A program made the position numbers and the translations under genes. 64,000 nucleotides of DNA, from contig NZ_VISM01000001.1 in the NCBI RefSeq assembly GCF_007827455.1, forward strand, positions 1,341,501-1,405,500, in the 5' to 3' direction. The notes under the pieces are model-generated. The model ran no database searches. It was not told the origin of the DNA and worked only from the letters and a program-made list of their open reading frames with translations. This DNA is from Lutibacter sp. Hel_I_33_5 (GTDB lineage Bacteria; Bacteroidota; Bacteroidia; Flavobacteriales; Flavobacteriaceae). This document shows positions 1 to 64,000 of this stretch, in pieces; position 1 is the stretch's first letter; each line of letters opens with the position of its first letter.

Positions 1-312
1 TTCAACTACTTTACAAATTTCTTCTTTTGTTGATCCAGCATCAACAACTAAAGTGGTATCTGATATTTTATCTAAAATTGTTGGTAATAGTTTTAATGTC
101 GCATCAACAGGAATAGAAACAATTACTAAATCTGCATTCTGCAAATCGTCTAAAGTTGCTTTTTTATCAATTAAATTAAGTTCTAACGCTTTATTTAAAG
201 TGGTATCTTTTCTACTGATTCCATGTATTACAACGTCTGGATTGTGATTTTTTATATCTATGGCAAAACTACCACCAATTAAACCAATACCAATCATGTA
301 TATATTTTTCAT
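1..312 (-). CDS. tyrA: Prephenate dehydrogenase, N-terminal part (runs off the left edge)
   Basis: Read on the minus strand from ATG at 312, this gives a protein beginning MKNIYMIGIGLIGGSFA, a Rossmann-fold NAD(P)-binding start with the GxGLIGGS motif of the TyrA family. Later residues include VSIPVDAT and VVDAGSTKEE, also typical of prephenate dehydrogenase. TyrA oxidatively decarboxylates prephenate to 4-hydroxyphenylpyruvate for tyrosine synthesis in the cytoplasm. Its start overlaps the stop of the upstream aminotransferase (ATGA), so the genes are translationally coupled in a pheA-aminotransferase-tyrA operon. Only about 104 residues are in the window; the catalytic C-terminal domain is missing because of the window edge. 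Confidence 0.85.
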   Translation of the reverse strand, partial: MKNIYMIGIGLIGGSFAIDIKNHNPDVVIHGISRKDTTLNKALELNLIDKKATLDDLQNADLVIVSIPVDATLKLLPTILDKISDTTLVVDAGSTKEEICKVVE

Positions 313-1451
313 AATCTTGATATTGCCTCTTTAATTATTTCTGATGTTACACATAATGAAAAACGAATATATCCTTCCCCTTGAGAACCAAAAACAGTTC
401 CTGGGGTAATAAAAATATCTTTATCATACAAAATTGAATCTGTAACTTCTTCTGATTTTTTTCCTTCAGGAATTTTTGCCCAAACAAATAATCCTGTTGA
501 GTTTTTTGAATACGTACAGTTTAATTTATCAGCTAACTGAAAAATTAAATCACGACGCTCTTCATATATTTTATTTTGTTTATTAAACCAATCATTTCCT
601 AATTGTAAAGCTTTAACAGCTCCTTTTTGAATGCCGTAAAACATTCCAGAATCCATATTACTTTTTACTTTTAATATTTGGTTGATAAAATCTTGATTTC
701 CTAAAACCATTCCTACTCTCCAACCAGCCATATTAAACGTTTTACTTAAAGAATTTAACTCTAAAGCAATTTCTTTTGCGCCGTCAACTTCTAAAATACT
801 TTTAGGCGCATCGTTTAAAATAAAACTATAAGGATTGTCATTTATAATTAAAATTTGATGCTTTTTTCCAAAAGCAACTAACTTTTTAAAAGTATCTTCT
901 AAAGGATTTGTTCCTGTTGGCATATGCGGATAATTAACCCACATTATTTTTATTTTACTTAAATCTTGTTCTTCTAATTCCTCAAAATTCGGTTGCCAAT
1001 TTGAAGCTTCATTTAAATTATAATACACAGGATTTGCACCAACTAATTTTGATACAGATGTATATGTTGGATATCCAGGATTAGGAATTAAAACTTCATC
1101 ACCTTCATTTAAAAAAGCCATTGAAATATGCATAATTCCTTCTTTACTCCCCATTAAAGGCAGTATTTCATTCTCAGGATTTACATCAACCTTAAATTTA
1201 TTTTTATAAAAAGAAGCAATCGCATCTCTTAATTCTGGTAAACCTTGATATGATTGATATTTATGTGCAGATGCATCAGTTAAACTACTTGAAATTGCCT
1301 CTAAAACTTCTGAAGGTGGTTGTAAATCTGGGCTTCCAATTCCCATTTGGATTATTGGTTTTCCTGCCAATGTTAATTGACGAACTTCTCTTAATTTTTT
1401 AGAGAAATAGTATTCTTGAACGGTATCTAATCTTTTTGCTGCTTCTATCAT
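309..1451 (-). CDS. Class I/II PLP-dependent aminotransferase of the aromatic operon
   Basis: This 380-residue fold-type I aminotransferase has the usual landmarks: NPGYPTY near residue 124, NYPHMPTG at about 173-180, and the PLP lysine Lys237 in SLSKTFNMAGWRVG. The position between pheA and tyrA suggests it transaminates phenylpyruvate and 4-hydroxyphenylpyruvate, but relatives act on other substrates such as LL-diaminopimelate or aspartate, so specificity is inferred from context. It overlaps pheA upstream (ATGA at 1448-1451) and tyrA downstream. Expression should depend on the attenuator in front of pheA. Confidence 0.85.
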   Translation of the reverse strand: MIEAAKRLDTVQEYYFSKKLREVRQLTLAGKPIIQMGIGSPDLQPPSEVLEAISSSLTDASAHKYQSYQGLPELRDAIASFYKNKFKVDVNPENEILPLMGSKEGIMHISMAFLNEGDEVLIPNPGYPTYTSVSKLVGANPVYYNLNEASNWQPNFEELEEQDLSKIKIMWVNYPHMPTGTNPLEDTFKKLVAFGKKHQILIINDNPYSFILNDAPKSILEVDGAKEIALELNSLSKTFNMAGWRVGMVLGNQDFINQILKVKSNMDSGMFYGIQKGAVKALQLGNDWFNKQNKIYEERRDLIFQLADKLNCTYSKNSTGLFVWAKIPEGKKSEEVTDSILYDKDIFITPGTVFGSQGEGYIRFSLCVTSEIIKEAISRL

Positions 1452-2275
1452 CTTCTTCCGTTTTTATATGCACCCAACACTTTAAATTCTGCTGCCATTA
1501 TTTTAATAATTGAAATGGCTTTTTCATACGCTTCATACTCATCAAAAGTAACATCAACAAAAAATGAATATTTCCATGGTGTCTCTATCACTGGTAACGA
1601 TTGAATCTTTGTTAAATTCATTTTACAATCACTCAATACATTTAAGATTGCTGCTAAACTTCCACGCTTATGATCTAACTGAAATTTTATTGATGCTTTA
1701 TTAATAGCATCTTTTCCGTTATTAGGCTTTTCAGTCTGAACAATTACAAAACGTGTTGCGTTATCTTTTATCGTTTGAATTTCATCTTCAATAACTTCTA
1801 GCTCAAAAATTTCAGCTGCAATTTTTGGCGCAATTGCTGCAACTCCTTTTAAATTGTTTTTTGAAATTCTTTTAGCAACTTCAGCTGTATCAACATCTTC
1901 AATTAATTTAATATGAGGATATTTTTTAAAGAACTCTTTACATTGTAACAATGCCATAGGATGTGAACACACTTCTGTAATATCTTCTAACTTTTGATTT
2001 GGCAATGCCATTAAGTGATGATGAATGTTTAAATATTGTTCTCCTACAATGTGCAAATCATTCTTATCAATTAAAGCATAATTAGGAATGATAGATCCAG
2101 CAATAGTGTTTTCTAGAGCCATAATACCAACATTTGCAGAATTATCTAAAAGACTATCTACTAAAACATCAAAAGACATGCATTCTTTTAATTGAATGGC
2201 AGCACCATAAAAGTCGCGTGCAACTTTATGATGATTTGAGCCTTCTGCTCCTTGTATGGCTATAATTTTATTCAT
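1448..2275 (-). CDS. pheA: Prephenate dehydratase
   Basis: A 275-residue monofunctional prephenate dehydratase, converting prephenate to phenylpyruvate for phenylalanine synthesis. The catalytic domain covers about residues 4-180 and includes the TRF motif (174-176) with its essential threonine. A C-terminal ACT domain (about 195-270) has GSLAAIL (205-211) and IQSLPV, the usual Phe-binding region for feedback inhibition. No chorismate mutase domain is fused. It is the first gene of the operon, and its ATG lies about 10 bases after the T-run of a leader terminator. Confidence 0.93.
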   Translation of the reverse strand: MNKIIAIQGAEGSNHHKVARDFYGAAIQLKECMSFDVLVDSLLDNSANVGIMALENTIAGSIIPNYALIDKNDLHIVGEQYLNIHHHLMALPNQKLEDITEVCSHPMALLQCKEFFKKYPHIKLIEDVDTAEVAKRISKNNLKGVAAIAPKIAAEIFELEVIEDEIQTIKDNATRFVIVQTEKPNNGKDAINKASIKFQLDHKRGSLAAILNVLSDCKMNLTKIQSLPVIETPWKYSFFVDVTFDEYEAYEKAISIIKIMAAEFKVLGAYKNGRR

Positions 2276-2284
2276 TTATGTTCT

Positions 2285-2315
2285 AAAAAAAAAGTCTCGA
2301 AATTTTCGAGACTTT
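2285..2315 (-). terminator. Attenuator terminator in the pheA leader
   Basis: On the minus strand, an 11-bp stem AAAGTCTCGAA / TTCGAGACTTT (2315-2305 with 2301-2291) with a 3-base loop is followed by a T-run ending at 2285. It sits between the leader peptide and pheA, so it would stop transcription before the operon. The strand AAGTCTC can pair alternatively with GAGACTT at 2353-2347, extended by ATA/TAT across one bulged A. Confidence 0.85.
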
Positions 2316-2352
2316 ATATTTTATAATTGATTTAACAACATGGTATAAGTCT

Positions 2353-2412
2353 CTATCTTTTATTAAAAAAATAAAAGTAAAAATAGAAACGGTTCCAAGT
2401 GTTATGTAACAT
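2353..2412 (-). CDS. Phe/Tyr leader peptide of the pheA operon attenuator
   Basis: A 20-codon frame in the pheA leader encodes MLHNTWNRFYFYFYFFNKR. Codons 9-16 are Phe-Tyr-Phe-Tyr-Phe-Tyr-Phe-Phe, the end products of the operon it precedes. It begins about 20 bases after the likely transcription start and ends (TAG, 2355-2353) where GAGACTT, the putative antiterminator strand, begins. Translation is inferred; there is no Shine-Dalgarno sequence, as usual in this phylum. The eight-residue aromatic run in exactly this place is very unlikely to be chance. Confidence 0.82.
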   Translation of the reverse strand: MLHNTWNRFYFYFYFFNKR

Positions 2413-2437
2413 CTTAATAATCTTTGTTTTGAATTGA

Positions 2438-2468
2438 CAAATCTATACATTAATTTGATATAATCAAA
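2438..2468 (-). promoter_or_regulatory. Promoter of the pheA operon
   Basis: TTTG at 2468-2465 and TAGATTTG at 2445-2438 are separated by 19 bases, matching the Bacteroidota TTG / TAnnTTTG promoter. The transcription start should lie near 2432, giving a leader of about 155 nt that contains the leader peptide and terminator. Confidence 0.75.
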
Positions 2469-2683
2469 TATTGTGTACTTTATTTAATTAGAATTAAATA
2501 TTTCTTAATCTAAATGGTTGATTTTAATTTAAATTAATAATTCTTTCTTTTTTTAATGGTATTATTACTATTAATTCAAAGTATTACACTCAAAAACAAA
2601 CAATAATTAAGTAGTTTTTAAGTTTAAGAAAGGAAGTTTTGTTAAAAAAACACAATATTTCATGTTTGTTTTTATAAAAACTA

Positions 2684-2691
2684 TATATTTG
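2684..2691 (+). promoter_or_regulatory. -7 element ahead of the PorP/SprF gene
   Basis: TATATTTG matches TAnnTTTG about 22 bases upstream of the preferred TTG start at 2713. No good TTG lies at the expected 19-21 base distance, so the match is partial. Its main value is as an argument against translation starting at the ATG at 2662. Confidence 0.4.
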
Positions 2692-2712
2692 GAAACCCCT
2701 AAAGAATTAAGA

Positions 2713-3684
2713 TTGATAAAAAAAATCACTTTATTATTAATCATGTTTTTTTGCGTGAAAAATTTCGCACAAGAAACATTACCTATTTATTCTGATTATT
2801 TATCAGATAATGTCTATTTAGTACATCCTGCTGCTGCAGGAATCGGTACGTGTGCAAAGTTACGTTTAACAGCTAGACAACAATGGGCAGGAATAAAAAA
2901 TGCTCCAGAATTACAAACATTAAGTTTTCATAATAAGTTCACTGATAAAGCTGCTTTTGGGTTTGTTTTATTTAATGATAAGAACGGTTTTCATTCTCAA
3001 AAAGGAATTCAAAGCACCTATGCTTATCATTTAGAATTAGACCAAGGAAATGTATTTAATCAATTATCTTTTGGTTTGTCTTTTACTTTTGTACAAAATC
3101 AATCTGATCAAAGTACATTTACTGGTGATCCAGCAGTAAGTCAATTGATACAAAGCAGCTCTTATTATAATGCAGATTTTGGAATGGCTTATCATTTAGG
3201 TGGTTTTTCTTCATATTTAACGGTAAAGAATTTATTATTATCTGCAAAAACAGGTTTTAATGCTAGTTTTGAACCTTTAAACTTAAGAAACTATATTTTA
3301 TCGCTTGGTTATTATTTTGGACAAAATGCTAAAATTCAACTTGAACCTTCATTAATGGTACAACTAAGAGAATCTACTGGTGAAAGAATTGCTGATTTAA
3401 ATATTAAGGCCTATAAAAATTACGAAAATATGCAATTATGGTTTGCATTGTCATATAGAAGGAGTTTTGACACAAAACCTGTCCAAAACTTACAATACGT
3501 AACACCTATAATTGGCGTAAATTATAATCGTTTTATGTTTTCTTATACCTACACAAAACAAATAAATGATATTGTATTAACTAATAGTGGATTTAATCAA
3601 ATTTCTGTTGGATACGACTTGTTTTGTAAAAGACAAAGAGCTTCTGCCTGTCCAAACATCCATTCAGCATTCAATGGCTTTTAA
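2713..3684 (+). CDS. PorP/SprF family type IX secretion system membrane protein
   Basis: An outer-membrane beta-barrel of the PorP/SprF family. From TTG at 2713 it begins with a signal peptide (KKITLLLIMFFCVKNFAQ), followed by the family opening ETLPIYSDYLSDNVYLVHPA and repeated amphipathic strands ending SVGYDLFC. Family members are partners of type IX secretion substrates, for example SprF with SprB. An in-frame ATG at 2662 exists, but a TAnnTTTG match at 2684-2691 lies inside that extension and the extension spoils the signal peptide, so I prefer 2713 (about 323 residues). The C-terminus overlaps the convergent murI stop by 4 bases. No giant adhesin partner gene lies beside it here. Confidence 0.85.
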   Translation: MIKKITLLLIMFFCVKNFAQETLPIYSDYLSDNVYLVHPAAAGIGTCAKLRLTARQQWAGIKNAPELQTLSFHNKFTDKAAFGFVLFNDKNGFHSQKGIQSTYAYHLELDQGNVFNQLSFGLSFTFVQNQSDQSTFTGDPAVSQLIQSSSYYNADFGMAYHLGGFSSYLTVKNLLLSAKTGFNASFEPLNLRNYILSLGYYFGQNAKIQLEPSLMVQLRESTGERIADLNIKAYKNYENMQLWFALSYRRSFDTKPVQNLQYVTPIIGVNYNRFMFSYTYTKQINDIVLTNSGFNQISVGYDLFCKRQRASACPNIHSAFNGF

Positions 3685-4478
3685 AAGTCCAATTCTTTTA
3701 TAGTTATATTTTTTTTATACTCTTTTATTAGGGAAGATAAATTTTCTTTTGGTTGATTGATATAAAACTGGTGATTTGTTTTTTCATTCAAACCTGAAAA
3801 AGATAATTTATGTTTTTCTAAAATAGCTTTGGTTTGTCTTGCCACCGCTTCACCAGAATCAATAATTTTAATATCATTCCCTACTATTTCCCTAATCTTT
3901 TTAATTAAGTATGGATAATGTGTACATCCTAGAACAATAGCATCTACATTTCTAACTACCATTGGTTGTAAATACTTTTCTAAAAGTGAAGTCATTTTAA
4001 CAGAATCAATTTCCCCATTCTCAATTAACTCAACTAATCCTTCTCCAACTTGCTCTAAGACAACTATTTCATCATCAATTTTACTTGAAGTTTTTTCAAA
4101 CAAATCGCTATTTAAAGTTCCTTTCGTTGCTAAAATTCCAATAACATTTGTTTTAGTCGCTAATGATGCTGGCTTAATTGCTGGTTCTATTCCTATGAAC
4201 GGAACATCATACTTTTTTCTTAGGATTTTAATGGCATTTGTAGTCGCTGTATTACATGCTACAACTATCATTTTACATCCTTTTTTTAATAGAAGTTCTG
4301 TGTTTTTTATACTTAATTCAATAATTTTTTCTTTAGATTTTTGTCCATATGGGGCATTCTTACTATCAGACAAATAGATAGTGTTTTCATTGGGTAACGT
4401 TTGTACTATTTCTTTCCAAATAGATGTTCCACCAACCCCAGAATCAAAAATACCAATAGCGTTTTTATTGATTTTCAT
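3681..4478 (-). CDS. murI: Glutamate racemase
   Basis: A 265-residue cofactor-independent racemase making D-glutamate for peptidoglycan. The N-terminal motif GIFDSGVGGTSIW contains the conserved DSGVGG. The catalytic cysteines are in VACNTATTNA (about residue 75) and VLGCTHYP (about residue 185). Length and motifs match a full enzyme. It lies downstream of the ompH genes on the same strand, separated by a terminator hairpin at about 4498-4522. Confidence 0.95.
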   Translation of the reverse strand: MKINKNAIGIFDSGVGGTSIWKEIVQTLPNENTIYLSDSKNAPYGQKSKEKIIELSIKNTELLLKKGCKMIVVACNTATTNAIKILRKKYDVPFIGIEPAIKPASLATKTNVIGILATKGTLNSDLFEKTSSKIDDEIVVLEQVGEGLVELIENGEIDSVKMTSLLEKYLQPMVVRNVDAIVLGCTHYPYLIKKIREIVGNDIKIIDSGEAVARQTKAILEKHKLSFSGLNEKTNHQFYINQPKENLSSLIKEYKKNITIKELDF

Positions 4479-4494
4479 ATATTGTTAAAAATAA

Positions 4495-4525
4495 AAAAAT
4501 CCTGTTTAAAAAAACAGGATTTTCA
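4495..4525 (-). terminator. Terminator of the bamA-ompH-ompH transcript
   Basis: AATCCTGTTT / AAACAGGATT forms a strong hairpin, with a T-rich tract following on the minus strand. It separates the ompH pair from murI. Confidence 0.75.
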
Positions 4526-4546
4526 ATATTCATTTTAATTAGATAT

Positions 4547-5053
4547 TTAAAAACCTAATTTAGTTTTTACTGCATTATATAAATCTTCTCCTTTAGAAAC
4601 TAATAATCCTTTACCAGAAGACGCATCTAAAACATATAAAATACTTTTGCTCGCTGCAACTGCTTCTACTGCTTTTTTAGCTTTTTCTAAAATTGGTAAT
4701 AAACCATCGTTTTGTTTCTTTTGCATATCTTGGTATGCAGCTTGTTCAGCTTGTTGAATTTTCGCTCTTTCTTGTTGTACTTCACCAGCTCTTTTCTCAT
4801 TTTCAGATTGTGTCTGAGAAACTTGCTCTGCAGTATACTTTTTCATTTTAGCTTCCAACTTTTTTGCCATACCTTCAATTTCATCTTTATAGGTTTTTGC
4901 AAGCTTTTCTATATTTACCTTTAACGTTTTAGTTTCTGGCATATTAGCTACTAATTTTTCGTAATTTATGTGAGCTACTTTTTGTGCATTTGCTACACCA
5001 CCAAAACTTAAGGTAAGTACTGCAATTAATAGTAACGTCTTTAAATGTTTCAT
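4547..5053 (-). CDS. OmpH/Skp family periplasmic chaperone (second copy)
   Basis: A 168-residue protein with a signal peptide (ending about GGVANAQ) and then KVAHINYEKLVANMPETK, the conserved start of Skp/OmpH proteins. The centre (about 60-125) is a long charged coiled coil rich in Lys, Glu and Gln, which forms the tentacle arms in Skp. These chaperones hold unfolded outer-membrane proteins for BamA. It lies 14 bases downstream of a longer paralogue and behind bamA, a typical Bacteroidota arrangement. Confidence 0.9.
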   Translation of the reverse strand: MKHLKTLLLIAVLTLSFGGVANAQKVAHINYEKLVANMPETKTLKVNIEKLAKTYKDEIEGMAKKLEAKMKKYTAEQVSQTQSENEKRAGEVQQERAKIQQAEQAAYQDMQKKQNDGLLPILEKAKKAVEAVAASKSILYVLDASSGKGLLVSKGEDLYNAVKTKLGF

Positions 5054-5067
5054 TCTTGTTGTTTTAA

Positions 5068-5835
5068 TTAATTATTATCTTGTTTTTTTGCTTGTTCTTT
5101 TTTCTTTAATAACTCTTCTTTTTTCTTTTTAAGCAATAATCTTTTTGCTTCTCTTTCTTTTAATCGAGCCTCTCTTTTTGCTTGAATTGCTTTTTTCTGT
5201 GCTTCTTTATCTGCTAACTTTTTATCCTTAACTGCTGTTTTAGCTTCTAAAACTTGCTGTTGTTTTTCTGTTAACTCTCTTGGAGCATTCTTTTTAGCAT
5301 TTCTTTCTTTTACTTTTTTGGCTCTACCAATACTACTTAAAACGAGCTCGCTAATATCGTGTTTTTTGTTTGAATACAACATAACTAAATCGCTAGATTT
5401 ATCAAACACAAAATCATACTTTTTTCTAGCAGCGATACCTTGTATCGCATTATAGACTTGATCTTGCACTGGCTGAACTAATTGTTTTCTCAACAAAAAC
5501 ATGTCTCCTTTTGGTCCAAAATATAAAGATTCTAATCTTCTTAATTCTTGTTGTTTTAAGGTAATCTCTTCTTCTTTCTCCTCAATTAAATCTTTAGTTA
5601 AAATAGCTTTCTCGTCAGATAAGTCGGTTTTCAACACTTCAATATAACGTGCTTGTTTATCTAAATTATTTTTCCATTTGGCTACTTTAGTATCTAACGT
5701 ATTTTGAGCTTCTAAATATTCTGGAACATTTTCTAGAATATATTCCATATCTATATAAGCGATACGTTGATTTTTTTGAGCAATAGTCAAAGAACCAGTA
5801 AGTAAAAGAACGATTATAAAAAATATATTTTTCAT
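5068..5835 (-). CDS. OmpH/Skp family periplasmic chaperone (long copy)
   Basis: From ATG at 5835 this is a 255-residue protein with a clear signal peptide (MKNIFFIIVLLLTGSLTIAQ) followed by QRIAYIDMEYILENVPEY, the Skp family opening. A coiled coil follows, and the last roughly 80 residues are extremely Lys/Arg/Glu-rich (repeated KKK, AKR and EEL groups), a tail absent from the second copy. A longer frame reaches 5934 but would bury the signal peptide and overlap bamA, so 5835 is preferred. Likely an outer-membrane protein chaperone. Confidence 0.88.
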   Translation of the reverse strand: MKNIFFIIVLLLTGSLTIAQKNQRIAYIDMEYILENVPEYLEAQNTLDTKVAKWKNNLDKQARYIEVLKTDLSDEKAILTKDLIEEKEEEITLKQQELRRLESLYFGPKGDMFLLRKQLVQPVQDQVYNAIQGIAARKKYDFVFDKSSDLVMLYSNKKHDISELVLSSIGRAKKVKERNAKKNAPRELTEKQQQVLEAKTAVKDKKLADKEAQKKAIQAKREARLKEREAKRLLLKKKKEELLKKKEQAKKQDNN

Positions 5836-5897
5836 CTGTATAATGTGTTTAGAAAAAACCGTGCCAAAAATTTTATAAGTTACAAATGTAGCAATTT

Positions 5898-8480
5898 TTA
5901 GAACTGTCTTCCAATAATAAAATGTGTTTGCCAACCAGATTTTACAGATTGCCCAGGTAATGGATCAAAACCATGAGCAAAATCTATTCCTAATAATCCA
6001 AATGCAGGCATAAATATACGTATCCCTAATCCAGCTGATCTCTTTAACTCAAACGGATTAAATTCAGAAAAAGTATTATAAGAATTTCCAGCTTCCATAA
6101 ACCCTAAGGCATAAATAGAAGATGACGGACTATCAGTAATAGAATAACGCAATTCTAATTGATATTTATTATACATAATACCTCCTTCTGCAGAAGATAA
6201 ACGGTTATTTTCATATCCTCTTAAACCTATTGTTTCTCTTCCATCTAATTGAAATGCTGCAATACCATCTCCTCCAACAAAATATCTTTCGAAAGGAGAA
6301 TTTCCAACCTCTTTATTATATGTTCCTAAATACCCTAACTCGGCATTGGTCATTAAAACTAACTTAGGAGTAAATGATGTAAACCATTTTCCTTTTGCTG
6401 ATAATTTATAGTATTCTAACCACTTATATTTTTCTGCAGTACCTAAACTTGAATAATCTTTTCCATTTACTAAAGAATACGGAAATGTTGCTTTTGCAGC
6501 AATAGAAAAGTTTGACCCATACGTTGGGAAAATCAAACTTGGTCCAGCAGAACTTCTAGTTAAAGAAATATTATATGCTAAATTATTTAAATTACCATTA
6601 TTAATAACATCTCTACCAACACCAAATTGATAGTTATTTAAGTTAAAACTTTGATAACTTATCGATTGTGATAATTGAAAGAAATCATCTGGCCATTTTA
6701 AACGTTGACCTAGTCCAATACTAGCCCCAATAATTCCAATACTCTGATCTCTATCTACCGCTCCAGTTTGAAAGTTAAAACGATATTGATTTGAAGAATA
6801 CAAAGAGAATGATAATGATTTTGGTTTTCTACCTCCTAACCATGGTTCTGTAAAAGACAAACTATACGTATTATACGTTCTACTTGACTGTAAACGTAAT
6901 GCTAAGTTCTGTCCATCACCCATTGGTAAAGGTTTATAAGCTTCTTTATTAAATATGTTTCTTATCGAGAAATTATTAAATGAAAGTCCTAAAGTACCAA
7001 TAAAAGATCCACCTCCATAACCACCTTGAAGTTCTATCTGACTACCTCCTTTTTCTACCACAGCAAATTCTATATCTGCTGTTTTGTTTTGATAATTTGG
7101 GTTCACATCTGGTGACACATTCGTATCAAAAAACCCTAGCTGTCCAATCTCTCTAATAGATCTAATTATTGCTTGTCGACTAAATAAATCTCCTGGTTTC
7201 ACACGTAATTCTCTAAAAATTACATGATCATTAGTTTTATCATTTCCAGAAACAGTTACTTTTTTAATCGTTGCTTTTTCATCTTCTCTAATTCTAACTT
7301 CAACAGTAATAGAATCATTTTTTACTCTCGTTTCAACAGCATTTACTTGAGAGAATAAAAATCCATTATTCTGGTAAAGTGTTTGAATATCTTCTGAACT
7401 TGGAGTACCATCTCCAGTAACTCTTTCTTTTAAAACCGCACCATTATATACATCTCCTTTTTCAATTCGTAAAAGTCGTTGTAATGTTTCATCAGAATAT
7501 TCTTTATTTCCAACAAATAAAATTTCTGCAAACTTATATTGTCTTCCTTCTTCTAATTTTATTTCTAAGCTGATCGTGTTATCATCATTCCAAACAATTT
7601 TATCATCTAAAATTCTTGCATCACGATACCCAATTCTACTATATTTTTCTAATATACTTTCTAAATCTTCTTTATAATCATCCTCAATATATTTAGAACT
7701 TTTCCAAAAACGTCCAAAGAATTTTCTTTTTGTGTTTTTCATTGCTCCTCTAAGCTTACTATCAGATAGCGCTTGATTTCCATCAAATTTTATACTCTTA
7801 ATTTTTATTTTCTCTCCTTTATCAATAAAAATAGACATACTAACTGCATTAATGTCAGAAGTATCTTTTTGAGTATTTAAAGCAACCTTGGTCTTTAAAA
7901 AACCTTTGTCTGTATATTTCTTTTTAAAATAATTTTTTGTGGTAACAACTAAGTTGTCTGTTACCATTGCACCAGGTTTTAATTCAGCATCTTTTTTAAG
8001 TTCTTTTGCTCTTGATTTTGAAACTCCAGCAAAAACTACTTCTTTTAATTGTGGTAATTCTATTACATCAAACTGAAGATATACTGCATTTCCATCAATT
8101 TTTGATAGATAAACATCAACATCGCTAAATTGCTTACTATCATATAATTTTTTAATGGCACTGGTCAATTTATCTCCTGGCAACTTTATTACCTGACCAT
8201 TTCTTAAACCGGTATAAACACGCACAGTTTGTTCACTAAATTTCTGAAGTCCAGTAATTGTTATTCCTCCAAGAATATATTCTTTTCCTTTTTCAAAACT
8301 AACACTTTGATTAACATTTATAGAGTCTTTTGCCGTCTGAGCAACACTACTTGTTACAAAAAGTAGTAAACTAAAAAATGTTACCGTAGTAACTATTTGC
8401 TTAAAAAAATTATTCTGTAATCTGTTCGCTTGTCTTTCCAAATCTTCGTTCTCTATTCTGATATTCAATAATTGCGTCAT
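5898..8480 (-). CDS. bamA: Outer-membrane protein assembly factor BamA
   Basis: A roughly 860-residue Omp85 protein, the core of the BAM machine that inserts beta-barrels in the outer membrane. After a signal-like segment (TFFSLLLFVTSSVAQ) come POTRA-like domains, for example GITITGLQKFSEQTVRVYTG and ILFVGNKEYSDETL. A C-terminal barrel includes the ERYFVGGDGIAAFQLDGRETIGLRGY region and ends in FIIGRQF. The ATG at 8480 and a TTG at 8441 are both plausible starts; both overlap the 3' end of uppS, because no start codon occurs after the uppS stop and before the signal peptide. A frame open to 8537 is less likely. Confidence 0.93.
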   Translation of the reverse strand: MTQLLNIRIENEDLERQANRLQNNFFKQIVTTVTFFSLLLFVTSSVAQTAKDSINVNQSVSFEKGKEYILGGITITGLQKFSEQTVRVYTGLRNGQVIKLPGDKLTSAIKKLYDSKQFSDVDVYLSKIDGNAVYLQFDVIELPQLKEVVFAGVSKSRAKELKKDAELKPGAMVTDNLVVTTKNYFKKKYTDKGFLKTKVALNTQKDTSDINAVSMSIFIDKGEKIKIKSIKFDGNQALSDSKLRGAMKNTKRKFFGRFWKSSKYIEDDYKEDLESILEKYSRIGYRDARILDDKIVWNDDNTISLEIKLEEGRQYKFAEILFVGNKEYSDETLQRLLRIEKGDVYNGAVLKERVTGDGTPSSEDIQTLYQNNGFLFSQVNAVETRVKNDSITVEVRIREDEKATIKKVTVSGNDKTNDHVIFRELRVKPGDLFSRQAIIRSIREIGQLGFFDTNVSPDVNPNYQNKTADIEFAVVEKGGSQIELQGGYGGGSFIGTLGLSFNNFSIRNIFNKEAYKPLPMGDGQNLALRLQSSRTYNTYSLSFTEPWLGGRKPKSLSFSLYSSNQYRFNFQTGAVDRDQSIGIIGASIGLGQRLKWPDDFFQLSQSISYQSFNLNNYQFGVGRDVINNGNLNNLAYNISLTRSSAGPSLIFPTYGSNFSIAAKATFPYSLVNGKDYSSLGTAEKYKWLEYYKLSAKGKWFTSFTPKLVLMTNAELGYLGTYNKEVGNSPFERYFVGGDGIAAFQLDGRETIGLRGYENNRLSSAEGGIMYNKYQLELRYSITDSPSSSIYALGFMEAGNSYNTFSEFNPFELKRSAGLGIRIFMPAFGLLGIDFAHGFDPLPGQSVKSGWQTHFIIGRQF

Positions 8481-9153
8481 AAAAATCTTCCTTCCTAAAA
8501 TCTGGCCAAAGCACATTTGTAAAGTACAATTCTGCATAAGCCATTTGCCATAATAAGAAATTACTAATGCGTTTTTCTCCGCTAGTTCTTATCATCAAAT
8601 CAACATCGGGCAAATTAAATGTATATAAATGGTTATTTATAATATTTTCATCAATATTTTCAATTTCTAGCTCTTTATTAACAACTTTTTTAGATATGTT
8701 TTTAATAGTATTAACAATTTCTTCTCTAGAACCGTAACTTAATGCAAAAGTTAAAGTCATACTATCATTTTCTTTTGTCTTTTCTATTACGTTTAACAAA
8801 GTCTTTTGTGCTCTTTTTGGTAAACTAGTAATATTACCAATAGCATTCACTTTTATTTTATTTTCTTGAAAAGTTGGGAGTTCTTTTTTTAGAGAGTTCA
8901 CTAAAAGTTTCATTAAAGCATCTACTTCTAGCTTAGGTCTTTTCCAGTTTTCTGTAGAAAAAGCGTATAAAGTCACAAACTTCACCCCTAATTCTCCTGC
9001 TGTCTCTAAAGTTTCTCTAACTGCTTTTAGTCCATTTTTATGTCCAAAAACTCTATTCATTCCTTTAGATTTCGCCCAGCGTCCATTACCATCCATAATA
9101 ACGGCAACGTGCTTTGGTACTATATCTAAATTAATACGTAGTTTTTTATCCAT
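8410..9153 (-). CDS. uppS: Isoprenyl transferase (undecaprenyl diphosphate synthase)
   Basis: A cis-prenyltransferase making the C55 carrier lipid for wall and surface polysaccharides. From ATG at 9153 it starts MDKKLRINLDIVPKHVAVIMDGNGRWAK, with the catalytic aspartate in MDGNGRWA. YAFSTENWKRP and the C-terminal DLMIRTSGEKRISNFLLWQ region are also diagnostic. A longer frame to 9192 would overlap the upstream gene; starting at 9153 leaves a 4-base gap. Its 3' end overlaps the bamA start region by up to 71 bases, suggesting coupled translation. Confidence 0.95.
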   Translation of the reverse strand: MDKKLRINLDIVPKHVAVIMDGNGRWAKSKGMNRVFGHKNGLKAVRETLETAGELGVKFVTLYAFSTENWKRPKLEVDALMKLLVNSLKKELPTFQENKIKVNAIGNITSLPKRAQKTLLNVIEKTKENDSMTLTFALSYGSREEIVNTIKNISKKVVNKELEIENIDENIINNHLYTFNLPDVDLMIRTSGEKRISNFLLWQMAYAELYFTNVLWPDFRKEDFYDAIIEYQNRERRFGKTSEQITE

Positions 9154-9157
9154 ATAG

Positions 9158-9835
9158 TTATTTGGGGTCTGCATAACATGCTGGTCTTCCAAAAGTATAT
9201 ACTAATGAAACACCTGTAAACATATACCAATCGTCTCCATTTCCTCCAAAATTTAAAGAAGAAATATTTGACGTTGTATAATCTAAATCGTCTTTTAATG
9301 TGTACCTAAACCTTGCTTCTACTGCAATTGCTAATTTACCAAGGAATCTTGATTTATAACCAATTCCAAAAGGTATTGCATATCCTGTAGTATTCTGGTA
9401 TAAATAACTACCTGGCGTAGGTTCAGATTTTACTGTCTTATAATCATAAGCTACAAATTCTGCTAAAATATAAGGCGTATGAGTTTTATCATCTGAAGAT
9501 AAATCATATTCAAAAAAATTGAATTCGATACCAACAGCTAATTCATTTATAGTATTAGAAAAAGATATATTTCTATTCACTCTTATTTGATTATCGGATC
9601 TTGAGTCTTTACCTTCAATCGGCAAATAACTATAGGTTCCTCTTACTGCTATTCTAGGGTTCCAATTCCACTTATAAATAAGTCCAATTGCGGGTTTACT
9701 TGGCAATATATAATTTGTTCTACCAATATCTCCTACATAGTTTGTACCTCCAACAAAAAAACCTACTTCGTTAATTTGTGCTATAGATAAACTAGTAACA
9801 CACAAACATAAAACTATCAATAAACGTTTTTTCAT
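9158..9835 (-). CDS. DUF6089 family outer-membrane beta-barrel-like protein
   Basis: A roughly 225-residue secreted protein. The signal peptide (MKKRLLIVLCLCVTSLSIAQ) starts at ATG 9835, and INEVGFFVGGTNYVGDIG opens the family domain. Alternating aromatic/hydrophobic strands and the IPFGIGYKSRF segment suggest a small beta-barrel. Genes like this habitually sit just upstream of uppS-bamA in Flavobacteria, so a link to outer-membrane biogenesis is plausible but unproven. The family name is from memory. Confidence 0.75.
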   Translation of the reverse strand: MKKRLLIVLCLCVTSLSIAQINEVGFFVGGTNYVGDIGRTNYILPSKPAIGLIYKWNWNPRIAVRGTYSYLPIEGKDSRSDNQIRVNRNISFSNTINELAVGIEFNFFEYDLSSDDKTHTPYILAEFVAYDYKTVKSEPTPGSYLYQNTTGYAIPFGIGYKSRFLGKLAIAVEARFRYTLKDDLDYTTSNISSLNFGGNGDDWYMFTGVSLVYTFGRPACYADPK

Positions 9836-9940
9836 CCCCAAAAATAGCGTGCAAATATAGGTATTTCAATTTGCTTTATAAAGTTAATAAACTGTCTTTT
9901 TTGAATAACTGTTTTTTTGCTGTTTTATTGTTGATGCAAT

Positions 9941-10840
9941 TTACTTAGCAGACTTATTTCTAGTATCTTCTCCCCATAGTAGTTTTCCCCGCAAGGTTTT
10001 AAGAAAAGATTGATTTTCAAGCAAAATACTTTTTACAGTAAATGGTGCTTTTTTTATAAATATTTTAGTGTTTTTTGAAACCGTTGTAATTCTTGAATCT
10101 AAAGAAATTAAATAGTCTTTTTCTCTAGCGCTCACCTCTAACTTTATTGCCGTATTATCTGGAATTACCATTGGACGTGCATTCAAATTATGGGGTGCTA
10201 TAGGTGTAATTACAAAGTTTTTTGAACTTGGTGAAATTACAGGTCCATTACAACTTAATGAGTACCCTGTTGATCCTGTTGGAGTAGCAATAATTAATCC
10301 GTCAGCCCAATAATTGGTTAAATATTCATCATCTAAATAAGTTTTTACACCTATCATAGAGGTTGTATTCTTTCTTGCTATGGTTATTTCATTTAAGGCA
10401 AAATACGATTCTTCAATTTCTTCTGATTTTGGAGAAGTCTTTACACTTAACAAACTTCTTTCTTGAATTGAATACTCCTCTTTTAAAAGTAGACTTACTG
10501 CCTCTTTTATTTCATCTTTCTGTATGGTTGCTAAAAACCCTAATCTTCCCGTGTTTATTCCTAAAATTGGAATATTTGATTCTCTTATAAATGTTATTGC
10601 TCTTAAAATTGTTCCATCACCACCAATAGAAAACAACATATCAAACGAGCTATTTAAATCGTTATACGTTTGATAGGTTGGATATTTTTTGTCAATAGAA
10701 TTATTTTCTTGCAACAAATCATAAAACTGCTTTTCAAAAAAAACAACAATATTATTCTTCTCTAATTCCACTAACAATGTTCTTATTTCATTTTCAGCAG
10801 AAACCGTATATGCTTGTCCGTAAATTGCTACTTTCTTCAT
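9941..10840 (-). CDS. nadK: NAD kinase
   Basis: A 299-residue ATP-NAD kinase making NADP. The GGDGT motif is at residues 73-77, followed by NTGRLGFLA. The NAD-binding loop TPTGSTGYSLSCNGP and downstream ITPIAPH are both present. Its ATG overlaps the stop of the upstream CBS-domain gene by one base (TAATG), so the two are coupled. Confidence 0.95.
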   Translation of the reverse strand: MKKVAIYGQAYTVSAENEIRTLLVELEKNNIVVFFEKQFYDLLQENNSIDKKYPTYQTYNDLNSSFDMLFSIGGDGTILRAITFIRESNIPILGINTGRLGFLATIQKDEIKEAVSLLLKEEYSIQERSLLSVKTSPKSEEIEESYFALNEITIARKNTTSMIGVKTYLDDEYLTNYWADGLIIATPTGSTGYSLSCNGPVISPSSKNFVITPIAPHNLNARPMVIPDNTAIKLEVSAREKDYLISLDSRITTVSKNTKIFIKKAPFTVKSILLENQSFLKTLRGKLLWGEDTRNKSAK

Positions 10841-11499
10841 TACATATCAAGGTATTTTTGCAGATATTCTGATCTACTTTTTAAATCTTCTAAATAATAA
10901 TCGTCTTCATGTTTGGTAATGACAGTATAATCATATCGCCTAAACGTTTGAATCATTTCATTAACTTCTTCTGATAAAATTTTAATGGTTACAGAAACAT
11001 TATCAATATTTTCTGATGAAATATACATACCAAGCAACTTACCATTATTAGATTCTACAATCTGAGAAATTTCACTCATAGAATACTCACTTTTACTCTT
11101 TTCTATAATCAAAGTTTCACTTTCATTATGTAAAAAAGGGCTATCGGCAAAAGCGTCTAAAATATCACTTAACTCATAATAACCAACATAATTTAAATTC
11201 TTATCTAAAACTGGAATTAAGTTACAATCATTATCTGCAAACAACGTGATTAAATCTAACATTGCTGTGTTTTCGTACGCATGAAAATGATGCAACAAAT
11301 CTGTATAGGTTGCAAGTTCACTACTTTTATTCTCTATAGTTTGAATATCACTTTCGGCAAAACAACCAATTAATCGTCCATTTTCAACAATAGGAAAATG
11401 TGTTATCGGTAAGTTTTTAACTAACTTTTGAGCACTTTTTACTGTGCTTTTTAGCGTTAAAGCTTTGATCTCTTTTAGTATGTAATCGTTAATATTCAT
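10840..11499 (-). CDS. CBS domain protein
   Basis: A 219-residue soluble protein. Residues about 10-130 form two CBS motifs (for example THFPIVENGRLIGCFAESDIQ and NLIPVLDKNLNYVGYYELSDIL), which usually bind adenine nucleotides or related ligands. The last roughly 80 residues look like an ACT-like regulatory fold. It is fused to no enzyme, and a one-base overlap with nadK suggests it may sense a nucleotide relevant to NAD kinase activity; that is inference. Confidence 0.85.
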   Translation of the reverse strand: MNINDYILKEIKALTLKSTVKSAQKLVKNLPITHFPIVENGRLIGCFAESDIQTIENKSSELATYTDLLHHFHAYENTAMLDLITLFADNDCNLIPVLDKNLNYVGYYELSDILDAFADSPFLHNESETLIIEKSKSEYSMSEISQIVESNNGKLLGMYISSENIDNVSVTIKILSEEVNEMIQTFRRYDYTVITKHEDDYYLEDLKSRSEYLQKYLDM

Positions 11500-11533
11500 T
11501 AATACGAATATAGGTTAAAATGATTTAATGATT

Positions 11534-11541
11534 TACCTTTG
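11534..11541 (+). promoter_or_regulatory. -7 element of the pdxJ promoter
   Basis: TACCTTTG (TAnnTTTG) lies 17 bases before the pdxJ ATG in the divergent gap with the CBS-nadK operon. The -33 element is weak. Confidence 0.55.
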
Positions 11542-11558
11542 CACCCTAATTTAACACG

Positions 11559-12272
11559 ATGACAAAGTTAAGCGTAAATATTAATAAAATAGCAACTTTA
11601 CGAAATTCTAGAGGCGGAAATGTGCCTAACTTATTAAACGTTGCAACCGATATTCAAGAATTTGGAGCAGAAGGGATTACCATTCACCCTAGACCCGATG
11701 AACGTCATATAAAATATCAAGATGCAAGAGATTTAAAACCGATTGTAACTACAGAATATAATATTGAAGGAAACCCAATAAAAAGTTTTATCGATTTAGT
11801 ATTAGAAGTAAAGCCAACCCAAGTCACTTTAGTGCCAGATGCAGTTGATGCAATTACATCTAATGCTGGTTGGAACACCATAAAACATCAATCTTTTTTG
11901 CAAGAAGTTATTGGTGAATTTAAACAAAACGGAATTAGAACATCTATTTTTATTGATACCGATACTAAGCTAATTGAAGCTGCAGCAAAAACGGGAGCAG
12001 ACAGAATAGAATTATATACTGAAGAATTTGCTACACAGTTTGATTTAGGAAATAAAAATGCTGTAAAACCATATACAGAAGCAGCAATTATTGCTCATAA
12101 ATTAGGTTTAGGCATTAATGCTGGACATGATTTAAGTTTAGAGAATATCCAGTTTTTTAAAGAAAATATTCCAAATCTTGCAGAAGTTTCTATTGGACAT
12201 GCATTAATTGCTGAAAGTTTATATTTAGGCTTAGAAAATGTAGTGAAAATGTATTTACACCGACTACAATAG
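11559..12272 (+). CDS. pdxJ: Pyridoxine 5'-phosphate synthase
   Basis: A 237-residue PdxJ, which condenses 1-deoxyxylulose 5-phosphate with 3-amino-2-oxopropyl phosphate to form pyridoxine 5'-phosphate. Motifs include [17 protein letters not shown] at the N-terminus, [13 protein letters not shown] with the catalytic histidine, and a C-terminal [13 protein letters not shown] and EVSIGHALI phosphate-binding region. A hydrolase gene follows after one base. Confidence 0.95.
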
Positions 12273-12273
12273 T

Positions 12274-13038
12274 ATGGAAATACTACATTCTAGAATTCTT
12301 GGAGAAGGAAAACCATTGTTAATTTTACATGGTTATTTTGGTATGGGCGATAATTGGAAAACTTTAGGTTCTAAGTTTGCAGAAGATTATCAAGTACACT
12401 TAATAGATCAACGAAATCATGGGAGAAGTTTTCATTCTGATGAATTTAATTATGATGTTTTAGTTGATGACTTATACAACTACATAAAACATCATGAGTT
12501 AGAAAACGTACATTTATTAGGGCATTCTATGGGAGGAAAAACGGCGATGTTATTTGCAGTTACCTATCCTGAATTACTCGATAAATTATTAATTGCAGAT
12601 ATTTCTCCAAGAGCATACAAACCTCATCATAACGAAATATTAGCAGGTTTAAATTCCATAGATTTTTCTTTACAAAACTCCAGAAAACTAGTAGACGAAA
12701 AATTATCTGAATTAATTCCAATTTTTGGAGTACGTCAGTTTTTATTAAAAAATGTGTACTGGAGAGAAAAGGGGCAATTAGATTTTAGGTTTAACTTAGA
12801 ATCCTTAACTAAAAACAATCTTGAAATTGGAGCTAAACTGCCAGATGAAACCATTTTTAATAGCGAAACATTGTTCTTAAAAGGTGAAAAATCTGGTTAT
12901 ATTACTGAAGCTGAAAAACCAATTATTGAAAAACATTTTCCGAATGCTAAAATAGTTGGTATTACTAATTCTGGACATTGGTTGCATGCAGAAAATCCAA
13001 TTGATTTTTACAATCAAGTACTTGATTTTTTAAAATAA
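12274..13038 (+). CDS. Alpha/beta hydrolase (YbfF-like esterase)
   Basis: A 254-residue alpha/beta hydrolase. It shows the oxyanion region LHGYFGMGDNW, the IDQRNHGRS signature, the nucleophile elbow GHSMGGK (Ser near residue 87) and a C-terminal catalytic His in SGHWLHAENP. These match the YbfF/EST class of small acyl esterases. It is transcribed one base after pdxJ, but I see no functional link to vitamin B6 synthesis. The substrate is unknown. Confidence 0.88.
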   Translation: MEILHSRILGEGKPLLILHGYFGMGDNWKTLGSKFAEDYQVHLIDQRNHGRSFHSDEFNYDVLVDDLYNYIKHHELENVHLLGHSMGGKTAMLFAVTYPELLDKLLIADISPRAYKPHHNEILAGLNSIDFSLQNSRKLVDEKLSELIPIFGVRQFLLKNVYWREKGQLDFRFNLESLTKNNLEIGAKLPDETIFNSETLFLKGEKSGYITEAEKPIIEKHFPNAKIVGITNSGHWLHAENPIDFYNQVLDFLK

Positions 13039-13041
13039 CAA

Positions 13042-14418
13042 TTACTTACTTACAATTAACTTTTTAGTGGTTTTTGAATTATTATAAATTATTTCAAGCA
13101 AATATATCCCATTAGATAAATTAGTGTTTCCAATAATTGTTTCAGGTTTATTATGGATAGTTTTTGTTTCTATTTGTTTGCCAGTTATATCAAAAAGGTT
13201 GAATTTAACATCTTCATCTAAATTAGTAAGTTTTATTTTAAAAATACCTGTTGACGGATTTGGGTATGTCTCAAACGCTAATACGCTTAATTTTTCAACA
13301 TTTAAAGTTGTATTCACTGATACAGCAGTTCTTAAGGTACTTTCACAATCATTTTTAGTTTGAGAAGCATAATAAGTAGCATTGTTTACTAATGCCGTAG
13401 TACTATTTAATAAATTTCCAGCTGTAAGTGCATCATACCACTTAATATTTTCTCCCGTAATAATGATATCTGCCAAAGTCTTATCATTACCAAAACTTTG
13501 AGTAGCTTCTGCGTTTGGCATATTGGTTGTACTTTCTACCTTAAAATTTTTCCAAACTTCTGCTGTTTTGTAGGAGTCAAGGCTTGCACATGATACTTTT
13601 AACGTAACATTGTTTTGAATTACATCTTCATATACATTAGCATCTATAACTATAGGCGTTTCAGGAAAAGCAGTTATTTCTGTTAATTTTTCACAACCTA
13701 AAAATGCAAAATCACCTATACTAGTTACAGAATTTGGAATTGTAAAACTAGATAAATCCCAACAATGAGCAAAAGCCTTATTACCAATACTAGTAATAGA
13801 ATTAGAAATATTAATATCGGTTAACTTATAACAACTATTAAAAGCAGAATCACCTATACTTGTAACAGAACTTGGGATTGTAACACTAATTAACCCCGAA
13901 CAATTACCAAAAACCCATTCACCTATACTTGTGATAGAATTAGGAATGGAAACAGTTGTTAATCTAATACTATTAGCAAAAGCATAATCACCTATACTTG
14001 TTACAGAGTTTGGAATGTTAATACTTGTTAATCTATAACAGGCAGAAAAAGCCATATTACCAATGCTTGTTACTGAGTTTGGGATATTAATACTATTTAA
14101 ATAATTACAACTATTAAAAGCACGATCACCAATACTTGTTACAGAGCTAGGTATATCAATACTGATTAAGTCATAACAAGTAGAAAAAGCAGAATAACCA
14201 ATATTGGTAACCGTATAAGTAATTTCGTTATTTGATATTGTACTTGGTATACTTACATTAGCCATACAACCACTTGTAACTTCTACATAAGAATTTACTA
14301 CATCTATAACATTGTAACTAATTCCATCTTTAGTAAATGTTTGTGCTTTTGTAAAAGATATAGAAAAAAATAATGTAGCAAAAAGTAAAAATATTCTTAA
14401 ATTGTTATTCTGTTTCAT
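13042..14418 (-). CDS. T9SS-exported BspA-type leucine-rich repeat protein
   Basis: A 458-residue secreted protein. A signal peptide (ending SFTKAQ) is followed by a short domain, eight consecutive 23-residue BspA/LRR_5 repeats (about residues 70-253, consensus VTSIGdxAFxxCxxLtsinIPnS), an Ig-like or linker region, and a type IX secretion C-terminal signal (about 380-458, with YPNPSTGIFKI and a terminal KKLIVSK). It should be exported through the outer membrane and attached to the surface. BspA repeats often mediate binding to proteins or other cells; the ligand here is unknown. Convergent with the hydrolase gene (3-base gap). Confidence 0.9.
   Translation of the reverse strand: MKQNNNLRIFLLFATLFFSISFTKAQTFTKDGISYNVIDVVNSYVEVTSGCMANVSIPSTISNNEITYTVTNIGYSAFSTCYDLISIDIPSSVTSIGDRAFNSCNYLNSINIPNSVTSIGNMAFSACYRLTSINIPNSVTSIGDYAFANSIRLTTVSIPNSITSIGEWVFGNCSGLISVTIPSSVTSIGDSAFNSCYKLTDINISNSITSIGNKAFAHCWDLSSFTIPNSVTSIGDFAFLGCEKLTEITAFPETPIVIDANVYEDVIQNNVTLKVSCASLDSYKTAEVWKNFKVESTTNMPNAEATQSFGNDKTLADIIITGENIKWYDALTAGNLLNSTTALVNNATYYASQTKNDCESTLRTAVSVNTTLNVEKLSVLAFETYPNPSTGIFKIKLTNLDEDVKFNLFDITGKQIETKTIHNKPETIIGNTNLSNGIYLLEIIYNNSKTTKKLIVSK
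13660..14211 (-). repeat. Eight tandem 69-bp (23-residue) BspA/LRR_5 repeats
   Basis: The coding region for residues about 70-253 holds eight in-register 69-bp units, each giving a variant of VTSIGxxAFxxCxxLxxINIPNS. High identity between units makes copy-number change by recombination or slippage plausible. Confidence 0.85.
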
Positions 14419-14492
14419 GATTTTTTAATTATTATGATTTTGTAAAACTAATTAAAAAACTCATTCTAAAAAAACAACTTCAATTTTATACT

Positions 14493-15224
14493 CTAAATCT
14501 TCCTTAAAAAAATATCGCCGCTAACAGTTTTTAATTTTAAGTTAGCCGTTCCTTTCTTAACAGTACCAAAGACTTTACTTCCATAACTACGCTTTTTGTT
14601 TTTGCTAAAGTCAATATCTAAATCAGAATAAACAGTTCCAGTAACTGTTTCTGCTTTAAACTCAGCATCAGAAACTACCACATCAATATCACCGCTTATA
14701 GTTTTTAAATACATAGTATTTGAATGCTTTTTTACAGTTATATTTCCACTAATTAAATCTAAAGTTAACTTTCCATTATATGAAAGTGCATCAACTGTCC
14801 CTGATATACTCTTAACTTTCAACTCCATGTTTTCAGGAACATAAATCACATAGTTTACCTCTATCTCATTATGATTACTACAGTTATTATAACTATTACA
14901 ATCACTTCCGTTATGAGTAATGGTAACACTATTTTTATGTCTTTTAAAGAACTTTCCGTAATCAGACTTTACAGTATAAGTACCTCCAATTTTGTCTGCT
15001 TTTAAACTAAAAAAATCATTGTCTTTATTATCGTTTAAATTTACTGTTGCTTCAACAGCTACCTCATTTTTATCCCAGTTTTTAACAACAATCTTTTCCG
15101 CGAATTTTACATGAACATAGACTTCATTAATTCCGGAAGCTTTACTGTTTTCTGTTACTTTTTTTTGTGCTACTAGGTTACTAAAAGTCAATAGCAATCC
15201 TAATAAAAAGGCTAATCTTTTCAT
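14493..15224 (-). CDS. Exported DUF4097-like / head-GIN-type beta-helix protein
   Basis: A 243-residue protein with a signal peptide (MKRLAFLLGLLLTFSNLVAQ). The mature part consists of short beta repeats such as MELKVKSISGTVDALSYNGKLTLDLISGNITVKK and KTISGDIDVVVSDAEF, the pattern of DUF4097-type right-handed beta-helix or adhesin-like domains. It is the last member of a cluster headed by an ECF sigma and anti-sigma gene. A 131-bp gap holding a palindromic repeat separates it from its paralogue. Function unknown; probably envelope-associated. Confidence 0.72.
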   Translation of the reverse strand: MKRLAFLLGLLLTFSNLVAQKKVTENSKASGINEVYVHVKFAEKIVVKNWDKNEVAVEATVNLNDNKDNDFFSLKADKIGGTYTVKSDYGKFFKRHKNSVTITHNGSDCNSYNNCSNHNEIEVNYVIYVPENMELKVKSISGTVDALSYNGKLTLDLISGNITVKKHSNTMYLKTISGDIDVVVSDAEFKAETVTGTVYSDLDIDFSKNKKRSYGSKVFGTVKKGTANLKLKTVSGDIFLRKI

Positions 15225-15263
15225 TTTTAGTGATTTAAATTATTTTTGAATTATTTTTAATTT

Positions 15264-15347
15264 GTCATTTTGAGTGAAACAAAGTGTAGTCGAAAAATCT
15301 TAAGTTACTATTTGTTTGATGAGATTTCTCTACAAGATCGAAATGAC
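15264..15347. repeat. Palindromic intergenic repeat (REP-like)
   Basis: GTCATTTTGAG at the left end pairs with CGAAATGAC at the right end (one G-T pair), and inner segments GAAAAATCT / AGATTTCTC also pair, giving a long imperfect hairpin in the gap between two paralogous genes. A related segment occurs inside ogt at 34475-34497. Confidence 0.7.
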
Positions 15348-15355
15348 ATTAAGCT

Positions 15356-16150
15356 TTATTTTTTTCTCAAGTATATATTCCCCATAGAAGATTTTATATA
15401 AATTTTTACACCCCCATTATTAAGTTTACTTATAATACTTTTTCTACCACTAACGTTTTGTAAACCTTTTTTCTTAGGCATATCAAAATCGAAGTTTGTA
15501 TAAACAGTTCCTTGTGTTTTTAACTCTAAATTTGCTTTCGTATTTGCAGGTATTGCAACATCAATTTCAGACACGGAAGTACTAATAGTTATTGGCGAAG
15601 ATTGACTTACTTTATCAAAATCAATATCTACTTTTCCAACATTTGCGTCTACAGTAATTGGTCCTGTAACATTTTTCATTTGTATTTTTCCGACGTTAGC
15701 AGAAGCTTCTATTTCACCTGTAAATCCCGTCATTTCAATAGAACCTAAATTACCCGCGTCAACAGAAATATTCATGTTTTTTGGTAGTGTAATTTTTAAA
15801 CCTCTACGTTGATGCATAGATTTTAAATCACTTACATACAGAATGTTTCCTTCTTTATTAATTGAAAATCCATAACCATTAGTATTGTCTTTTCCGCCTG
15901 GATAAATTGCAGTTAACCCTTTTCTCTTATCTTCCTTTTTAGGGTCATTTCTACGCCAATGATCATGTTCTTTATGATTTCTTGTATTGTCTTTAATTGT
16001 TAACTCTGCTTTGTTTGTTGAAGTTAAAACAATTTTAGTACCGCTACTTAAAACCACTTTGGTGACTCCTGACAAAGCGTATTTAAACTCTTTTTTTTGA
16101 GCTGTAACTAAAGAGCTAACTAATAAAATTAATATGAATATTTTTTTCAT
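15356..16150 (-). CDS. Exported DUF4097-like protein
   Basis: A 264-residue paralogue of the neighbouring exported protein, with a signal peptide (MKKIFILILLVSSLVTAQ). Its beta-repeat region reads GSIEMTGFTGEIEASANVGKIQMKN and ITVDANVGKVDIDF. A charged His/Arg/Lys-rich stretch (KEHDHWRRNDPKKEDKRKG) occurs at about residues 60-80. It starts 12 bases after the anti-sigma gene and so is probably in the same operon, a likely sigma-regulon output. Molecular function unknown. Confidence 0.72.
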   Translation of the reverse strand: MKKIFILILLVSSLVTAQKKEFKYALSGVTKVVLSSGTKIVLTSTNKAELTIKDNTRNHKEHDHWRRNDPKKEDKRKGLTAIYPGGKDNTNGYGFSINKEGNILYVSDLKSMHQRRGLKITLPKNMNISVDAGNLGSIEMTGFTGEIEASANVGKIQMKNVTGPITVDANVGKVDIDFDKVSQSSPITISTSVSEIDVAIPANTKANLELKTQGTVYTNFDFDMPKKKGLQNVSGRKSIISKLNNGGVKIYIKSSMGNIYLRKK

Positions 16151-16162
16151 GATTTCTTGATT

Positions 16163-16906
16163 TTATAATAAATTGGATAAATTTAATTCTAATTGTTGTT
16201 TAACATATTGAGGTGTTTCCTCATTATTTAACATTTTTCGCATTGGTAATACAGCTCTTTTTTCTTGTATTTTTGATAAAATCTGAATGACTTCTATTTG
16301 TACAGAAGTGTTTTTATCAGTTTCTAAAGATTTAATTAATGCATCTCTTACCATTAACTCAGATGAAAATTTAAACAATGCTTCTGCAGCTGCTAAACGT
16401 ACATTTGTGTTTTTATCAAAAAATAATCTATTAATTAATGCATCAATAATTTTTGTGTCTTTTATGTTGAAATTCTCCGCATTTGAAACCGCTAAAATTC
16501 GTTTACTAGCAGAAGTATTTTCTAATAAAGCTAAAACTTTTTGTTGATTATCACTTCCAATTTCAGATTGATACTTACCTAATAAGAAAGCACTTAATAC
16601 AACAGTAATCATAGCAGCAATTCTTAAAAAAGAAGACCAATTTCTTTTGCTTTCTAGCGGAATTACTTTTGTTTGATTTCCCTTTATTTCTTCCGCTAAC
16701 AGTTTTTCGAAATTATTTTTTAAACGACTGCTTGGTTGTTCCATTATATCACTATCCAAAGAACTTAAAAACTGTTTTGTTTCTGTTAATTCTTTAGTGC
16801 AATTGTAACATGTTTTTAAATGATTTTCTATTAAAACGCTCTCTTCTTTAGAAACATTTTTCTCTAAATATTCAACTAATTTATCTTGAGTAATTTTACA
16901 ATCCAT
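16163..16906 (-). CDS. Putative anti-sigma factor: zinc-finger head, TM helix, HEAT-repeat tail
   Basis: The 247-residue protein starts with a zf-HC2-like anti-sigma domain (MDCKITQDKLVEYLEKNVSKEE, with the HLKTCYNC zinc motif at about 29-36). A single membrane helix lies at about 92-108 (FLRIAAMITVVLSAFLLG). The tail (about 125-245) has HEAT-like repeats, for example DALINRLFFDKNTNVRLAAAEALFKF. It lies 2 bases after the sigma gene, the standard sigma/anti-sigma pairing. The HEAT repeats presumably face the periplasm and may sense a protein partner; that is inference. Confidence 0.82.
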   Translation of the reverse strand: MDCKITQDKLVEYLEKNVSKEESVLIENHLKTCYNCTKELTETKQFLSSLDSDIMEQPSSRLKNNFEKLLAEEIKGNQTKVIPLESKRNWSSFLRIAAMITVVLSAFLLGKYQSEIGSDNQQKVLALLENTSASKRILAVSNAENFNIKDTKIIDALINRLFFDKNTNVRLAAAEALFKFSSELMVRDALIKSLETDKNTSVQIEVIQILSKIQEKRAVLPMRKMLNNEETPQYVKQQLELNLSNLL

Positions 16907-16908
16907 AG

Positions 16909-17448
16909 TTAACTTTTTACAGTTTGAAAATAAATATCCTTTAACTTTTTTAGTGCTCTATGCACTTTAACTTTTACCGCTCCTTCATTGCTACCTATAA
17001 TTTCTGCAATCTGCTCGTATTTTATTTCTTGAAAACGATGCATCACAATCAATTCTCTATCAGCAGTTTTTAATTGTAATAATGCTTTTTGCAAATATTC
17101 TAATTCTTCTTCACTTCTTTCTGATACGATTACTTCATTAGAAACTAAGGTATCATCATCAATCATATTAGTTCTTTCTTTCTTTTGTTTTTGATAATAA
17201 CTCGAAAATATATTTCTTGCTACTGTATAAATCCAAGAAGCAAAGTTTCCGTTTTTATAAGAAGTTCTATACTTCATTATTTTAATAAAAACATCTTGAG
17301 TTAAATCTTCACTCACCATTTTATTTTGTAACATCTTATTAAAGAAATTATAAATACGGACGTTATATCTATCAAATAATATTGATAGTTTTTCTAACTC
17401 TCCGCTAGCTACTGCTAACATTATTTCTTCATCGGTTAGATGTTTCAA
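16909..17448 (-). CDS. ECF-type RNA polymerase sigma factor
   Basis: A 179-residue sigma-70 family protein with region 2 (LFDRYNVRIYNFFNKML, LTQDVFIKIMKYR, FASWIYTVARNIF) and region 4 (LQLKTADRELIVMHRFQEIKYEQIAEIIGSNEGAVKVKVHRALKKLKDI). Translation starts at TTG (17448), the first plausible codon. It is followed immediately by its anti-sigma gene and then exported beta-repeat proteins, so it likely controls an envelope response. Confidence 0.9.
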   Translation of the reverse strand: MKHLTDEEIMLAVASGELEKLSILFDRYNVRIYNFFNKMLQNKMVSEDLTQDVFIKIMKYRTSYKNGNFASWIYTVARNIFSSYYQKQKKERTNMIDDDTLVSNEVIVSERSEEELEYLQKALLQLKTADRELIVMHRFQEIKYEQIAEIIGSNEGAVKVKVHRALKKLKDIYFQTVKS

Positions 17449-17534
17449 TTGTATCGGTATTGGTTAGTTTCTATTCTTAAAACCATCAAATTACAAAAAG
17501 GTTACATTTTAAATAAATTTATTTTTTGAAACAT

Positions 17535-17562
17535 AAAAAAACCACTCTATAAAAGAGTGGTT
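17535..17562 (-). terminator. Terminator of mscL
   Basis: AACCACTCTATAAAAGAGTGGTT forms a hairpin whose minus-strand transcript is followed by a T-run, 24 bases after the mscL stop. Confidence 0.75.
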
Positions 17563-17585
17563 CATATATTATAAAAGGAAGAGTA

Positions 17586-17996
17586 TTATTTTTTAGATAA
17601 TAAGTCTCTAATCTCTGTCAATAAATCTTCTTGAGACGGTCCTGCTGGAGCAGCTGGAGCTTCTTCTTCTTTCTTTTTCATTTTATTATATGATTTCACA
17701 ATCATAAACATAACAAAACCTACAATAACTAAATTGATTATAGTATCTATCCAAGCACCATAAGTAATTGCGTTTTCCGGAGTTGTAACTTTACCAGAAG
17801 CGTCAACAACAGCTTCAGATAAAACATGTTTCATATCTGCTAGGCTAACATCACCCATAAACATACCCACAACAGGCATCACAATATTACTCACAAAACC
17901 TTTTACAACTGCGCCAATTGCGCCAGCCATAATTACTGCCACTGCAAATTCAATTACATTACCGCCAGTAATAAATTCTTTAAATTCTTTTAACAT
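17586..17996 (-). CDS. mscL: Large-conductance mechanosensitive channel
   Basis: A 136-residue inner-membrane channel that opens under hypo-osmotic stress. The conserved N-terminal helix and TM1 are seen in MLKEFKEFITGGNVIEFAVAVIMAGAIGAVVKGFVSNIVMPVVG. TM2 is WIDTIINLVIVGFVMFMIVKSYNKMKKKEEE, and a cytoplasmic helix closes the protein. Length is standard. It has its own terminator and appears monocistronic. Confidence 0.95.
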   Translation of the reverse strand: MLKEFKEFITGGNVIEFAVAVIMAGAIGAVVKGFVSNIVMPVVGMFMGDVSLADMKHVLSEAVVDASGKVTTPENAITYGAWIDTIINLVIVGFVMFMIVKSYNKMKKKEEEAPAAPAGPSQEDLLTEIRDLLSKK

Positions 17997-18035
17997 TTTT
18001 AATCGATTTTTAATTAGTTAATTAAGGCTAAGATA

Positions 18036-19133
18036 CTAAATTAATTCTCTTTTTACACGTTGAGAAATTGCTGTTAACACTTCGTAGGATATTGTTTCTG
18101 CGTTTTCAGCCATTTCATTTATCATTTCTTGACTGTTAAAAATAACTACCTCATCACCTTCTTTACATTCAATTTTGGTAACATCAACCATAATCATGTC
18201 CATACAAACATTTCCAACAATTTCTGCTTTTTGATTATTGATTAAAACATAGCCGTTTTCGTTTCCAAGTCTTCTTGATATTCCGTCTGCATGACCAATA
18301 GGAATGGTAGCAGTTTTTGTTAGTCTTTTTGCAACAAAAGCTCGATTATAACCAACTGTTTCTCCTGGTTCTATTTGATGAATTTGTGAAATTATTGATT
18401 TTAATTTATGTGTGTTTTGTAATTCTGAAGTTACTTGAGCATCATTTCCGAAACCATATAATCCAATTCCTAAACGCACCATATCAAATTGTGCTTGACT
18501 ATAATTTACAACACCAGAAGTATTTAAAATATGAATCATTGGCTCGTATCCTAAATGCTCATAAAATTGTTTCACAATGTAAGCAAAGTTATTAATTTGA
18601 CTTACAGTAAATTCTTCTTCCTCCAAATCATCACTTGCAGCTAAATGAGAAAATATTGATTCAATTCTCACATTATTAGATGCTTTTATTTCTGATAAAA
18701 TAACTGAAACATCAGTATGCCAAAAACCTAATCTGTTTAAACCAGTATTAAACTTTATATGAATTGGAAAATTCATGGTTACCTTTTCATCAGCAAGAGC
18801 TAAAAAAGCTTTTAATATTTTATAATTGTATAAATTGGGTTCTAGTCTGTATTCAATAATACTTCCTAAATTAGGTATTTGTGGATGTAAAACTAAAATT
18901 GGTTTTTTAATTTTCGCTTCCCTTAAAGCAACTCCTTCATGTGTATAGGCTACTGCAAAATAATCTACCTTATCTTCTAAAAACTTAGCAATTTTTATAG
19001 CATCACTCCCATAACCAAAAGCTTTTACAACAACCAAAACTTTTGTAGTAGGTTCTAATTTTTGTTTAAAATAGTTAAGATTATGTTCTAAAGCTTTACT
19101 ATCAATTTCTAAAACAGTTACATGATTATTCAT
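18036..19133 (-). CDS. alr: Alanine racemase
   Basis: A 365-residue PLP enzyme making D-alanine for peptidoglycan. The N-terminal motif [14 protein letters not shown] carries the PLP lysine, and the barrel includes [13 protein letters not shown]. The C-terminal domain has the catalytic tyrosine region ([14 protein letters not shown]) and [13 protein letters not shown]. It overlaps the upstream tdk by 8 bases. Confidence 0.95.
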
Positions 19134-19749
19134 CTTTATTCTCAGATTTTGATATACTTATTTTTTCTTGCTGTTTTTGCATAGCTTTATAATAGGCAGC
19201 TCTACTTAAAGGTTCGTATTCTTCGTTTTCACCTAATAAAACCAAATCATCATTAATGGCTTTTCTAAAACTAAAATGCGCTAAATTTCCTGTATGTGTA
19301 CAAACTGCATGTACTTTAGTCACATATTCTGCTGTAGCCATAAGTGCTGGCATTGGCCCAAATGGTTTTCCTTTAAAATCCATATCTAAACCAGCAACAA
19401 TAACTCGAATTCCGCGATTGGCTAAATCATTACAAACCGAAACAATTTCATCATCAAAAAACTGCGCTTCATCAATCCCAACAACATCAACATTATTGGC
19501 TAATAATACAATATTTGCTGATGAAGGCACAGGTGTAGATCTAATTCTATTATCGTTATGAGAAACTACTTCTTCATCGTCATATCTAGTATCAACTGAA
19601 GGTTTAAAAATCTCTACACGTTGTTTTGCAAATTGCGCTCTTTTTAATCGTCTGATTAATTCTTCTGTTTTACCAGAAAACATGGAGCCACAAATTACTT
19701 CTATCCAGCCAAATTGTTCTGTATGATTTACGGTATTTTCAAGAAACAT
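19126..19749 (-). CDS. tdk: Thymidine kinase
   Basis: A 207-residue type II thymidine kinase for deoxythymidine salvage. The P-loop [18 protein letters not shown] lies near residue 21, and the Walker B-like [12 protein letters not shown] follows at about 90. The lid region has the conserved AYYKAMQ-type C-terminus. One zinc-type cysteine position is conserved (VHAVCTHTG), while the usual second pair near FRKAINDD is altered. Overlaps alr by 8 bases. Confidence 0.92.
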
Positions 19750-19852
19750 TTTGTAATTTTAAGCCTTAGAGTTCTATTTTTGCAAACAGAAGTTCGAATT
19801 CAGACAAATTTATTAAAATTTAGCCTCAAAAATTAATTATAGCTAACAACTT

Positions 19853-20623
19853 ATGCACAAAAAACTAGCAGCAGATTTAACCAGCTTAGCACACAGTATT
19901 TTACAACTTAAAAATAAGGATGATGTTTTTGCTTTAAAACAGAAAGCACATGAAGTTTATGAAAAATTATCGGTTTTAGCCTATGTAGAGGAATATATAA
20001 ACACAACGCCAAATGCTGATATTTCTAAAGAAGAATTAATTGAAAAGATAGAAAATGCAACTTCAACAGAAAAAACTGAAAATCTAATCATAAAAGAGTT
20101 AGATGAAGAACAAGAAATAGATGATGCTGCTGATGATATTGCAAATGATGTTTTTGAAAGTATAGAAAACGATGATACAATTGAAGAAAAAGTAGATGAG
20201 ATTTTAGAACAACCTTTTGATGAAATTGAAGAAATACTTTTTTCTAATAATAATGACTTAAAAAATGACATGAAAGATATTGGTGATTTAAAAACACCAA
20301 CATTAGAAGAAGAATTACAAGACACAATTTCTGTGGATGTTGCTGCTGATTTATTTGAAAATGCTGAACCTAAAAAATCGTTAAATGATGCTTTGCAAGG
20401 AAATATTCAGATTGGATTAAATGACAGAATTGCATTTGTTAAAAATTTATTTGATGGGAATCAAGAAGATTTTAATCGTGTAGTTTCTCAACTTAACACC
20501 TTTAAAACTGGTAAAGAAGCACGAAAATTTATCAATAAAATGGTAAAATCAGATTATGACTGGAGCGACAAAGAAGAATACGAAAACAGGTTATTAGAAA
20601 TTATTGAACGTAGATTTCAATAA
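19853..20623 (+). CDS. Conserved Flavobacterial acidic protein of unknown function
   Basis: A 256-residue soluble protein with three parts: an N-terminal helical region (about 1-50, HKKLAADLTSLAHSILQLKNKDDV), a very acidic low-complexity centre (about 60-150), and a conserved-looking C-terminal helical domain (about 190-256, LNDRIAFVKNLFDGNQEDFNRVVSQL, ending LLEIIERRF). No signal peptide or membrane helix. I do not recognise a function. It is followed after 15 bases by a DUF6165-like gene. Confidence 0.7.
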   Translation: MHKKLAADLTSLAHSILQLKNKDDVFALKQKAHEVYEKLSVLAYVEEYINTTPNADISKEELIEKIENATSTEKTENLIIKELDEEQEIDDAADDIANDVFESIENDDTIEEKVDEILEQPFDEIEEILFSNNNDLKNDMKDIGDLKTPTLEEELQDTISVDVAADLFENAEPKKSLNDALQGNIQIGLNDRIAFVKNLFDGNQEDFNRVVSQLNTFKTGKEARKFINKMVKSDYDWSDKEEYENRLLEIIERRFQ

Positions 20624-20638
20624 AACAATTTATAGAAG

Positions 20639-21034
20639 ATGAAAATAGAAGTTTCTAACGGAGAAATTATTGATAAATATACTATTTTAGAAATCAAGCT
20701 TTCTAAAATTAAAGATTCCAAAAAACTAAAAAATATTCAAAACGAATTTGATGTTTTAACACCAGATGTGGAGAGTATTTATTCTGAGGTAGAAGACCAA
20801 AATCAACTTAAAAAATTGCATACAGATTTATTAGAAATTAATAAAAAATTATGGAAAATTGAAGATGATATTAGAGAATGTGAACGTGCAAACGATTTCA
20901 GCAAAAAGTTTATAGAACTTGCCAGAGCTGTGTATTTTATAAATGATGACAGGTCTGATGTTAAAAAAGAAATTAATCTTTTTACAGGCTCGGATTTAGT
21001 AGAAGAAAAATCTTACGAAGATTATAAATCTTAA
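20639..21034 (+). CDS. DUF6165-like protein
   Basis: A 131-residue soluble, highly charged helical protein beginning MKIEVSNGEIIDKYTILEIKLSKI, the opening I associate with DUF6165 (from memory). Later segments such as LLEINKKLWKIEDDIRECE and AVYFINDDRSDVKKEIN are amphipathic helices. No catalytic motif is visible. It is 15 bases downstream of the acidic protein gene, probably co-transcribed. Confidence 0.68.
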   Translation: MKIEVSNGEIIDKYTILEIKLSKIKDSKKLKNIQNEFDVLTPDVESIYSEVEDQNQLKKLHTDLLEINKKLWKIEDDIRECERANDFSKKFIELARAVYFINDDRSDVKKEINLFTGSDLVEEKSYEDYKS

Positions 21035-21042
21035 CATTATTT

Positions 21043-22056
21043 ATGAGGTTTAAATTCTATTATCTTTTAGTATTAGTTTCTCTTATTGGATGTAAATCAA
21101 CCTACAAAACACAAACTTTTTTAGAGAAAAGTATTCCATTAGCACCAGATTATAACAATGAAGAAAATTGGGCTGTTTTACCATGGAAATACGATGAAGA
21201 ATTAAAGAATTTTTCTCCAAATCAGGAAACAGTTAATACATTAAAAGCCGATGTTTTTTACGTCTACCCAACTTTAATTACAGATTACAAAGATACTCGC
21301 TGGAATGTTCCAATTAATGATACAGAACAGCAAGAGAAGATTTTAACAAAAACAGTGAAATATCAAGCTTCTGCATTTGCAACCTCAGGAAAATTATATG
21401 TTCCTTATTATAGGCAAGCTCATATAAGGTCGTATGATTTGTATAATTCTGGAGGTAAAGAAGCTTTTGAAATTGCTTACGCAGACGTAAAAAAAGCATT
21501 TGAAATCTACCTAGAAAAACATAATAATGGTAGGCCAATTATAGTTGCAAGTCATAGTCAAGGGACAACACATACAAAACGCCTGTTAAAAGAATTTTTC
21601 GATCAAAAACCTCTACAAAAAAAATTAATTGCTGCTTATTTAGTAGGAATGGGTATTAACCCAAATGAATATAAAAGTATAAAACCAATGACTTCGTCTA
21701 AAGAAATCGGTGGTTTTATTTCATGGAATACGTTTAAAAAAGGTAATTACCCTAAGAAAGGCAAAAATTGGTATAAAGGATGCGTAACTACAAATCCTAT
21801 TTCTTGGGACAATTCAAAAAATACCACATTAGATCAGCATAAAGGTTTTTTATATACTAATGATAAGTTTTATTCGAAAGCATTAAAAATCGAAATTACT
21901 GATGGTTTGGTTTGGTCTACAAATCCAAAATTTCCAATGCGCTTTTTTATGTCTTTTCTAAAAAACTACCATGCGGGAGATATTAATCTTTTTTGGCAAG
22001 ATATTAGAGAAAATGCTGAGTTAAGGACTAAAACTTGGTTAGAAAAAAATCAGTAA
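21043..22056 (+). CDS. DUF3089 lipoprotein, alpha/beta-hydrolase-like
   Basis: A 337-residue protein with a lipoprotein signal (FYYLLVLVSLIGC, Cys at about 17). The body contains ADVFYVYPTLIT and the nucleophile-elbow-like IIVASHSQGTTHTKRLL (Ser at about 168), both typical of DUF3089 hydrolases. A C-terminal FLKNYHAGDINLFW carries a candidate catalytic histidine. Probably an envelope-anchored esterase or lipase of unknown substrate. Confidence 0.82.
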   Translation: MRFKFYYLLVLVSLIGCKSTYKTQTFLEKSIPLAPDYNNEENWAVLPWKYDEELKNFSPNQETVNTLKADVFYVYPTLITDYKDTRWNVPINDTEQQEKILTKTVKYQASAFATSGKLYVPYYRQAHIRSYDLYNSGGKEAFEIAYADVKKAFEIYLEKHNNGRPIIVASHSQGTTHTKRLLKEFFDQKPLQKKLIAAYLVGMGINPNEYKSIKPMTSSKEIGGFISWNTFKKGNYPKKGKNWYKGCVTTNPISWDNSKNTTLDQHKGFLYTNDKFYSKALKIEITDGLVWSTNPKFPMRFFMSFLKNYHAGDINLFWQDIRENAELRTKTWLEKNQ

Positions 22057-22102
22057 TGTAACAAAGTTAACTACTAATCGTCTCAAAAGAAAACCAAGTA
22101 TT

Positions 22103-22579
22103 ATGAAACGATTAACAACAATTTTATGTGCACTTTTTATGGTAAGTGCATTTGCCCAAGAAACTACTTTTAAGAAATTCTACAAAACACACAAAGATCA
22201 TTCAGCATTTTCTATTAATTTATCTGCTTCTTTTGCTGGTTCTTTTTTAGATGATGACGATCAAGAAGATTTAAAGAGTTTAGTTAATAAATCAAGTGAT
22301 TTTAAATTAATGGTTTTTAATAATGAAGACAACTCAGTTTCTAAAGATTTTAAAAAATATATCAGAAGGAATAAGTTAAAAACGTTAGTTAAAATAAAAG
22401 ATAATGATAGTAAAGCTGATTTTTACATTTTAGAAAAGAATAATTATATCCGAGAAATCATTCTTAGAGCTAGTAGTGATGAAGATAAGTTAGTTTTATT
22501 TGGATTAAAGACGAAACTTACAAGAGACGAATTATCAGAAATGATGTCTTCATCTAATATAAAAATATCATCAGACTAA
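22103..22579 (+). CDS. DUF4252 family exported protein
   Basis: A 158-residue protein with a signal peptide (MKRLTTILCALFMVSAFAQ) and a compact domain: SINLSASFAGSFLDDDDQEDLKSLV, then KLMVFNN and IREIILRASSDEDKLVLFGLKTKLTRDEL. This matches the DUF4252 pattern as I know it; some family members lie beside ECF sigma and anti-sigma genes, though no such gene is adjacent here. Function unknown. Confidence 0.72.
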   Translation: MKRLTTILCALFMVSAFAQETTFKKFYKTHKDHSAFSINLSASFAGSFLDDDDQEDLKSLVNKSSDFKLMVFNNEDNSVSKDFKKYIRRNKLKTLVKIKDNDSKADFYILEKNNYIREIILRASSDEDKLVLFGLKTKLTRDELSEMMSSSNIKISSD

Positions 22580-22585
22580 AAAATT

Positions 22586-22616
22586 AAAAGAGAAGGTTTA
22601 ACCAATCTTCTCTTTT
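22586..22616. terminator. Bidirectional terminator inside a convergent junction
   Basis: AAAAGAGAAG / CTTCTCTTTT forms a stem with A- and T-rich flanks, serving the DUF4252 gene on the plus strand. On the minus strand one arm overlaps the last codons and stop of the ArsC-like gene (stop at 22598). Confidence 0.65.
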
Positions 22617-22945
22617 AACTTTTCGATTACTTTTTTACTATTTCCAATAAAAATTTCTTCATCTAAAATAAATACTGGTCGTTTTAAAAAAGTGTATTCA
22701 TCTAAAATATATTGTCTGTAATCAGCTTCTGAAACTTGTTGATTTTTTAAGTCCATAGCTTTATAAAGTTTTGCTCTTTTGTTAAACAAACTTTCATAAC
22801 TATCCGTTAATTTTCTCATTTCTTCAAGTTGAGAAACTGTCACAGGATTTGCTTTTATTTCTTGTCGTTCGAAGCCTTCCATATTTACTTCTTTTAAAAT
22901 TCTTCGGCACGTATCACAAGTTTGTAAAAAGTAGACTTTTTTCAT
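22598..22945 (-). CDS. ArsC/Spx-like thioredoxin-fold protein
   Basis: A 115-residue ArsC-family protein. It opens with VYFLQTCDTCRRILKEV, giving the CxxC-type active site of the Spx/ArsC branch, and ends with the family pattern FLKRPVFILDEEIFIGNSKKVIEKLK. True arsenate reductases use an HXCX5 loop with an adjacent Arg, and no ars genes are nearby, so a general thiol or Spx-like role is at least as likely. Confidence 0.78.
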   Translation of the reverse strand: MKKVYFLQTCDTCRRILKEVNMEGFERQEIKANPVTVSQLEEMRKLTDSYESLFNKRAKLYKAMDLKNQQVSEADYRQYILDEYTFLKRPVFILDEEIFIGNSKKVIEKLKEKIG

Positions 22946-22985
22946 AAGGATTATCTTTATCTTTGGAGCGAATTTAAAGATAAAA

Positions 22986-23441
22986 ATGAAGACTCAATTT
23001 GATATTTTAAAAAAATCTAGAGAATTAATTTTAAAAGTAATTGACGGATTAACTTTAGAGCAACTACACAAAATTCCAGATGGATTTAAAAACAATATTA
23101 CTTGGAATGTAGCTCACTTAGTTGTTACTCAACAATTATTATTATATAAAAACTCAGGGTTAAATTGTTTAATTCCTGATGATTTAATAGAGGATTTCAA
23201 AAAAGGAACCGCACCAACAACAACTTTCACAGAAGAAGAGTTTAATGATGTAAAAGAGCTTTTAATAGGATTACCTGAAACTTTAGAAGAAGATTTTAAT
23301 GCAGGGATTTTTGAAAACTACAAAGAATACCCTACTAGTACTGGTTTTGTTTTAGATTCTTTTAAAACAGCGGTTACTTTTAATAATTTTCATGAAGGAA
23401 TTCATTTTGGAGTAATCTTAGCACTTAAAAAATTAGTGTAA
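22986..23441 (+). CDS. DinB-like four-helix protein
   Basis: A 151-residue member of the DinB/YfiT superfamily: MKTQFDILKKSRELILKVIDGLTLEQLHKIPDGFKNNITWNVAHLVVTQQLLLY. The metal-ligand histidines are visible in WNVAHLV (about residue 43) and in the C-terminal NFHEGIHFGVI (about 136 and 140). Such proteins are putative metal-dependent thiol transferases. A TATCTTTG promoter element lies about 25 bases upstream of its ATG. Confidence 0.82.
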   Translation: MKTQFDILKKSRELILKVIDGLTLEQLHKIPDGFKNNITWNVAHLVVTQQLLLYKNSGLNCLIPDDLIEDFKKGTAPTTTFTEEEFNDVKELLIGLPETLEEDFNAGIFENYKEYPTSTGFVLDSFKTAVTFNNFHEGIHFGVILALKKLV

Positions 23442-23482
23442 TCTTTTGTAAATTTACAAGACTATAATTGAAATAATAAACG

Positions 23483-24631
23483 ATGAAATTTAACACAAAA
23501 ACAATTCACGGAGGTCAAGAACACGAACCATCAACGGGTGCAGTAATGCCTCCAATATTTCAAACATCTACGTATGCCCAGTCTAGTCCTGGAGTTCATA
23601 AAGGGTACGAATATTCTAGAGGAGAAAACCCAACAAGAGCAGCATTAGAAAATAGTTTTGCCGCAATAGAAAACGGAACGCATGGTTTTGCATTCTCATC
23701 TGGATTGGCAGCAATAGATTGTGTTTTACGTTTATTAAGCCCAGGTGATGAAGTTATTGCTGGCGATGATTTATATGGTGGATCTTATAGAATGTTTACG
23801 CAATTATTTCAAAAATATGGTTTAAATTTTCATTTTGTAGACATGAATTCTGTTGCAAATGTTACAGAAAAAATAAATTCTAATACAAAACTAATTTGGC
23901 TAGAAACACCAACAAATCCATTAATGAAAATTGCAGATATTAAAGCAATTTCAACGAATGTGAAAAATATAGACAGTAATATTTTAATTGCTGTTGACAA
24001 TACATTTGCAACACCTTACTTACAACAACCGTTAGATTTAGGGGCAGATATTGTAATGCATTCTGCAACTAAATATTTAGGAGGACATTCTGATTTGGTT
24101 ATGGGAGCCTTAATGGTAAAAGATGATAAATTGGCTAAAGACTTACATTTTATTCAATTTGCAGCTGGCGCAATTGCAGGACCAATGGATTCTTTTTTAG
24201 CGCTTCGTGGAATAAAAACTTTACATATTAGAATGCAACGTCATTGTGAAAACGGTAAAGCAATTGCAGCGTTTTTAGTTAATCATCCAAAAGTTGGTGA
24301 CGTTTATTATCCTGGATTAAAAAATCATCCAAATCATGAAGTAGCAAAATCACAAATGAAGGATTTTGGCGGCATGGTTTCTTTTAGATTAAAAGATGAA
24401 AGTCAGAAAGCAGCGTTTAGATTTTTAGAAAACACTAAGGTATTCACGTTAGCAGAATCTTTAGGTGGTGTAGAAAGTTTAGTAAATCATCCTGTAACGA
24501 TGACACATGCTTCAATTCCTGAACCAGAACGTTTAAAAATTGGAATTACAGATTCTTTAATTAGATTAAGTGTTGGTATAGAAGATATCTCTGATTTATT
24601 AGCTGATTTAGAACAAGCTTTAGAAATTTAA
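23483..24631 (+). CDS. Cystathionine gamma-synthase / trans-sulfuration PLP enzyme
   Basis: A 382-residue Cys/Met-metabolism PLP enzyme. It shows YEYSRGENPTRAALE, the cofactor loop FSSGLAAID, WLETPTNPLMKI, DNTFATPYLQQPLDLGADIV, and the PLP lysine in MHSATKYLGGHSD (about residue 200). The C-terminus SLGGVESLVNHPVTMTHASIPEPER is typical of cystathionine gamma-synthase and gamma-lyase. Sequence alone does not separate synthase, beta-lyase and gamma-lyase. No SAM riboswitch is visible upstream. Confidence 0.88.
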   Translation: MKFNTKTIHGGQEHEPSTGAVMPPIFQTSTYAQSSPGVHKGYEYSRGENPTRAALENSFAAIENGTHGFAFSSGLAAIDCVLRLLSPGDEVIAGDDLYGGSYRMFTQLFQKYGLNFHFVDMNSVANVTEKINSNTKLIWLETPTNPLMKIADIKAISTNVKNIDSNILIAVDNTFATPYLQQPLDLGADIVMHSATKYLGGHSDLVMGALMVKDDKLAKDLHFIQFAAGAIAGPMDSFLALRGIKTLHIRMQRHCENGKAIAAFLVNHPKVGDVYYPGLKNHPNHEVAKSQMKDFGGMVSFRLKDESQKAAFRFLENTKVFTLAESLGGVESLVNHPVTMTHASIPEPERLKIGITDSLIRLSVGIEDISDLLADLEQALEI

Positions 24632-25426
24632 TATTTCTGTACCTAATGGTCTTGAGAAATTTAAATGATAAATTAAACCTACTTGTAAATTAATTAACCA
24701 TTCATTTTTTTTGTTTTCAATAACGTCTGCTTGTAACCCATCTAAAGCATCCGAAAAGAAAACTTGCCAATTAAATTGACTAACAGCGTCAAGTTTTTGC
24801 GATAGTTTATATCTAGTGCCAAAACCTAAAGTAGCAGATAAAGCTGATCCTTTTCCGACATCTAAAGCTCCCGGAACTCTCCACTTTTGTGGTAACACTG
24901 TTATATCTTGTCTCCAATCACCAAGACTAGACTCTAATGTATTTTCGAAAGCAGAGTATTTAATACCAAATGCAAAATAAGGGCTCCATTTTGTTTTAGA
25001 ATAAGGATACACAAAATCTCGCAAACAATTTATATGGTAGTTTAACTCAAAACCTACATTAAATATTTGAGTACTCCCTTTCATTGCTCTTAGTAATTTT
25101 GCTAGATCCGTATTTCCATCAACAAATTCACCACTATGCTCTAAATCTCTTTTAAGAACAAAATTCACCTCTGTTTTTAGGGACACATAACTCCAAAATT
25201 TATGATCTGCATTCCAACGAAGGTCTTTGTTAAAAAAATGAAGGTAATGGTTGAAACTAAAAGACAAGTTACTATTTCCATAACTACTTAAGAAATTTCC
25301 TCTCTGTCCGTAATCTGTTTGTATGGTAGCAGTTCCAAACATAAAACCAACATCATGAGTAAAATGTTGCGCTCTAATTTGCTGAATACCAAAAAGCAGA
25401 ACTAATATTATTACTGTTTTTTTCAA
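24620..25426 (-). CDS. Conserved Flavobacterial exported beta-barrel-like protein
   Basis: A 268-residue protein starting at TTG (25426) with a signal peptide (MKKTVIILVLLFGIQQIRAQ). The mature part has many short aromatic-bounded strands (for example TATIQTDYGQRGNFLSSYGNSNLSFSFNHYLHFF and YFAFGIKYSAFENTLESSLGDW), consistent with a small outer-membrane barrel. I believe this matches the family named THC0290_0291, from memory only. Its 3' end overlaps the convergent trans-sulfuration gene by 12 bases. Confidence 0.68.
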   Translation of the reverse strand: MKKTVIILVLLFGIQQIRAQHFTHDVGFMFGTATIQTDYGQRGNFLSSYGNSNLSFSFNHYLHFFNKDLRWNADHKFWSYVSLKTEVNFVLKRDLEHSGEFVDGNTDLAKLLRAMKGSTQIFNVGFELNYHINCLRDFVYPYSKTKWSPYFAFGIKYSAFENTLESSLGDWRQDITVLPQKWRVPGALDVGKGSALSATLGFGTRYKLSQKLDAVSQFNWQVFFSDALDGLQADVIENKKNEWLINLQVGLIYHLNFSRPLGTEILNF

Positions 25427-25503
25427 TACTTAGGGGGGGTGTCAATGTACACAAATATATTAAAACACACGTGAACAAATGCAATCTAATAACTTAATTT
25501 TTA

Positions 25504-27108
25504 TTAATTTATTGTGAAGTTCTCAATATTTTCCCAATTAGCTCTAACATTAAGTATAGTTGAAAAATAAAATATTTCTTCTGGCTGGATTTTATTCAAG
25601 AAAATACCAGAATCCCATCGCTTATTGTTATCACTATCAATTATAGCTCTAACAACATACTTTTTGGGTAGTAAAAAATTGAAATTTATGAGTTCTGAAC
25701 TTGATAAAAACTTACGTTCAATGAGTTCATTTTTTTCAGTTAATAGCTCTATAATTAAATTACTTTTTTTTGAATTTATAACATTAAGCTTTATTGTACC
25801 GTAATCTTCTATTTTTTTAGTGTTAAACGAATATTTCAAGGTATCATTTTCGACTGAAAAAATATCAGATAAAGCTCCTGGAAGAAATTCCATGCTATAT
25901 CCATTTGAATGTTTTCGATCAAACAAAAAAGCGATTTTATTTTCCTTTTTAGATTTTAAAAATTGATATTTTACACTTAATGTATCCTTATCAATTAAAG
26001 TTATTTTAGTTGTATCAATATTTATAATTGGGTTATTAGTTTCAAGAAAAAAAGTATCTCTAGGATTTAAAACTCCTCTAATGTTTGAATTTATTTTTAA
26101 AGAATCTATCTTCTTTTTTCTTAACATTATAGTAGTTGTGTCAATTTGCTTTCCATTTGTTATCACAAAATTTAATGAATCTGTTTCAAATGGAGTATAC
26201 CAATAATTTAACGTGTCTTTATCTTTTTCAAATTTAGAAATCACTTTACTTTTTTCAGGGAAACTAGAAATTGATGTTATTTTCATCTCTTTTCCATCAC
26301 CATTAAAACCAAAAATAATTTTTCCTTTTGACGCTTCCTTTCCTCTTTTAAAAATATAGGGTTGTTTTTCTTTAAACAAAGAAATAGCACTTAAAACTAA
26401 ACTGTCTTTTGGTAGTTCTATAGTGTCTTTATAGAAACCTATTTTATCTGTTTTTGGATTAAAAATATAATCGTTTGTTGCATCTTTTAAAGCTAATAAT
26501 AAATACTTTCCTTTTTGAAGATTTGTAAACTCAAACTTTGTTGTATCAATAGTGTTGGTTACATAATTTGGTTTCTGTTTATATATTAAAGAATCACTAT
26601 ACGCACTATCAATCCTATACAATAATACACTTATATCTATATCTGGTTTTCTTTTTATAGCATCTTTTATACTTCCTTTTAACGTTAAAGAATCAATATA
26701 AGTTCCTGTTGAAAAAACATATTTAAAGTTTTCTAAAACATTGCTCTCATTATTATCCTGAACTGCTTTTCCAAAATTTAATGTATAGGTTGTATTTGGC
26801 TTTAAAGTATCAATAATTTTAATATTTATATACTTACTTGGTGAACCTTGAGGTGTAATTAAAGCTGGATTTTTAAATGGTGGAGAAACCACCAAATTTT
26901 TATTTAGTTCTTTTAAATTTATATATTCATCAAAATATATTTTAATTTCTTTTTCATTAAAACTAACACTTTTATAAGGCGGATTTGCAGTTACCATTAA
27001 AGGTGCATCTTCATCTTTTGGGCCACCATCAGGATTTCCTTTTCTTGCACAACTAAAAATGGTAATTAGAAAACCAAAATAAAATAGAAATTTAAACTGT
27101 TTTATCAC
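25504..27108 (-). CDS. Ig-like domain lipoprotein
   Basis: From GTG at 27108, a roughly 534-residue lipoprotein: MIKQFKFLFYFGFLITIFSC followed by ARKGNPDGGPKDEDAP, the typical Bacteroidota pattern with the cysteine just after the hydrophobic stretch. An Ig-like (SbsA/Big_5) domain follows: PLMVTANPPYKSVSFNEKEIKIYFDEYINLKELNKNLVVSPP. A TTG at 27135 is an alternative start. The rest is beta-rich with no catalytic motif. Such proteins often sit with gliding or T9SS genes, but nothing adjacent supports that here. Confidence 0.78.
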   Translation of the reverse strand: MIKQFKFLFYFGFLITIFSCARKGNPDGGPKDEDAPLMVTANPPYKSVSFNEKEIKIYFDEYINLKELNKNLVVSPPFKNPALITPQGSPSKYINIKIIDTLKPNTTYTLNFGKAVQDNNESNVLENFKYVFSTGTYIDSLTLKGSIKDAIKRKPDIDISVLLYRIDSAYSDSLIYKQKPNYVTNTIDTTKFEFTNLQKGKYLLLALKDATNDYIFNPKTDKIGFYKDTIELPKDSLVLSAISLFKEKQPYIFKRGKEASKGKIIFGFNGDGKEMKITSISSFPEKSKVISKFEKDKDTLNYWYTPFETDSLNFVITNGKQIDTTTIMLRKKKIDSLKINSNIRGVLNPRDTFFLETNNPIINIDTTKITLIDKDTLSVKYQFLKSKKENKIAFLFDRKHSNGYSMEFLPGALSDIFSVENDTLKYSFNTKKIEDYGTIKLNVINSKKSNLIIELLTEKNELIERKFLSSSELINFNFLLPKKYVVRAIIDSDNNKRWDSGIFLNKIQPEEIFYFSTILNVRANWENIENFTIN

Positions 27109-27159
27109 AAAATATAATTTGATACAAATAAACAATATTTTTAGTATTTACAACAAGTA

Positions 27160-27846
27160 TTATTCTGTAAACGCTATGGTTGCAATACTTATTTTAATGT
27201 TCTTGGTTTTTAACAATTCTAAACAGCAAGCTTCTAAAGTAGCTCCCGTAGTAATAACATCATCTATTAATAAAACATGCTTGTTTTCAAAGAAATGAAT
27301 GTCAGTTAATTTAAACTTCGTTTTTGCGTCATTAAAACGCTCTAAACGGCTTTTATATGTTTGTGTTTTAGTTGATGATACTTTTATTAATATATCTTTT
27401 TTGTAAGGAATATTTAATTTACTTTCTAAACTTTTACCAAAAGTAGCTAGTTGATTATATCCTCTTTTTTTTAATTTATTTTCATGCAACGGAACTGGAA
27501 TAATATAATCTACATCATTAAACTGATTTGATTCTTTTAATAAAACACCAAACCAATTCCCAATCAGAGAACCAATTTCCTGATTTCCTTTATATTTTAA
27601 ATGATGAATTAAGGTTTTAATTTTTCCTTTTTTTCTGAAATAAAAAAAAGAAATTGCTTTTTCAACTGGAATTCTTCCATAAAAAATCTGAGAAACTTTA
27701 TTATGCTGATAATTTTTAAAATCGATTATTGGTAAATCATGCCTACAAGCAGTACAAATTATTTTTTCTGATTGCAACAAACTTTCAGAACAAGTTGTAC
27801 AAATTTTTGGAAAGAATAAATAGAATATATCTTTTAAAAATCGCAT
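27160..27846 (-). CDS. ComF family phosphoribosyltransferase-like protein
   Basis: From ATG 27846, about 228 residues beginning MRFLKDIFYLFFPKICTTC. An N-terminal zinc-finger-like region has cysteines in CTTCSESLLQSEKIICTAC. The PRT domain follows, with VPLHENKLKKRGYNQLATFGKSL and the PRPP loop VLLIDDVITTGATLEACC at about 190. ComF proteins act in DNA uptake in competent bacteria. An upstream frame to 27891 exists but lacks support. Confidence 0.88.
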   Translation of the reverse strand: MRFLKDIFYLFFPKICTTCSESLLQSEKIICTACRHDLPIIDFKNYQHNKVSQIFYGRIPVEKAISFFYFRKKGKIKTLIHHLKYKGNQEIGSLIGNWFGVLLKESNQFNDVDYIIPVPLHENKLKKRGYNQLATFGKSLESKLNIPYKKDILIKVSSTKTQTYKSRLERFNDAKTKFKLTDIHFFENKHVLLIDDVITTGATLEACCLELLKTKNIKISIATIAFTE

Positions 27847-27897
27847 CTTTACAAAGCCTTTTTTTTTAGAAAGATAATCATTATTGAACATTTCCTT

Positions 27898-28461
27898 TTG
27901 ACAAGCAAATTAAAATTTTTTAAAGAAGCAGTAAAAAACTATAAAACCTCAGGTACAGTAATGCCAAGTTCAAGGTTTTTGGCAAATAAAATGCTTAAAG
28001 AAATAGACTTTTCTAAGATTGATGTTTTAGTAGAATTAGGACCAGGAAATGGAGCAATCACTAAATATATTTTAAATAAATTACCTCCTAAAGCCATCTT
28101 AATTTGTTTTGAAATAAATGATAATTTTTACGATCAATTATTAGCCTTGAAAAACGATCAATTAATTGTTATCAAAGCTTCTGCCGAAGATATTTTACTT
28201 GAAATAAGCAAATTAAACATTTCTAAAATTGATCATATTATTTCTAGTTTACCGCTTACAATTATTCCAAAAGAAGTTTCAACAACTATTTTGAACAATT
28301 CTTATACAAGTTTAAAAACTAATGGAACATTTATTCAGTACCAATATAGTTTGTCCTATTTTAAACAATTAAAAACTGTTTTTAAAGACAATATTTCATT
28401 AGATTTTGAAGCCTTAAATATTCCACCAGCATTTATTTATAGATGTAAAAAACTAGCGTAG
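27898..28461 (+). CDS. SAM-dependent methyltransferase, PmtA-like
   Basis: A 187-residue Rossmann methyltransferase starting at TTG (27898). TSGTVMPSSRFLANKML near residue 17 resembles the PSS motif of phospholipid N-methyltransferases (PmtA). VLVELGPGNGAITKYIL (about 43-60) is the SAM-binding motif I, and ISSLPLTIIPK is the post-I or motif IV region. Related proteins are also annotated as rRNA adenine dimethyltransferases. It is divergent from comF with a very short gap. Confidence 0.78.
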   Translation: MTSKLKFFKEAVKNYKTSGTVMPSSRFLANKMLKEIDFSKIDVLVELGPGNGAITKYILNKLPPKAILICFEINDNFYDQLLALKNDQLIVIKASAEDILLEISKLNISKIDHIISSLPLTIIPKEVSTTILNNSYTSLKTNGTFIQYQYSLSYFKQLKTVFKDNISLDFEALNIPPAFIYRCKKLA

Positions 28462-28468
28462 TTTTTTC

Positions 28469-28498
28469 TTGATAACTTTTTTCTTTCGTTTATCTTTG
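28469..28498 (+). promoter_or_regulatory. Promoter of glyS
   Basis: TTG at 28469-28471 and TATCTTTG at 28491-28498 are spaced by 19 bases, an excellent match. The start codon is only 8 bases after the -7 element, so the mRNA leader should be about 3 bases or less. Confidence 0.75.
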
Positions 28499-28506
28499 CG
28501 TCTATT

Positions 28507-30048
28507 ATGGCAAATCAAGAAGATCAATTTAAAAAAGTATTATCGCACGCAAAAGAATACGGATATGTGTTCCAATCATCAGAAATCTATGATGGATTAA
28601 GTGCAGTATACGATTATGCTCAAAACGGAGCAGAATTAAAGAAAAACATACGAGAATATTGGTGGAAAGCAATGGTGCAAATGCACGAAAACATTGTTGG
28701 AATTGATGCTTCTATATTAATGCACCCTACAACTTGGAAAGCTTCTGGACACGTTGATGCTTTTAATGATCCTTTAATTGATAATAAAGATTCTAAAAAA
28801 AGATATAGAGCTGATGTTTTAGTAGAAGATTATTGTGCTAAAATTGAAGGAAAGATTGATAAAGAAGTTAAAAAAGCGTCAAAGCGTTTTGGAGATTCTT
28901 TTAACAAAGAAGAATTTATTTCTACAAATGGAAGAGTTCTTGGATATCAAGAAAAAATAAATGCAATTTTAAGTCGTTTAGGAAAATCTTTAGAGAAAGA
29001 GGACTTAGCTGATGTAAAAGCTTTAATTGAAGAATTAGAGATTGCAGATCCAATGACAGGTTCTAAAAATTGGACAGATGTAAAACAGTTCAACTTAATG
29101 TTTGGAACGCAATTAGGTGCCTCTGCAGAAAGCTCTATGAAAGTTTATTTACGTCCAGAAACTGCACAAGGTATTTTTGTAAATTTCTTAAACGTACAAA
29201 AAACTGGGCGAATGAAAATTCCTTTTGGAATTGCTCAGACAGGTAAAGCATTTAGAAATGAAATAGTTGCACGTCAGTTTATTTTTAGAATGCGTGAATT
29301 TGAACAAATGGAAATGCAATTTTTTGTAAAACCAGGTACTCAGAAAAAATGGTACGAACAGTGGAAAGAAACACGTTTAAAGTGGCATTTATCATTAGGA
29401 TTAGGTGCAGAAAATTATCGTTTTCACGATCATGATAAATTAGCACATTATGCAGATGCTGCTGCTGATATTGAGTTTAAATTTCCTTTCGGATTTAAAG
29501 AATTAGAAGGAATTCATTCTAGAACAGATTTCGATTTAAAAGCTCACGAAGAGCATTCTGGGAAAAAGTTGCAATATTTTGACCACGAAGAAAATAAAAG
29601 TTATGTTCCTTATGTAGTAGAAACTTCAATTGGATTAGACAGAATGTTTTTAGCTGTTTTTTCAAATTCTTTAAAAGAAGAAGCTTTAGAAAACGGAACT
29701 ACAAGAACAGTTTTAAAATTACCTGCAGTTCTTGCACCTGTTAAAGCAGCTATTTTCCCATTGGTTAAAAAAGATGGATTACCAGAAGTAGCAAGAAAAA
29801 TTGTTGAAGACTTAAAATGGGACTTTAATGTTTTTTATGATGAAAAAGATGCTGTTGGTAAACGCTACAGAAGACAAGATGCAGCAGGGACACCTTTTTG
29901 TATTACAGTAGATCACAACGGTTTAAAAGACAATACTGTTACTATTCGTCATAGAGATACAATGGAGCAAAAACGAGTTAAAATTTCTGAATTAAAAGAA
30001 ATTATTAGCCTAGAAGTTACTATTAAAACTTGGTTACAAAAAATGTAA
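28507..30048 (+). CDS. glyS: Glycyl-tRNA synthetase (alpha2 type)
   Basis: A 513-residue class II synthetase of the dimeric glyS/glyQS (eukaryote-like) type. Motif 2 lies around GIAQTGKAFRNEIVARQFIFRMREFEQMEMQFFV. Motif 3 is VVETSIGLDRMFLAV. The anticodon-binding domain starts near LPAVLAPVKAAIFPLV. It charges tRNA-Gly. Transcribed from its own strong promoter and followed by a bidirectional terminator. Confidence 0.95.
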   Translation: MANQEDQFKKVLSHAKEYGYVFQSSEIYDGLSAVYDYAQNGAELKKNIREYWWKAMVQMHENIVGIDASILMHPTTWKASGHVDAFNDPLIDNKDSKKRYRADVLVEDYCAKIEGKIDKEVKKASKRFGDSFNKEEFISTNGRVLGYQEKINAILSRLGKSLEKEDLADVKALIEELEIADPMTGSKNWTDVKQFNLMFGTQLGASAESSMKVYLRPETAQGIFVNFLNVQKTGRMKIPFGIAQTGKAFRNEIVARQFIFRMREFEQMEMQFFVKPGTQKKWYEQWKETRLKWHLSLGLGAENYRFHDHDKLAHYADAAADIEFKFPFGFKELEGIHSRTDFDLKAHEEHSGKKLQYFDHEENKSYVPYVVETSIGLDRMFLAVFSNSLKEEALENGTTRTVLKLPAVLAPVKAAIFPLVKKDGLPEVARKIVEDLKWDFNVFYDEKDAVGKRYRRQDAAGTPFCITVDHNGLKDNTVTIRHRDTMEQKRVKISELKEIISLEVTIKTWLQKM

Positions 30049-30068
30049 TTTGTAATTATGATGCATAA

Positions 30069-30098
30069 AAAAATCCTGTAAGTTGCAGGATTTTTTTT
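30069..30098. terminator. Bidirectional terminator downstream of glyS
   Basis: AAATCCTG / CAGGATTT stem with A- and T-tracts on both sides, located between the convergent glyS and a beta-barrel gene. Confidence 0.8.
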
Positions 30099-30117
30099 AT
30101 GTAATACATTTTCTATT

Positions 30118-30618
30118 TTAAAATCTATATCCAACATTTACTCCAGCTCTTGGTACAATAATTGGAGAATTAGACCCAAACAAATTTCTTCCAACTCCAG
30201 CATAAATATCTATTACCAAGCCATTATCAGCTACATATTTTGTTCCTACTGCAACTCCAATAGCTCCATCTGTATAATCTTGATAACCTGTAATTACATT
30301 ATTAGTTATTAGCTCTTTTTCACCAGAATTAATTCCTAAAAAAGCTTCACCAAACATATTCCATTGTCTCTCGCTAGAAAAATAATGACGATAAAAAGGA
30401 GTAAACATTCGTTTTTCGTTATATTTTAAATCAGAGCCTTTTTTTTCAAAATTAAACAAGACAGAAATACCTACTGAAGAAATATCACTTAAATATTGTT
30501 CATAAGAAACTTCAATTGTTTTAAAAACTAACGCATCTGCTATATCTAATTTTACTTCTTGTTGTGCAAAACTTAAACTAGTAATTAATAAGGCAGCAAT
30601 TAAAAATATTTTTTTCAT
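30118..30618 (-). CDS. Small outer-membrane beta-barrel-like protein (DUF3575-like)
   Basis: A 166-residue exported protein with a signal peptide (MKKIFLIAALLITSLSFAQ). The mature chain shows alternating strands such as SVGISVLFNFEKK, MFTPFYRHYFSSERQWNMFGEAFLGINSGE and the terminal VPRAGVNVGYRF, where the last aromatic residue fits an outer-membrane barrel signature. I associate it loosely with DUF3575. Monocistronic; function unknown. Confidence 0.72.
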   Translation of the reverse strand: MKKIFLIAALLITSLSFAQQEVKLDIADALVFKTIEVSYEQYLSDISSVGISVLFNFEKKGSDLKYNEKRMFTPFYRHYFSSERQWNMFGEAFLGINSGEKELITNNVITGYQDYTDGAIGVAVGTKYVADNGLVIDIYAGVGRNLFGSNSPIIVPRAGVNVGYRF

Positions 30619-30692
30619 AATGTAGTTTTTGATTAAATTATAATGTCAATTTTATTTAACAATTATTTTGCCACAAACATAAATCAAAAATT

Positions 30693-33600
30693 TTAAAAAA
30701 CCGCACGTAATTGAACGGTTCCTGTATGAATAGTTTTTGATTCTTCACTCTTTCTACCCAAATAACTTAGATTCAAATTTAGAAAAGTATTTAGTTTTTG
30801 ATTGAAAAGCAAACTCCAGGTAAAGTTTTTTCCAGCCTGTAAACCTTCTAGCATTTGATAAGCAATTGGTGAATTTGAATTTCCAGAAAATTCATTAAAA
30901 AAAGCATTAAAATCTGCACTAATTTGATTCTTTTTCTTACTGATGAAAAAATACTCAACACCAATTTTTTGTTGTTTCATAACTTCAAAATCGCCAATTA
31001 AATTTTCCTTGTTTTTAAAATGATAAAATGCAGAAAACCGATGATCTTTATTATACAAAAAACTAATCTTAGGCTGAAACTCATTTGCTCTTATTTGGTA
31101 ATTTCTATTTGCAAAATTTTGGGTTTCTAAATTATTATTAGATTGTTTTCCTAAAATATCTAACAACCAGAATTTTGTGATTTTATGACTAAATTCAATT
31201 TGCTGAACATCAGTTGTATTTTCCTGATTCCCAATAAAATATTGTTGTTTATTTTTAGACTCGCCATAAGTATAAATAAAACTGTATTTCTGTAAATTTC
31301 GATTAAAATAAATACTATTTCTAAAATTAAAATTTAAGGTTACTAATTTGTTTTCATCAAAATCAAAAGGATTTAAATTAAATGAGTCACCTACTCTTTC
31401 CTGCTCATTTTCGATACTTAAATAACTTTGATTATAAAAATGAGAGAGTACTTTTTTAACTCCCGATTTATTAATCCATTGACTAGGATTGATTGCAAAA
31501 GATTGATTCCATTTTGCACGTTGTGTAGCTACAAATCTTAAATTTGGTAAGGCAACCCTTAAATAAGTAGCTTGATCTTGGAATTGCGCAATTTCAAACT
31601 CATTAAAATCTTGTACCCCATCATTATTATAATCTCGCCAGGTATAAAAACCTTGCCCAGGCTCCGTTTTTATATATACAAAATCTTGTTGTGGCACATT
31701 ACCAGATGAAGTTTCATAAACGGTTCCAAATACCAGAAAAGTATTCCACAATTGCTGATTATACACTACTTTAGAATTCAATGATTTCTCGTCCTCAGAA
31801 AAAGTATTCTTAGTCATTCTATAATTTGCATATATTGATAAATTACTTGTCTTATTTTTTAATATCTGACTATTTAAATAAAATGTTTTCCTATTATTTA
31901 TTTCTGTGAATCTATTTGATTTAATACTATCATTATTTCTAAAATTATATCCGAATTTTGCAAAAACTTTAGCAGAGTCTCCAACTCCAAAATAGCTTTC
32001 ATATTCTTTGAATCTGTGACTTGTATTTACAAACTCTTTTGTGTCACTTTTTTTTCTATCGTTAGTTTCTAAGTTAACAAATCCTCCAACCCAACTTTTA
32101 TTAAAGTGATGATTTATAGTTGATTTTGCTCTAAAAAAAGAATTATCCTCCAATGAAGAAGTATTATTTAACAAACTAACATCTGTAAAAAAAGATGTAT
32201 TTTTCAAAACAAATTTCGAGGCCACTTCATGTTTACTTCCATTAAAATTATCGCTAAAACTTAAAGAATTAAAACGATATAACACATAATCTTTCTTTTT
32301 GTTTTCTAGTGATAAAGTAGTTGCAATTTGACTTTGATTTCCTGTTGGATTAATTAAATTCCAATCCCTAAAAAACTCAACATTTTGAAAACGTTGAACT
32401 GTATTAAAATTTTGATGAATAAATTGATAATTTACATCACTTTTTAGCTGCCATTTATTATCAATTAAAATTTGCTTCCAATTTAATTTTGCCGCAATAC
32501 CTTTATTCTCATCATTATTAATTGTTGAAAATAAATTCGAATCCTTATTACTAAAAGCTATCTCGGAATTTATACTAGTTTTTTCTGTTGGTCTATATAT
32601 AGAATTTACAACAGCAACTTGTAATTTACTTGGCGCAACTAACCTAACTATTGGTTGATAATTTCCTAAACTAACACCCACATATTTAAAAATATTACCA
32701 GTTGCAACTGTTGACTCTAAAATATAACTTCCTTGATTAAACCCAACATTAGTAAAAATTACTGAATGTAAATCGGTACTTGAATCTTTAGAATATTCAA
32801 AAGTTTCTATGTTTCCAATAATTACTTTTTTATATAAAATTTTATTCTCAGAAAACTCATCCATAAAAGCACTTGGAGCAATCATTTTGGAAATATCATT
32901 TCCCGCGTTTGCTAAAATTTCTTTTTGACTTGTAGATAAACTTTGTTGTAGAGGTTGATTTTTAGCAGCATTCTCACTATAAAAATGCCCAGACAAAGAA
33001 AATTTATCAGATTCATATTCAGTTTTATTATACGTAATAAAACGAGTGTAATTTCTATCAGAAAATTGAAATTCTACTCGAATCCTCATATCGTTAGTAA
33101 TTGGGTATGTAGTTGTAAATCTAATTTCCGCTAAATTATAATCGATTGTATACTCTTTATCTTCACCTCTATTAACCTGAATTCCATTTACAAAAACTTT
33201 TTCACTACCAGCAATCACAATAATTGCTGGTTCGTTATTTGGTCCAAATAATTTATACGGCCCTTGATTACCTTCTAAACCAACAAAATTATAACTAGAA
33301 AACCTTCCTCTTACAATAGCTCCAGAAACACTTGCTTTTAAATTTTCATTAAAAGCCGCTTCAACTGCGATTCCAGCAACTTGTTTTTCAAAATTTAAAA
33401 AATAGCTATTATTATTTTTCAAGCTTACATCTCCAGCTTTTACACGCCAATTCTTACTAAACATTTCAATAAAAATTCGATCAAAATCAGTGATGTTTTG
33501 CGAATAACCATTTTGTTGTAATGGAATGTTAGTATCAAAAATATTAGCTCTTAACGTAACATTTTTAGATAATTTCCCTGATATTTCTAAATCTAAACCT

Positions 33601-34070
33601 GCATTGGTTACCACATTCTGATTGTTTCCTGAAGTAAGACCTCTCACAATAAATCCTTTTGTATCTAGTCCGTCAAAGAGTTTAATATCTGTTGGTTTTT
33701 TATTAGTTGTTAAACTATAGAGTTTTCCAGTATTTGTTCCTTCTGGAACAATTAATTTTTCATCAAAAGGCTGATAGGTTTTAGTAAGAAACTCAGGAAA
33801 AACATAATATTCTACAGTAATTTCAGAATATTTTTTTGGATCGATGATTAACAGTGCGTTTAAAAAATCAACTTGATATTCTGTTGATAGAATTTCATTT
33901 TTAAATTTATCTAAAACTTTAAATTTTTGTGAATTAAGATTCACAGAATCAATTTGAATAGTATCTTTTTTTATCAAGAATTTCTTAGAACGAAACTCTG
34001 TTGATTTCTTTTGAGCAAACCCAAAAAAACCAATACTTATAAAAAAAAAGAACACTACTTTTTTAATCAT
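30693..34070 (-). CDS. Very large outer-membrane beta-barrel protein of unknown function
   Basis: A 1125-residue protein with a signal peptide (KKVVFFFFISIGFFGFAQ). The N-terminal third has KGFIVRGLTSGNNQNVVTNAGLDLEISGKLSKNVTLRANIFD and IFIEMFSKNWRVKAGDVSL, reminiscent of giant translocon-like barrels such as SprA though far shorter. A predicted calcium-type sequence DYNNDGVQDFNEFE lies at about 815. The remainder is repeated amphipathic strands, and the C-terminus ends in VQLRAVF. No plug domain or TonB box is recognised. Confidence 0.72.
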   Translation of the reverse strand: MIKKVVFFFFISIGFFGFAQKKSTEFRSKKFLIKKDTIQIDSVNLNSQKFKVLDKFKNEILSTEYQVDFLNALLIIDPKKYSEITVEYYVFPEFLTKTYQPFDEKLIVPEGTNTGKLYSLTTNKKPTDIKLFDGLDTKGFIVRGLTSGNNQNVVTNAGLDLEISGKLSKNVTLRANIFDTNIPLQQNGYSQNITDFDRIFIEMFSKNWRVKAGDVSLKNNNSYFLNFEKQVAGIAVEAAFNENLKASVSGAIVRGRFSSYNFVGLEGNQGPYKLFGPNNEPAIIVIAGSEKVFVNGIQVNRGEDKEYTIDYNLAEIRFTTTYPITNDMRIRVEFQFSDRNYTRFITYNKTEYESDKFSLSGHFYSENAAKNQPLQQSLSTSQKEILANAGNDISKMIAPSAFMDEFSENKILYKKVIIGNIETFEYSKDSSTDLHSVIFTNVGFNQGSYILESTVATGNIFKYVGVSLGNYQPIVRLVAPSKLQVAVVNSIYRPTEKTSINSEIAFSNKDSNLFSTINNDENKGIAAKLNWKQILIDNKWQLKSDVNYQFIHQNFNTVQRFQNVEFFRDWNLINPTGNQSQIATTLSLENKKKDYVLYRFNSLSFSDNFNGSKHEVASKFVLKNTSFFTDVSLLNNTSSLEDNSFFRAKSTINHHFNKSWVGGFVNLETNDRKKSDTKEFVNTSHRFKEYESYFGVGDSAKVFAKFGYNFRNNDSIKSNRFTEINNRKTFYLNSQILKNKTSNLSIYANYRMTKNTFSEDEKSLNSKVVYNQQLWNTFLVFGTVYETSSGNVPQQDFVYIKTEPGQGFYTWRDYNNDGVQDFNEFEIAQFQDQATYLRVALPNLRFVATQRAKWNQSFAINPSQWINKSGVKKVLSHFYNQSYLSIENEQERVGDSFNLNPFDFDENKLVTLNFNFRNSIYFNRNLQKYSFIYTYGESKNKQQYFIGNQENTTDVQQIEFSHKITKFWLLDILGKQSNNNLETQNFANRNYQIRANEFQPKISFLYNKDHRFSAFYHFKNKENLIGDFEVMKQQKIGVEYFFISKKKNQISADFNAFFNEFSGNSNSPIAYQMLEGLQAGKNFTWSLLFNQKLNTFLNLNLSYLGRKSEESKTIHTGTVQLRAVF

Positions 34071-34101
34071 ACTTTAGAAACGTATTGATTACAAAAATAG
34101 T

Positions 34102-34599
34102 CTAAAACAACGATTGTTGTTTTACAGGATTTTCATGATCTAACAACCATTTTTTACGCCAAATTCCACCTGCATATCCAGTTAAAGAACCATCTGACCC
34201 AATAACTCTATGACACGGAATAACAATCCAAATTGGGTTTTTACCATTAGCAGAAGCTACTGCTCTTATAGCTTTTACATCTCCTAAAGCCTTAGACTGC
34301 TCTAAATATGTTCTGGTTTTGTTAAAAGGAATGTTCAATAATTCTTTCCAAACTTTTTTCTGAAAAGTAGTTCCTTGTGGATTTAATTTTAAATCAAATT
34401 CCATTCTTTCACCTGCAAAATATTCTTCTAATTGAGTTCTACAATCTTGCATACATTTTGGTAAATCAGAATTTGTCACTTCGAGCGGAGTCGAGAATTC
34501 GTCATCTAACACAGAAATAGATTGAATTCCGTTATTGTCTCCAACAATTTCTGCGGTCCCTAATGGTGTTTTGTAGTATGTGGTTATTAAATTAGACAC
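34102..34599 (-). CDS. ogt: Methylated-DNA-protein-cysteine S-methyltransferase
   Basis: A 165-residue DNA repair protein that transfers alkyl groups from O6-alkylguanine to itself. The active-site motif is PCHRV at residues 128-132 (Cys129), preceded by the helix-turn-helix ALGDVKAIRAVASANGKNP. Translation starts at GTG (34599), overlapping tatD by 8 bases. Residues 35-43 (FSTPLEVTN) are encoded by a palindromic repeat sequence at 34475-34497. Confidence 0.93.
   Translation of the reverse strand: MSNLITTYYKTPLGTAEIVGDNNGIQSISVLDDEFSTPLEVTNSDLPKCMQDCRTQLEEYFAGERMEFDLKLNPQGTTFQKKVWKELLNIPFNKTRTYLEQSKALGDVKAIRAVASANGKNPIWIVIPCHRVIGSDGSLTGYAGGIWRKKWLLDHENPVKQQSLF
34475..34497. repeat. Repeat-derived palindrome inside ogt
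   Basis: The 23-bp segment begins GTCACTTCGAG and ends GTCGAGAA, with internal symmetry (CTTCGAGC / GGAGTCGAG). It resembles the intergenic palindrome at 15264-15347 and is read in frame by ogt without disrupting it. Confidence 0.6.
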
Positions 34600-35356
34600 T
34601 AAATATATCTTTAGAATTTTGAGTTGTAATATCTGCTATCTCTTCAAAAGAGAGCGAGTAAATATCGACTAATTTATCAATCACATTGGTAATGTAAGAA
34701 CTTTCATTTCGCTTTCCTCTATATGGTGTTGGTGCTAAATATGGAGCATCAGTTTCTAAGACAATATGCTTAATATCTATTTCATTTAAGAATTTATCAA
34801 TCTTACCATTTTTAAATGTTGCTACTCCACCAATTCCTAATTTCATATTATAAGAAATTGCTTTTTTAGCTTGTTCTAACGTGCCAGTGAAGCAATGAAA
34901 TATTCCGAATAAATCATCACTTTTCTCAGTTTCTAACACCTCAAAAATTTCATCAAAAGCATCTCTACAATGAATAACAATCGGTAACTTTTTCTCTTTT
35001 GCCCATTGAATTTGAGTTCTAAATGCTTCTTGTTGTTGCTTTAGAAAAGTTTTATTCCAATATAAATCGATACCTATTTCACCTATTGCATAAAAATCAC
35101 GTTTATCAATCCATTCTTTCACAAGCGCTAATTCTTCTTTATAATTTTCTTTTACTGATGTTGGATGTAAGCCCATCATCAAAAAAACATCCTTAGAAAA
35201 TTTAGCCTCTAAAGCTAACATTCTCTCTGTATAAGAACTATCTATTGCTGGAATAAAAAATCGAGAAACACCAACATCTTTTGCTCGTTGGATCATTGCT
35301 TCTCTATCTTCATCAAACTGTTCGGAATATAAATGTGTATGCGTATCTGTAATCAT
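34592..35356 (-). CDS. tatD: TatD family metal-dependent hydrolase
   Basis: A 254-residue TIM-barrel hydrolase: metal ligands THTHLYSEQFD at the N-terminus, GEIGIDLYW (Glu), IVIHCRDAF, FHCFTGTLEQA, and the final LETDAPYLAPTPYRGKRNES. TatD enzymes are metal-dependent DNases or deacylases linked to DNA repair. Coupling to ogt by an 8-base overlap fits a repair role. Full length. Confidence 0.93.
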   Translation of the reverse strand: MITDTHTHLYSEQFDEDREAMIQRAKDVGVSRFFIPAIDSSYTERMLALEAKFSKDVFLMMGLHPTSVKENYKEELALVKEWIDKRDFYAIGEIGIDLYWNKTFLKQQQEAFRTQIQWAKEKKLPIVIHCRDAFDEIFEVLETEKSDDLFGIFHCFTGTLEQAKKAISYNMKLGIGGVATFKNGKIDKFLNEIDIKHIVLETDAPYLAPTPYRGKRNESSYITNVIDKLVDIYSLSFEEIADITTQNSKDIFSV

Positions 35357-35391
35357 TAAATCGACTATCTTTGAAACAAAAATACAGTTAA

Positions 35392-35841
35392 ATGAGTAGT
35401 TTAAAAAAGGTATTAAAGAAAAAGAAATATATCAAAATAAAACTAAAGAAAATTACTACCAATCATTTAGAATTAAAGGCTAAGATTAATGGTGTAAAAG
35501 GTCGATTTATCTTAGATACTGGAGCTTCCAATTCTTGTGTTGGATTAGATTTAATTGATTTTTTTAATTTGGATGCAGAAGAAAGTGAAACCAAAGCTGC
35601 CGGTGCTGGAGCTACTGATATGGAAACTCAACAATCAAAAAATAATGAATTAATTATTGGTGATTGGCAGACAAAAAAATGTCACTTAGTTTTATTTAAT
35701 TTAGTTCATGTAAATACCGCTTTAACACAACATAATGCTGATGAAGTTCATGGAATAATCGGAGCGGATATTTTAGAAAAAGGGAAAGCATTTATTGATT
35801 ATAAAAAGAAATTACTATACTTAAAGAAGCCTAAAAAATAA
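35392..35841 (+). CDS. Retropepsin-like aspartic protease domain protein
   Basis: A 149-residue soluble protein. After a Lys-rich N-terminus, GRFILDTGASNSCV places the catalytic DTGA motif at residues 42-45, and VHGIIGADILEKGKAFIDYKKKLLYL is the conserved partner region. Only one DTG is present, so it would act as a dimer like retropepsins. The substrate is unknown, and activity has been shown for few bacterial members. Confidence 0.85.
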   Translation: MSSLKKVLKKKKYIKIKLKKITTNHLELKAKINGVKGRFILDTGASNSCVGLDLIDFFNLDAEESETKAAGAGATDMETQQSKNNELIIGDWQTKKCHLVLFNLVHVNTALTQHNADEVHGIIGADILEKGKAFIDYKKKLLYLKKPKK

Positions 35842-35882
35842 ATTCTATAATTGTATATTTACATCTATAAAAAATAAAGAAA

Positions 35883-36332
35883 ATGAGTTTGCAAAAACAA
35901 ATAATGGACGATATGAAAGCTGCTATGAAAGCTAAAAACACAGTTGCTTTACAAGCTTTAAGAGCTGTAAAATCTGCTTTTTTACTAGCCAAAACTGAAA
36001 CTGGAGCTGGAGAAGATTTATCTGAAGAACAAGAAATGAAAATAATTCAGAAGCAAGTAAAACAACGTAAAGACAGTGCTGAAATTTTTATCAAACAAGG
36101 AAGACAAGATTTAGCAGATCCTGAATTAGCAGAAATTGCAGTCTTAGAAAAGTTTCTACCTGAAGCTTTATCTGAAGAAGAAATTGAAGGTGTTGTGATT
36201 TCAACTATTGATGATTTAGGCGCATCTGGTATGAAAGACATGGGTAAAGTGATGGGAATTGTTTCTAAAGCACTAGCTGGACAAGCAGATGGAAAAACAA
36301 TTTCTACCATTGTTAGAAAGAATTTGATGTAA
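35883..36332 (+). CDS. GatB/YqeY domain protein
   Basis: A 149-residue YqeY protein: MSLQKQIMDDMKAAMKAKNTVALQALRAVKSAF, with EKFLPEALSEEEIE and GMKDMGKVMGIVSKALAGQADGKTI. The domain resembles the tRNA-binding tail of GatB, the amidotransferase subunit. Free-standing copies are common and of uncertain role. It ends 7 bases before the tRNA-Arg gene. Confidence 0.92.
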   Translation: MSLQKQIMDDMKAAMKAKNTVALQALRAVKSAFLLAKTETGAGEDLSEEQEMKIIQKQVKQRKDSAEIFIKQGRQDLADPELAEIAVLEKFLPEALSEEEIEGVVISTIDDLGASGMKDMGKVMGIVSKALAGQADGKTISTIVRKNLM

Positions 36333-36339
36333 TAAAACG

Positions 36340-36413
36340 GGCTCTATAGTTCAACTGGATAGAATATCAGATTTCGGCTCTGACGGTTGCAGGTTCGAAT
36401 CCTGCTAGAGTCA
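36340..36413 (+). tRNA. tRNA-Arg (anticodon TCG)
   Basis: A full cloverleaf: acceptor GGCTCTA / TAGAGTC (one G-T pair), anticodon stem TCAGA / TCTGA with loop TTTCGGC (anticodon TCG, reading CGA), and T arm with loop TTCGAAT. Discriminator A; no encoded CCA. Confidence 0.95.
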
Positions 36414-36421
36414 CATAAAAT

Positions 36422-36457
36422 AAAAAAGCTCGATGTAAATTTACATCGAGCTTTTTT
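36422..36457. terminator. Bidirectional terminator after tRNA-Arg
   Basis: AAAAAAGCTCGATGTAAA / TTTACATCGAGCTTTTTT is a long perfect hairpin with A- and T-tracts serving tRNA-Arg on the plus strand and rpe on the minus strand. Confidence 0.88.
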
Positions 36458-36474
36458 GTCTTATTACTTTATTT

Positions 36475-37131
36475 TTAACCTACAATCGCTTTTAAACCAG
36501 CAATTGTTTCAGTAGGATTATCACTTTTAAAAACATAACTACCTGCTACCAAAACATTAGCTCCAGCCTCAATTAATGAGTTTGCATTTTTATCAGTAAC
36601 ACCTCCGTCAATTTCTATTTGACAACTTGATTTAGAAAACTCAATCAACTGTTTTAACTGACTTACTTTTTTATATGTATTTTCTATAAATGATTGCCCT
36701 CCAAAACCAGGATTAACACTCATAATACATACCAAATCCAAATCTGCTATGACATCTTCTAAAACAGCAATTGGCGTATGAGGATTTAATGCAACACCTG
36801 CTTTCATTCCTGCAGCTTTTATTGCTTGAATCGTTCTATGTAAATGAGTACACGCTTCATAATGAACCGTTAAAATATCTGATCCTAAATCTGCAAATGT
36901 TTGAATATATCTATCTGGATCTACAATCATTAAATGCACATCAATCGTTTTTTTAGCATGTTTTGTAATCGCTTTTAAAACTGGCATTCCAAATGAAATA
37001 TTTGGCACAAAAACGCCATCCATAATATCTATATGAAACCAATCGGCATCAGAATTGTTTACCATTTCTACATCACGTTGTAGATTACCAAAATCTGCTG
37101 CTAAAATTGAAGGTGCAATTAAATTACTCAT
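36475..37131 (-). CDS. rpe: Ribulose-phosphate 3-epimerase
   Basis: A 218-residue TIM-barrel enzyme interconverting ribulose 5-phosphate and xylulose 5-phosphate. Motifs: IAPSILAADFGNL, DWFHIDIMDGVFVPNISFG (metal-binding His/Asp), DVHLMIVDP, VCIMSVNPGFGGQSFI and the IDGGV phosphate loop with VAGSYVF. It lies downstream of rpoD, separated by a terminator. Confidence 0.96.
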   Translation of the reverse strand: MSNLIAPSILAADFGNLQRDVEMVNNSDADWFHIDIMDGVFVPNISFGMPVLKAITKHAKKTIDVHLMIVDPDRYIQTFADLGSDILTVHYEACTHLHRTIQAIKAAGMKAGVALNPHTPIAVLEDVIADLDLVCIMSVNPGFGGQSFIENTYKKVSQLKQLIEFSKSSCQIEIDGGVTDKNANSLIEAGANVLVAGSYVFKSDNPTETIAGLKAIVG

Positions 37132-37174
37132 TAGTTTGTTGTTGTGATTTATTCAACAAAAATAATCATATAAA

Positions 37175-37207
37175 AAAGAAAACTCTCGAAATAATTTCGA
37201 GAGTTTT
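37175..37207 (-). terminator. Terminator of rpoD
   Basis: AAAACTCTCGAAATAATTTCGAGAGTTTT forms a strong hairpin between rpoD and rpe, with T-rich sequence following on the minus strand. Confidence 0.8.
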
Positions 37208-37229
37208 ACATATGTTATTTACAATCTAG

Positions 37230-38093
37230 TTATCCTAGATAAGTCATTAAAATTCTACTTCTAGACGTATGTTTTAATCTTCTAATTGCTTTTTCTTTAA
37301 TTTGTCTAACACGCTCACGAGTTAAATCAAACGTTTCTCCAATTTCTTCTAAGGTCATTGGTTGATGTTCTCCTAAACCAAAGTATAATTTCACTACATC
37401 TGCTTCACGTGGAGTAAGCGTTTCTAAGGCTCTATTAATTTCTATACGTAAAGATTCGTGTAATAAAACTCTATCTGGATTTGGTGATTCACCAGAATTT
37501 AATACATCATATAAATTAGAATCTTCTCCTTCAATTAATGGTGCATCCATAGATACATGACGTCCAGAATTTTTCATAGATTCTTTTACGTCATTTACAG
37601 TCATATCTAATTTCTTAGCTATTTCTTCTGCACTTGGCGGGCGTTCGTTTTCTTGTTCTAAGAAAGCGTACATTTTGTTAATTTTATTGATAGAACCAAT
37701 TTTATTTAACGGTAAACGTACAATTCTAGATTGCTCTGCCAATGCTTGTAAGATCGATTGTCTAATCCACCAAACTGCATAAGAGATAAATTTAAAACCT
37801 CTAGTTTCATCAAAACGCTTAGCTGCTTTAATTAATCCTAAATTACCTTCATTAATTAAATCTGGTAATGTTAATCCTTGATTTTGATATTGTTTTGCTA
37901 CAGAAACTACAAAACGTAAATTAGCTTTTGTTAATTTTTCTAAAGCTATCTGATCGCCAGCTTTTATTCGTTGTGCTAATTCTACTTCTTCATCAGCAGT
38001 AATTAAATCTACTTTACCAATTTCTTGTAAATATTTGTCTAGTGATGCGGTTTCTCTATTAGTAACCTGTTTTGTAATTTTAAGTTGTCTCAT
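37230..38093 (-). CDS. rpoD: Housekeeping RNA polymerase sigma factor, RpoD/SigA family
   Basis: A 287-residue primary sigma factor of the compact Bacteroidota type. Region 1.2 is [31 protein letters not shown]. Region 2 holds [56 protein letters not shown]. Region 3 is [18 protein letters not shown], and region 4 has [50 protein letters not shown]. It recognises the TTG / TAnnTTTG promoters seen across this window. Confidence 0.96.
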
Positions 38094-38322
38094 CGAATTA
38101 TAACTGAAATTTTAATGATTAATACTCGGCCTGCATCTACTTATACGTAAGACTTTATAAAAATGTTACAAAAATTTTCATATTTTTTATTTTTTCTTAA
38201 AAGTTTTGATTCGTCGATTCATCGATTTAAAAATACAGTTCGCCTTTTTTTAATATTTACTTGTGACTAATTCCTTTTTTTTGTGTCTAACCAATAAGTG
38301 ATTTGAAGAAATCTAACCGTCT

Positions 38323-38892
38323 TTGAAAACTAAAACCGACATAAAACTAAGCGACGAAGAGCTTGTTTACAAAATAGTAGAAACAAATAATACTCATTTG
38401 TTTGCAGTTTTGTACGATAGATATTCTTCAGTAGTTTATAATAAATGTTATGGGTTTTCTAAGAACAAAGAAGAAGCTCAAGACTTAACACATGATGTGT
38501 TTATTAAACTTTTTGTAAAATTAAGGAGTTTTAAAGGCAAGTCTAAATTTTCTACTTGGTTATATTCATTCACCTATAATTTTTGTGTAAATTATGTTCA
38601 AAGAAATTCGCACAAAAAGAAAGAAAGAATAACTATTGTAACAGATGACATTAAAGAAGATGATAACTTTGATGAAATTGAAGACTCAACATTATTTGAA
38701 TTAAAATCAGATAAGTTGGCTAAAGCATTAGAATTAATAGATGCTCAAGATAAAATGATTCTATTGATGAAATATCAAGATGACATGAGTATTCAAGAAA
38801 TTCAAGATGCATTAGAATTAGGTTCAAGCGCAGTAAAAATGCGTATAAAAAGAGCTAAAGAAAAAGTAGTAAGAAAGTATCAAGAATTGTAA
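38323..38892 (+). CDS. ECF-type sigma factor of a SigX/CmpX-like module
   Basis: A 189-residue sigma factor starting at TTG (38323). Region 2: VLYDRYSSVVYNKCYGF, AQDLTHDVFIKLFVKLRSF and FSTWLYSFTYNFCVNYVQ. Region 4: ALELIDAQDKMILLMKYQDDMSIQEIQDALELGSSAVKMRIKRAKEKVV. It is followed after 2 bases by a 62-residue gene and then an MscS-like channel gene, an order that recalls the sigX-cfrX-cmpX locus of Pseudomonas. No zf-HC2 anti-sigma gene is adjacent. Confidence 0.88.
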   Translation: MKTKTDIKLSDEELVYKIVETNNTHLFAVLYDRYSSVVYNKCYGFSKNKEEAQDLTHDVFIKLFVKLRSFKGKSKFSTWLYSFTYNFCVNYVQRNSHKKKERITIVTDDIKEDDNFDEIEDSTLFELKSDKLAKALELIDAQDKMILLMKYQDDMSIQEIQDALELGSSAVKMRIKRAKEKVVRKYQEL

Positions 38893-38894
38893 GT

Positions 38895-39083
38895 ATGGAA
38901 AATCCCTTCAAAAAAATACTTCACAACCACGAAGTCCCAGAAATACTTAAAAAGAAAGTATTAAACGATGTGGCTATGATAAAATTAACCATAGACTTGG
39001 CGGATCTTTTTGTGGTAAAATACCCAAACACTATTGGTGATTTATTAGGCGGTGGATTTTCTAAAACCAAAAAAACAAACTAA
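38895..39083 (+). CDS. Small cytoplasmic protein beside ECF sigma (CfrX-like position)
   Basis: A 62-residue protein: it opens MENPFKKILHNHEVPEILKK and continues with a hydrophobic amphipathic helix AMIKLTIDLADLFVVKYP and a Gly-rich tail. No signal peptide or membrane segment. It starts 2 bases after the sigma gene and precedes the channel gene by 29 bases. By position it could be the counterpart of CfrX, a small protein between sigX and cmpX in Pseudomonas; homology is a guess. Confidence 0.7.
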   Translation: MENPFKKILHNHEVPEILKKKVLNDVAMIKLTIDLADLFVVKYPNTIGDLLGGGFSKTKKTN

Positions 39084-39112
39084 AAACTATTTACTAACTA
39101 AAACTATAAAAA

Positions 39113-39940
39113 ATGAATTCGCTATTTAACCTAAAAATTGACATTCTAGGTCCTTTTAAAGATGTTTTTGAAGATATTGTTGCTTCTTTACCAACAGCAG
39201 CTGGCTTTATTGGATTTGTAATACTTTCTTGGTTAATCATTAAAGTACTACTTTACATCATTAAAAAAGCATTAAGTAAAACAAAATTAGATGAATGGTC
39301 TAAAAAATTAAGTAAAACAGAAATCTTCGGAAATTCTACGATTAATGTAGTATTAACCAAAGTAATTCTTGCAGTTTTAAAATGGTTCCTGATTTTTGTT
39401 TTTGTGATGGTAGGTGCAGAAATGTTTGGTTTAGAAAGTGTTTCTAACGGTATTAGAAGTTTCTTTGCTTATCTACCAAGATTATTAACTGCCTTAGGGA
39501 TTTTTGTTGCAGGTGCGTATTTAGGAACAATTGTTAAAAAAGCAATCTTATCAATGTTTAAATCACTTGAAATTTCTGGTGGTAACTTGGTTGGAAATAT
39601 TGCTTTTTATTTAATTGTCATCTTTTTATCAATTACAGCATTAGACCAGGCAGGTGTTGACACATCTGTAATAAAACAAAACTTAACACTTATTATTGGT
39701 TCTGTTTTATTAGCATTCACAATCGCTTTTGGCTTAGGTTCTAAGGATGCAGTAACAAGATTATTATTTGGTTACTACTCTAGAAAAAACCTTGAAATTG
39801 GTCAGAAAATAAAAGTAAACGGAATTGAAGGTGTTATTATTAGTATTGATAATATCTGTATGATTGTTACAACAACAGAAGGAAAAGTTGTGTTACCCAT
39901 AAAAGATGTAGTTGACAATAAAGTAGAGATTATCAATTAA
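39113..39940 (+). CDS. MscS-like / CmpX-like membrane channel protein
   Basis: A 275-residue inner-membrane protein with at least four hydrophobic helices (about 30-50, 85-105, 120-145, 165-215). The final LLAFTIAFGLGSKDAVTRLLFGYYSRKNLEIGQKIKVNGIEGVIISIDNICMIVTTTEGKVVLPIKDVVDN contains the MscS pore-lining helix pattern and beta domain. The C-terminal cytoplasmic domain is shorter than in E. coli MscS. CmpX-type proteins regulate SigX in Pseudomonas, so it may report membrane state to the adjacent sigma factor. Confidence 0.82.
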   Translation: MNSLFNLKIDILGPFKDVFEDIVASLPTAAGFIGFVILSWLIIKVLLYIIKKALSKTKLDEWSKKLSKTEIFGNSTINVVLTKVILAVLKWFLIFVFVMVGAEMFGLESVSNGIRSFFAYLPRLLTALGIFVAGAYLGTIVKKAILSMFKSLEISGGNLVGNIAFYLIVIFLSITALDQAGVDTSVIKQNLTLIIGSVLLAFTIAFGLGSKDAVTRLLFGYYSRKNLEIGQKIKVNGIEGVIISIDNICMIVTTTEGKVVLPIKDVVDNKVEIIN

Positions 39941-39987
39941 TAAGTGACTTTAATAAAAATACGTGTCATACAATAAAGTGAAGTAAA

Positions 39988-40284
39988 ATGAGTACAATAG
40001 ATAAAGAAAATAAATTTAAAACTTTTACAAAAAAAATTAAAGCGAATAAGAAGCTAATCGAAATCTTACGTAAAGGAATCATTTCTTTGGTTATAATTTT
40101 TATAACAATCGCATTTATAACACTTTATTTTAATTCTACAAATACTATAAATTATAGTGGTGTTTTTTATACAATACTTGTATTAAATTTTGTCTCTTTA
40201 ATTTATATCAAACATATGATTACAGTTAAAGAAAGAGAGAATATAAACTTGGATTATAAAATTTATAATCTATTAAAACTATGA
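39988..40284 (+). CDS. Small membrane protein of unknown function
   Basis: A 98-residue protein with a Lys-rich N-terminus (about 1-25) and two hydrophobic segments, IISLVIIFITIAFITLYF and GVFYTILVLNFVSLIYI, followed by a charged tail. It lies 47 bases after the channel gene and may be in the same unit. I do not recognise it. Confidence 0.6.
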   Translation: MSTIDKENKFKTFTKKIKANKKLIEILRKGIISLVIIFITIAFITLYFNSTNTINYSGVFYTILVLNFVSLIYIKHMITVKERENINLDYKIYNLLKL

Positions 40285-40339
40285 TAGTTTAAGTTGGGGG
40301 ACATATTTCTATCATATTTGTGGAGTAATAACCACAAAA

Positions 40340-40366
40340 AAAAGACCGCATTTATTGCGGTCTTTT
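40340..40366. terminator. Bidirectional terminator between convergent genes
   Basis: AAAAGACCGCATTT / ATTGCGGTCTTTT forms a strong hairpin with A- and T-tracts between the small membrane protein gene and the deoxynucleoside kinase gene. Confidence 0.85.
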
Positions 40367-40373
40367 ATTTTTT

Positions 40374-40407
40374 AATTAATGGTTTATTTTTAAAATAAAC
40401 CATTAAT
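40374..40407 (-). repeat. Perfect palindrome across the deoxynucleoside kinase stop codon
   Basis: AATTAATGGTTTATTTT and AAAATAAACCATTAATT are exact inverted copies that meet at the end of the kinase gene. On the minus strand this includes the last codons and stop (40390). Together with the hairpin at 40340-40366 it makes a tandem structure at the 3' end. Confidence 0.6.
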
Positions 40408-41004
40408 TTGTGCATCTATTCTATCAATTATATATCCTAAATCTTCTTGATTTTCAACAAAATCTAAATTATCAACATCAATTACTAATAACTTTCCTTT
40501 TTTATAGGTAGATATCCACGCCTCATAACGTTCGTTTAATCTACTTAAATAATCGATACTAATCGTATTTTCATACTCTCTACCTCTTTTATGTATTTGA
40601 CCAACTAATGTAGAAATATCAGCTCGTAAATAAATCAATAAATCTGGTGGAGTCACTAGATTTTCCATCAAATCAAATAAAGAAGAATAATTTTTATAAT
40701 CTCTATTAGTCATTAAACCCATTGCATGAAGATTCGGTGCAAAAATATGAGCGTCTTCATAGATAGTTCTATCTTGAATTATATTTTTTCCAGTTTCTTT
40801 TAGTTCTAAAATTTGTCTGAATCTACTATTTAAAAAGAAAACTTGAAGATTAAAAGACCAACGTTCCATTTCTGAATAAAAATCGTCTAAATACGGATTT
40901 TCATCAACAGATTCAAAATGTGGTTTCCAATTATAATGTTTTGCTAAAAGTTTAGTTAACGTTGTTTTTCCAGCGCCAATGTTTCCTGCAATTGCTACGT
41001 GCAT
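40390..41004 (-). CDS. Deoxynucleoside kinase
   Basis: A 204-residue dNK-family kinase. The P-loop is AIAGNIGAGKTTLTKLLAKHY (about 4-24), and DRTIYEDAHIFAPNLHAMG is the ERS/DRT-type substrate motif. RGREYENTISIDYLSRLNERYEAWIST forms the lid. It phosphorylates deoxyadenosine or deoxyguanosine type substrates in salvage; the exact nucleoside cannot be told from sequence. Confidence 0.9.
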   Translation of the reverse strand: MHVAIAGNIGAGKTTLTKLLAKHYNWKPHFESVDENPYLDDFYSEMERWSFNLQVFFLNSRFRQILELKETGKNIIQDRTIYEDAHIFAPNLHAMGLMTNRDYKNYSSLFDLMENLVTPPDLLIYLRADISTLVGQIHKRGREYENTISIDYLSRLNERYEAWISTYKKGKLLVIDVDNLDFVENQEDLGYIIDRIDAQINGLF

Positions 41005-41123
41005 AAGTTGTTTGTTGTTATAAAAAGGACGATAAAGGTACTAAAATTTTATAATTGTTTTTAAGCAATTATAAAATCAATTTTCTTTAAAATCTAGCAT
41101 AATAAGAATTCATGAATCTAAAC

Positions 41124-41156
41124 AAAAAAAGACGAACTTAAAAGTTCGTCTTTTTT
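41124..41156 (-). terminator. Terminator of metK
   Basis: GACGAACTTA / AAAGTTCGTC hairpin with A-run upstream and T-run downstream on both strands, 19 bases after the metK stop. Confidence 0.85.
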
Positions 41157-41174
41157 AAAAAATATAAAGTTTTA

Positions 41175-42431
41175 TTATAAATTAAAAGCTTCTTTAACTT
41201 TATCTACATAATCTAATTTTTCCCAAGTAAACGTTTCTACTTCTTGAGAAACAGTTTCTCCCATTGGATTAGAAAAAGTTACCGTTTTCTTTTCTGATGC
41301 TCTTCCCATATGACCATATGCTGCAGTTTCAGAATAAATTGGTGTTCTTAATTTTAAACGTTGTTCAATAAAATATGGACGCATATCAAAAATAGTCTCT
41401 ACTATTTTACTGATTTCTCCATCTGTTTTATCGATTGTTGCCGTTCCGTAAGTTTCAACATTAATACTTGTTGGTTTTGCAACACCAATAGCGTAAGAAA
41501 CTTGAACTAAAACTTCTTTACACAAACCAGCTGCGACTAAATTTTTAGCAATATGACGTGTTGCATAAGCTCCAGATCTATCAACTTTAGAAGGATCTTT
41601 ACCAGAAAACGCTCCACCTCCGTGCGCTCCTTTCCCTCCGTATGTATCTACAATAATTTTTCTTCCAGTTAAACCTGTATCTCCATGAGGTCCACCGATT
41701 ACAAAAACTCCAGTTGGATTAATATGATAGGTAATATCCTTTGTAAATAATGCTTGAATTTTAGCAGGTAATTTTGCAACTACCCTTGGAATTAAAATAC
41801 TAACAATGTCTGATTTAATTTTAGCAAGCATTACTTCTTCACTTCCATCAAAATCATCATGCTGAGTAGAAATTACAATTGCATCGATTCTTTGCGGAAC
41901 ATTATCATCAGAATACTCAATAGTTACTTGAGATTTTGCATCTGGTCGTAAATATTTAATATCTTTATTTTCTCTACGTAATTCAGCTAACTCAATTAAT
42001 AATCTATGTGATAATTCTAATGCTAATGGCATATAATTATCCGTTTCATCTGTTGCATAACCAAACATCATTCCTTGATCTCCTGCTCCTTGGTCTTCTG
42101 GATTTGCTCTAACAACTCCTTGATTAATATCTGGTGATTGTTCATGGATTGCAGAAAATACACCACAAGAATTTCCATCAAACATATACTCACTTTTAGT
42201 ATAACCAATTTTATTGATTACATCTCTTGCAATTTTTTGAACATCTAAATAGGTTTTAGACTTCACTTCTCCTGCCAAAACAACTTGACCAGTGGTTACT
42301 AAGGTTTCACAAGCAACTTTACTTGTAGCGTCAAATGCTAAGAAATTATCAATTAAAGCATCCGAAATCTGATCTGAAACTTTGTCTGGATGTCCTTCAG
42401 AAACACTTTCTGAGGTAAATAAATATGACAT
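41175..42431 (-). CDS. metK: S-adenosylmethionine synthetase
   Basis: A 418-residue MetK that makes SAM from methionine and ATP. Signatures: [25 protein letters not shown] at the start, [12 protein letters not shown] near residue 115, and the phosphate-binding [19 protein letters not shown] near residue 270. Its leader (42432 to about 42570) can form a three-way-junction RNA, suggesting regulation by a metabolite or another factor. It is divergent from the SAM-I-controlled metH operon. Confidence 0.97.
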
Positions 42432-42464
42432 AAATTAAATTTTATAGTTTTATTAAGGATTGTT

Positions 42465-42549
42465 TGATTGCAAGTTTGCTAAAAGAAGTAAAATATACTG
42501 CTTTAGCATTTTTATTTAAAGCTTTTTTAGCTTTAAGAGGTTGCAATCA
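42465..42549 (-). ncRNA. Structured three-way-junction element in the metK leader
   Basis: Read on the minus strand, P1 TGATTGCAA / TTGCAATCA (9 bp, perfect) encloses P2 TTAAAGCT / AGCTTTAA (8 bp, 5-base loop) and P3 TGCTAAA / TTTAGCA (7 bp) capped by AGTA / TACT. Junction segments are CCTC, ATAAAAA and AAC. It lies downstream of the likely metK start of transcription and 33 bases before the ATG. I cannot match it to a named riboswitch class. Confidence 0.6.
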
Positions 42550-42575
42550 GTTCAAATTTTTCCTCAAATATGCTG

Positions 42576-42583
42576 CAAAGTTA
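42576..42583 (-). promoter_or_regulatory. -7 element of the metK promoter
   Basis: Minus-strand TAACTTTG (TAnnTTTG) about 145 bases upstream of the metK ATG, placing the three-way-junction RNA inside the transcript leader. The -33 element is imperfect. Confidence 0.55.
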
Positions 42584-42687
42584 TATATTATATTCATCAT
42601 TTAATAAACTTATGTAAAAAAATAATCAAAAAATTTGGATATTAAATTTTTATAAGCGAATATTTGCTTGTTCATTGACTTAATGAG

Positions 42688-42819
42688 GTTATCATGAAAG
42701 GTGGAGGAAATAGATCCAATGAAACCTTAGCAACCCTTTATTTTAAAGAAGGTGCTATATTCTACTAGTACTTAAATTGTATTTAGACAGATAACGGAAA
42801 AAAATCTTTTCCTGATAAC
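42688..42819 (+). ncRNA. SAM-I (S-box) riboswitch upstream of metH
   Basis: The conserved S-box core is visible: GTTATCATGAAAGGTGGAGG, then a segment with GATCCAATGAAACCTTAGCAACC, AAGGTGCTATATTC, and closing TGATAAC. P1 is GTTATCA (42688-42694) with TGATAAC (42813-42819). SAM binding should lower expression of the downstream methionine genes. No clear terminator follows; instead CCTGAT (42811-42816) can pair with ATCAGG (42834-42839) next to the ATG, a candidate translational platform. Confidence 0.9.
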
Positions 42820-42840
42820 ACATTACGCTAAACATCAGGA

Positions 42841-43848
42841 ATGTCAGATATTTATAAAGAATTACAAAAAAGAATTTTAGTTTTAGATGGTGCAATGGGG
42901 ACCATGCTTCAAGCCTATAAATTTACAGAAGAAGATTTTCGTGGCGAACGTTTTAAAGATTACGCAACGCCACTACAAGGGAACAATGATTTGTTGTCAA
43001 TTACGCAGCCGGAAGCCATAAAAACAATTCACGGAAAGTATTTTGAAGCAGGTGCAGATATTGTAGAAACCAATACATTTTCAGGAACTACAATAGCAAT
43101 GGCCGATTACCAAATGGAAGATTTGGTGTATGAATTGAATTATCAATCTGCAAAAATAGCAAAAGAAGTTGCTGATGAATTTACCGCTAAAGAACCTCAT
43201 AAACCTCGATTTGTTGCAGGATCAATAGGGCCAACAAACCGAACAGCAAGCATGTCTCCAGATGTAAATGACCCTGGATACAGAGCTGTAACATTTGATG
43301 AATTACGCATAGCATATAAACAGCAAACAGAAGCATTGCTTGATGGCGGTGCCGATTTACTTTTAATAGAAACAGTGTTTGATACGTTAAACGCTAAAGC
43401 AGCATTATTTGCTGTAGAAGAAGTAAAATCAGAACGAAATATTGAAGTCCCAATAATGCTAAGCGGAACAATTACAGATGCTTCAGGCAGAACATTATCA
43501 GGACAAACAGCCGAAGCTTTTTTAATATCTGTCTCCCATATTCCTTTATTATCGGTAGGATTCAATTGTGCTTTAGGTGCAAATTTATTGCAGCCTCACC
43601 TAGAAGCTATAGCCAATAAAACAGATTTTGCAGTTTCTGCACATCCAAATGCTGGATTGCCAAACGCTTTTGGAGAATATGATGAAACACCAGAAGAAAT
43701 GGGGGAACAAATTGAAGAATATCTAAAAAAAAATTTAATTAATATTATAGGTGGTTGTTGTGGTACAAGTCCAGCGCATATTAAAGTAATAGCTGATATC
43801 GCAGCAAAATACAAACCACGTCATGCTGAATTAGTTTCGGCTTCATAA
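42841..43848 (+). CDS. metH: Methionine synthase, homocysteine-binding half
   Basis: A 335-residue homocysteine S-methyltransferase domain equal to the N-terminal module of cobalamin-dependent MetH. It starts [17 protein letters not shown], has [13 protein letters not shown] and [26 protein letters not shown], and carries the zinc cysteines in VGFNCALGA and [11 protein letters not shown]. The final residues RHAELVSAS come from a repeat sequence. The remaining modules are a separate gene at 44141. Confidence 0.93.
43819..43846. repeat. Repeat-derived 3' end of the first metH gene
   Basis: A 28-bp segment starting CGTCATGCTGAATTAG and ending in CGGCTTCAT has the form of a short palindromic repeat (GCTGAA / TTCGGC) that I recognise as common in Flavobacteria. 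It encodes RHAELVSAS, a tail outside the normal fold. Confidence 0.6.
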
Positions 43849-43859
43849 TAGGTAAAAGT

Positions 43860-44141
43860 ATGATTTTAGAAGTAGCCATATTAAACATAAAAGAAGGATT
43901 ATCTAACGATTTTGAAGCTAATTTTCAAAAGGCAAAATCTATCATTTCTTCTATGAAAGGCTACATTTCTCATGAATTAAAAAAATGTATTGAAGAAGAA
44001 AATAAATATATTTTATTGGTGAATTGGGAAACGCTAGAAGATCATGAAATTGGATTTAGAAAATCAGAAGAATATAAAGAATGGAAAAAGTTGTTACATC
44101 ATTTTTATGAACCCTTTCCAACTGTAGAGCATTATAAATAA
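43860..44141 (+). CDS. Antibiotic biosynthesis monooxygenase (ABM) fold protein
   Basis: A 93-residue dimeric alpha+beta barrel protein: [43 protein letters not shown], and [46 protein letters not shown] proteins include quinol monooxygenases, heme-degrading enzymes and proteins of unknown role. It sits between the two metH parts and overlaps the second by one base (TAATG), so its translation is coupled to the cobalamin half. A role in methionine synthesis is inference. Confidence 0.82.
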
Positions 44142-46816
44142 TGAAGATTAATCAAACAAAATACATGAAACTATCTGGTTTAGAACCTTTGGTTCTAAAC
44201 GAAAACAGTAATTTCATAAACGTCGGAGAACGAACAAATGTAGCAGGATCACGTAAATTTCTTCGTTTAGTAAAAGAAGAAAAATTTGATGAAGCGTTAG
44301 ATGTAGCACGTCATCAAGTGGATGGTGGTGCGCAAATTATTGACATTAATATGGACGATGGTCTTATTGATGGAAAAGAGGCCATGGTTCGTTTTTTGAA
44401 TTTAATTGCTGCCGAACCTGATATTTGTAGAGTACCTATAATGATTGACAGCTCCAAGTGGGAAATCATTGAAGCTGGATTACAAGTAGTACAAGGAAAA
44501 TGTGTTGTAAATTCAATTTCATTAAAAGAAGGAGAAGAAAAATTCATTTGGGAAGCTACTCAAATTAAACGTTATGGTGCAGCTGTAATTGTAATGGCTT
44601 TTGATGAAGTTGGACAAGCGGATAATTACGAACGTAGAATTGAAATTTCAAAACGTTCTTATGATATTTTAGTTGATAAAGTAGGTTTTCCTTCCGAAGA
44701 TATTATTTTCGATTTAAACATTTTTCCTGTAGCTACAGGAATGGATGAACATAAAAAAAATGCCATCGATTTTATTGAAGCAACCCGTTGGGTGCGTCAA
44801 AACTTACCAAATGCTAGTGTTAGTGGAGGTGTGAGTAATGTGTCTTTTTCTTTTAGAGGAAATAATGGTGTACGTGAAGCAATGCACTCAGTGTTTTTAT
44901 ACCACGCAATTCAAGCTGGCATGAATATGGGGATTGTGAATCCAGCGCTTTTAGAAGTGTATGACGATATTCCAAAAGATTTATTAGAACATGTTGAAGA
45001 TGTTATTTTAAACCGAAGAGATGATGCTACCGAACGTTTATTAGACTTTGCAGAAACTGTAAAAGGATCAAAAGTTGAAAAAGGATTGGATTTATCTTGG
45101 CGAGAAAATCCAACACAAGATCGTATTACTCATGCTTTAGTAAAAGGTATTGATGCTTTTATAGTCGAAGATGTAGAAACGGCAAGACAAGAATCTGAAA
45201 AACCTATAGATGTTATTGAAGGTCATTTAATGATTGGTATGAATGTGGTAGGTGATTTATTCGGCGCTGGTAAAATGTTTTTACCGCAAGTGGTAAAATC
45301 AGCACGTGTAATGAAAAAAGCAGTTGCTTATTTAAATCCATTTATTGAAGCCGAAAAAACAGAAAAACAAGAACCTGTTGGAAAAATATTAATGGCAACC
45401 GTAAAAGGTGATGTACATGATATTGGTAAAAATATTGTAAGCGTAGTACTAGCCTGTAACAACTATGAAATAGTTGATTTAGGTGTAATGGTACCACCAG
45501 AAAAAATTATTGCAACTGCAAAAGAACAAAATGTAGATGTTATAGGTTTAAGTGGTTTGATTACTCCATCATTAGACGAAATGGTGTACTTAGCAAAAGA
45601 AATGGAGCGTCAAAACTTTACCATTCCGTTATTAATTGGTGGTGCAACAACCTCTAAAGCTCATACAGCTGTTAAAATAGATACCCAATATAAAAATGCG
45701 GTAGTTCATGTAAATGATGCATCAAGAGCGGTAACTGTTGTAGGTGATTTATTAAACAAGAAAACGTCGCAAGAATATGTGACTAATATGAAAAAAGACT
45801 ATGATTTGTTCCGTGAAAAGTTTTTAAAACGCGGAAAAACAAAATCATATATTTCTATAGAAGAAGCACGTAAGCGAAAATTTAAAATAGATTGGGAAAC
45901 AACCAATATTACAAAACCTAACGAATTAGGCGTTCAAACTTTAGAACAACTAAGTTTAAAAGAATTAATCCCATATATTGATTGGAGTCCGTTTTTTAGA
46001 AGTTGGGACTTACATGGTAAATATCCATCTATTTTAGAAGATAAGGTTGTAGGTGAACAAGCAAGGAGTTTATTTAATGATGCTCAGGACATGTTGAATA
46101 AAATTGTTGCAAATCAATCTTTTAAGCCTAAAGGGATTTTTGGATTATTTGAAGCAAACACCATAAATGACGATGATATCTCGGTTCAAAAAAACGAAAA
46201 AGAAATTGCAGTGTTTAGAACACTACGTCAGCAATTAAAAAAACGTGATGGTATACCTAGTTTCGGATTAGCCGATTTTGTTGCCCCAAAAGAAAGTAAT
46301 AAAAAAGATTATGTTGGTGCATTTTGTACCGCTATTTTTGGAGCTGATGAATTAGCAAAATCGTATAAAGAAAATCTAGACGATTATAATGCTATTATGA
46401 CACAAGCATTAGCAGATCGATTTGCTGAAGCTTTTGCAGAATATTTACATCATCGTGTTAGAACCCAACATTGGGGTTATGCAAGTGACGAAAATTTAAG
46501 TAACGAAGATTTTATAAAGGAAACCTATAAAGGAATTAGACCAGCACCAGGTTACCCTGCATGTCCAGATCATTTAGAAAAAGAAACGATTTGGGAATTA
46601 TTGAATGTAGAAAACAAAATTGGTGTAACCTTAACGGAAAGTTTAGCCATGTGGCCTGGAGCTGCAGTATCTGGTTTTTATTTTGCAAATGAAGAATCTA
46701 AATATTTTGGTTTAGGAAAAATTACTCAAGATCAAGTAATTGATTTTGCAGATAGAAAAGGAATCACTTTAGAAAAAGCGAACAAATGGTTACATCCTAA
46801 TTTAGCGGAAGAGTAA
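44141..46816 (+). CDS. metH: Methionine synthase, folate/cobalamin/activation half
   Basis: An 891-residue protein with the remaining MetH modules. The pterin-binding domain is about 20-320 ([20 protein letters not shown]). The B12 cap and B12-binding domain carry [33 protein letters not shown], where His is the cobalt ligand, at about 425. The activation domain is near the C-terminus ([17 protein letters not shown]). It transfers methyl from methyl-THF through cobalamin. No TonB-type B12 transporter is in the window. Confidence 0.95.
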
Positions 46817-46914
46817 GCTTGCGTTAGCGATTGAAACGGCATCCTTTTTTGAGGAACGAAAAAAAGATATAGTGTAAAGCGCGACCCTTGAGGTAACGCC
46901 CAAGAAAAATAAAT
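46817..46914. repeat. GC-richer intergenic repeat between metH and metF
   Basis: The 98-bp gap has base composition unlike the surrounding genes, with GCTTGCGTTAGCGATTG, AACGGCATCC and AAGCGCGACCC segments that I recognise as a widespread Flavobacterial intergenic repeat. Short self-complementary arms such as TTGCG...CGCAA-like pairs occur but no strong terminator. Confidence 0.5.
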
Positions 46915-47868
46915 ATGAAAGTAACAGATCACATAAAAAAAGCAAATGGTAAAACATTATTTTCGTTTGAAATAATACCGCCAAAAAAAGGGAAAAGCAT
47001 TCAGGAATTATATAGCAATATAGATCCGTTAATGGAATTTAAGCCTCCTTTTATTGATGTAACAACTTCTAGAGAAGAGTTTATATATATTGAGAAAGAA
47101 GGGCTGTTTGATAGAAAAATTACTAGAATGCGTCCTGGAACTTTGGGAATTTGCGCTGCTATAAAACATAAATATAATGTAGATACTGTTCCGCATGTAT
47201 TATGTGGTGGTTTCACAAAGGAAGAAACCGAATATTTACTGGTAGATTGTCATTATTTGGGTATTAATAACGTGATGGCTTTACGTGGTGATGCCATGAA
47301 AGGTGAGCAATATTTTAAAGCGACCAAAGGCGGACATTCTTTTGCTACTGAGTTAGTTGCTCAAATTCAAGATTTAAATTGCGGGAATTATTTACATGAT
47401 GGCGTAACTGTTGATGATAAATCTGACTTTTGTATTGGGGTTGCTGGATATCCTGAAAAACACATGGAGGCTCCGTCTTTAAATACTGATTTAATGCGTT
47501 TAAAAGAAAAGGTTGATGCTGGAGCAGATTATGTAGTAACTCAGATGTTTTTCGACAATAAAAAGTATTTCGAGTTTGTAGAAGCTGCAAAAAATATTGG
47601 GATTAATGTGCCTATTATTCCGGGAATTAAACCTTTAGCAGTAAAAAGGCATTTACAATTATTACCTCAAGTTTTTAAGATTGATATTCCAGAAAATTTA
47701 ATTCAGGCTATAGATTCATGTAAAGACAATAAAGCAGTAAGGCAAGTGGGTATTGAATTTGCAATTGAACAATCTAAAGAATTGTTAGCTGCAGGTGTGC
47801 CTGTTTTACACTACTACTCTATGGGGAAATCTAGCAATATACAGCAAATAGCTTCTGCTATATTCTAA
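46915..47868 (+). CDS. metF: Methylenetetrahydrofolate reductase
   Basis: A 317-residue MetF, a flavin TIM barrel producing 5-methyl-THF, the methyl donor for MetH. It begins FSFEIIPPKKGKSIQELY, has DVTTSREEF, HVLCGGFTKEETEYLL, NVMALRGDAMKGEQ, and DAGADYVVTQMFFDNKKYFEFVEAA, all expected. Operon position behind metH fits its role and the SAM-I riboswitch. Confidence 0.95.
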   Translation: MKVTDHIKKANGKTLFSFEIIPPKKGKSIQELYSNIDPLMEFKPPFIDVTTSREEFIYIEKEGLFDRKITRMRPGTLGICAAIKHKYNVDTVPHVLCGGFTKEETEYLLVDCHYLGINNVMALRGDAMKGEQYFKATKGGHSFATELVAQIQDLNCGNYLHDGVTVDDKSDFCIGVAGYPEKHMEAPSLNTDLMRLKEKVDAGADYVVTQMFFDNKKYFEFVEAAKNIGINVPIIPGIKPLAVKRHLQLLPQVFKIDIPENLIQAIDSCKDNKAVRQVGIEFAIEQSKELLAAGVPVLHYYSMGKSSNIQQIASAIF

Positions 47869-47924
47869 ATTTGTAAGGATAGAAAGGATTGATAGACAGA
47901 TAAGAAAAAGTAATTTTATAAAAA

Positions 47925-47954
47925 TTGCTTTGGTAAAATATTTGTTTACTTTTG
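47925..47954 (+). promoter_or_regulatory. Promoter of trxA
   Basis: TTG at 47925-47927 and TACTTTTG at 47947-47954 with a 19-base spacer, 38 bases upstream of the trxA ATG. Confidence 0.75.
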
Positions 47955-47992
47955 TAGGAACAAATTAAGAATAACAATTAAAATAAAATATA

Positions 47993-48310
47993 ATGGCATT
48001 AGAAATAACAGATGCAACGTTTGATGAAGTAGTATTAAAATCAGACAAACCAGTTTTAGTAGATTTTTGGGCAGCTTGGTGTGGACCGTGTAGAATGGTT
48101 GGACCTATTGTTGATGAAATTCATACTGAATATGATGGTAAAGCTATTGTTGGTAAAGTAGATGTTGATGCAAACCAAGAATTTGCAGCTAAATACGGTG
48201 TAAGAAATATACCTACTGTGTTAATCTTTAAAAACGGAGAAGTTGTAGATAAGCAAGTTGGTGTTGCGCCTAAAAACGTCTACACTGGTAAAATAGACGC
48301 AGCTTTATAA
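47993..48310 (+). CDS. trxA: Thioredoxin
   Basis: A 105-residue thioredoxin with the active site WCGPC in FWAAWCGPCRMV (about residues 30-36) and the cis-proline region RNIPTVLIFKNGE. It reduces protein disulfides with thioredoxin reductase. It has its own promoter and terminator. Confidence 0.97.
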   Translation: MALEITDATFDEVVLKSDKPVLVDFWAAWCGPCRMVGPIVDEIHTEYDGKAIVGKVDVDANQEFAAKYGVRNIPTVLIFKNGEVVDKQVGVAPKNVYTGKIDAAL

Positions 48311-48335
48311 AAAGCATTTTTATAAAAGATATCTA

Positions 48336-48367
48336 AAAAGGTTTGGCTAAGGTCAAACCTTTTTTTA
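48336..48367 (+). terminator. Terminator of trxA
   Basis: AAAAGGTTTG / CAAACCTTTT hairpin followed by a T-run, 26 bases after the trxA stop and before the DUF58 gene. Confidence 0.8.
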
Positions 48368-48379
48368 TTTTCGGTACAT

Positions 48380-49300
48380 ATGAATCTTTCAGAAACAAAA
48401 TCTTCAGAAATTAAAAACTTAGACTTGTTAGCTAAACAAGTTGTTGAGGGTTTTATAACGGGTAAACATAAAAGTCCGTTTCATGGATTTTCTGTTGAAT
48501 TTTCTGAACACAAATTATATAACAAAGGAGAAAGTACGCGTCATATTGATTGGAAGCTTTTTGCCAAGACCGAAAAACTCTACACTAAAAAATACGAAGA
48601 GGAAACTAATTTACGTTGTCATATTATTATTGATAATTCTGCTTCGATGCATTATCCAGTTGTAAAAAATCAATCTATCGATTCTTTAAACAAAATTGGT
48701 TTTTCTGCAATAGCCGCTGCTTCTTTAATGGAGATTTTAAAACGCCAGAGAGACGCTGTTGGATTAAGTATTTATTCTGACACCTATGAGTATTACGCCC
48801 CGGAAAAAGGAAGTGAACGCCACAGAAAGATGATTTTACATCAACTTGATCAATTATTAACTTCTGAAACAACAAAAGGAACAAAGACGTATCAATATTT
48901 ACATGAAATTGCAGAAAAGATCCATAGAAGATCTTTAATTTTTTTGTTTACGGATATGTTCCAAACCACCAAAGAAAAGGAGGAACTTTTAGAGTCACTT
49001 CGTCATCTAAAGCACAATAAACATGAAGTCGTTTTGTTTCATACATACGATGGAAAGACTGAATTTGACTTTAATTTTGATGATTCGCCTAAAAAATTCA
49101 TAGATATTGAGACTGGCGAAGAAATTAATTTATATGCTCAAAATATTCAAAAAGAATACACAAATTTAGTTACCGAATATTTTAAAGAATTAAAAAACAA
49201 ATGCTTACAATATAAAATAGATTATGTTCCTGTAGATATCAATCTAGGCTTTCATCAAATATTAACTACTTATTTGGTGAGCAGAAAAAAAATGATGTAA
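48380..49300 (+). CDS. DUF58 domain protein
   Basis: A 306-residue soluble protein with DUF58 features: GKHKSPFHGFSVEFSEHKLYNKGESTRHIDWKLFAKTEKLY, then a VWA-like core HIIIDNSASMHYP (a MIDAS-type DxSxS) and LIFLFTDMFQ. DUF58 proteins usually accompany MoxR AAA+ ATPases and VWA or BatA genes; none lies next to this copy in the window. Separate from trxA by a terminator. Confidence 0.88.
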   Translation: MNLSETKSSEIKNLDLLAKQVVEGFITGKHKSPFHGFSVEFSEHKLYNKGESTRHIDWKLFAKTEKLYTKKYEEETNLRCHIIIDNSASMHYPVVKNQSIDSLNKIGFSAIAAASLMEILKRQRDAVGLSIYSDTYEYYAPEKGSERHRKMILHQLDQLLTSETTKGTKTYQYLHEIAEKIHRRSLIFLFTDMFQTTKEKEELLESLRHLKHNKHEVVLFHTYDGKTEFDFNFDDSPKKFIDIETGEEINLYAQNIQKEYTNLVTEYFKELKNKCLQYKIDYVPVDINLGFHQILTTYLVSRKKMM

Positions 49301-49365
49301 AATTTTAATTTTTTGTTTTGCCAATACAAGGAACTAACTTATATTTGCAACCGCATTTATGCAAC

Positions 49366-49439
49366 GGTTTGGTAGTTCAGCTGGTTAGAATACCTGCCTG
49401 TCACGCAGGGGGTCGCGGGTTCGAGTCCCGTCCAGACCG
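49366..49439 (+). tRNA. tRNA-Asp (anticodon GTC)
   Basis: Acceptor GGTTTGG / CCAGACC (one T-G pair), anticodon arm CCTGC CTGTCAC GCAGG with anticodon GTC, and T arm with loop TTCGAGT. Discriminator G. CCA is not encoded. Confidence 0.96.
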
Positions 49440-49440
49440 C

Positions 49441-49473
49441 AAAAAAAGCTTCTCATTTGAGAAGCTTTTTTTA
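49441..49473 (+). terminator. Terminator after tRNA-Asp
   Basis: AAAAAAGCTTCTCA / TGAGAAGCTTTTTT hairpin with T-run directly after the tRNA; on the minus strand it could also serve the DUF1508 gene. Confidence 0.88.
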
Positions 49474-49493
49474 TATATTTATTTTGATAAATA

Positions 49494-49820
49494 CTATACC
49501 TCTTCTACAGAAGCATCAGGCGCGTTTTTCTTAACAGAAGCAATTCCGTTTTCCATAGCTCCATCATTAGAATACATTTCGCTATTTCCAATAACTTGTC
49601 CGTTAGACGATTTTAAGTTGAAGTAAGGACTTCCATCTTTTGCTACTGCCCTTTCAAACATAGCATCGTTTTGCGAGTTTGTTCTAACAGATTCTATTCC
49701 GTTATCACACCCTGCTTTATTAGCATACCCTTGACTTGATAAAATTATTTGACCGTTACCAGCTTTTAAGTTAAAACGAAACTTACCTGCTTTATCAGTT
49801 TTAATTTCAAATTTTCCCAT
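49494..49820 (-). CDS. DUF1508 (YegP-like) protein
   Basis: A 108-residue protein made of two copies of the DUF1508 motif: KFEIKTDKAGKFRFNLKAGNGQIILSSQGYANKAGCDNGIESVR and then SPYFNLKSSNGQVIGNSEMYSNDGAMENGIASVKKNAP. Such two-repeat YegP proteins are small, soluble and widespread, with no established function. Own transcription unit. Confidence 0.9.
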   Translation of the reverse strand: MGKFEIKTDKAGKFRFNLKAGNGQIILSSQGYANKAGCDNGIESVRTNSQNDAMFERAVAKDGSPYFNLKSSNGQVIGNSEMYSNDGAMENGIASVKKNAPDASVEEV

Positions 49821-49873
49821 TTTGTTTGATTTTTAAATTATGGATATAAATATAAAAAAATATTCAACCAAAA

Positions 49874-49902
49874 AAAACCTAGAAGTAAACTTCTAGGCTT
49901 TT
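49874..49902 (-). terminator. Terminator of the sugar symporter gene
   Basis: CCTAGAAGTAAACTTCTAGG hairpin with an A-run on its left (T-run on the minus strand), 27 bases after the symporter stop. Confidence 0.8.
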
Positions 49903-49924
49903 ATATTTTTTAAAACTTTTTATT

Positions 49925-51553
49925 TTACCAGAAAAGGCAATATAATACAGCTGTAATAATAGAAATTACAATAGAAACAATATTAAATAATGGTGATGTT
50001 TTAAACAACTCTTTACTTAAAGGTATTCCTTTTTCATCATCTGCTCCTTTATTTTGTAAATAACTAATTACAATAATTACTAGCATAGTTAATACCGCTG
50101 TTAAGCCCATTTGATGCATCCATGGCTCTAAAGCTGCAATAGGTATGTATTTTAAAGCTAACGCAATAGGAATTGATAAAACTGCTCCCCAAATCGCTGC
50201 ATTATTAGTTGTTTTCTTCCAGAATAATCCTAAAATAAATACTGCTAAAATACCAGGACTTACTACTCCAGTCCATTCTTGGATAAATTGAAATGCTTGA
50301 TCTATACCTCCTAATAAAGGGGCCATAATCACTGCAATAATTAATGCTACTGCGGCAGAAATTCTACCAACATTTACAGTCTGCTTATCATTTGCATTTT
50401 TATTAATGTATTGCTTATAAATATCCATCGTAAAAATAGTAGAAGTCGAATTTAACATAGACGCTAAAGAAGATACAATTGCTGCTGCTAATGCTGCAAA
50501 AGCCACACCTTTAAGTCCAGTTGGTAAAAACTGTAATAACCAAGGATATGCTTTATCTGCTTGTTCTGCAGATGGTAAACTTAATGTTCCTGCTTCTCCT
50601 AAAGTAGCCATAATCGCTGGATCATTCACCATAACATACGCCGCAATACCAGGTACAACAACAATTAATGGAATTACAATTTTTAATCCTGCTGCTAATA
50701 AAATACCTTTTTGAGATTCTTTTAAAGATTTAGCTGCTAATGTTCTTTGTATGATATACTGATTGAATCCCCAGTAATAAATGTTTGCAACCCAAAGACC
50801 ACCAACTAATACCCAAATACCAGGTAAATTATTATAGTTCTCGTTTGCTTCATCTAAAATCATATGAAATTTATCTGGTGCAGCTTCCATCACTTTAGAA
50901 AATCCTGCCATCACTCCTTCGCCTCCAGATACTGTATTTAAAGCTATATACGTTGTAGCCATACCACCTAAAACAAGAAAAACAACTTGTATTACATCTG
51001 TCCAAGCAACCGCAGATAAACCACCATATAAAGAATATGCTGCTGCAAATAATGCTAAACCAATTACGGCGTAAATCATATCTACTCCCATAATTGTTTC
51101 AATGGCTAAACCACCTAAATACAATACAGATGCAAGGTTAACAAATACATATAAGGCAATCCAGAAAACTGCAAGTATCGTTTTTAAATTGGTAGAAAAA
51201 CGCTTCTCTACAAATTCTGGAATTGTATACAGTCCTTTTTCAATAAAAATAGGTAGAAAATACTTACCTACAATAATTAAGGTAATGGCTGCCATCCACT
51301 CATATGAAGCGATTGCTAGTCCTAATGCAAAACCAGAACCTGACATTCCTATAAACTGTTCTGCCGAAATATTGGCTGCAATTAATGAAGCACCAATTGC
51401 CCACCATGGTAAAGATTTACTCGCTAAAAAGTAATCTTCAGCATTTTTTTGATGCCCTTTTTTATCTCTCGAAACCCATAATCCAACACCAAGTATAAGT
51501 ACACCATAGGCAATGAAAATTACGTAATCCCAAAAATGAAATCCACTAGTCAT
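49925..51553 (-). CDS. SGLT-type sodium/sugar symporter, probable galactose transporter
   Basis: A 542-residue sodium:solute symporter family protein with about 14 membrane helices. It begins WDYVIFIAYGVLILGVGLWVSRDKKG and shows AANISAEQFIGMSGSGFALG and ASLIAANISAE, typical of SglT-like sugar carriers. Context makes galactose the likely substrate: it is divergent from a GntR regulator and galM-galK-galT, and a palindromic operator covers both promoters. Transport specificity is inferred from context. Confidence 0.9.
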   Translation of the reverse strand: MTSGFHFWDYVIFIAYGVLILGVGLWVSRDKKGHQKNAEDYFLASKSLPWWAIGASLIAANISAEQFIGMSGSGFALGLAIASYEWMAAITLIIVGKYFLPIFIEKGLYTIPEFVEKRFSTNLKTILAVFWIALYVFVNLASVLYLGGLAIETIMGVDMIYAVIGLALFAAAYSLYGGLSAVAWTDVIQVVFLVLGGMATTYIALNTVSGGEGVMAGFSKVMEAAPDKFHMILDEANENYNNLPGIWVLVGGLWVANIYYWGFNQYIIQRTLAAKSLKESQKGILLAAGLKIVIPLIVVVPGIAAYVMVNDPAIMATLGEAGTLSLPSAEQADKAYPWLLQFLPTGLKGVAFAALAAAIVSSLASMLNSTSTIFTMDIYKQYINKNANDKQTVNVGRISAAVALIIAVIMAPLLGGIDQAFQFIQEWTGVVSPGILAVFILGLFWKKTTNNAAIWGAVLSIPIALALKYIPIAALEPWMHQMGLTAVLTMLVIIVISYLQNKGADDEKGIPLSKELFKTSPLFNIVSIVISIITAVLYCLFW

Positions 51554-51636
51554 ATTTTAGTTATTTAAATTAAATTTAGTTGTTTTTAATCTGATTACAA
51601 ACTATTCTCCTTAATTGAAAACAATTTATAACCTGC

Positions 51637-51667
51637 CAAATTTATACATTTTATTTTAAAAAACCAA
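51637..51667 (-). promoter_or_regulatory. Promoter of the symporter gene
   Basis: Minus-strand TTG (51667-51665) and TAAATTTG (51644-51637), spacer 20. The TTG lies inside the left arm of the palindromic operator at 51663-51686. The leader to the ATG is about 75 bases. Confidence 0.7.
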
Positions 51668-51686
51668 CTAGTAGGTACTGGTTGGT
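51663..51686. promoter_or_regulatory. Palindromic operator of the galactose regulon
   Basis: Arms ACCAACTAGTA and TACTGGTTGGT flank a central GG, symmetric at 10 of 11 positions per arm. Each arm supplies the TTG of a divergent promoter, so a bound repressor could block both. The adjacent GntR-family protein is the obvious candidate. Confidence 0.75.
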
Positions 51687-51711
51687 AAAATATAAATTTT
51701 ATATATATTTG
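51682..51711 (+). promoter_or_regulatory. Promoter of the gntR-galM-galK-galT operon
   Basis: TTG (51682-51684, inside the operator) and TATATTTG (51704-51711), spacer 19. The ATG starts only 6 bases after the -7 element, so the mRNA is probably leaderless. Confidence 0.75.
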
Positions 51712-51716
51712 CAGCT

Positions 51717-52715
51717 ATGGATTTTATTTCGATAAATAAAGATATTAGCACCCCTAAATATAAGCAAATCATTGACTCTATTGAAAATGCTATTATTGAA
51801 GGATTGCTAAAAAAAGAAGATAAAATTCCATCAATAAACGATATTAAAAACAGTTATCAATTATCAAGAGATACTGTTTTATTTGCGTTTAATGAATTAA
51901 AAAACAGAGGTATCATTAAATCTGTAGTTGGAAAAGGGTATTATGTAGCAAGTGAAAATGTTACTGTTATTCAAAAAATATTTTTACTTTTTGATGAGTT
52001 AAATTCCTTTAAAGAAGACTTATATAATTCTTTTTTAAAACACTTAGGCAATGATGTTCAAGTTGATATTTATTTCCATCATTTTAATGAAAATATTTTC
52101 AGCAAGCTGATTCAAGACAATCAAGGTGATTATAATTATTTTGTAATTATGCCAGCGAATTTAAAAAACACCAATGATGATATTAAAAAATTAGCGAATG
52201 ATAAAGTTTATATTTTAGATCAAATTCATGATGACTTAACTGATTATCCAGCGATTTATCAAAATTTCGAAAAAGCGCTTTTTAATAACTTAACTAAGAT
52301 AGTAAACGACATAAAAAAGTATCAAAAGCTAGTATTGGTTTTTTCTAAAGAAAAACAACCAGAAGGTATTCTTAATGGGTTTACAACTTTTTGTGAAGCA
52401 AATTCGATCTCTTTTGAAATTATAAATTCTTTTGATAACAGAGCAATAGAAAAAGGTGAACTCTACATTATTCTTGATGATAAAAATTTATTGAGAGTAA
52501 TTAAAAAAATGAAAGAAGAAAAACTAACGCTTGCAAAAGACATCGGGGTGATTTCCTATAATGACACGTTACTAAAAGAAATTGTTGAGGGTGGTATCAC
52601 TACTATTTCTACAGATTTTAATGCGATGGGGAAACGTTTGGCAGAAATGATTTTAAATAAAGAAAAAACTCAAATTGAGAATCCAAATAATATAATAATT
52701 AGAAATTCTATTTAA
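51717..52715 (+). CDS. GntR-type regulator with a LacI-like effector domain
   Basis: A 332-residue regulator. The N-terminal winged helix (about 13-82) reads PKYKQIIDSIENAIIEGLLKKEDKIPSINDIKNSYQLSRDTVLFAFNELKNRGIIKSVVGKGYYV, typical GntR. The rest (about 85-330) is a periplasmic-binding-protein-like sensor (for example KIFLLFDELNSFKEDLYNSFL and DIGVISYNDTLLKEIVEGGITTISTDFNAMGKRLAEMIL), as in LacI family proteins. Probably a repressor released by galactose or a relative. First gene of the operon. Confidence 0.88.
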   Translation: MDFISINKDISTPKYKQIIDSIENAIIEGLLKKEDKIPSINDIKNSYQLSRDTVLFAFNELKNRGIIKSVVGKGYYVASENVTVIQKIFLLFDELNSFKEDLYNSFLKHLGNDVQVDIYFHHFNENIFSKLIQDNQGDYNYFVIMPANLKNTNDDIKKLANDKVYILDQIHDDLTDYPAIYQNFEKALFNNLTKIVNDIKKYQKLVLVFSKEKQPEGILNGFTTFCEANSISFEIINSFDNRAIEKGELYIILDDKNLLRVIKKMKEEKLTLAKDIGVISYNDTLLKEIVEGGITTISTDFNAMGKRLAEMILNKEKTQIENPNNIIIRNSI

Positions 52716-52724
52716 CCCTTTTTA

Positions 52725-53609
52725 ATGTATACAATAAAACAAAATAATCATCATTTAATAATTGAAAATACACAGCAAAAAGTGTATTCTAAAATTCATT
52801 TAAATGAAGGTGCTAGTTTACAAGAATTAACACTTAACGGACATGCATTAATTACTGATTTAAGTCCATTAACGTATAGTGACACCTATGCATCATCAAT
52901 ATTATTTCCTTTTGCGAGTAGAATTAGAGATGGTAAATATGAATTTAATGGAGAAAAATTTCAACTAGATACAAATCAACGAGAAGAAAAAAATGCCTTG
53001 CATGGTTTGGTTTATAATAAACTATTTACGGTTCTTAAAAAAGAAGAGCATAATGATTATGCGGCTGTTTTACTAGAATATGTTGAAAATGATAAATCGC
53101 AAGGATTTCCTTTTACCTATACGATTCAAATTGAATACAGATGTACGCAAACCGAATTATCAGTAAAAATAAACGTAAAAAATACGGATGATCGTGTTTT
53201 TCCATTTACCATTGGATGGCACCCGTATTTTAATAGTAGTGATCTTTATAGTAGTTACCTAGACTTTAATAGTGATAAAACATTAACCTATGATGCAAAA
53301 AACATCACTAAAGAAGTTGTAGATTTTAATAATGATTCATCATTTACTATTGAAGACAAACAATTAGACAATTGTTTTCTTTTAAAAGATAACAGTGTAG
53401 AATTTACAACACCTAAGTATCGTTTTTCTATTGAATCTAGCGCAAAAGAAAACTTTTTACAAGTGTACACACCACCTAAGAAAAATATAATCGCAATAGA
53501 ACCAACTACCGGTGTTGCGGATAGCTTTAATAACAATATTGGATTACAAACTTTAGCTTCAAATGAGGTATATAAAATAGATTGGACTTTAAAATTAAAA
53601 AACATATAA
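52725..53609 (+). CDS. galM: Aldose 1-epimerase (mutarotase)
   Basis: A 294-residue galactose mutarotase-like enzyme. Conserved motifs: FPFASRIRDGKYEFNGEKFQL, NALHGLVYNK (His), the catalytic histidine in FTIGWHPYF (about residue 165), and the catalytic glutamate in IIAIEPTTGVADSFN (about residue 265). It interconverts galactose anomers for GalK. Ends 1 base before galK. Confidence 0.88.
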   Translation: MYTIKQNNHHLIIENTQQKVYSKIHLNEGASLQELTLNGHALITDLSPLTYSDTYASSILFPFASRIRDGKYEFNGEKFQLDTNQREEKNALHGLVYNKLFTVLKKEEHNDYAAVLLEYVENDKSQGFPFTYTIQIEYRCTQTELSVKINVKNTDDRVFPFTIGWHPYFNSSDLYSSYLDFNSDKTLTYDAKNITKEVVDFNNDSSFTIEDKQLDNCFLLKDNSVEFTTPKYRFSIESSAKENFLQVYTPPKKNIIAIEPTTGVADSFNNNIGLQTLASNEVYKIDWTLKLKNI

Positions 53610-53610
53610 A

Positions 53611-54768
53611 ATGAATAAGGCACTTATACAAAAAGTAGAAAAAAGCTTTATAGAGAAATTTAATACGAACCCAATGTTAGTATTTTCTCCTGGTAGAATT
53701 AATTTAATTGGAGAGCATACCGATTATAACGACGGGTTTGTTTTTCCTGCAGCTATCGATTTAGGAATTGTTGCTGGAATTCAAAAAAGTGACACGAATA
53801 CTTCTACAGCTTTTGCGATTGATAAAAAAGAAGCGATTGAGTTTTCTTTTGACACTTTAAAACCATCTTCTGAAGGAAACTGGGAAAACTATGTTTTTGG
53901 TGTTGTAGCAGAAATCTTAAACCGCGGAAAAGTTTTAGGTAATTTTAATATCGCTTTTAGTGGAAATATTCCTGGAGGATCTGGAATGTCTTCTTCTGCT
54001 GCTCTAGAAAACAGTGTTGTTTATGGATTAAATGAACTTTTTAATTTAGGGTTTACTAAAGAAGAAATGATTTTTATTTCACAAAAAGCCGAACATAATT
54101 ATGTGGGTGTAAAATGTGGAATCATGGATCAGTACGCAAGTATGTTTGGAATAGAAAACAACGCGTTATTGCTGGATTGTAGAACGATAAAAGCAACACC
54201 TTATAAAATCGATTTTAAAGGATATGAGTTGTTATTAATCAATACAAATGTAAAACACAAATTATCTGACAGTGCATATAACGACAGACGTTCTGCTTGT
54301 GAAAACATCTCAGAACTTTTAAAAATAAAAGCTTTACGTGATGCCACTGAAGACGATTTAGCAAACATAAAAGACAGTGTTTCTGAAGAAAATTATCAAA
54401 AAGCATTGTATGTAATTCAAGAAAATAAAAGAGCAGAAAAAGCGTCTGAAGCTATTACAAATGATGATTTAAAAAGTCTTGGAGCATTAATTTATGCATC
54501 ACATGACGGATTGCAAAATCAATATAAAGTTAGTTGTAAAGAACTTGATTTTTTAGTGGATCAAACGAAAGACAACCCTAATATTTTAGGAGCAAGAATG
54601 ATGGGTGGCGGTTTTGGTGGCTGTACTATCAATTTGATTAAAAAAGAAGAAATCGCAGATTTTTCATCTAGCATTTCAGAAGCCTATAAAAATCAATTTA
54701 ATATGGATTGTTCAATTTATTCGGTACAACTTTCTGATGGTACTCATTTAATTAACGACAATAAATAA
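53611..54768 (+). CDS. galK: Galactokinase
   Basis: A 385-residue GHMP kinase with the galactokinase signature GRINLIGEHTDYNDGFVFPAAID (about 27-50), ATP loop IPGGSGMSSSAALE (about 120-135), and C-terminal GARMMGGGFGGCTINL (about 330-345). It phosphorylates galactose to galactose 1-phosphate in the Leloir pathway. All motifs intact. Confidence 0.97.
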   Translation: MNKALIQKVEKSFIEKFNTNPMLVFSPGRINLIGEHTDYNDGFVFPAAIDLGIVAGIQKSDTNTSTAFAIDKKEAIEFSFDTLKPSSEGNWENYVFGVVAEILNRGKVLGNFNIAFSGNIPGGSGMSSSAALENSVVYGLNELFNLGFTKEEMIFISQKAEHNYVGVKCGIMDQYASMFGIENNALLLDCRTIKATPYKIDFKGYELLLINTNVKHKLSDSAYNDRRSACENISELLKIKALRDATEDDLANIKDSVSEENYQKALYVIQENKRAEKASEAITNDDLKSLGALIYASHDGLQNQYKVSCKELDFLVDQTKDNPNILGARMMGGGFGGCTINLIKKEEIADFSSSISEAYKNQFNMDCSIYSVQLSDGTHLINDNK

Positions 54769-54776
54769 AAAGAAAA

Positions 54777-55799
54777 ATGACTACAGATTTACAAGATTTT
54801 TCACATAAAAGATTTAATATTTTAACCGGAGAATGGGTATTAGTATCTCCACATAGAGCAAAAAGACCTTGGCAAGGACAGAATGAAAAAGCGGCTACAG
54901 AAAAAAGACCAAGTCATGATGCTTCATGTTATTTATGTGCTGGAAACAAAAGAATAACTGGTGATGTAAATCCAGACTATCAAGATGTATTTGTTTTTAA
55001 TAACGATTTTGGAGCCTTACAAAGCGACTCTAAAGTATTTGAAGTCAACGATAATTTATTACAAGCACAAAGCGAACAAGGTATTTGTAAAGTAATTTGT
55101 TTTAGTCCGGATCATTCTAAAAGTTTGGCAGATATGGATGCTAACGATATTCAAAAAGTTGTAGCTATATGGCAACAAGAATATAAATCGTTAGGAGAAA
55201 ATGAATTCATAAATTATGTTCAAATTTTTGAAAATAAAGGTGCAGTTATGGGATGTAGTAATCCGCATCCACATGGACAAATATGGAGTCAGTCTACATT
55301 ACCTAATGAGGTTGTAAAAAAAGATTCGCAACAACAAACCTATTATAGTAAGAATAATAAAAGTTTATTAGGCGATTATTTGCAGCAAGAGATCGATAAA
55401 AAAGAGCGCATTATTTACGAAAACGACAACTTTGTTGTCTTGGTTCCTTTTTGGGCAATTTGGCCATTTGAAACAATGATTGTTCCAAAAGAATCTCAAT
55501 CAACAATTTTAAAAATGTCTGATGTACAAACATTAGATTTTGCAAAAGCTGTTTCGGCAATTACAAAGGCATATGACAAATTATTTGAGTGCTCATTTCC
55601 GTATTCTAGTGGAATTCATCAAGCGCCAACCAATGGAGAAGATAATTCTCACTGGCATTGGCATATGAGTTTTTATCCACCATTATTAAGAAGTGCTACC
55701 GTTAAAAAATTTATGGTTGGTTATGAAATGTTTGGAACACCTCAACGTGATATTACTGCAGAAATTGCGGCAAATAGATTAAGAGATTTAATTGAATAA
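54777..55799 (+). CDS. galT: UDP-glucose-hexose-1-phosphate uridylyltransferase
   Basis: A 340-residue HIT-superfamily GalT, exchanging UMP between UDP-glucose and galactose 1-phosphate. RHxxxG-type start: RFNILTGEWVLVSPHRAKRPWQG, zinc Cys51/Cys54 in CYLCAGN, and the nucleophile His in SNPHPHGQIWSQS (HPHGQ). Closing HQAPTNGEDNSHWHWHMSFYPPLLR is also diagnostic. galE is not in the window. Confidence 0.96.
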   Translation: MTTDLQDFSHKRFNILTGEWVLVSPHRAKRPWQGQNEKAATEKRPSHDASCYLCAGNKRITGDVNPDYQDVFVFNNDFGALQSDSKVFEVNDNLLQAQSEQGICKVICFSPDHSKSLADMDANDIQKVVAIWQQEYKSLGENEFINYVQIFENKGAVMGCSNPHPHGQIWSQSTLPNEVVKKDSQQQTYYSKNNKSLLGDYLQQEIDKKERIIYENDNFVVLVPFWAIWPFETMIVPKESQSTILKMSDVQTLDFAKAVSAITKAYDKLFECSFPYSSGIHQAPTNGEDNSHWHWHMSFYPPLLRSATVKKFMVGYEMFGTPQRDITAEIAANRLRDLIE

Positions 55800-55804
55800 T
55801 CTCA

Positions 55805-56506
55805 ATGAATTATTTAATAACATATAAGAAAATCGGCATAATTATTTATTTAATCATGCCGTTTTTTGCTGTTAATAGTATCGCACAAAAATCAATTCCA
55901 GAAAACTATACACTTATTTATTCTCAAGATTTCGAATCTGAAAAAGCTATTGGTGATTTTAAATTCACAGATGATAACGCATGGAAAATAGATGATTCTA
56001 ATTCAGGAAAAAGTTTACATCTTCATAAACAAAGTAACTACAAACCAAAGGTAAGATCGCCATTTAATATTGCTATTCTACAGAAAGTAACCGTTGGTGA
56101 TTTTATTTTAGAAATAACTTTAAATCAAACAAGTAGAGAATATAATCATAGAGATTTATGTTTATTTTTCGGCATACAAAACGAATCTCAATTTTACTAT
56201 ACACATATTGCGAGTGTAGCCGATAAGCATGCAAATAACATCTTTTTAGTTGATAACAATCCTCGAATTAAAATAGCAAGTAAAACTTCCAAGACAATTA
56301 ATTGGGGTTCAAAAACTTCTTGGCATACTGAAAGAATAGAACGTAATACTAAAGAAGGAACGATAAAAGTATTTTTTGATGATATGACTCATCCAAAAAT
56401 GGAAGCTAAAGACACAACATTAACTTACGGAAAAATTGGACTTGGTTCTTTTGACGATACTGGAAAGTTTGACAACTTAAAAATTTGGGTTCCAAAAACA
56501 AATTAA
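55805..56506 (+). CDS. Exported lectin-like (concanavalin-fold) protein
   Basis: A 233-residue protein with an N-terminal hydrophobic export segment (IGIIIYLIMPFFAVNSIAQ, about 11-29). The body resembles DUF1080/LamG-type beta-sandwich proteins: LIYSQDFESEKAIGDFKFTDDNAWKIDD, FILEITLNQTSREYNHRDLCLFFGIQNESQFYYTHIAS and YGKIGLGSFDDTGKFDNLKIW. It follows galT by 5 bases, so probably belongs to the galactose operon and may bind a galactose-containing glycan; the ligand is unknown. Confidence 0.75.
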   Translation: MNYLITYKKIGIIIYLIMPFFAVNSIAQKSIPENYTLIYSQDFESEKAIGDFKFTDDNAWKIDDSNSGKSLHLHKQSNYKPKVRSPFNIAILQKVTVGDFILEITLNQTSREYNHRDLCLFFGIQNESQFYYTHIASVADKHANNIFLVDNNPRIKIASKTSKTINWGSKTSWHTERIERNTKEGTIKVFFDDMTHPKMEAKDTTLTYGKIGLGSFDDTGKFDNLKIWVPKTN

Positions 56507-58869
56507 AAAGCGACTCTAAAAACTAAATTTGGAGTAAATCCTAAAGAATATCTATTAATTTCTTGAAGTAAGAAGTTTTCTATAGCACTATCAAAATTTG
56601 AAGATATTTTATAAGATCTACCTAAAATATTTTTTCTATTAGCAATATTTAATACCGAAAAACCTATTTTTCCTACCCACTTTTTAGTTGTTGAAAGGTT
56701 AAATTTATAAGTAGCCGAAAAATCTAATCTACTATAATTTGGCAATCTAGCTCCATTAGTTTTATTATAATTAATCTCTGGTGTATCATCTATTAGACTT
56801 ATTCCCAAAGCATTTGTATAGGGAGTTCCTGTTCTCATATTAAAACCTAAAGAAAAATTAAAATTATTATATGCATAAGAATGCGCCCAAGTAAGATGAT
56901 GTTTTACATCAAAATTACCAGGAAAAAACTCCCCATTATTTACATCTTCAAACTTAAATTGATTATTAATAAATGAATAACTTATCCAACTTCTATAGTT
57001 ATCGATTTTCTTTTTTATTAAAACATCAATACCAAAAACAGTACTTTTTCCTTTAAAAAATGAAACATCAGTAGGATTATCAAAACCTTTGGTTAACGAG
57101 GTTAAACCATCAATTTTTTTATAATATCCATCAATATCTATTTTTGTTCCATTTTTATTAAAAGCAAAACCTGTAGAAACTTGATTACTTTTTAACACGG
57201 GGATTTCTTCTCCGTCTGCAAGAATCCAAGTTTGATTTTCTAATCCTAAACCTTCATCTTGAAACTCTACAATTTGACTTACCGATTGATATAATTGCTC
57301 AACAGATATTTTATATTTTAATTCTGATGACAAACGTACTTGAGCTCTAATTCTAGGCTCAACAAACAACTTTTCTAATGTGGATATATAATTTACTCTA
57401 AGACCTCCATTCAAAATAAAATCGTCTTCTTTTTTATATTGATATTCTCCAAACAACGAATGCACTTTGTTCTTTTGTATGTCTTCGTAGTTATTTACTT
57501 CTTCTGGTAAATTTTCTTCTTTGTTTTTAAAATTTAATTGATATCGTATTTTTTGTTGTGATAGTTGATATCCAAACGCAACACTATTAGCCTTGTTTAA
57601 TATCCAATCTGCATTTGCCAAAACACCAAAATCTTCAACGTTATTTTGTCTTATAATTTCACTTATAGAAGTGGTTTCAAAAGTTGATAATCCGTTATAA
57701 TCTAGATCTAAATTAGAAATATAGGCTTGTAAACTATAACTCAGTTTTGTGCTTGAATCATGATTCCATAAAATACTAGAACCATGGTTTTTTATATTTA
57801 ATTGATCTCTTATTGTTTCGTTAAATTCATCAATCGTAAAACCAAAATCTAACACATTCTTGGCAAACAAATTACTTACCGTAATTTTATCTTTTTCTGA
57901 TGGTTTAAAAATTGCTTTTAGTGTAATATCAGAAAACTTAAAAAGTTCAGAGTTTTGAGTAATATCTTCTCCTTCTAAGATTTTCTGTTCATCCGAAATT
58001 TTTGTGTTCTGAAATACTTTTTTAGAAATATTTGTAAACGTAACCGATTCAAAAACATCATTAAAAGAACGTCTTGCAGATGCAATTAAGGCTACTTTTT
58101 TTGTGACAGGAATTTTTAAGTATGCATCTGCATGGGTTAAATTAAAACCAACCCCACCTTCAATTGTATCTGGAATTTTATCTGAAGATGTAATATCTAT
58201 TACACTCGAAATTCTTCCACCATATTTAGCTTTTGTTTCGTTTACATATAACTTTACATCTTTTGTGATGTAAGGATTAAACGCAGAAATCATTCCGAAG
58301 AAATGACCCGAATGATACATTTTTATTCCATCCCAAAGAATTAAATTTTGATCTGGTGTTCCACCTCTAACATATAAACCAGAAGCGGTTTCTGTTGGAC
58401 TTTGAATACCTGGAAGTAATTGAAGACTTTGCAAAACATCGGGCTCTGTTAAGCCTGGAAGTATCCCTAATTTACTTGGTGAAAAAACGATGGATCCATC
58501 ATTTTTTTTGTGAATTCCTGAAGTAAGATATTCTTTTACAACTATTTCATCTAAATTCTGAATTTTAGATAAGTCTATGGTTGTTCTCCTTTTTAGAATA
58601 TAATATCGATTGGTAACTTTTTCAAACTCAACTTCTGATTGATATTCAATAGATTCAAATATAGTTTCAAGCGTTACTTTTTGTAAATCAAACGTGATTA
58701 GTTGATTTTTAATTAATTCTGAGTTGTATGAGAATTTAATTTCAAACTTATTTTCAAGCGTAACTAAAACTTCTTGTAAGGGTACTTTATTAAAAGACAA
58801 TGATGTCTTTTTTTGAGACATCATTGTCAATGAAAACAAAAAAAATATAAGGATTATTTTTAATTTCAT
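56503..58869 (-). CDS. TonB-dependent receptor with N-terminal signalling domain
   Basis: A 788-residue outer-membrane receptor. After a signal peptide comes a secretin/TonB N-terminal short domain (about 20-90, SLSFNKVPLQEVLVTLENKFEIKFSYNSELI), the type used to signal to FecR. The plug follows: PGLTEPDVLQSLQLLPGIQSPTETASGLYVRGGTPDQNLILWDGI. The barrel covers about 240-788, ending in FTPNLVFRVAF. It sits 21 bases after fecR, so ligand binding should report to the sigma factor. No SusD is present; the ligand is unknown. Confidence 0.9.
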   Translation of the reverse strand: MKLKIILIFFLFSLTMMSQKKTSLSFNKVPLQEVLVTLENKFEIKFSYNSELIKNQLITFDLQKVTLETIFESIEYQSEVEFEKVTNRYYILKRRTTIDLSKIQNLDEIVVKEYLTSGIHKKNDGSIVFSPSKLGILPGLTEPDVLQSLQLLPGIQSPTETASGLYVRGGTPDQNLILWDGIKMYHSGHFFGMISAFNPYITKDVKLYVNETKAKYGGRISSVIDITSSDKIPDTIEGGVGFNLTHADAYLKIPVTKKVALIASARRSFNDVFESVTFTNISKKVFQNTKISDEQKILEGEDITQNSELFKFSDITLKAIFKPSEKDKITVSNLFAKNVLDFGFTIDEFNETIRDQLNIKNHGSSILWNHDSSTKLSYSLQAYISNLDLDYNGLSTFETTSISEIIRQNNVEDFGVLANADWILNKANSVAFGYQLSQQKIRYQLNFKNKEENLPEEVNNYEDIQKNKVHSLFGEYQYKKEDDFILNGGLRVNYISTLEKLFVEPRIRAQVRLSSELKYKISVEQLYQSVSQIVEFQDEGLGLENQTWILADGEEIPVLKSNQVSTGFAFNKNGTKIDIDGYYKKIDGLTSLTKGFDNPTDVSFFKGKSTVFGIDVLIKKKIDNYRSWISYSFINNQFKFEDVNNGEFFPGNFDVKHHLTWAHSYAYNNFNFSLGFNMRTGTPYTNALGISLIDDTPEINYNKTNGARLPNYSRLDFSATYKFNLSTTKKWVGKIGFSVLNIANRKNILGRSYKISSNFDSAIENFLLQEINRYSLGFTPNLVFRVAF

Positions 58870-58890
58870 ATACGGTTGACAATAAAGTTA

Positions 58891-59808
58891 CTATTTCTTA
58901 TTAGTAAGAACAATCGTTTTATCGCCTTTAAAAGTATATAAAATATCCATAGTAGTGAAAACTGTTTTTAGGGCTACCTTTAAATTTTTATGAGAAAACA
59001 CACCTGTATATTTTTTTGATGTATCTATTTTATCGGAATTAATTGACACATTAAATTGATTCTCTAACGCTTTAATTACTTGTGCTAACGACGCATTTGT
59101 AAACGTACTTTCTCCTTGCAACCAAGATGGTTTTACGTCAGAAAATTGCCACTCCTCTACTTTAGAATTTACAATTCTAACAGCGTTTCCTGGTTTTAAA
59201 ATAATATTATGATTAGAACTTTTTACAGCTACACTTCCTTCATGACATTGTACCTCAAAATAATTGTTATTGACCAACACATTAAATTCTGTTCCTAAAA
59301 CCTCAACTGTTCCAATAGCAGTAATCACTTTAAAGGTTTTCCCTTTTTCAACATCAAAAAAAGCTTCACCTTTTAAATTTATTTCTCGTTGTTCTTCCCA
59401 AGTTTTACTATTAAATTCTAATTGTGATTGTGCATTTAATTGCACCTTAGAATTATCTGGAAGAACAACTGCTAATTGTTCTCCAAAACCTGTTTGAAAT
59501 TCAGAAGGAGTATCATTCATAAAAAATAAAAGCCCTAAAGCAACAATTAATACTGCAGCAGCACTATACATCCAAGTCGGAATTAATCGTCTAACTTTTG
59601 ATTGATTTTCTTTATGTAATTCTTGTTGAATTTTATGTAGAGCAGCTTTTTTATTATAAGCTGGTGCTTCTAATTTTTGTGCACTCTCATTAATCTTATT
59701 AAAAGCTGTGTACTCTTTAGATTTTTTAAACGACGTTAATTCTTCCTCGGATAGATCGTTAGAAATCCATCGTGCTAAAAAAGTGTCGTCTGAGAAATGT
59801 TTTTCCAT
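58891..59808 (-). CDS. FecR family anti-sigma factor
   Basis: A 305-residue protein: an N-terminal cytoplasmic region binding the sigma factor, a membrane helix (WMYSAAAVLIVALGLLFFM, about 78-97), a FecR periplasmic domain (about 108-215, with GEQLAVVLPDNSKVQLNAQSQLEFNSKTW and LKGEAFFDVEKGKTFKVITAIGTVEVLGTEFNVLV), and a DUF4974 C-terminal domain (about 225-300). Together with the sigma factor and TonB receptor it forms a surface signalling system. An AAAGTAGGGTAAAAC motif precedes it. Confidence 0.92.
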   Translation of the reverse strand: MEKHFSDDTFLARWISNDLSEEELTSFKKSKEYTAFNKINESAQKLEAPAYNKKAALHKIQQELHKENQSKVRRLIPTWMYSAAAVLIVALGLLFFMNDTPSEFQTGFGEQLAVVLPDNSKVQLNAQSQLEFNSKTWEEQREINLKGEAFFDVEKGKTFKVITAIGTVEVLGTEFNVLVNNNYFEVQCHEGSVAVKSSNHNIILKPGNAVRIVNSKVEEWQFSDVKPSWLQGESTFTNASLAQVIKALENQFNVSINSDKIDTSKKYTGVFSHKNLKVALKTVFTTMDILYTFKGDKTIVLTNKK

Positions 59809-59835
59809 TTTTTAATTCCTTTCTATTACTAAAAC

Positions 59836-59861
59836 AAGTAACTATTGTTTTACCCTACTTT
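59836..59861 (-). promoter_or_regulatory. Putative ECF promoter motif upstream of fecR
   Basis: Minus-strand AAAGTAGGGTAAAAC followed by ATAGTT (59861-59836), overlapping the sigma gene stop and about 28 bases before the fecR ATG. The same 15-mer occurs upstream of the lipoprotein gene. Confidence 0.65.
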
Positions 59862-60372
59862 AAATATCACCTATTTTTTCTCTCAATGTTTTTAAGGCTA
59901 AGCTCATACGCTTTTCTACTGCTTTTACAGTGATTCCTATAACCTCAGCTATTTCTGCATATTTTTTCTTATCAATTCTACTTAATAAAAAAACTTCTCG
60001 TTGTTTTTCTGGTAAATCTGCAATTGCTTTTTTTAGCTTTACCATAAACTCCTTTTCTTCTAATATAAATTCTGGCGTTTCATTTGTACTCTCTTTTACT
60101 AAATGTACTTGATGTTTCAATACAACTTTCTGATAGGCTACTTCATTTAAAAAAGCATTTTTAGAAATAGTATATAAATAAGACTTTGCTTTTTCGAAAA
60201 TTACTTTTGCGCAATTCTTCCAAAGTTTAATAAATGAATCTTGAACTATATCTTCTGCTTGTTGAAGATTACCACATTTATAGTAAATAAAATTGCGCAA
60301 AGTTTCTGAATGATTATTAAAAATCATTTCATAATTCTTTTGTTCGCAAACAGATTTTGTTTCTGGGTTCAT
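59860..60372 (-). CDS. FecI-like ECF sigma factor
   Basis: A 170-residue ECF sigma with region 2 (MIFNNHSETLRNFIYYKCGNLQQAEDIVQDSFIKLWKNC and SYLYTISKNAFLNEVAY) and region 4 (KKAIADLPEKQREVFLLSRIDKKKYAEIAEVIGITVKAVEKRMSLALKTLREKI). It is followed by fecR and the TonB receptor gene and is divergent from the lipoprotein gene. Confidence 0.92.
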   Translation of the reverse strand: MNPETKSVCEQKNYEMIFNNHSETLRNFIYYKCGNLQQAEDIVQDSFIKLWKNCAKVIFEKAKSYLYTISKNAFLNEVAYQKVVLKHQVHLVKESTNETPEFILEEKEFMVKLKKAIADLPEKQREVFLLSRIDKKKYAEIAEVIGITVKAVEKRMSLALKTLREKIGDI

Positions 60373-60537
60373 TAAGTGAAATCAACTTTTATAATCTCGA
60401 GTTCAAATCTAAAGAAAATTTAGCAAAGGATATTTCATTTATACAATAACCCGTCAACTATTTTTAATCAACATTTATTAAAATTAAAATATTGATTACC
60501 AGTATTTTAGATAAAAAATCTATTTTTATTCAAAGAA

Positions 60538-60563
60538 AAAGTAGGGTAAAACTATAGTTGACT
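60538..60563 (+). promoter_or_regulatory. Putative ECF promoter motif upstream of the tandem-repeat lipoprotein gene
   Basis: AAAGTAGGGTAAAAC followed by TATAGTTGACT, 43 bases upstream of the ATG at 60607. It is nearly identical to the copy upstream of fecR, suggesting shared control by the adjacent sigma factor. Confidence 0.65.
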
Positions 60564-60606
60564 GTTTTAATTAAAACGAATAAATATTAATTTAAAAGTT
60601 ATTATC

Positions 60607-61779
60607 ATGAAACTACAATTTAAAATTCTACTTATGGTGTGTGTCTTTTCATTTTTCATCACTTCTTGTGAGCAAAATGAAACCATAGAAGCACCTCAAA
60701 CAACAACTAAAGTTGCAAAAAAACGATTATTTAAAGCCGCAAAAGCAGCTGTAAGTAAAAGTAAAAGAACTCCGAGTACAAGTAATAATAATCATGCAGC
60801 AAAACGTATCGCTTCTATAGATTGTTTTGCATATGTGTTTCCAATTACTATAAAAAATGGCGAAGAAGAAACTGTAATAAATAGTAAAGAAGAACTAGCC
60901 GATTATTATGATGCAGTTGAAATCGGTTCTGAACCAGAAATCGTCTTTCCTATCACTATTAAATTAGAAGATAATAGTGAAGAAACTATTACTAATTTAG
61001 AAGAATTAGATGATGTATATGATTCTTGTATGGGTGAAGAAACACCTTGTTACACGCTTAATTACCCTTTAAGTTTAGTACAAGAAGATTTTACCACTAA
61101 CACCTCAAACGAAACAGTAATAAATAGCGAAATTGAACTTCATACTTTTATTGATATGGCATTTGACAAGGATGAAAATGCTCATATTACTTTTAAATAT
61201 CCTTTAGAGTTAACATTGAGCGACGGGAGTATTTCTACTATAGAAAATGATGATGATTTTGATGCAATTGATAGTTATTGTTATAATTATGATGATTGTG
61301 AAGATTATGATGAGTTTGATTGTTTTGAAGTTCAGTTCCCTATTAAAGCAAACCTAAATGGCGAAGAAATTACAATTAACTCAAATGATGATTTAGAAGA
61401 ATATATTTCTAAGTTAGAAGATTATACATTTCCTGATTTTGTTTTCCCAATAGACATAAAATATACTGATGATACATTAGTAACATTAAATTCTCTAGAA
61501 GAATTGGAAGATGCTTTTGATGACTGTTTCTATGAAGAAGATGATGACACTATTTGTTTTGACATCACATATCCTATTAACTTAGTTAAAAATGAAGATA
61601 CAGAAAACACAGTTACAGTAAATAATGATCAAGAGTTTGATGCCTACCTAGATAGTTTAATAGAAGATGATTATTTATATATTGGTTATCCCTTAACAGT
61701 AATTTTACAAGACGGAACTAAAAAGACAATTGCAGACGATGATGAGTTTATTGCCTTAGAAGAATCTTGTGATAATTAA
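60607..61779 (+). CDS. Tandem-module acidic lipoprotein of unknown function
   Basis: A 390-residue lipoprotein. Lipobox FITSC (Cys21) is followed by a Lys-rich linker (about 35-68) and four homologous modules of 69-78 residues (73-141, 148-225, 239-307, 317-388). Each module begins and ends with a cysteine and contains two sub-repeats, of the form FPITI...INSxEEL and FPITIKxEDxxxxTIxxxEEL. The modules are very acidic. Divergent from the ECF sigma/FecR/TonB system and preceded by the same promoter-like motif as fecR. No enzyme motif seen; perhaps a surface or periplasmic binding protein. Confidence 0.8.
   Translation: MKLQFKILLMVCVFSFFITSCEQNETIEAPQTTTKVAKKRLFKAAKAAVSKSKRTPSTSNNNHAAKRIASIDCFAYVFPITIKNGEEETVINSKEELADYYDAVEIGSEPEIVFPITIKLEDNSEETITNLEELDDVYDSCMGEETPCYTLNYPLSLVQEDFTTNTSNETVINSEIELHTFIDMAFDKDENAHITFKYPLELTLSDGSISTIENDDDFDAIDSYCYNYDDCEDYDEFDCFEVQFPIKANLNGEEITINSNDDLEEYISKLEDYTFPDFVFPIDIKYTDDTLVTLNSLEELEDAFDDCFYEEDDDTICFDITYPINLVKNEDTENTVTVNNDQEFDAYLDSLIEDDYLYIGYPLTVILQDGTKKTIADDDEFIALEESCDN
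60823..61770 (+). repeat. Four Cys-bounded tandem modules (eight sub-repeats)
   Basis: Residues 73-388 of the lipoprotein form four modules aligned by their first Cys, an xYP/FPI strand, a NGEExxI.INS.EEL strand-turn and a final DxC. Divergence between units is high, so duplication is old. Confidence 0.75.
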
Positions 61780-61842
61780 TTAAAGAACCCCCAGATTAAA
61801 AAATGATTATATAACTTGTGGGGACAACGAAAAGTTATTTTA

Positions 61843-61871
61843 CCCTCGCTACTATTTAGCGAGGGTTTTTT
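61843..61871 (+). terminator. Terminator of the lipoprotein gene
   Basis: CCCTCGCTA / AGCGAGGG hairpin with loop CTATTT, followed by a T-run, about 63 bases after the stop. Confidence 0.88.
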
Positions 61872-61877
61872 GCATAA

Positions 61878-61906
61878 AAAAAGAGAATCAAAATTGATTC
61901 TCTTTT
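61878..61906 (-). terminator. Terminator of tRNA-fMet
   Basis: AAGAGAATCAA / TTGATTCTCTT hairpin directly downstream (minus strand) of the tRNA gene. Confidence 0.75.
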
Positions 61907-61910
61907 CTAG

Positions 61911-61983
<73 letters not shown>

Positions 61984-62083
61984 ATTTGGACTGCAAAGAT
62001 ACTATATAAACAGACTATTTACCAAACAAAATCTATTAATTTTTAATATTATGCTTTTTTTATTATCAACCTAAAAAACAAAC

Positions 62084-62091
62084 TATCTTTG
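62084..62091 (+). promoter_or_regulatory. -7 element of the era promoter
   Basis: TATCTTTG lies 4 bases before the era ATG at 62096, so the transcript should be leaderless or nearly so. The -33 element is weak. Confidence 0.6.
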
Positions 62092-62095
62092 CAGC

Positions 62096-62977
62096 ATGAT
62101 ACATAAAGCCGGTTTTGTAAATATTATTGGAAATCCAAATGTGGGTAAGTCTACGCTAATGAATGCATTAGTTGGCGAAAAACTATCTATCATAACTTCA
62201 AAGGCTCAAACGACAAGGCATAGGATTTTAGGAATTGTAAATCATGATGAGTATCAAATTATTTTTTCTGACACACCAGGAATTCTAAAACCAGCATATG
62301 AATTGCAAGAATCTATGATGGATTTTGTAAAATCTGCTTTTGATGATGCCGATGTGTTGATTTATATGGTAGAAGTTGGTGAGACTGCACTTAAAAATGA
62401 AGCTTTTTTCGATAAAATCATCAATAGTAAAATTCCAGTAATCCTATTATTAAATAAAATTGATAAATCATCACAAGAAGATGTGGAAGCAAAAATTGCT
62501 TTCTGGAGAAATAAAGTACCAAACTCTTTTGTCTATGTAATTTCTGCTTTAGAAAAATTTAATGTACAGACGGTATTCTATAAAATTATTGAGCTTCTTC
62601 CTGAAGGCCCTCCTTTTTATCCAAAGGATCAATTAACAGATAAATCAGAACGCTTTTTTGTAAATGAATCTATAAGAGAGAAAATCTTAATGCATTACAA
62701 AAAAGAAATCCCATATTCTATAGAAGTAGAAACCGAAGAATTTGTTGAAGAAGAACATATTATAAAAATTCGTGCTGTAATTATGGTAGAGCGTGATACT
62801 CAAAAAGGGATTATAATCGGACATAAAGGATCTGCCATAAAACGTGTAGGAACTGAAGCTAGAAAAGACTTACAGAAATTCTTTGAAAAGAAAATATTTC
62901 TAGACTTATATGTAAAAGTCAATAAAAATTGGCGTTCTAACGAGCGACAACTTAAAAGATTTGGGTATAAAGACTAA
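62096..62977 (+). CDS. era: GTPase Era
   Basis: A 293-residue GTPase needed for 30S ribosome maturation. G1 [14 protein letters not shown] (about 12-25), G3 DTPGIL (about 61), G4 NKID (about 120), and an Era-specific KH domain at about 200-290 ([25 protein letters not shown]). Full length. Confidence 0.97.
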
Positions 62978-63006
62978 ATCTAAACTTCAGTAATTATTAT
63001 TTAAGG

Positions 63007-63014
63007 TATCTTTG
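63007..63014 (+). promoter_or_regulatory. -7 element of the der promoter
   Basis: TATCTTTG, 16 bases upstream of the der ATG at 63031, in the 53-base gap after era. Confidence 0.55.
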
Positions 63015-63030
63015 CACAAAATTTAAAAGA

Positions 63031-64000
63031 ATGAGCAGTATTGTTGCCATTGTTGGAAGACCTAATGTAGGAAAATCAACACTTTTTAACCGTTTAGTTC
63101 AACGTAGAGAAGCTATTGTAGATTCTGTAAGTGGGGTTACACGTGATAGACATTACGGGAAATCTGATTGGAACGGAAAAGAATTTTCTGTAATTGATAC
63201 GGGTGGATATATTGTTGGTTCTGATGATATTTTTGAAGCGGAGATAAGAAAGCAAGTTCAGCTTGCTATAGATGAAGCAGATATTATCATTTTTGTGGTT
63301 GATGTGGAACAAGGAATTACACCAATGGATTCTGAAGTTGCAAAATTGTTACGCAAAGTAAAAAAACCAATTTTTACCGCTGTAAATAAAGTTGACAACG
63401 CAATGCGTGAAGCTGATGCAGTAGAATTCTATAATTTAGGTTTAGGAGATTATCATACCATTTCATCCATTAATGGAAGTGGAACTGGAGATATTTTAGA
63501 TGATATTGCTAAAATAATGCCCGAACCAGAAGAAGTCGATTTAGAATCTGAAGCTTTACCTAGGTTTGCCGTTGTTGGAAGACCAAACGCAGGTAAATCA
63601 TCTTTTATTAATGCACTAATTGGTGAAGACAGAAATATTGTCACCAATATTGCAGGAACAACAAGAGATTCTATCGACACCAAATACAATCGTTTTGGAT
63701 TTGATTTTAATTTAGTTGATACTGCTGGAATCAGGAAAAAATCGAAAGTAAAAGAAGATTTAGAATTCTATTCTGTAATGCGTGCCGTTAGATCTATTGA
63801 ATATGCTGATGTAATCATTTTAATGATAGATGCTACTCGTGGTTTTGAAGGACAAGATCAAAATATTTTTTGGTTGGCAGAAAAGAATAGAAAAGGTGTA
63901 GTAATCTTAGTTAATAAGTGGGATTTAATTGAGAAAGAAACCAATACATTACGTGATTTTGAAGCTAAAGTTAGAAAACAAATAGAACCTTTTACAGATG
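63031..64000 (+). CDS. der: GTPase Der (EngA), N-terminal part (runs off the right edge)
   Basis: From ATG 63031 the frame is open to the window end (about 323 residues). It shows the first G domain ([35 protein letters not shown]), DTGGYIVG and NKVDNA, then the start of the second ([61 protein letters not shown]), the two-GTPase layout of Der. Der acts in 50S assembly. The C-terminal KH-like domain is past the edge. Confidence 0.97.

Follow-up and report, generated by a model that had tools for sequence, protein, structure and literature searches.

What controls transcription of the genes for Phe and Tyr synthesis in Lutibacter sp. Hel_I_33_5, and which amino acids would such a control register? 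The question is raised by a region upstream of pheA, near one end of the window (the whole stretch of 64,000 nucleotides analysed here), in which a small open reading frame (ORF) rich in Phe and Tyr codons is followed by a terminator. Judged by its sequence, it is highly likely that this leader is a classical ribosome-mediated transcription attenuator controlling pheA, a class I/II aminotransferase gene, tyrA and a gene for DAHP synthase fused to chorismate mutase.

The leader and its operon

The coordinates of a promoter, a 19-residue leader peptide, a GAGACTT strand and an 11-bp terminator given in a preliminary description of this DNA, and the peptide itself, all proved correct in the sequence (Table 1), and the pairing of GAGACTT with AAGTCTC that it proposed as an alternative to the terminator 3' arm is present in the window. 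Two elements were absent from that inventory, a hairpin here called 1:2 and a Trp codon in the leader ORF. Its operon of pheA, aminotransferase and tyrA is likewise correct as far as it goes; the fourth gene was missed because it lies beyond the window edge.

Table 1. Features of the leader and of the operon downstream, in window coordinates unless a locus is named.
Feature	Position	Strand	Details
Promoter	2468-2438	minus	-33 TTTG at 2468-2465, 19 nt spacing, -7 box TAGATTTG at 2445-2438; sequence reading
Leader ORF	2412-2353	minus	19 codons, ATG at 2412, peptide MLHNTWNRFYFYFYFFNKR, TAG at 2355-2353
Trp codon of leader ORF	2397-2395	minus	sequence
Phe/Tyr run FYFYFYFF	codons 2388-2365	minus	eight consecutive codons inside leader ORF
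1:2 hairpin, outer helix	GTTTCTAT 2390-2383 with ATAGAGAC 2356-2349	minus	fold
1:2 hairpin, inner helix	CTTTTATT 2377-2370 with AATAAAAG 2364-2357	minus	fold and compensatory pairs in relatives
Region 2, GAGACTT	2353-2347	minus	overlaps leader stop codon, G common to both
Region 3, AAGTCTC	2314-2308	minus	can pair with region 2 (antiterminator) or region 4 (terminator)
Intrinsic terminator	2315-2285	minus	11-bp stem 2315-2305/2301-2291, loop of 3, nine T at 2293-2285
pheA, prephenate dehydratase	1448-2275	minus	first operon gene; PF00800, E 4.4e-54
Class I/II aminotransferase	309-1451	minus	PF00155, E 8.9e-62
tyrA, prephenate dehydrogenase	1-312, cut by window edge; whole gene L284 2286-3137	minus	PF02153, PF20463
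DAHP synthase fused to chorismate mutase	outside window, L284 1183-2265		fourth operon gene; PF00793, PF01817

The whole leader is placed between a divergent gene (2662-3684, plus strand) and pheA, and sequence and folding put the intrinsic terminator between the leader ORF and pheA, with the T-run ending 9 nt before the pheA ATG (2275). The -7 box agrees with the flavobacterial consensus TAnnTTTG, which is located at -12 to -5 in an account of Flavobacterium psychrophilum (PMC9723704), and transcription is thus predicted to start near 2433, about 20 nt ahead of the leader ATG. Among the 30 loci returned by our first search, this one included, and counting the -7 box only, the exact motif precedes the leader in 21 and the variant AAGATTTG in nine. 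No GGAGG occurs upstream of the leader ATG in the window sequence; both the promoters and the translation initiation of the flavobacterial group are described as departing from standard models (PMC9723704).

The codon cluster of the leader matches the products of the operon, with eight Phe/Tyr codons standing before pheA, tyrA and the DAHP synthase/chorismate mutase gene. Such a run is by itself nothing unusual in a genome this rich in AT: the 8-codon pattern has 18 matches compared with 21 in a reversed control, and 14 of the 18 sit in TAT or TTC repeats. On these counts the run was dropped as evidence in itself; what stands above chance is its position, the terminator and their conservation.

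Distribution in Flavobacteriaceae and the wider class

The preliminary description had proposed a comparison of pheA orthologues, and in this comparison the attenuation layout (aromatic run, terminator and alternative pairing) does recur across the genus group, the family and part of the class. The first search gave matches in 43 of 59 genus-group genomes, and all 30 loci returned carry leader and terminator (L008 and L019 read by eye). When titled genome contigs were scanned and the best 80 of 523 loci kept, a Phe/Tyr leader was present in all 80, from Tenacibaculum, Polaribacter, Lutibacter, Algibacter, Wocania, Flaviramulus, along with others, many of them uncultured. A covariance model was built from alignment A2, which holds 59 non-redundant genus-group leaders including that of the window, and run on 58 genus genomes; it found a single match of at least 65 bits in each of 54, the next listed match reaching 48 bits, and these matches are partly by construction, because many of the scanned genomes supplied the model, but the singleness of the match is not. 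The exceptions are three incomplete genomes without a pheA match (G007, G030 and G031) and one that is 80% complete and lay outside the pheA search (G367). In all 33 genomes compared (own included), the best match and pheA share a strand, with the match upstream at a distance of 8-23 nt in 32 of them and 123 nt in one.

Beyond the genus group, 149 family and 149 class genomes were searched with a PheA profile; it matched 136 and 41 of them, respectively, so that the class result covers only genomes with a PheA near enough to find. We read the upstream regions of pheA in 134 family and 38 class genomes (of the 38, one shares the family with Lutibacter and another the order), and called a leader where a short ATG-initiated ORF had at least five Phe/Tyr codons in eight. 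Leaders were found in 129/134 family and 23/38 class genomes, compared with 30/402 and 3/114 shuffles and with 7/134 and 2/38 on the opposite strand; a stricter call of at least six in eight left 108/134 and 21/38 (shuffles 2/402 and 0/114; opposite strand 1/134 in the family). A fixed scan detected a terminator downstream of the leader in 129/129 family and 21/23 class cases (shuffles 10/645 and 3/115), and the two class leaders that it missed show a hairpin and T-run by eye. At the threshold of five in eight, five of the 134 family genomes and 15 of the 38 class genomes have no Phe/Tyr leader before pheA, and no replacement was recognised in the last 200 nt before pheA in the five family genomes. 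Two loci below the run threshold (L254 and L274) have YFWFY in a short leader and show a hairpin ahead of T. In genome G292 (L246/L305), a Phe/Tyr leader and a terminator-like hairpin precede the DAHP synthase gene, which is itself upstream of pheA in the cluster.

The order pheA, aminotransferase, tyrA, DAHP synthase on one strand was read by tblastn in 73/73 titled loci with enough downstream sequence (from the best 80 of 523; the other seven are too short). Of the 23 class genomes that carry a Phe/Tyr leader, downstream DNA was examined for 19. All 19 have DAHP synthase/chorismate mutase downstream of pheA and on its strand, while the aminotransferase was not found in seven and tyrA was not found in 11. 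What stays constant is thus pheA together with the enzyme at the entry to the whole aromatic pathway. As a side observation, DAHP synthase/chorismate mutase lies ahead of pheA in L305 (1-13001), and the Phe/Tyr leader with its terminator-like hairpin is found ahead of that gene and not ahead of pheA.

Alternative pairings of the leader RNA

The 147-nt leader folds with -30.6 kcal/mol (z -4.36; none of 200 shuffles folded equally well) into two main hairpins, the terminator and the 1:2 hairpin. The latter joins the Arg-Phe-Tyr codons with the stop region, sequestering region 2 in the fold, and it pairs, in the fold and in relatives, the control codons with region 2, as expected of classical attenuators. 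In our model it would sequester region 2 while the leader is untranslated. Within A2, two pairs of its inner helix are kept despite two-sided changes in 22/59 and 5/59 sequences, and over the whole structure 38 cells are changed on both sides compared with 13.6 in shuffles (0/500 as high), these counts being of sequences and not of independent events. The number of pairs with two-sided change, four, is not above shuffles (81/500 as high). One co-changing pair links the third base of a Tyr codon with the Asn/Ser codon that follows the run, and peptide letters therefore follow the RNA here. The RNAalifold consensus predicted the terminator and no other hairpin; an outer helix joining the start-codon region with a stretch past region 2 scored 12.63 compared with 11.83 permuted (8/5,000 as high), which is too weak to claim.

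The pairing of regions 2 and 3, which excludes the 3:4 terminator, is present in the window and matched within genomes beyond permutation. From one lineage to another, a change in region 2 goes with a matching change in the 5' arm of the terminator (GAGACT/AGTCTC, GGGACT/AGTCCC, CCGGGTT/AACCCGG, AAGGCT/AGCCTT, AGGACTTT/AAAGTCCT, CGAGGCTTT/AAAGCCTCG and others). The pairing score within genomes is 17.07, compared with a permuted mean of 13.46 (sd 0.22, maximum 14.23; n=150, 10,000 permutations); taken separately, the 129 family leaders score 16.99 against 13.73 and the 21 class leaders 17.55 against 14.32. With near relatives thinned, in permutation tests that are not tree-based, the scores are 17.30 against 13.36 for representatives less than 75% alike (n=54; 0/10,000 as high), 16.81 against 13.11 for those less than 65% alike (n=21; 0/10,000) and 15.92 against 13.49 for those less than 60% alike (n=12; 8/10,000). 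An unbroken row of six or more Watson-Crick pairs is present in 93/150 leaders compared with 632/2,894 swapped-arm pairs, the other 57 lacking six in the stretch searched. Within the genus group no 2:3 covariation rises above shuffles, since the helix hardly varies there, and the pairing became testable only with wider relatives. Taken together, switches of a similar kind, with matched changes of the strands that pair, precede these genes in most Flavobacteriaceae and in part of the class as examined here, and the one in the window is therefore very probably a real, classical supply sensor.

In the window the 2:3 helix is weak (-7.6 kcal/mol for the segment, compared with -12.5 for the terminator) and the stretch spanning regions 2 to 4 folds preferentially into the terminator, so that antitermination would need kinetic capture; the means over the 59 A2 leaders are -13.1 and -12.5 kcal/mol, respectively. 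We infer the kinetic steps, termination itself and separate responses to Phe and Tyr, with the timing modelled on established attenuators as passages of PMC1183508 describe it. RNA polymerase would start near 2433. As long as the leader were not translated, the 1:2 hairpin would hold region 2 and the terminator would form. Ample aromatic aminoacyl-tRNAs would bring the ribosome to the stop codon, where it would mask region 2, allowing the terminator to form and transcription to end near 2285. If these aminoacyl-tRNAs were scarce, the ribosome would stall in the Phe/Tyr run and cover region 1, leaving region 2 free to catch region 3 before the synthesis of region 4, and the operon would be transcribed. 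The charging sensed would be that of tRNA-Phe, tRNA-Tyr and possibly tRNA-Trp. Ribosome-mediated attenuation needs a ribosome close behind RNA polymerase, and a conserved attenuator in bacteria lacking Shine-Dalgarno-led initiation makes transcription-translation coupling there directly testable.

Where the leader ends relative to region 2 differs among relatives. Among the 109 of 110 loci in which the pattern was found, 39 have the start of region 2 at 1 nt past the first nucleotide of the stop codon, and 58 have it 20 nt ahead of that nucleotide. The genus group thus has two leader-end designs, one that stops at region 2 and one that reads through it and stops 20 nt after its start; read-through ends often spell RDFVSCC, and the sequence past region 2 is similar in both designs. 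Judged by position, the footprint of a terminating ribosome may cover region 2 wholly or partly at either stop position.

Amino acids sensed and relation to known attenuators

Two other ways of reading the region as a whole have to be weighed. The small ORF could encode a functional peptide, with the hairpin being an unrelated terminator. Strong conservation of the peptide within the genus group speaks for this, but outside the aromatic run the peptide differs widely between lineages while the RNA pairing persists, and no other transcript is seen for the terminator to end because the upstream gene (2662-3684) is divergent. We consider this reading very improbable and have set it aside on these two grounds. 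Instead of a translated attenuator, the leader could also be a T-box or an RNA that binds a metabolite or a protein, and it is indeed structured, as its z-score indicates. What is conserved, however, is a reading frame that has the appropriate codons and a stop close by; no Rfam family was found on the leader at gathering score, and neither a T-box nor a riboswitch was listed there or in a permissive scan of 2200-2620. The chance of a binding RNA appears slight, and a T-box or riboswitch was rejected on the two Rfam scans.

Within ribosome-mediated attenuation, the choice of amino acid is a matter of the codons. Phe and Tyr codons both occur in every leader with a terminator (129/129 in the family, 21/21 in the class). 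Among 87 distinct leader ORFs, drawn from the first 30 loci and the best 80 of 523 titled loci (overlapping sets), changes in the run chiefly swap Phe and Tyr, and the densest 8-residue window contains a residue other than these in 12. It is nevertheless conceivable, if unlikely, that a single amino acid acts, most likely Phe, and that the codons for Tyr and Trp play no active part, being retained through pairing or chance. This is how the aroR leader of Corynebacterium glutamicum behaves in the account given in PMC11802643, where it carries Phe-Tyr-Phe before a DAHP synthase gene and Phe limitation acts and Tyr limitation does not; that account also describes control of E. coli pheL by Phe-tRNA (PMC11802643). 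The Phe/Tyr run moreover doubles as a hairpin arm, which constrains its letters. The joint presence of both codons, the Phe/Tyr swaps and the finding of tyrA downstream in each of the 73 titled loci that could be read argue against a single amino acid, and, given attenuation, the leader probably senses Phe and Tyr jointly.

An aromatic residue stands three places ahead of the densest Phe/Tyr stretch in 75/87 ORFs (Trp 51, Phe 22, Tyr 2). A Trp codon is present in 90/129 family leaders, compared with 52/348 of the remaining small ORFs found upstream of the same pheA genes, and 89 of the 92 family Trp codons fall at most four residues from the start of the densest stretch. This recurrence in the family suggests that all three aromatic amino acids may be sensed. 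DAHP synthase also supplies Trp, and a Trp codon in its leader would be useful. The link is not strict, because only 4/21 class leaders have a Trp codon and class operons without one also hold DAHP synthase; in addition, the trpE-like gene of the same genome carries a separate WWW leader. On balance, Trp sensing is a tentative suggestion from codon positions, somewhat doubtful as it stands. Equally provisional is the fuller proposal that one leader peptide would use the run to read Phe and Tyr and the adjacent codon to read Trp, would set DAHP synthase together with the Phe/Tyr branch, and would be an old sensor of Flavobacteriaceae and the class, working without Shine-Dalgarno-led initiation. 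With the Trp codon beside the Phe/Tyr run, a three-amino-acid sensor is testable with one reporter.

Two further leaders in the same genome, read by eye, each have a terminator-like hairpin and count in favour of attenuation at pheA: a Trp leader (MMKQINIWWWNSLNQ) ahead of the trpE-like gene (L286, G000:C1 near 2453288) and a His leader (MTFIQNHHHHFHICSQAN) ahead of hisG (L288, G000:C1 near 306154-306618). They resemble the pheA leader in having a peptide with WWW or HHHHFH followed by such a hairpin, and differ from it in serving mainly one amino acid each, at different operons.

The type of attenuator is already known. The E. coli pheA attenuator (pheL, RF01859) likewise has a terminator before pheA, alternative hairpins and a leader peptide with Phe codons; here, by contrast, Phe and Tyr codons alternate, one Trp codon is added, and the leader precedes a four-gene operon including tyrA and DAHP synthase. 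Against the corresponding Rfam model (RF01859, Phe_leader) our leader scores 28.1 bits with an E of 0.01, below the gathering score of 55 that marks membership. A study of Shewanella includes a pheA leader (PMC2659441). The aroR leader before aroF in C. glutamicum (Neshat 2014, as related in PMC11802643), the one precedent for a mixed Phe/Tyr leader that our search of the literature turned up, is similar in its mixed Phe-Tyr-Phe and in the DAHP synthase gene downstream; it belongs to another phylum, its aromatic stretch is described as shorter, and Tyr supply is described as without effect (PMC11802643).

In Flavobacteriaceae the Phe/Tyr leader is partly anticipated. A 2021 paper on F. psychrophilum described structured 5' elements ahead of both pheA and hisG, found in other genera too, together with 'strong clues' of leader-peptide attenuation ahead of amino-acid operons (PMC9723704). 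The pheA element concerns the same gene in the same family, and the section on these elements does not give a leader peptide, its codons, alternative pairing or wider distribution (PMC9723704). A map of B. thetaiotaomicron has small ORFs resembling leader peptides, and the terms 'pheA' and 'phenylalanine' are absent from its main text (PMC7366714). Beyond the hint in F. psychrophilum, our search of the literature, which covered titles, the starts of abstracts and passages, found no Phe/Tyr leader in Bacteroidota, nor its distribution, matched pairing or Trp codon. The preliminary description had given joint Phe/Tyr control as a mode that it had not seen described in Flavobacteria; this holds for the Phe/Tyr leader itself, as far as that search extended, and has to be qualified for the conserved pheA element and the suspected leader peptides. 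Vitreschak et al. 2004 reportedly mentions attenuators of Bacteroidetes/Chlorobi, and a pheA Phe/Tyr leader may already have been predicted there or by Lopatovskaya et al. 2010 (Mol Biol 44:128). With the leader read as an attenuator, we would have, for a large bacterial group, a circuit by which the synthesis of aromatic amino acids is controlled.

The window holds further RNA elements, located far from the pheA leader. A SAM-II riboswitch (42493-42571, minus strand) points toward an ORF at 41175-42431 that looks by eye like S-adenosylmethionine synthetase, and a SAM (S box) riboswitch (42686-42797, plus strand) points toward ORFs at 42841 and 44141 that look by eye like parts of methionine synthase, so that two riboswitch classes are arranged back to back. 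A Flavo-1 RNA, a flavobacterial motif (RF01705, 51.3 bits; 46812-46890, plus strand), begins at the end of the methionine-synthase-like ORF.
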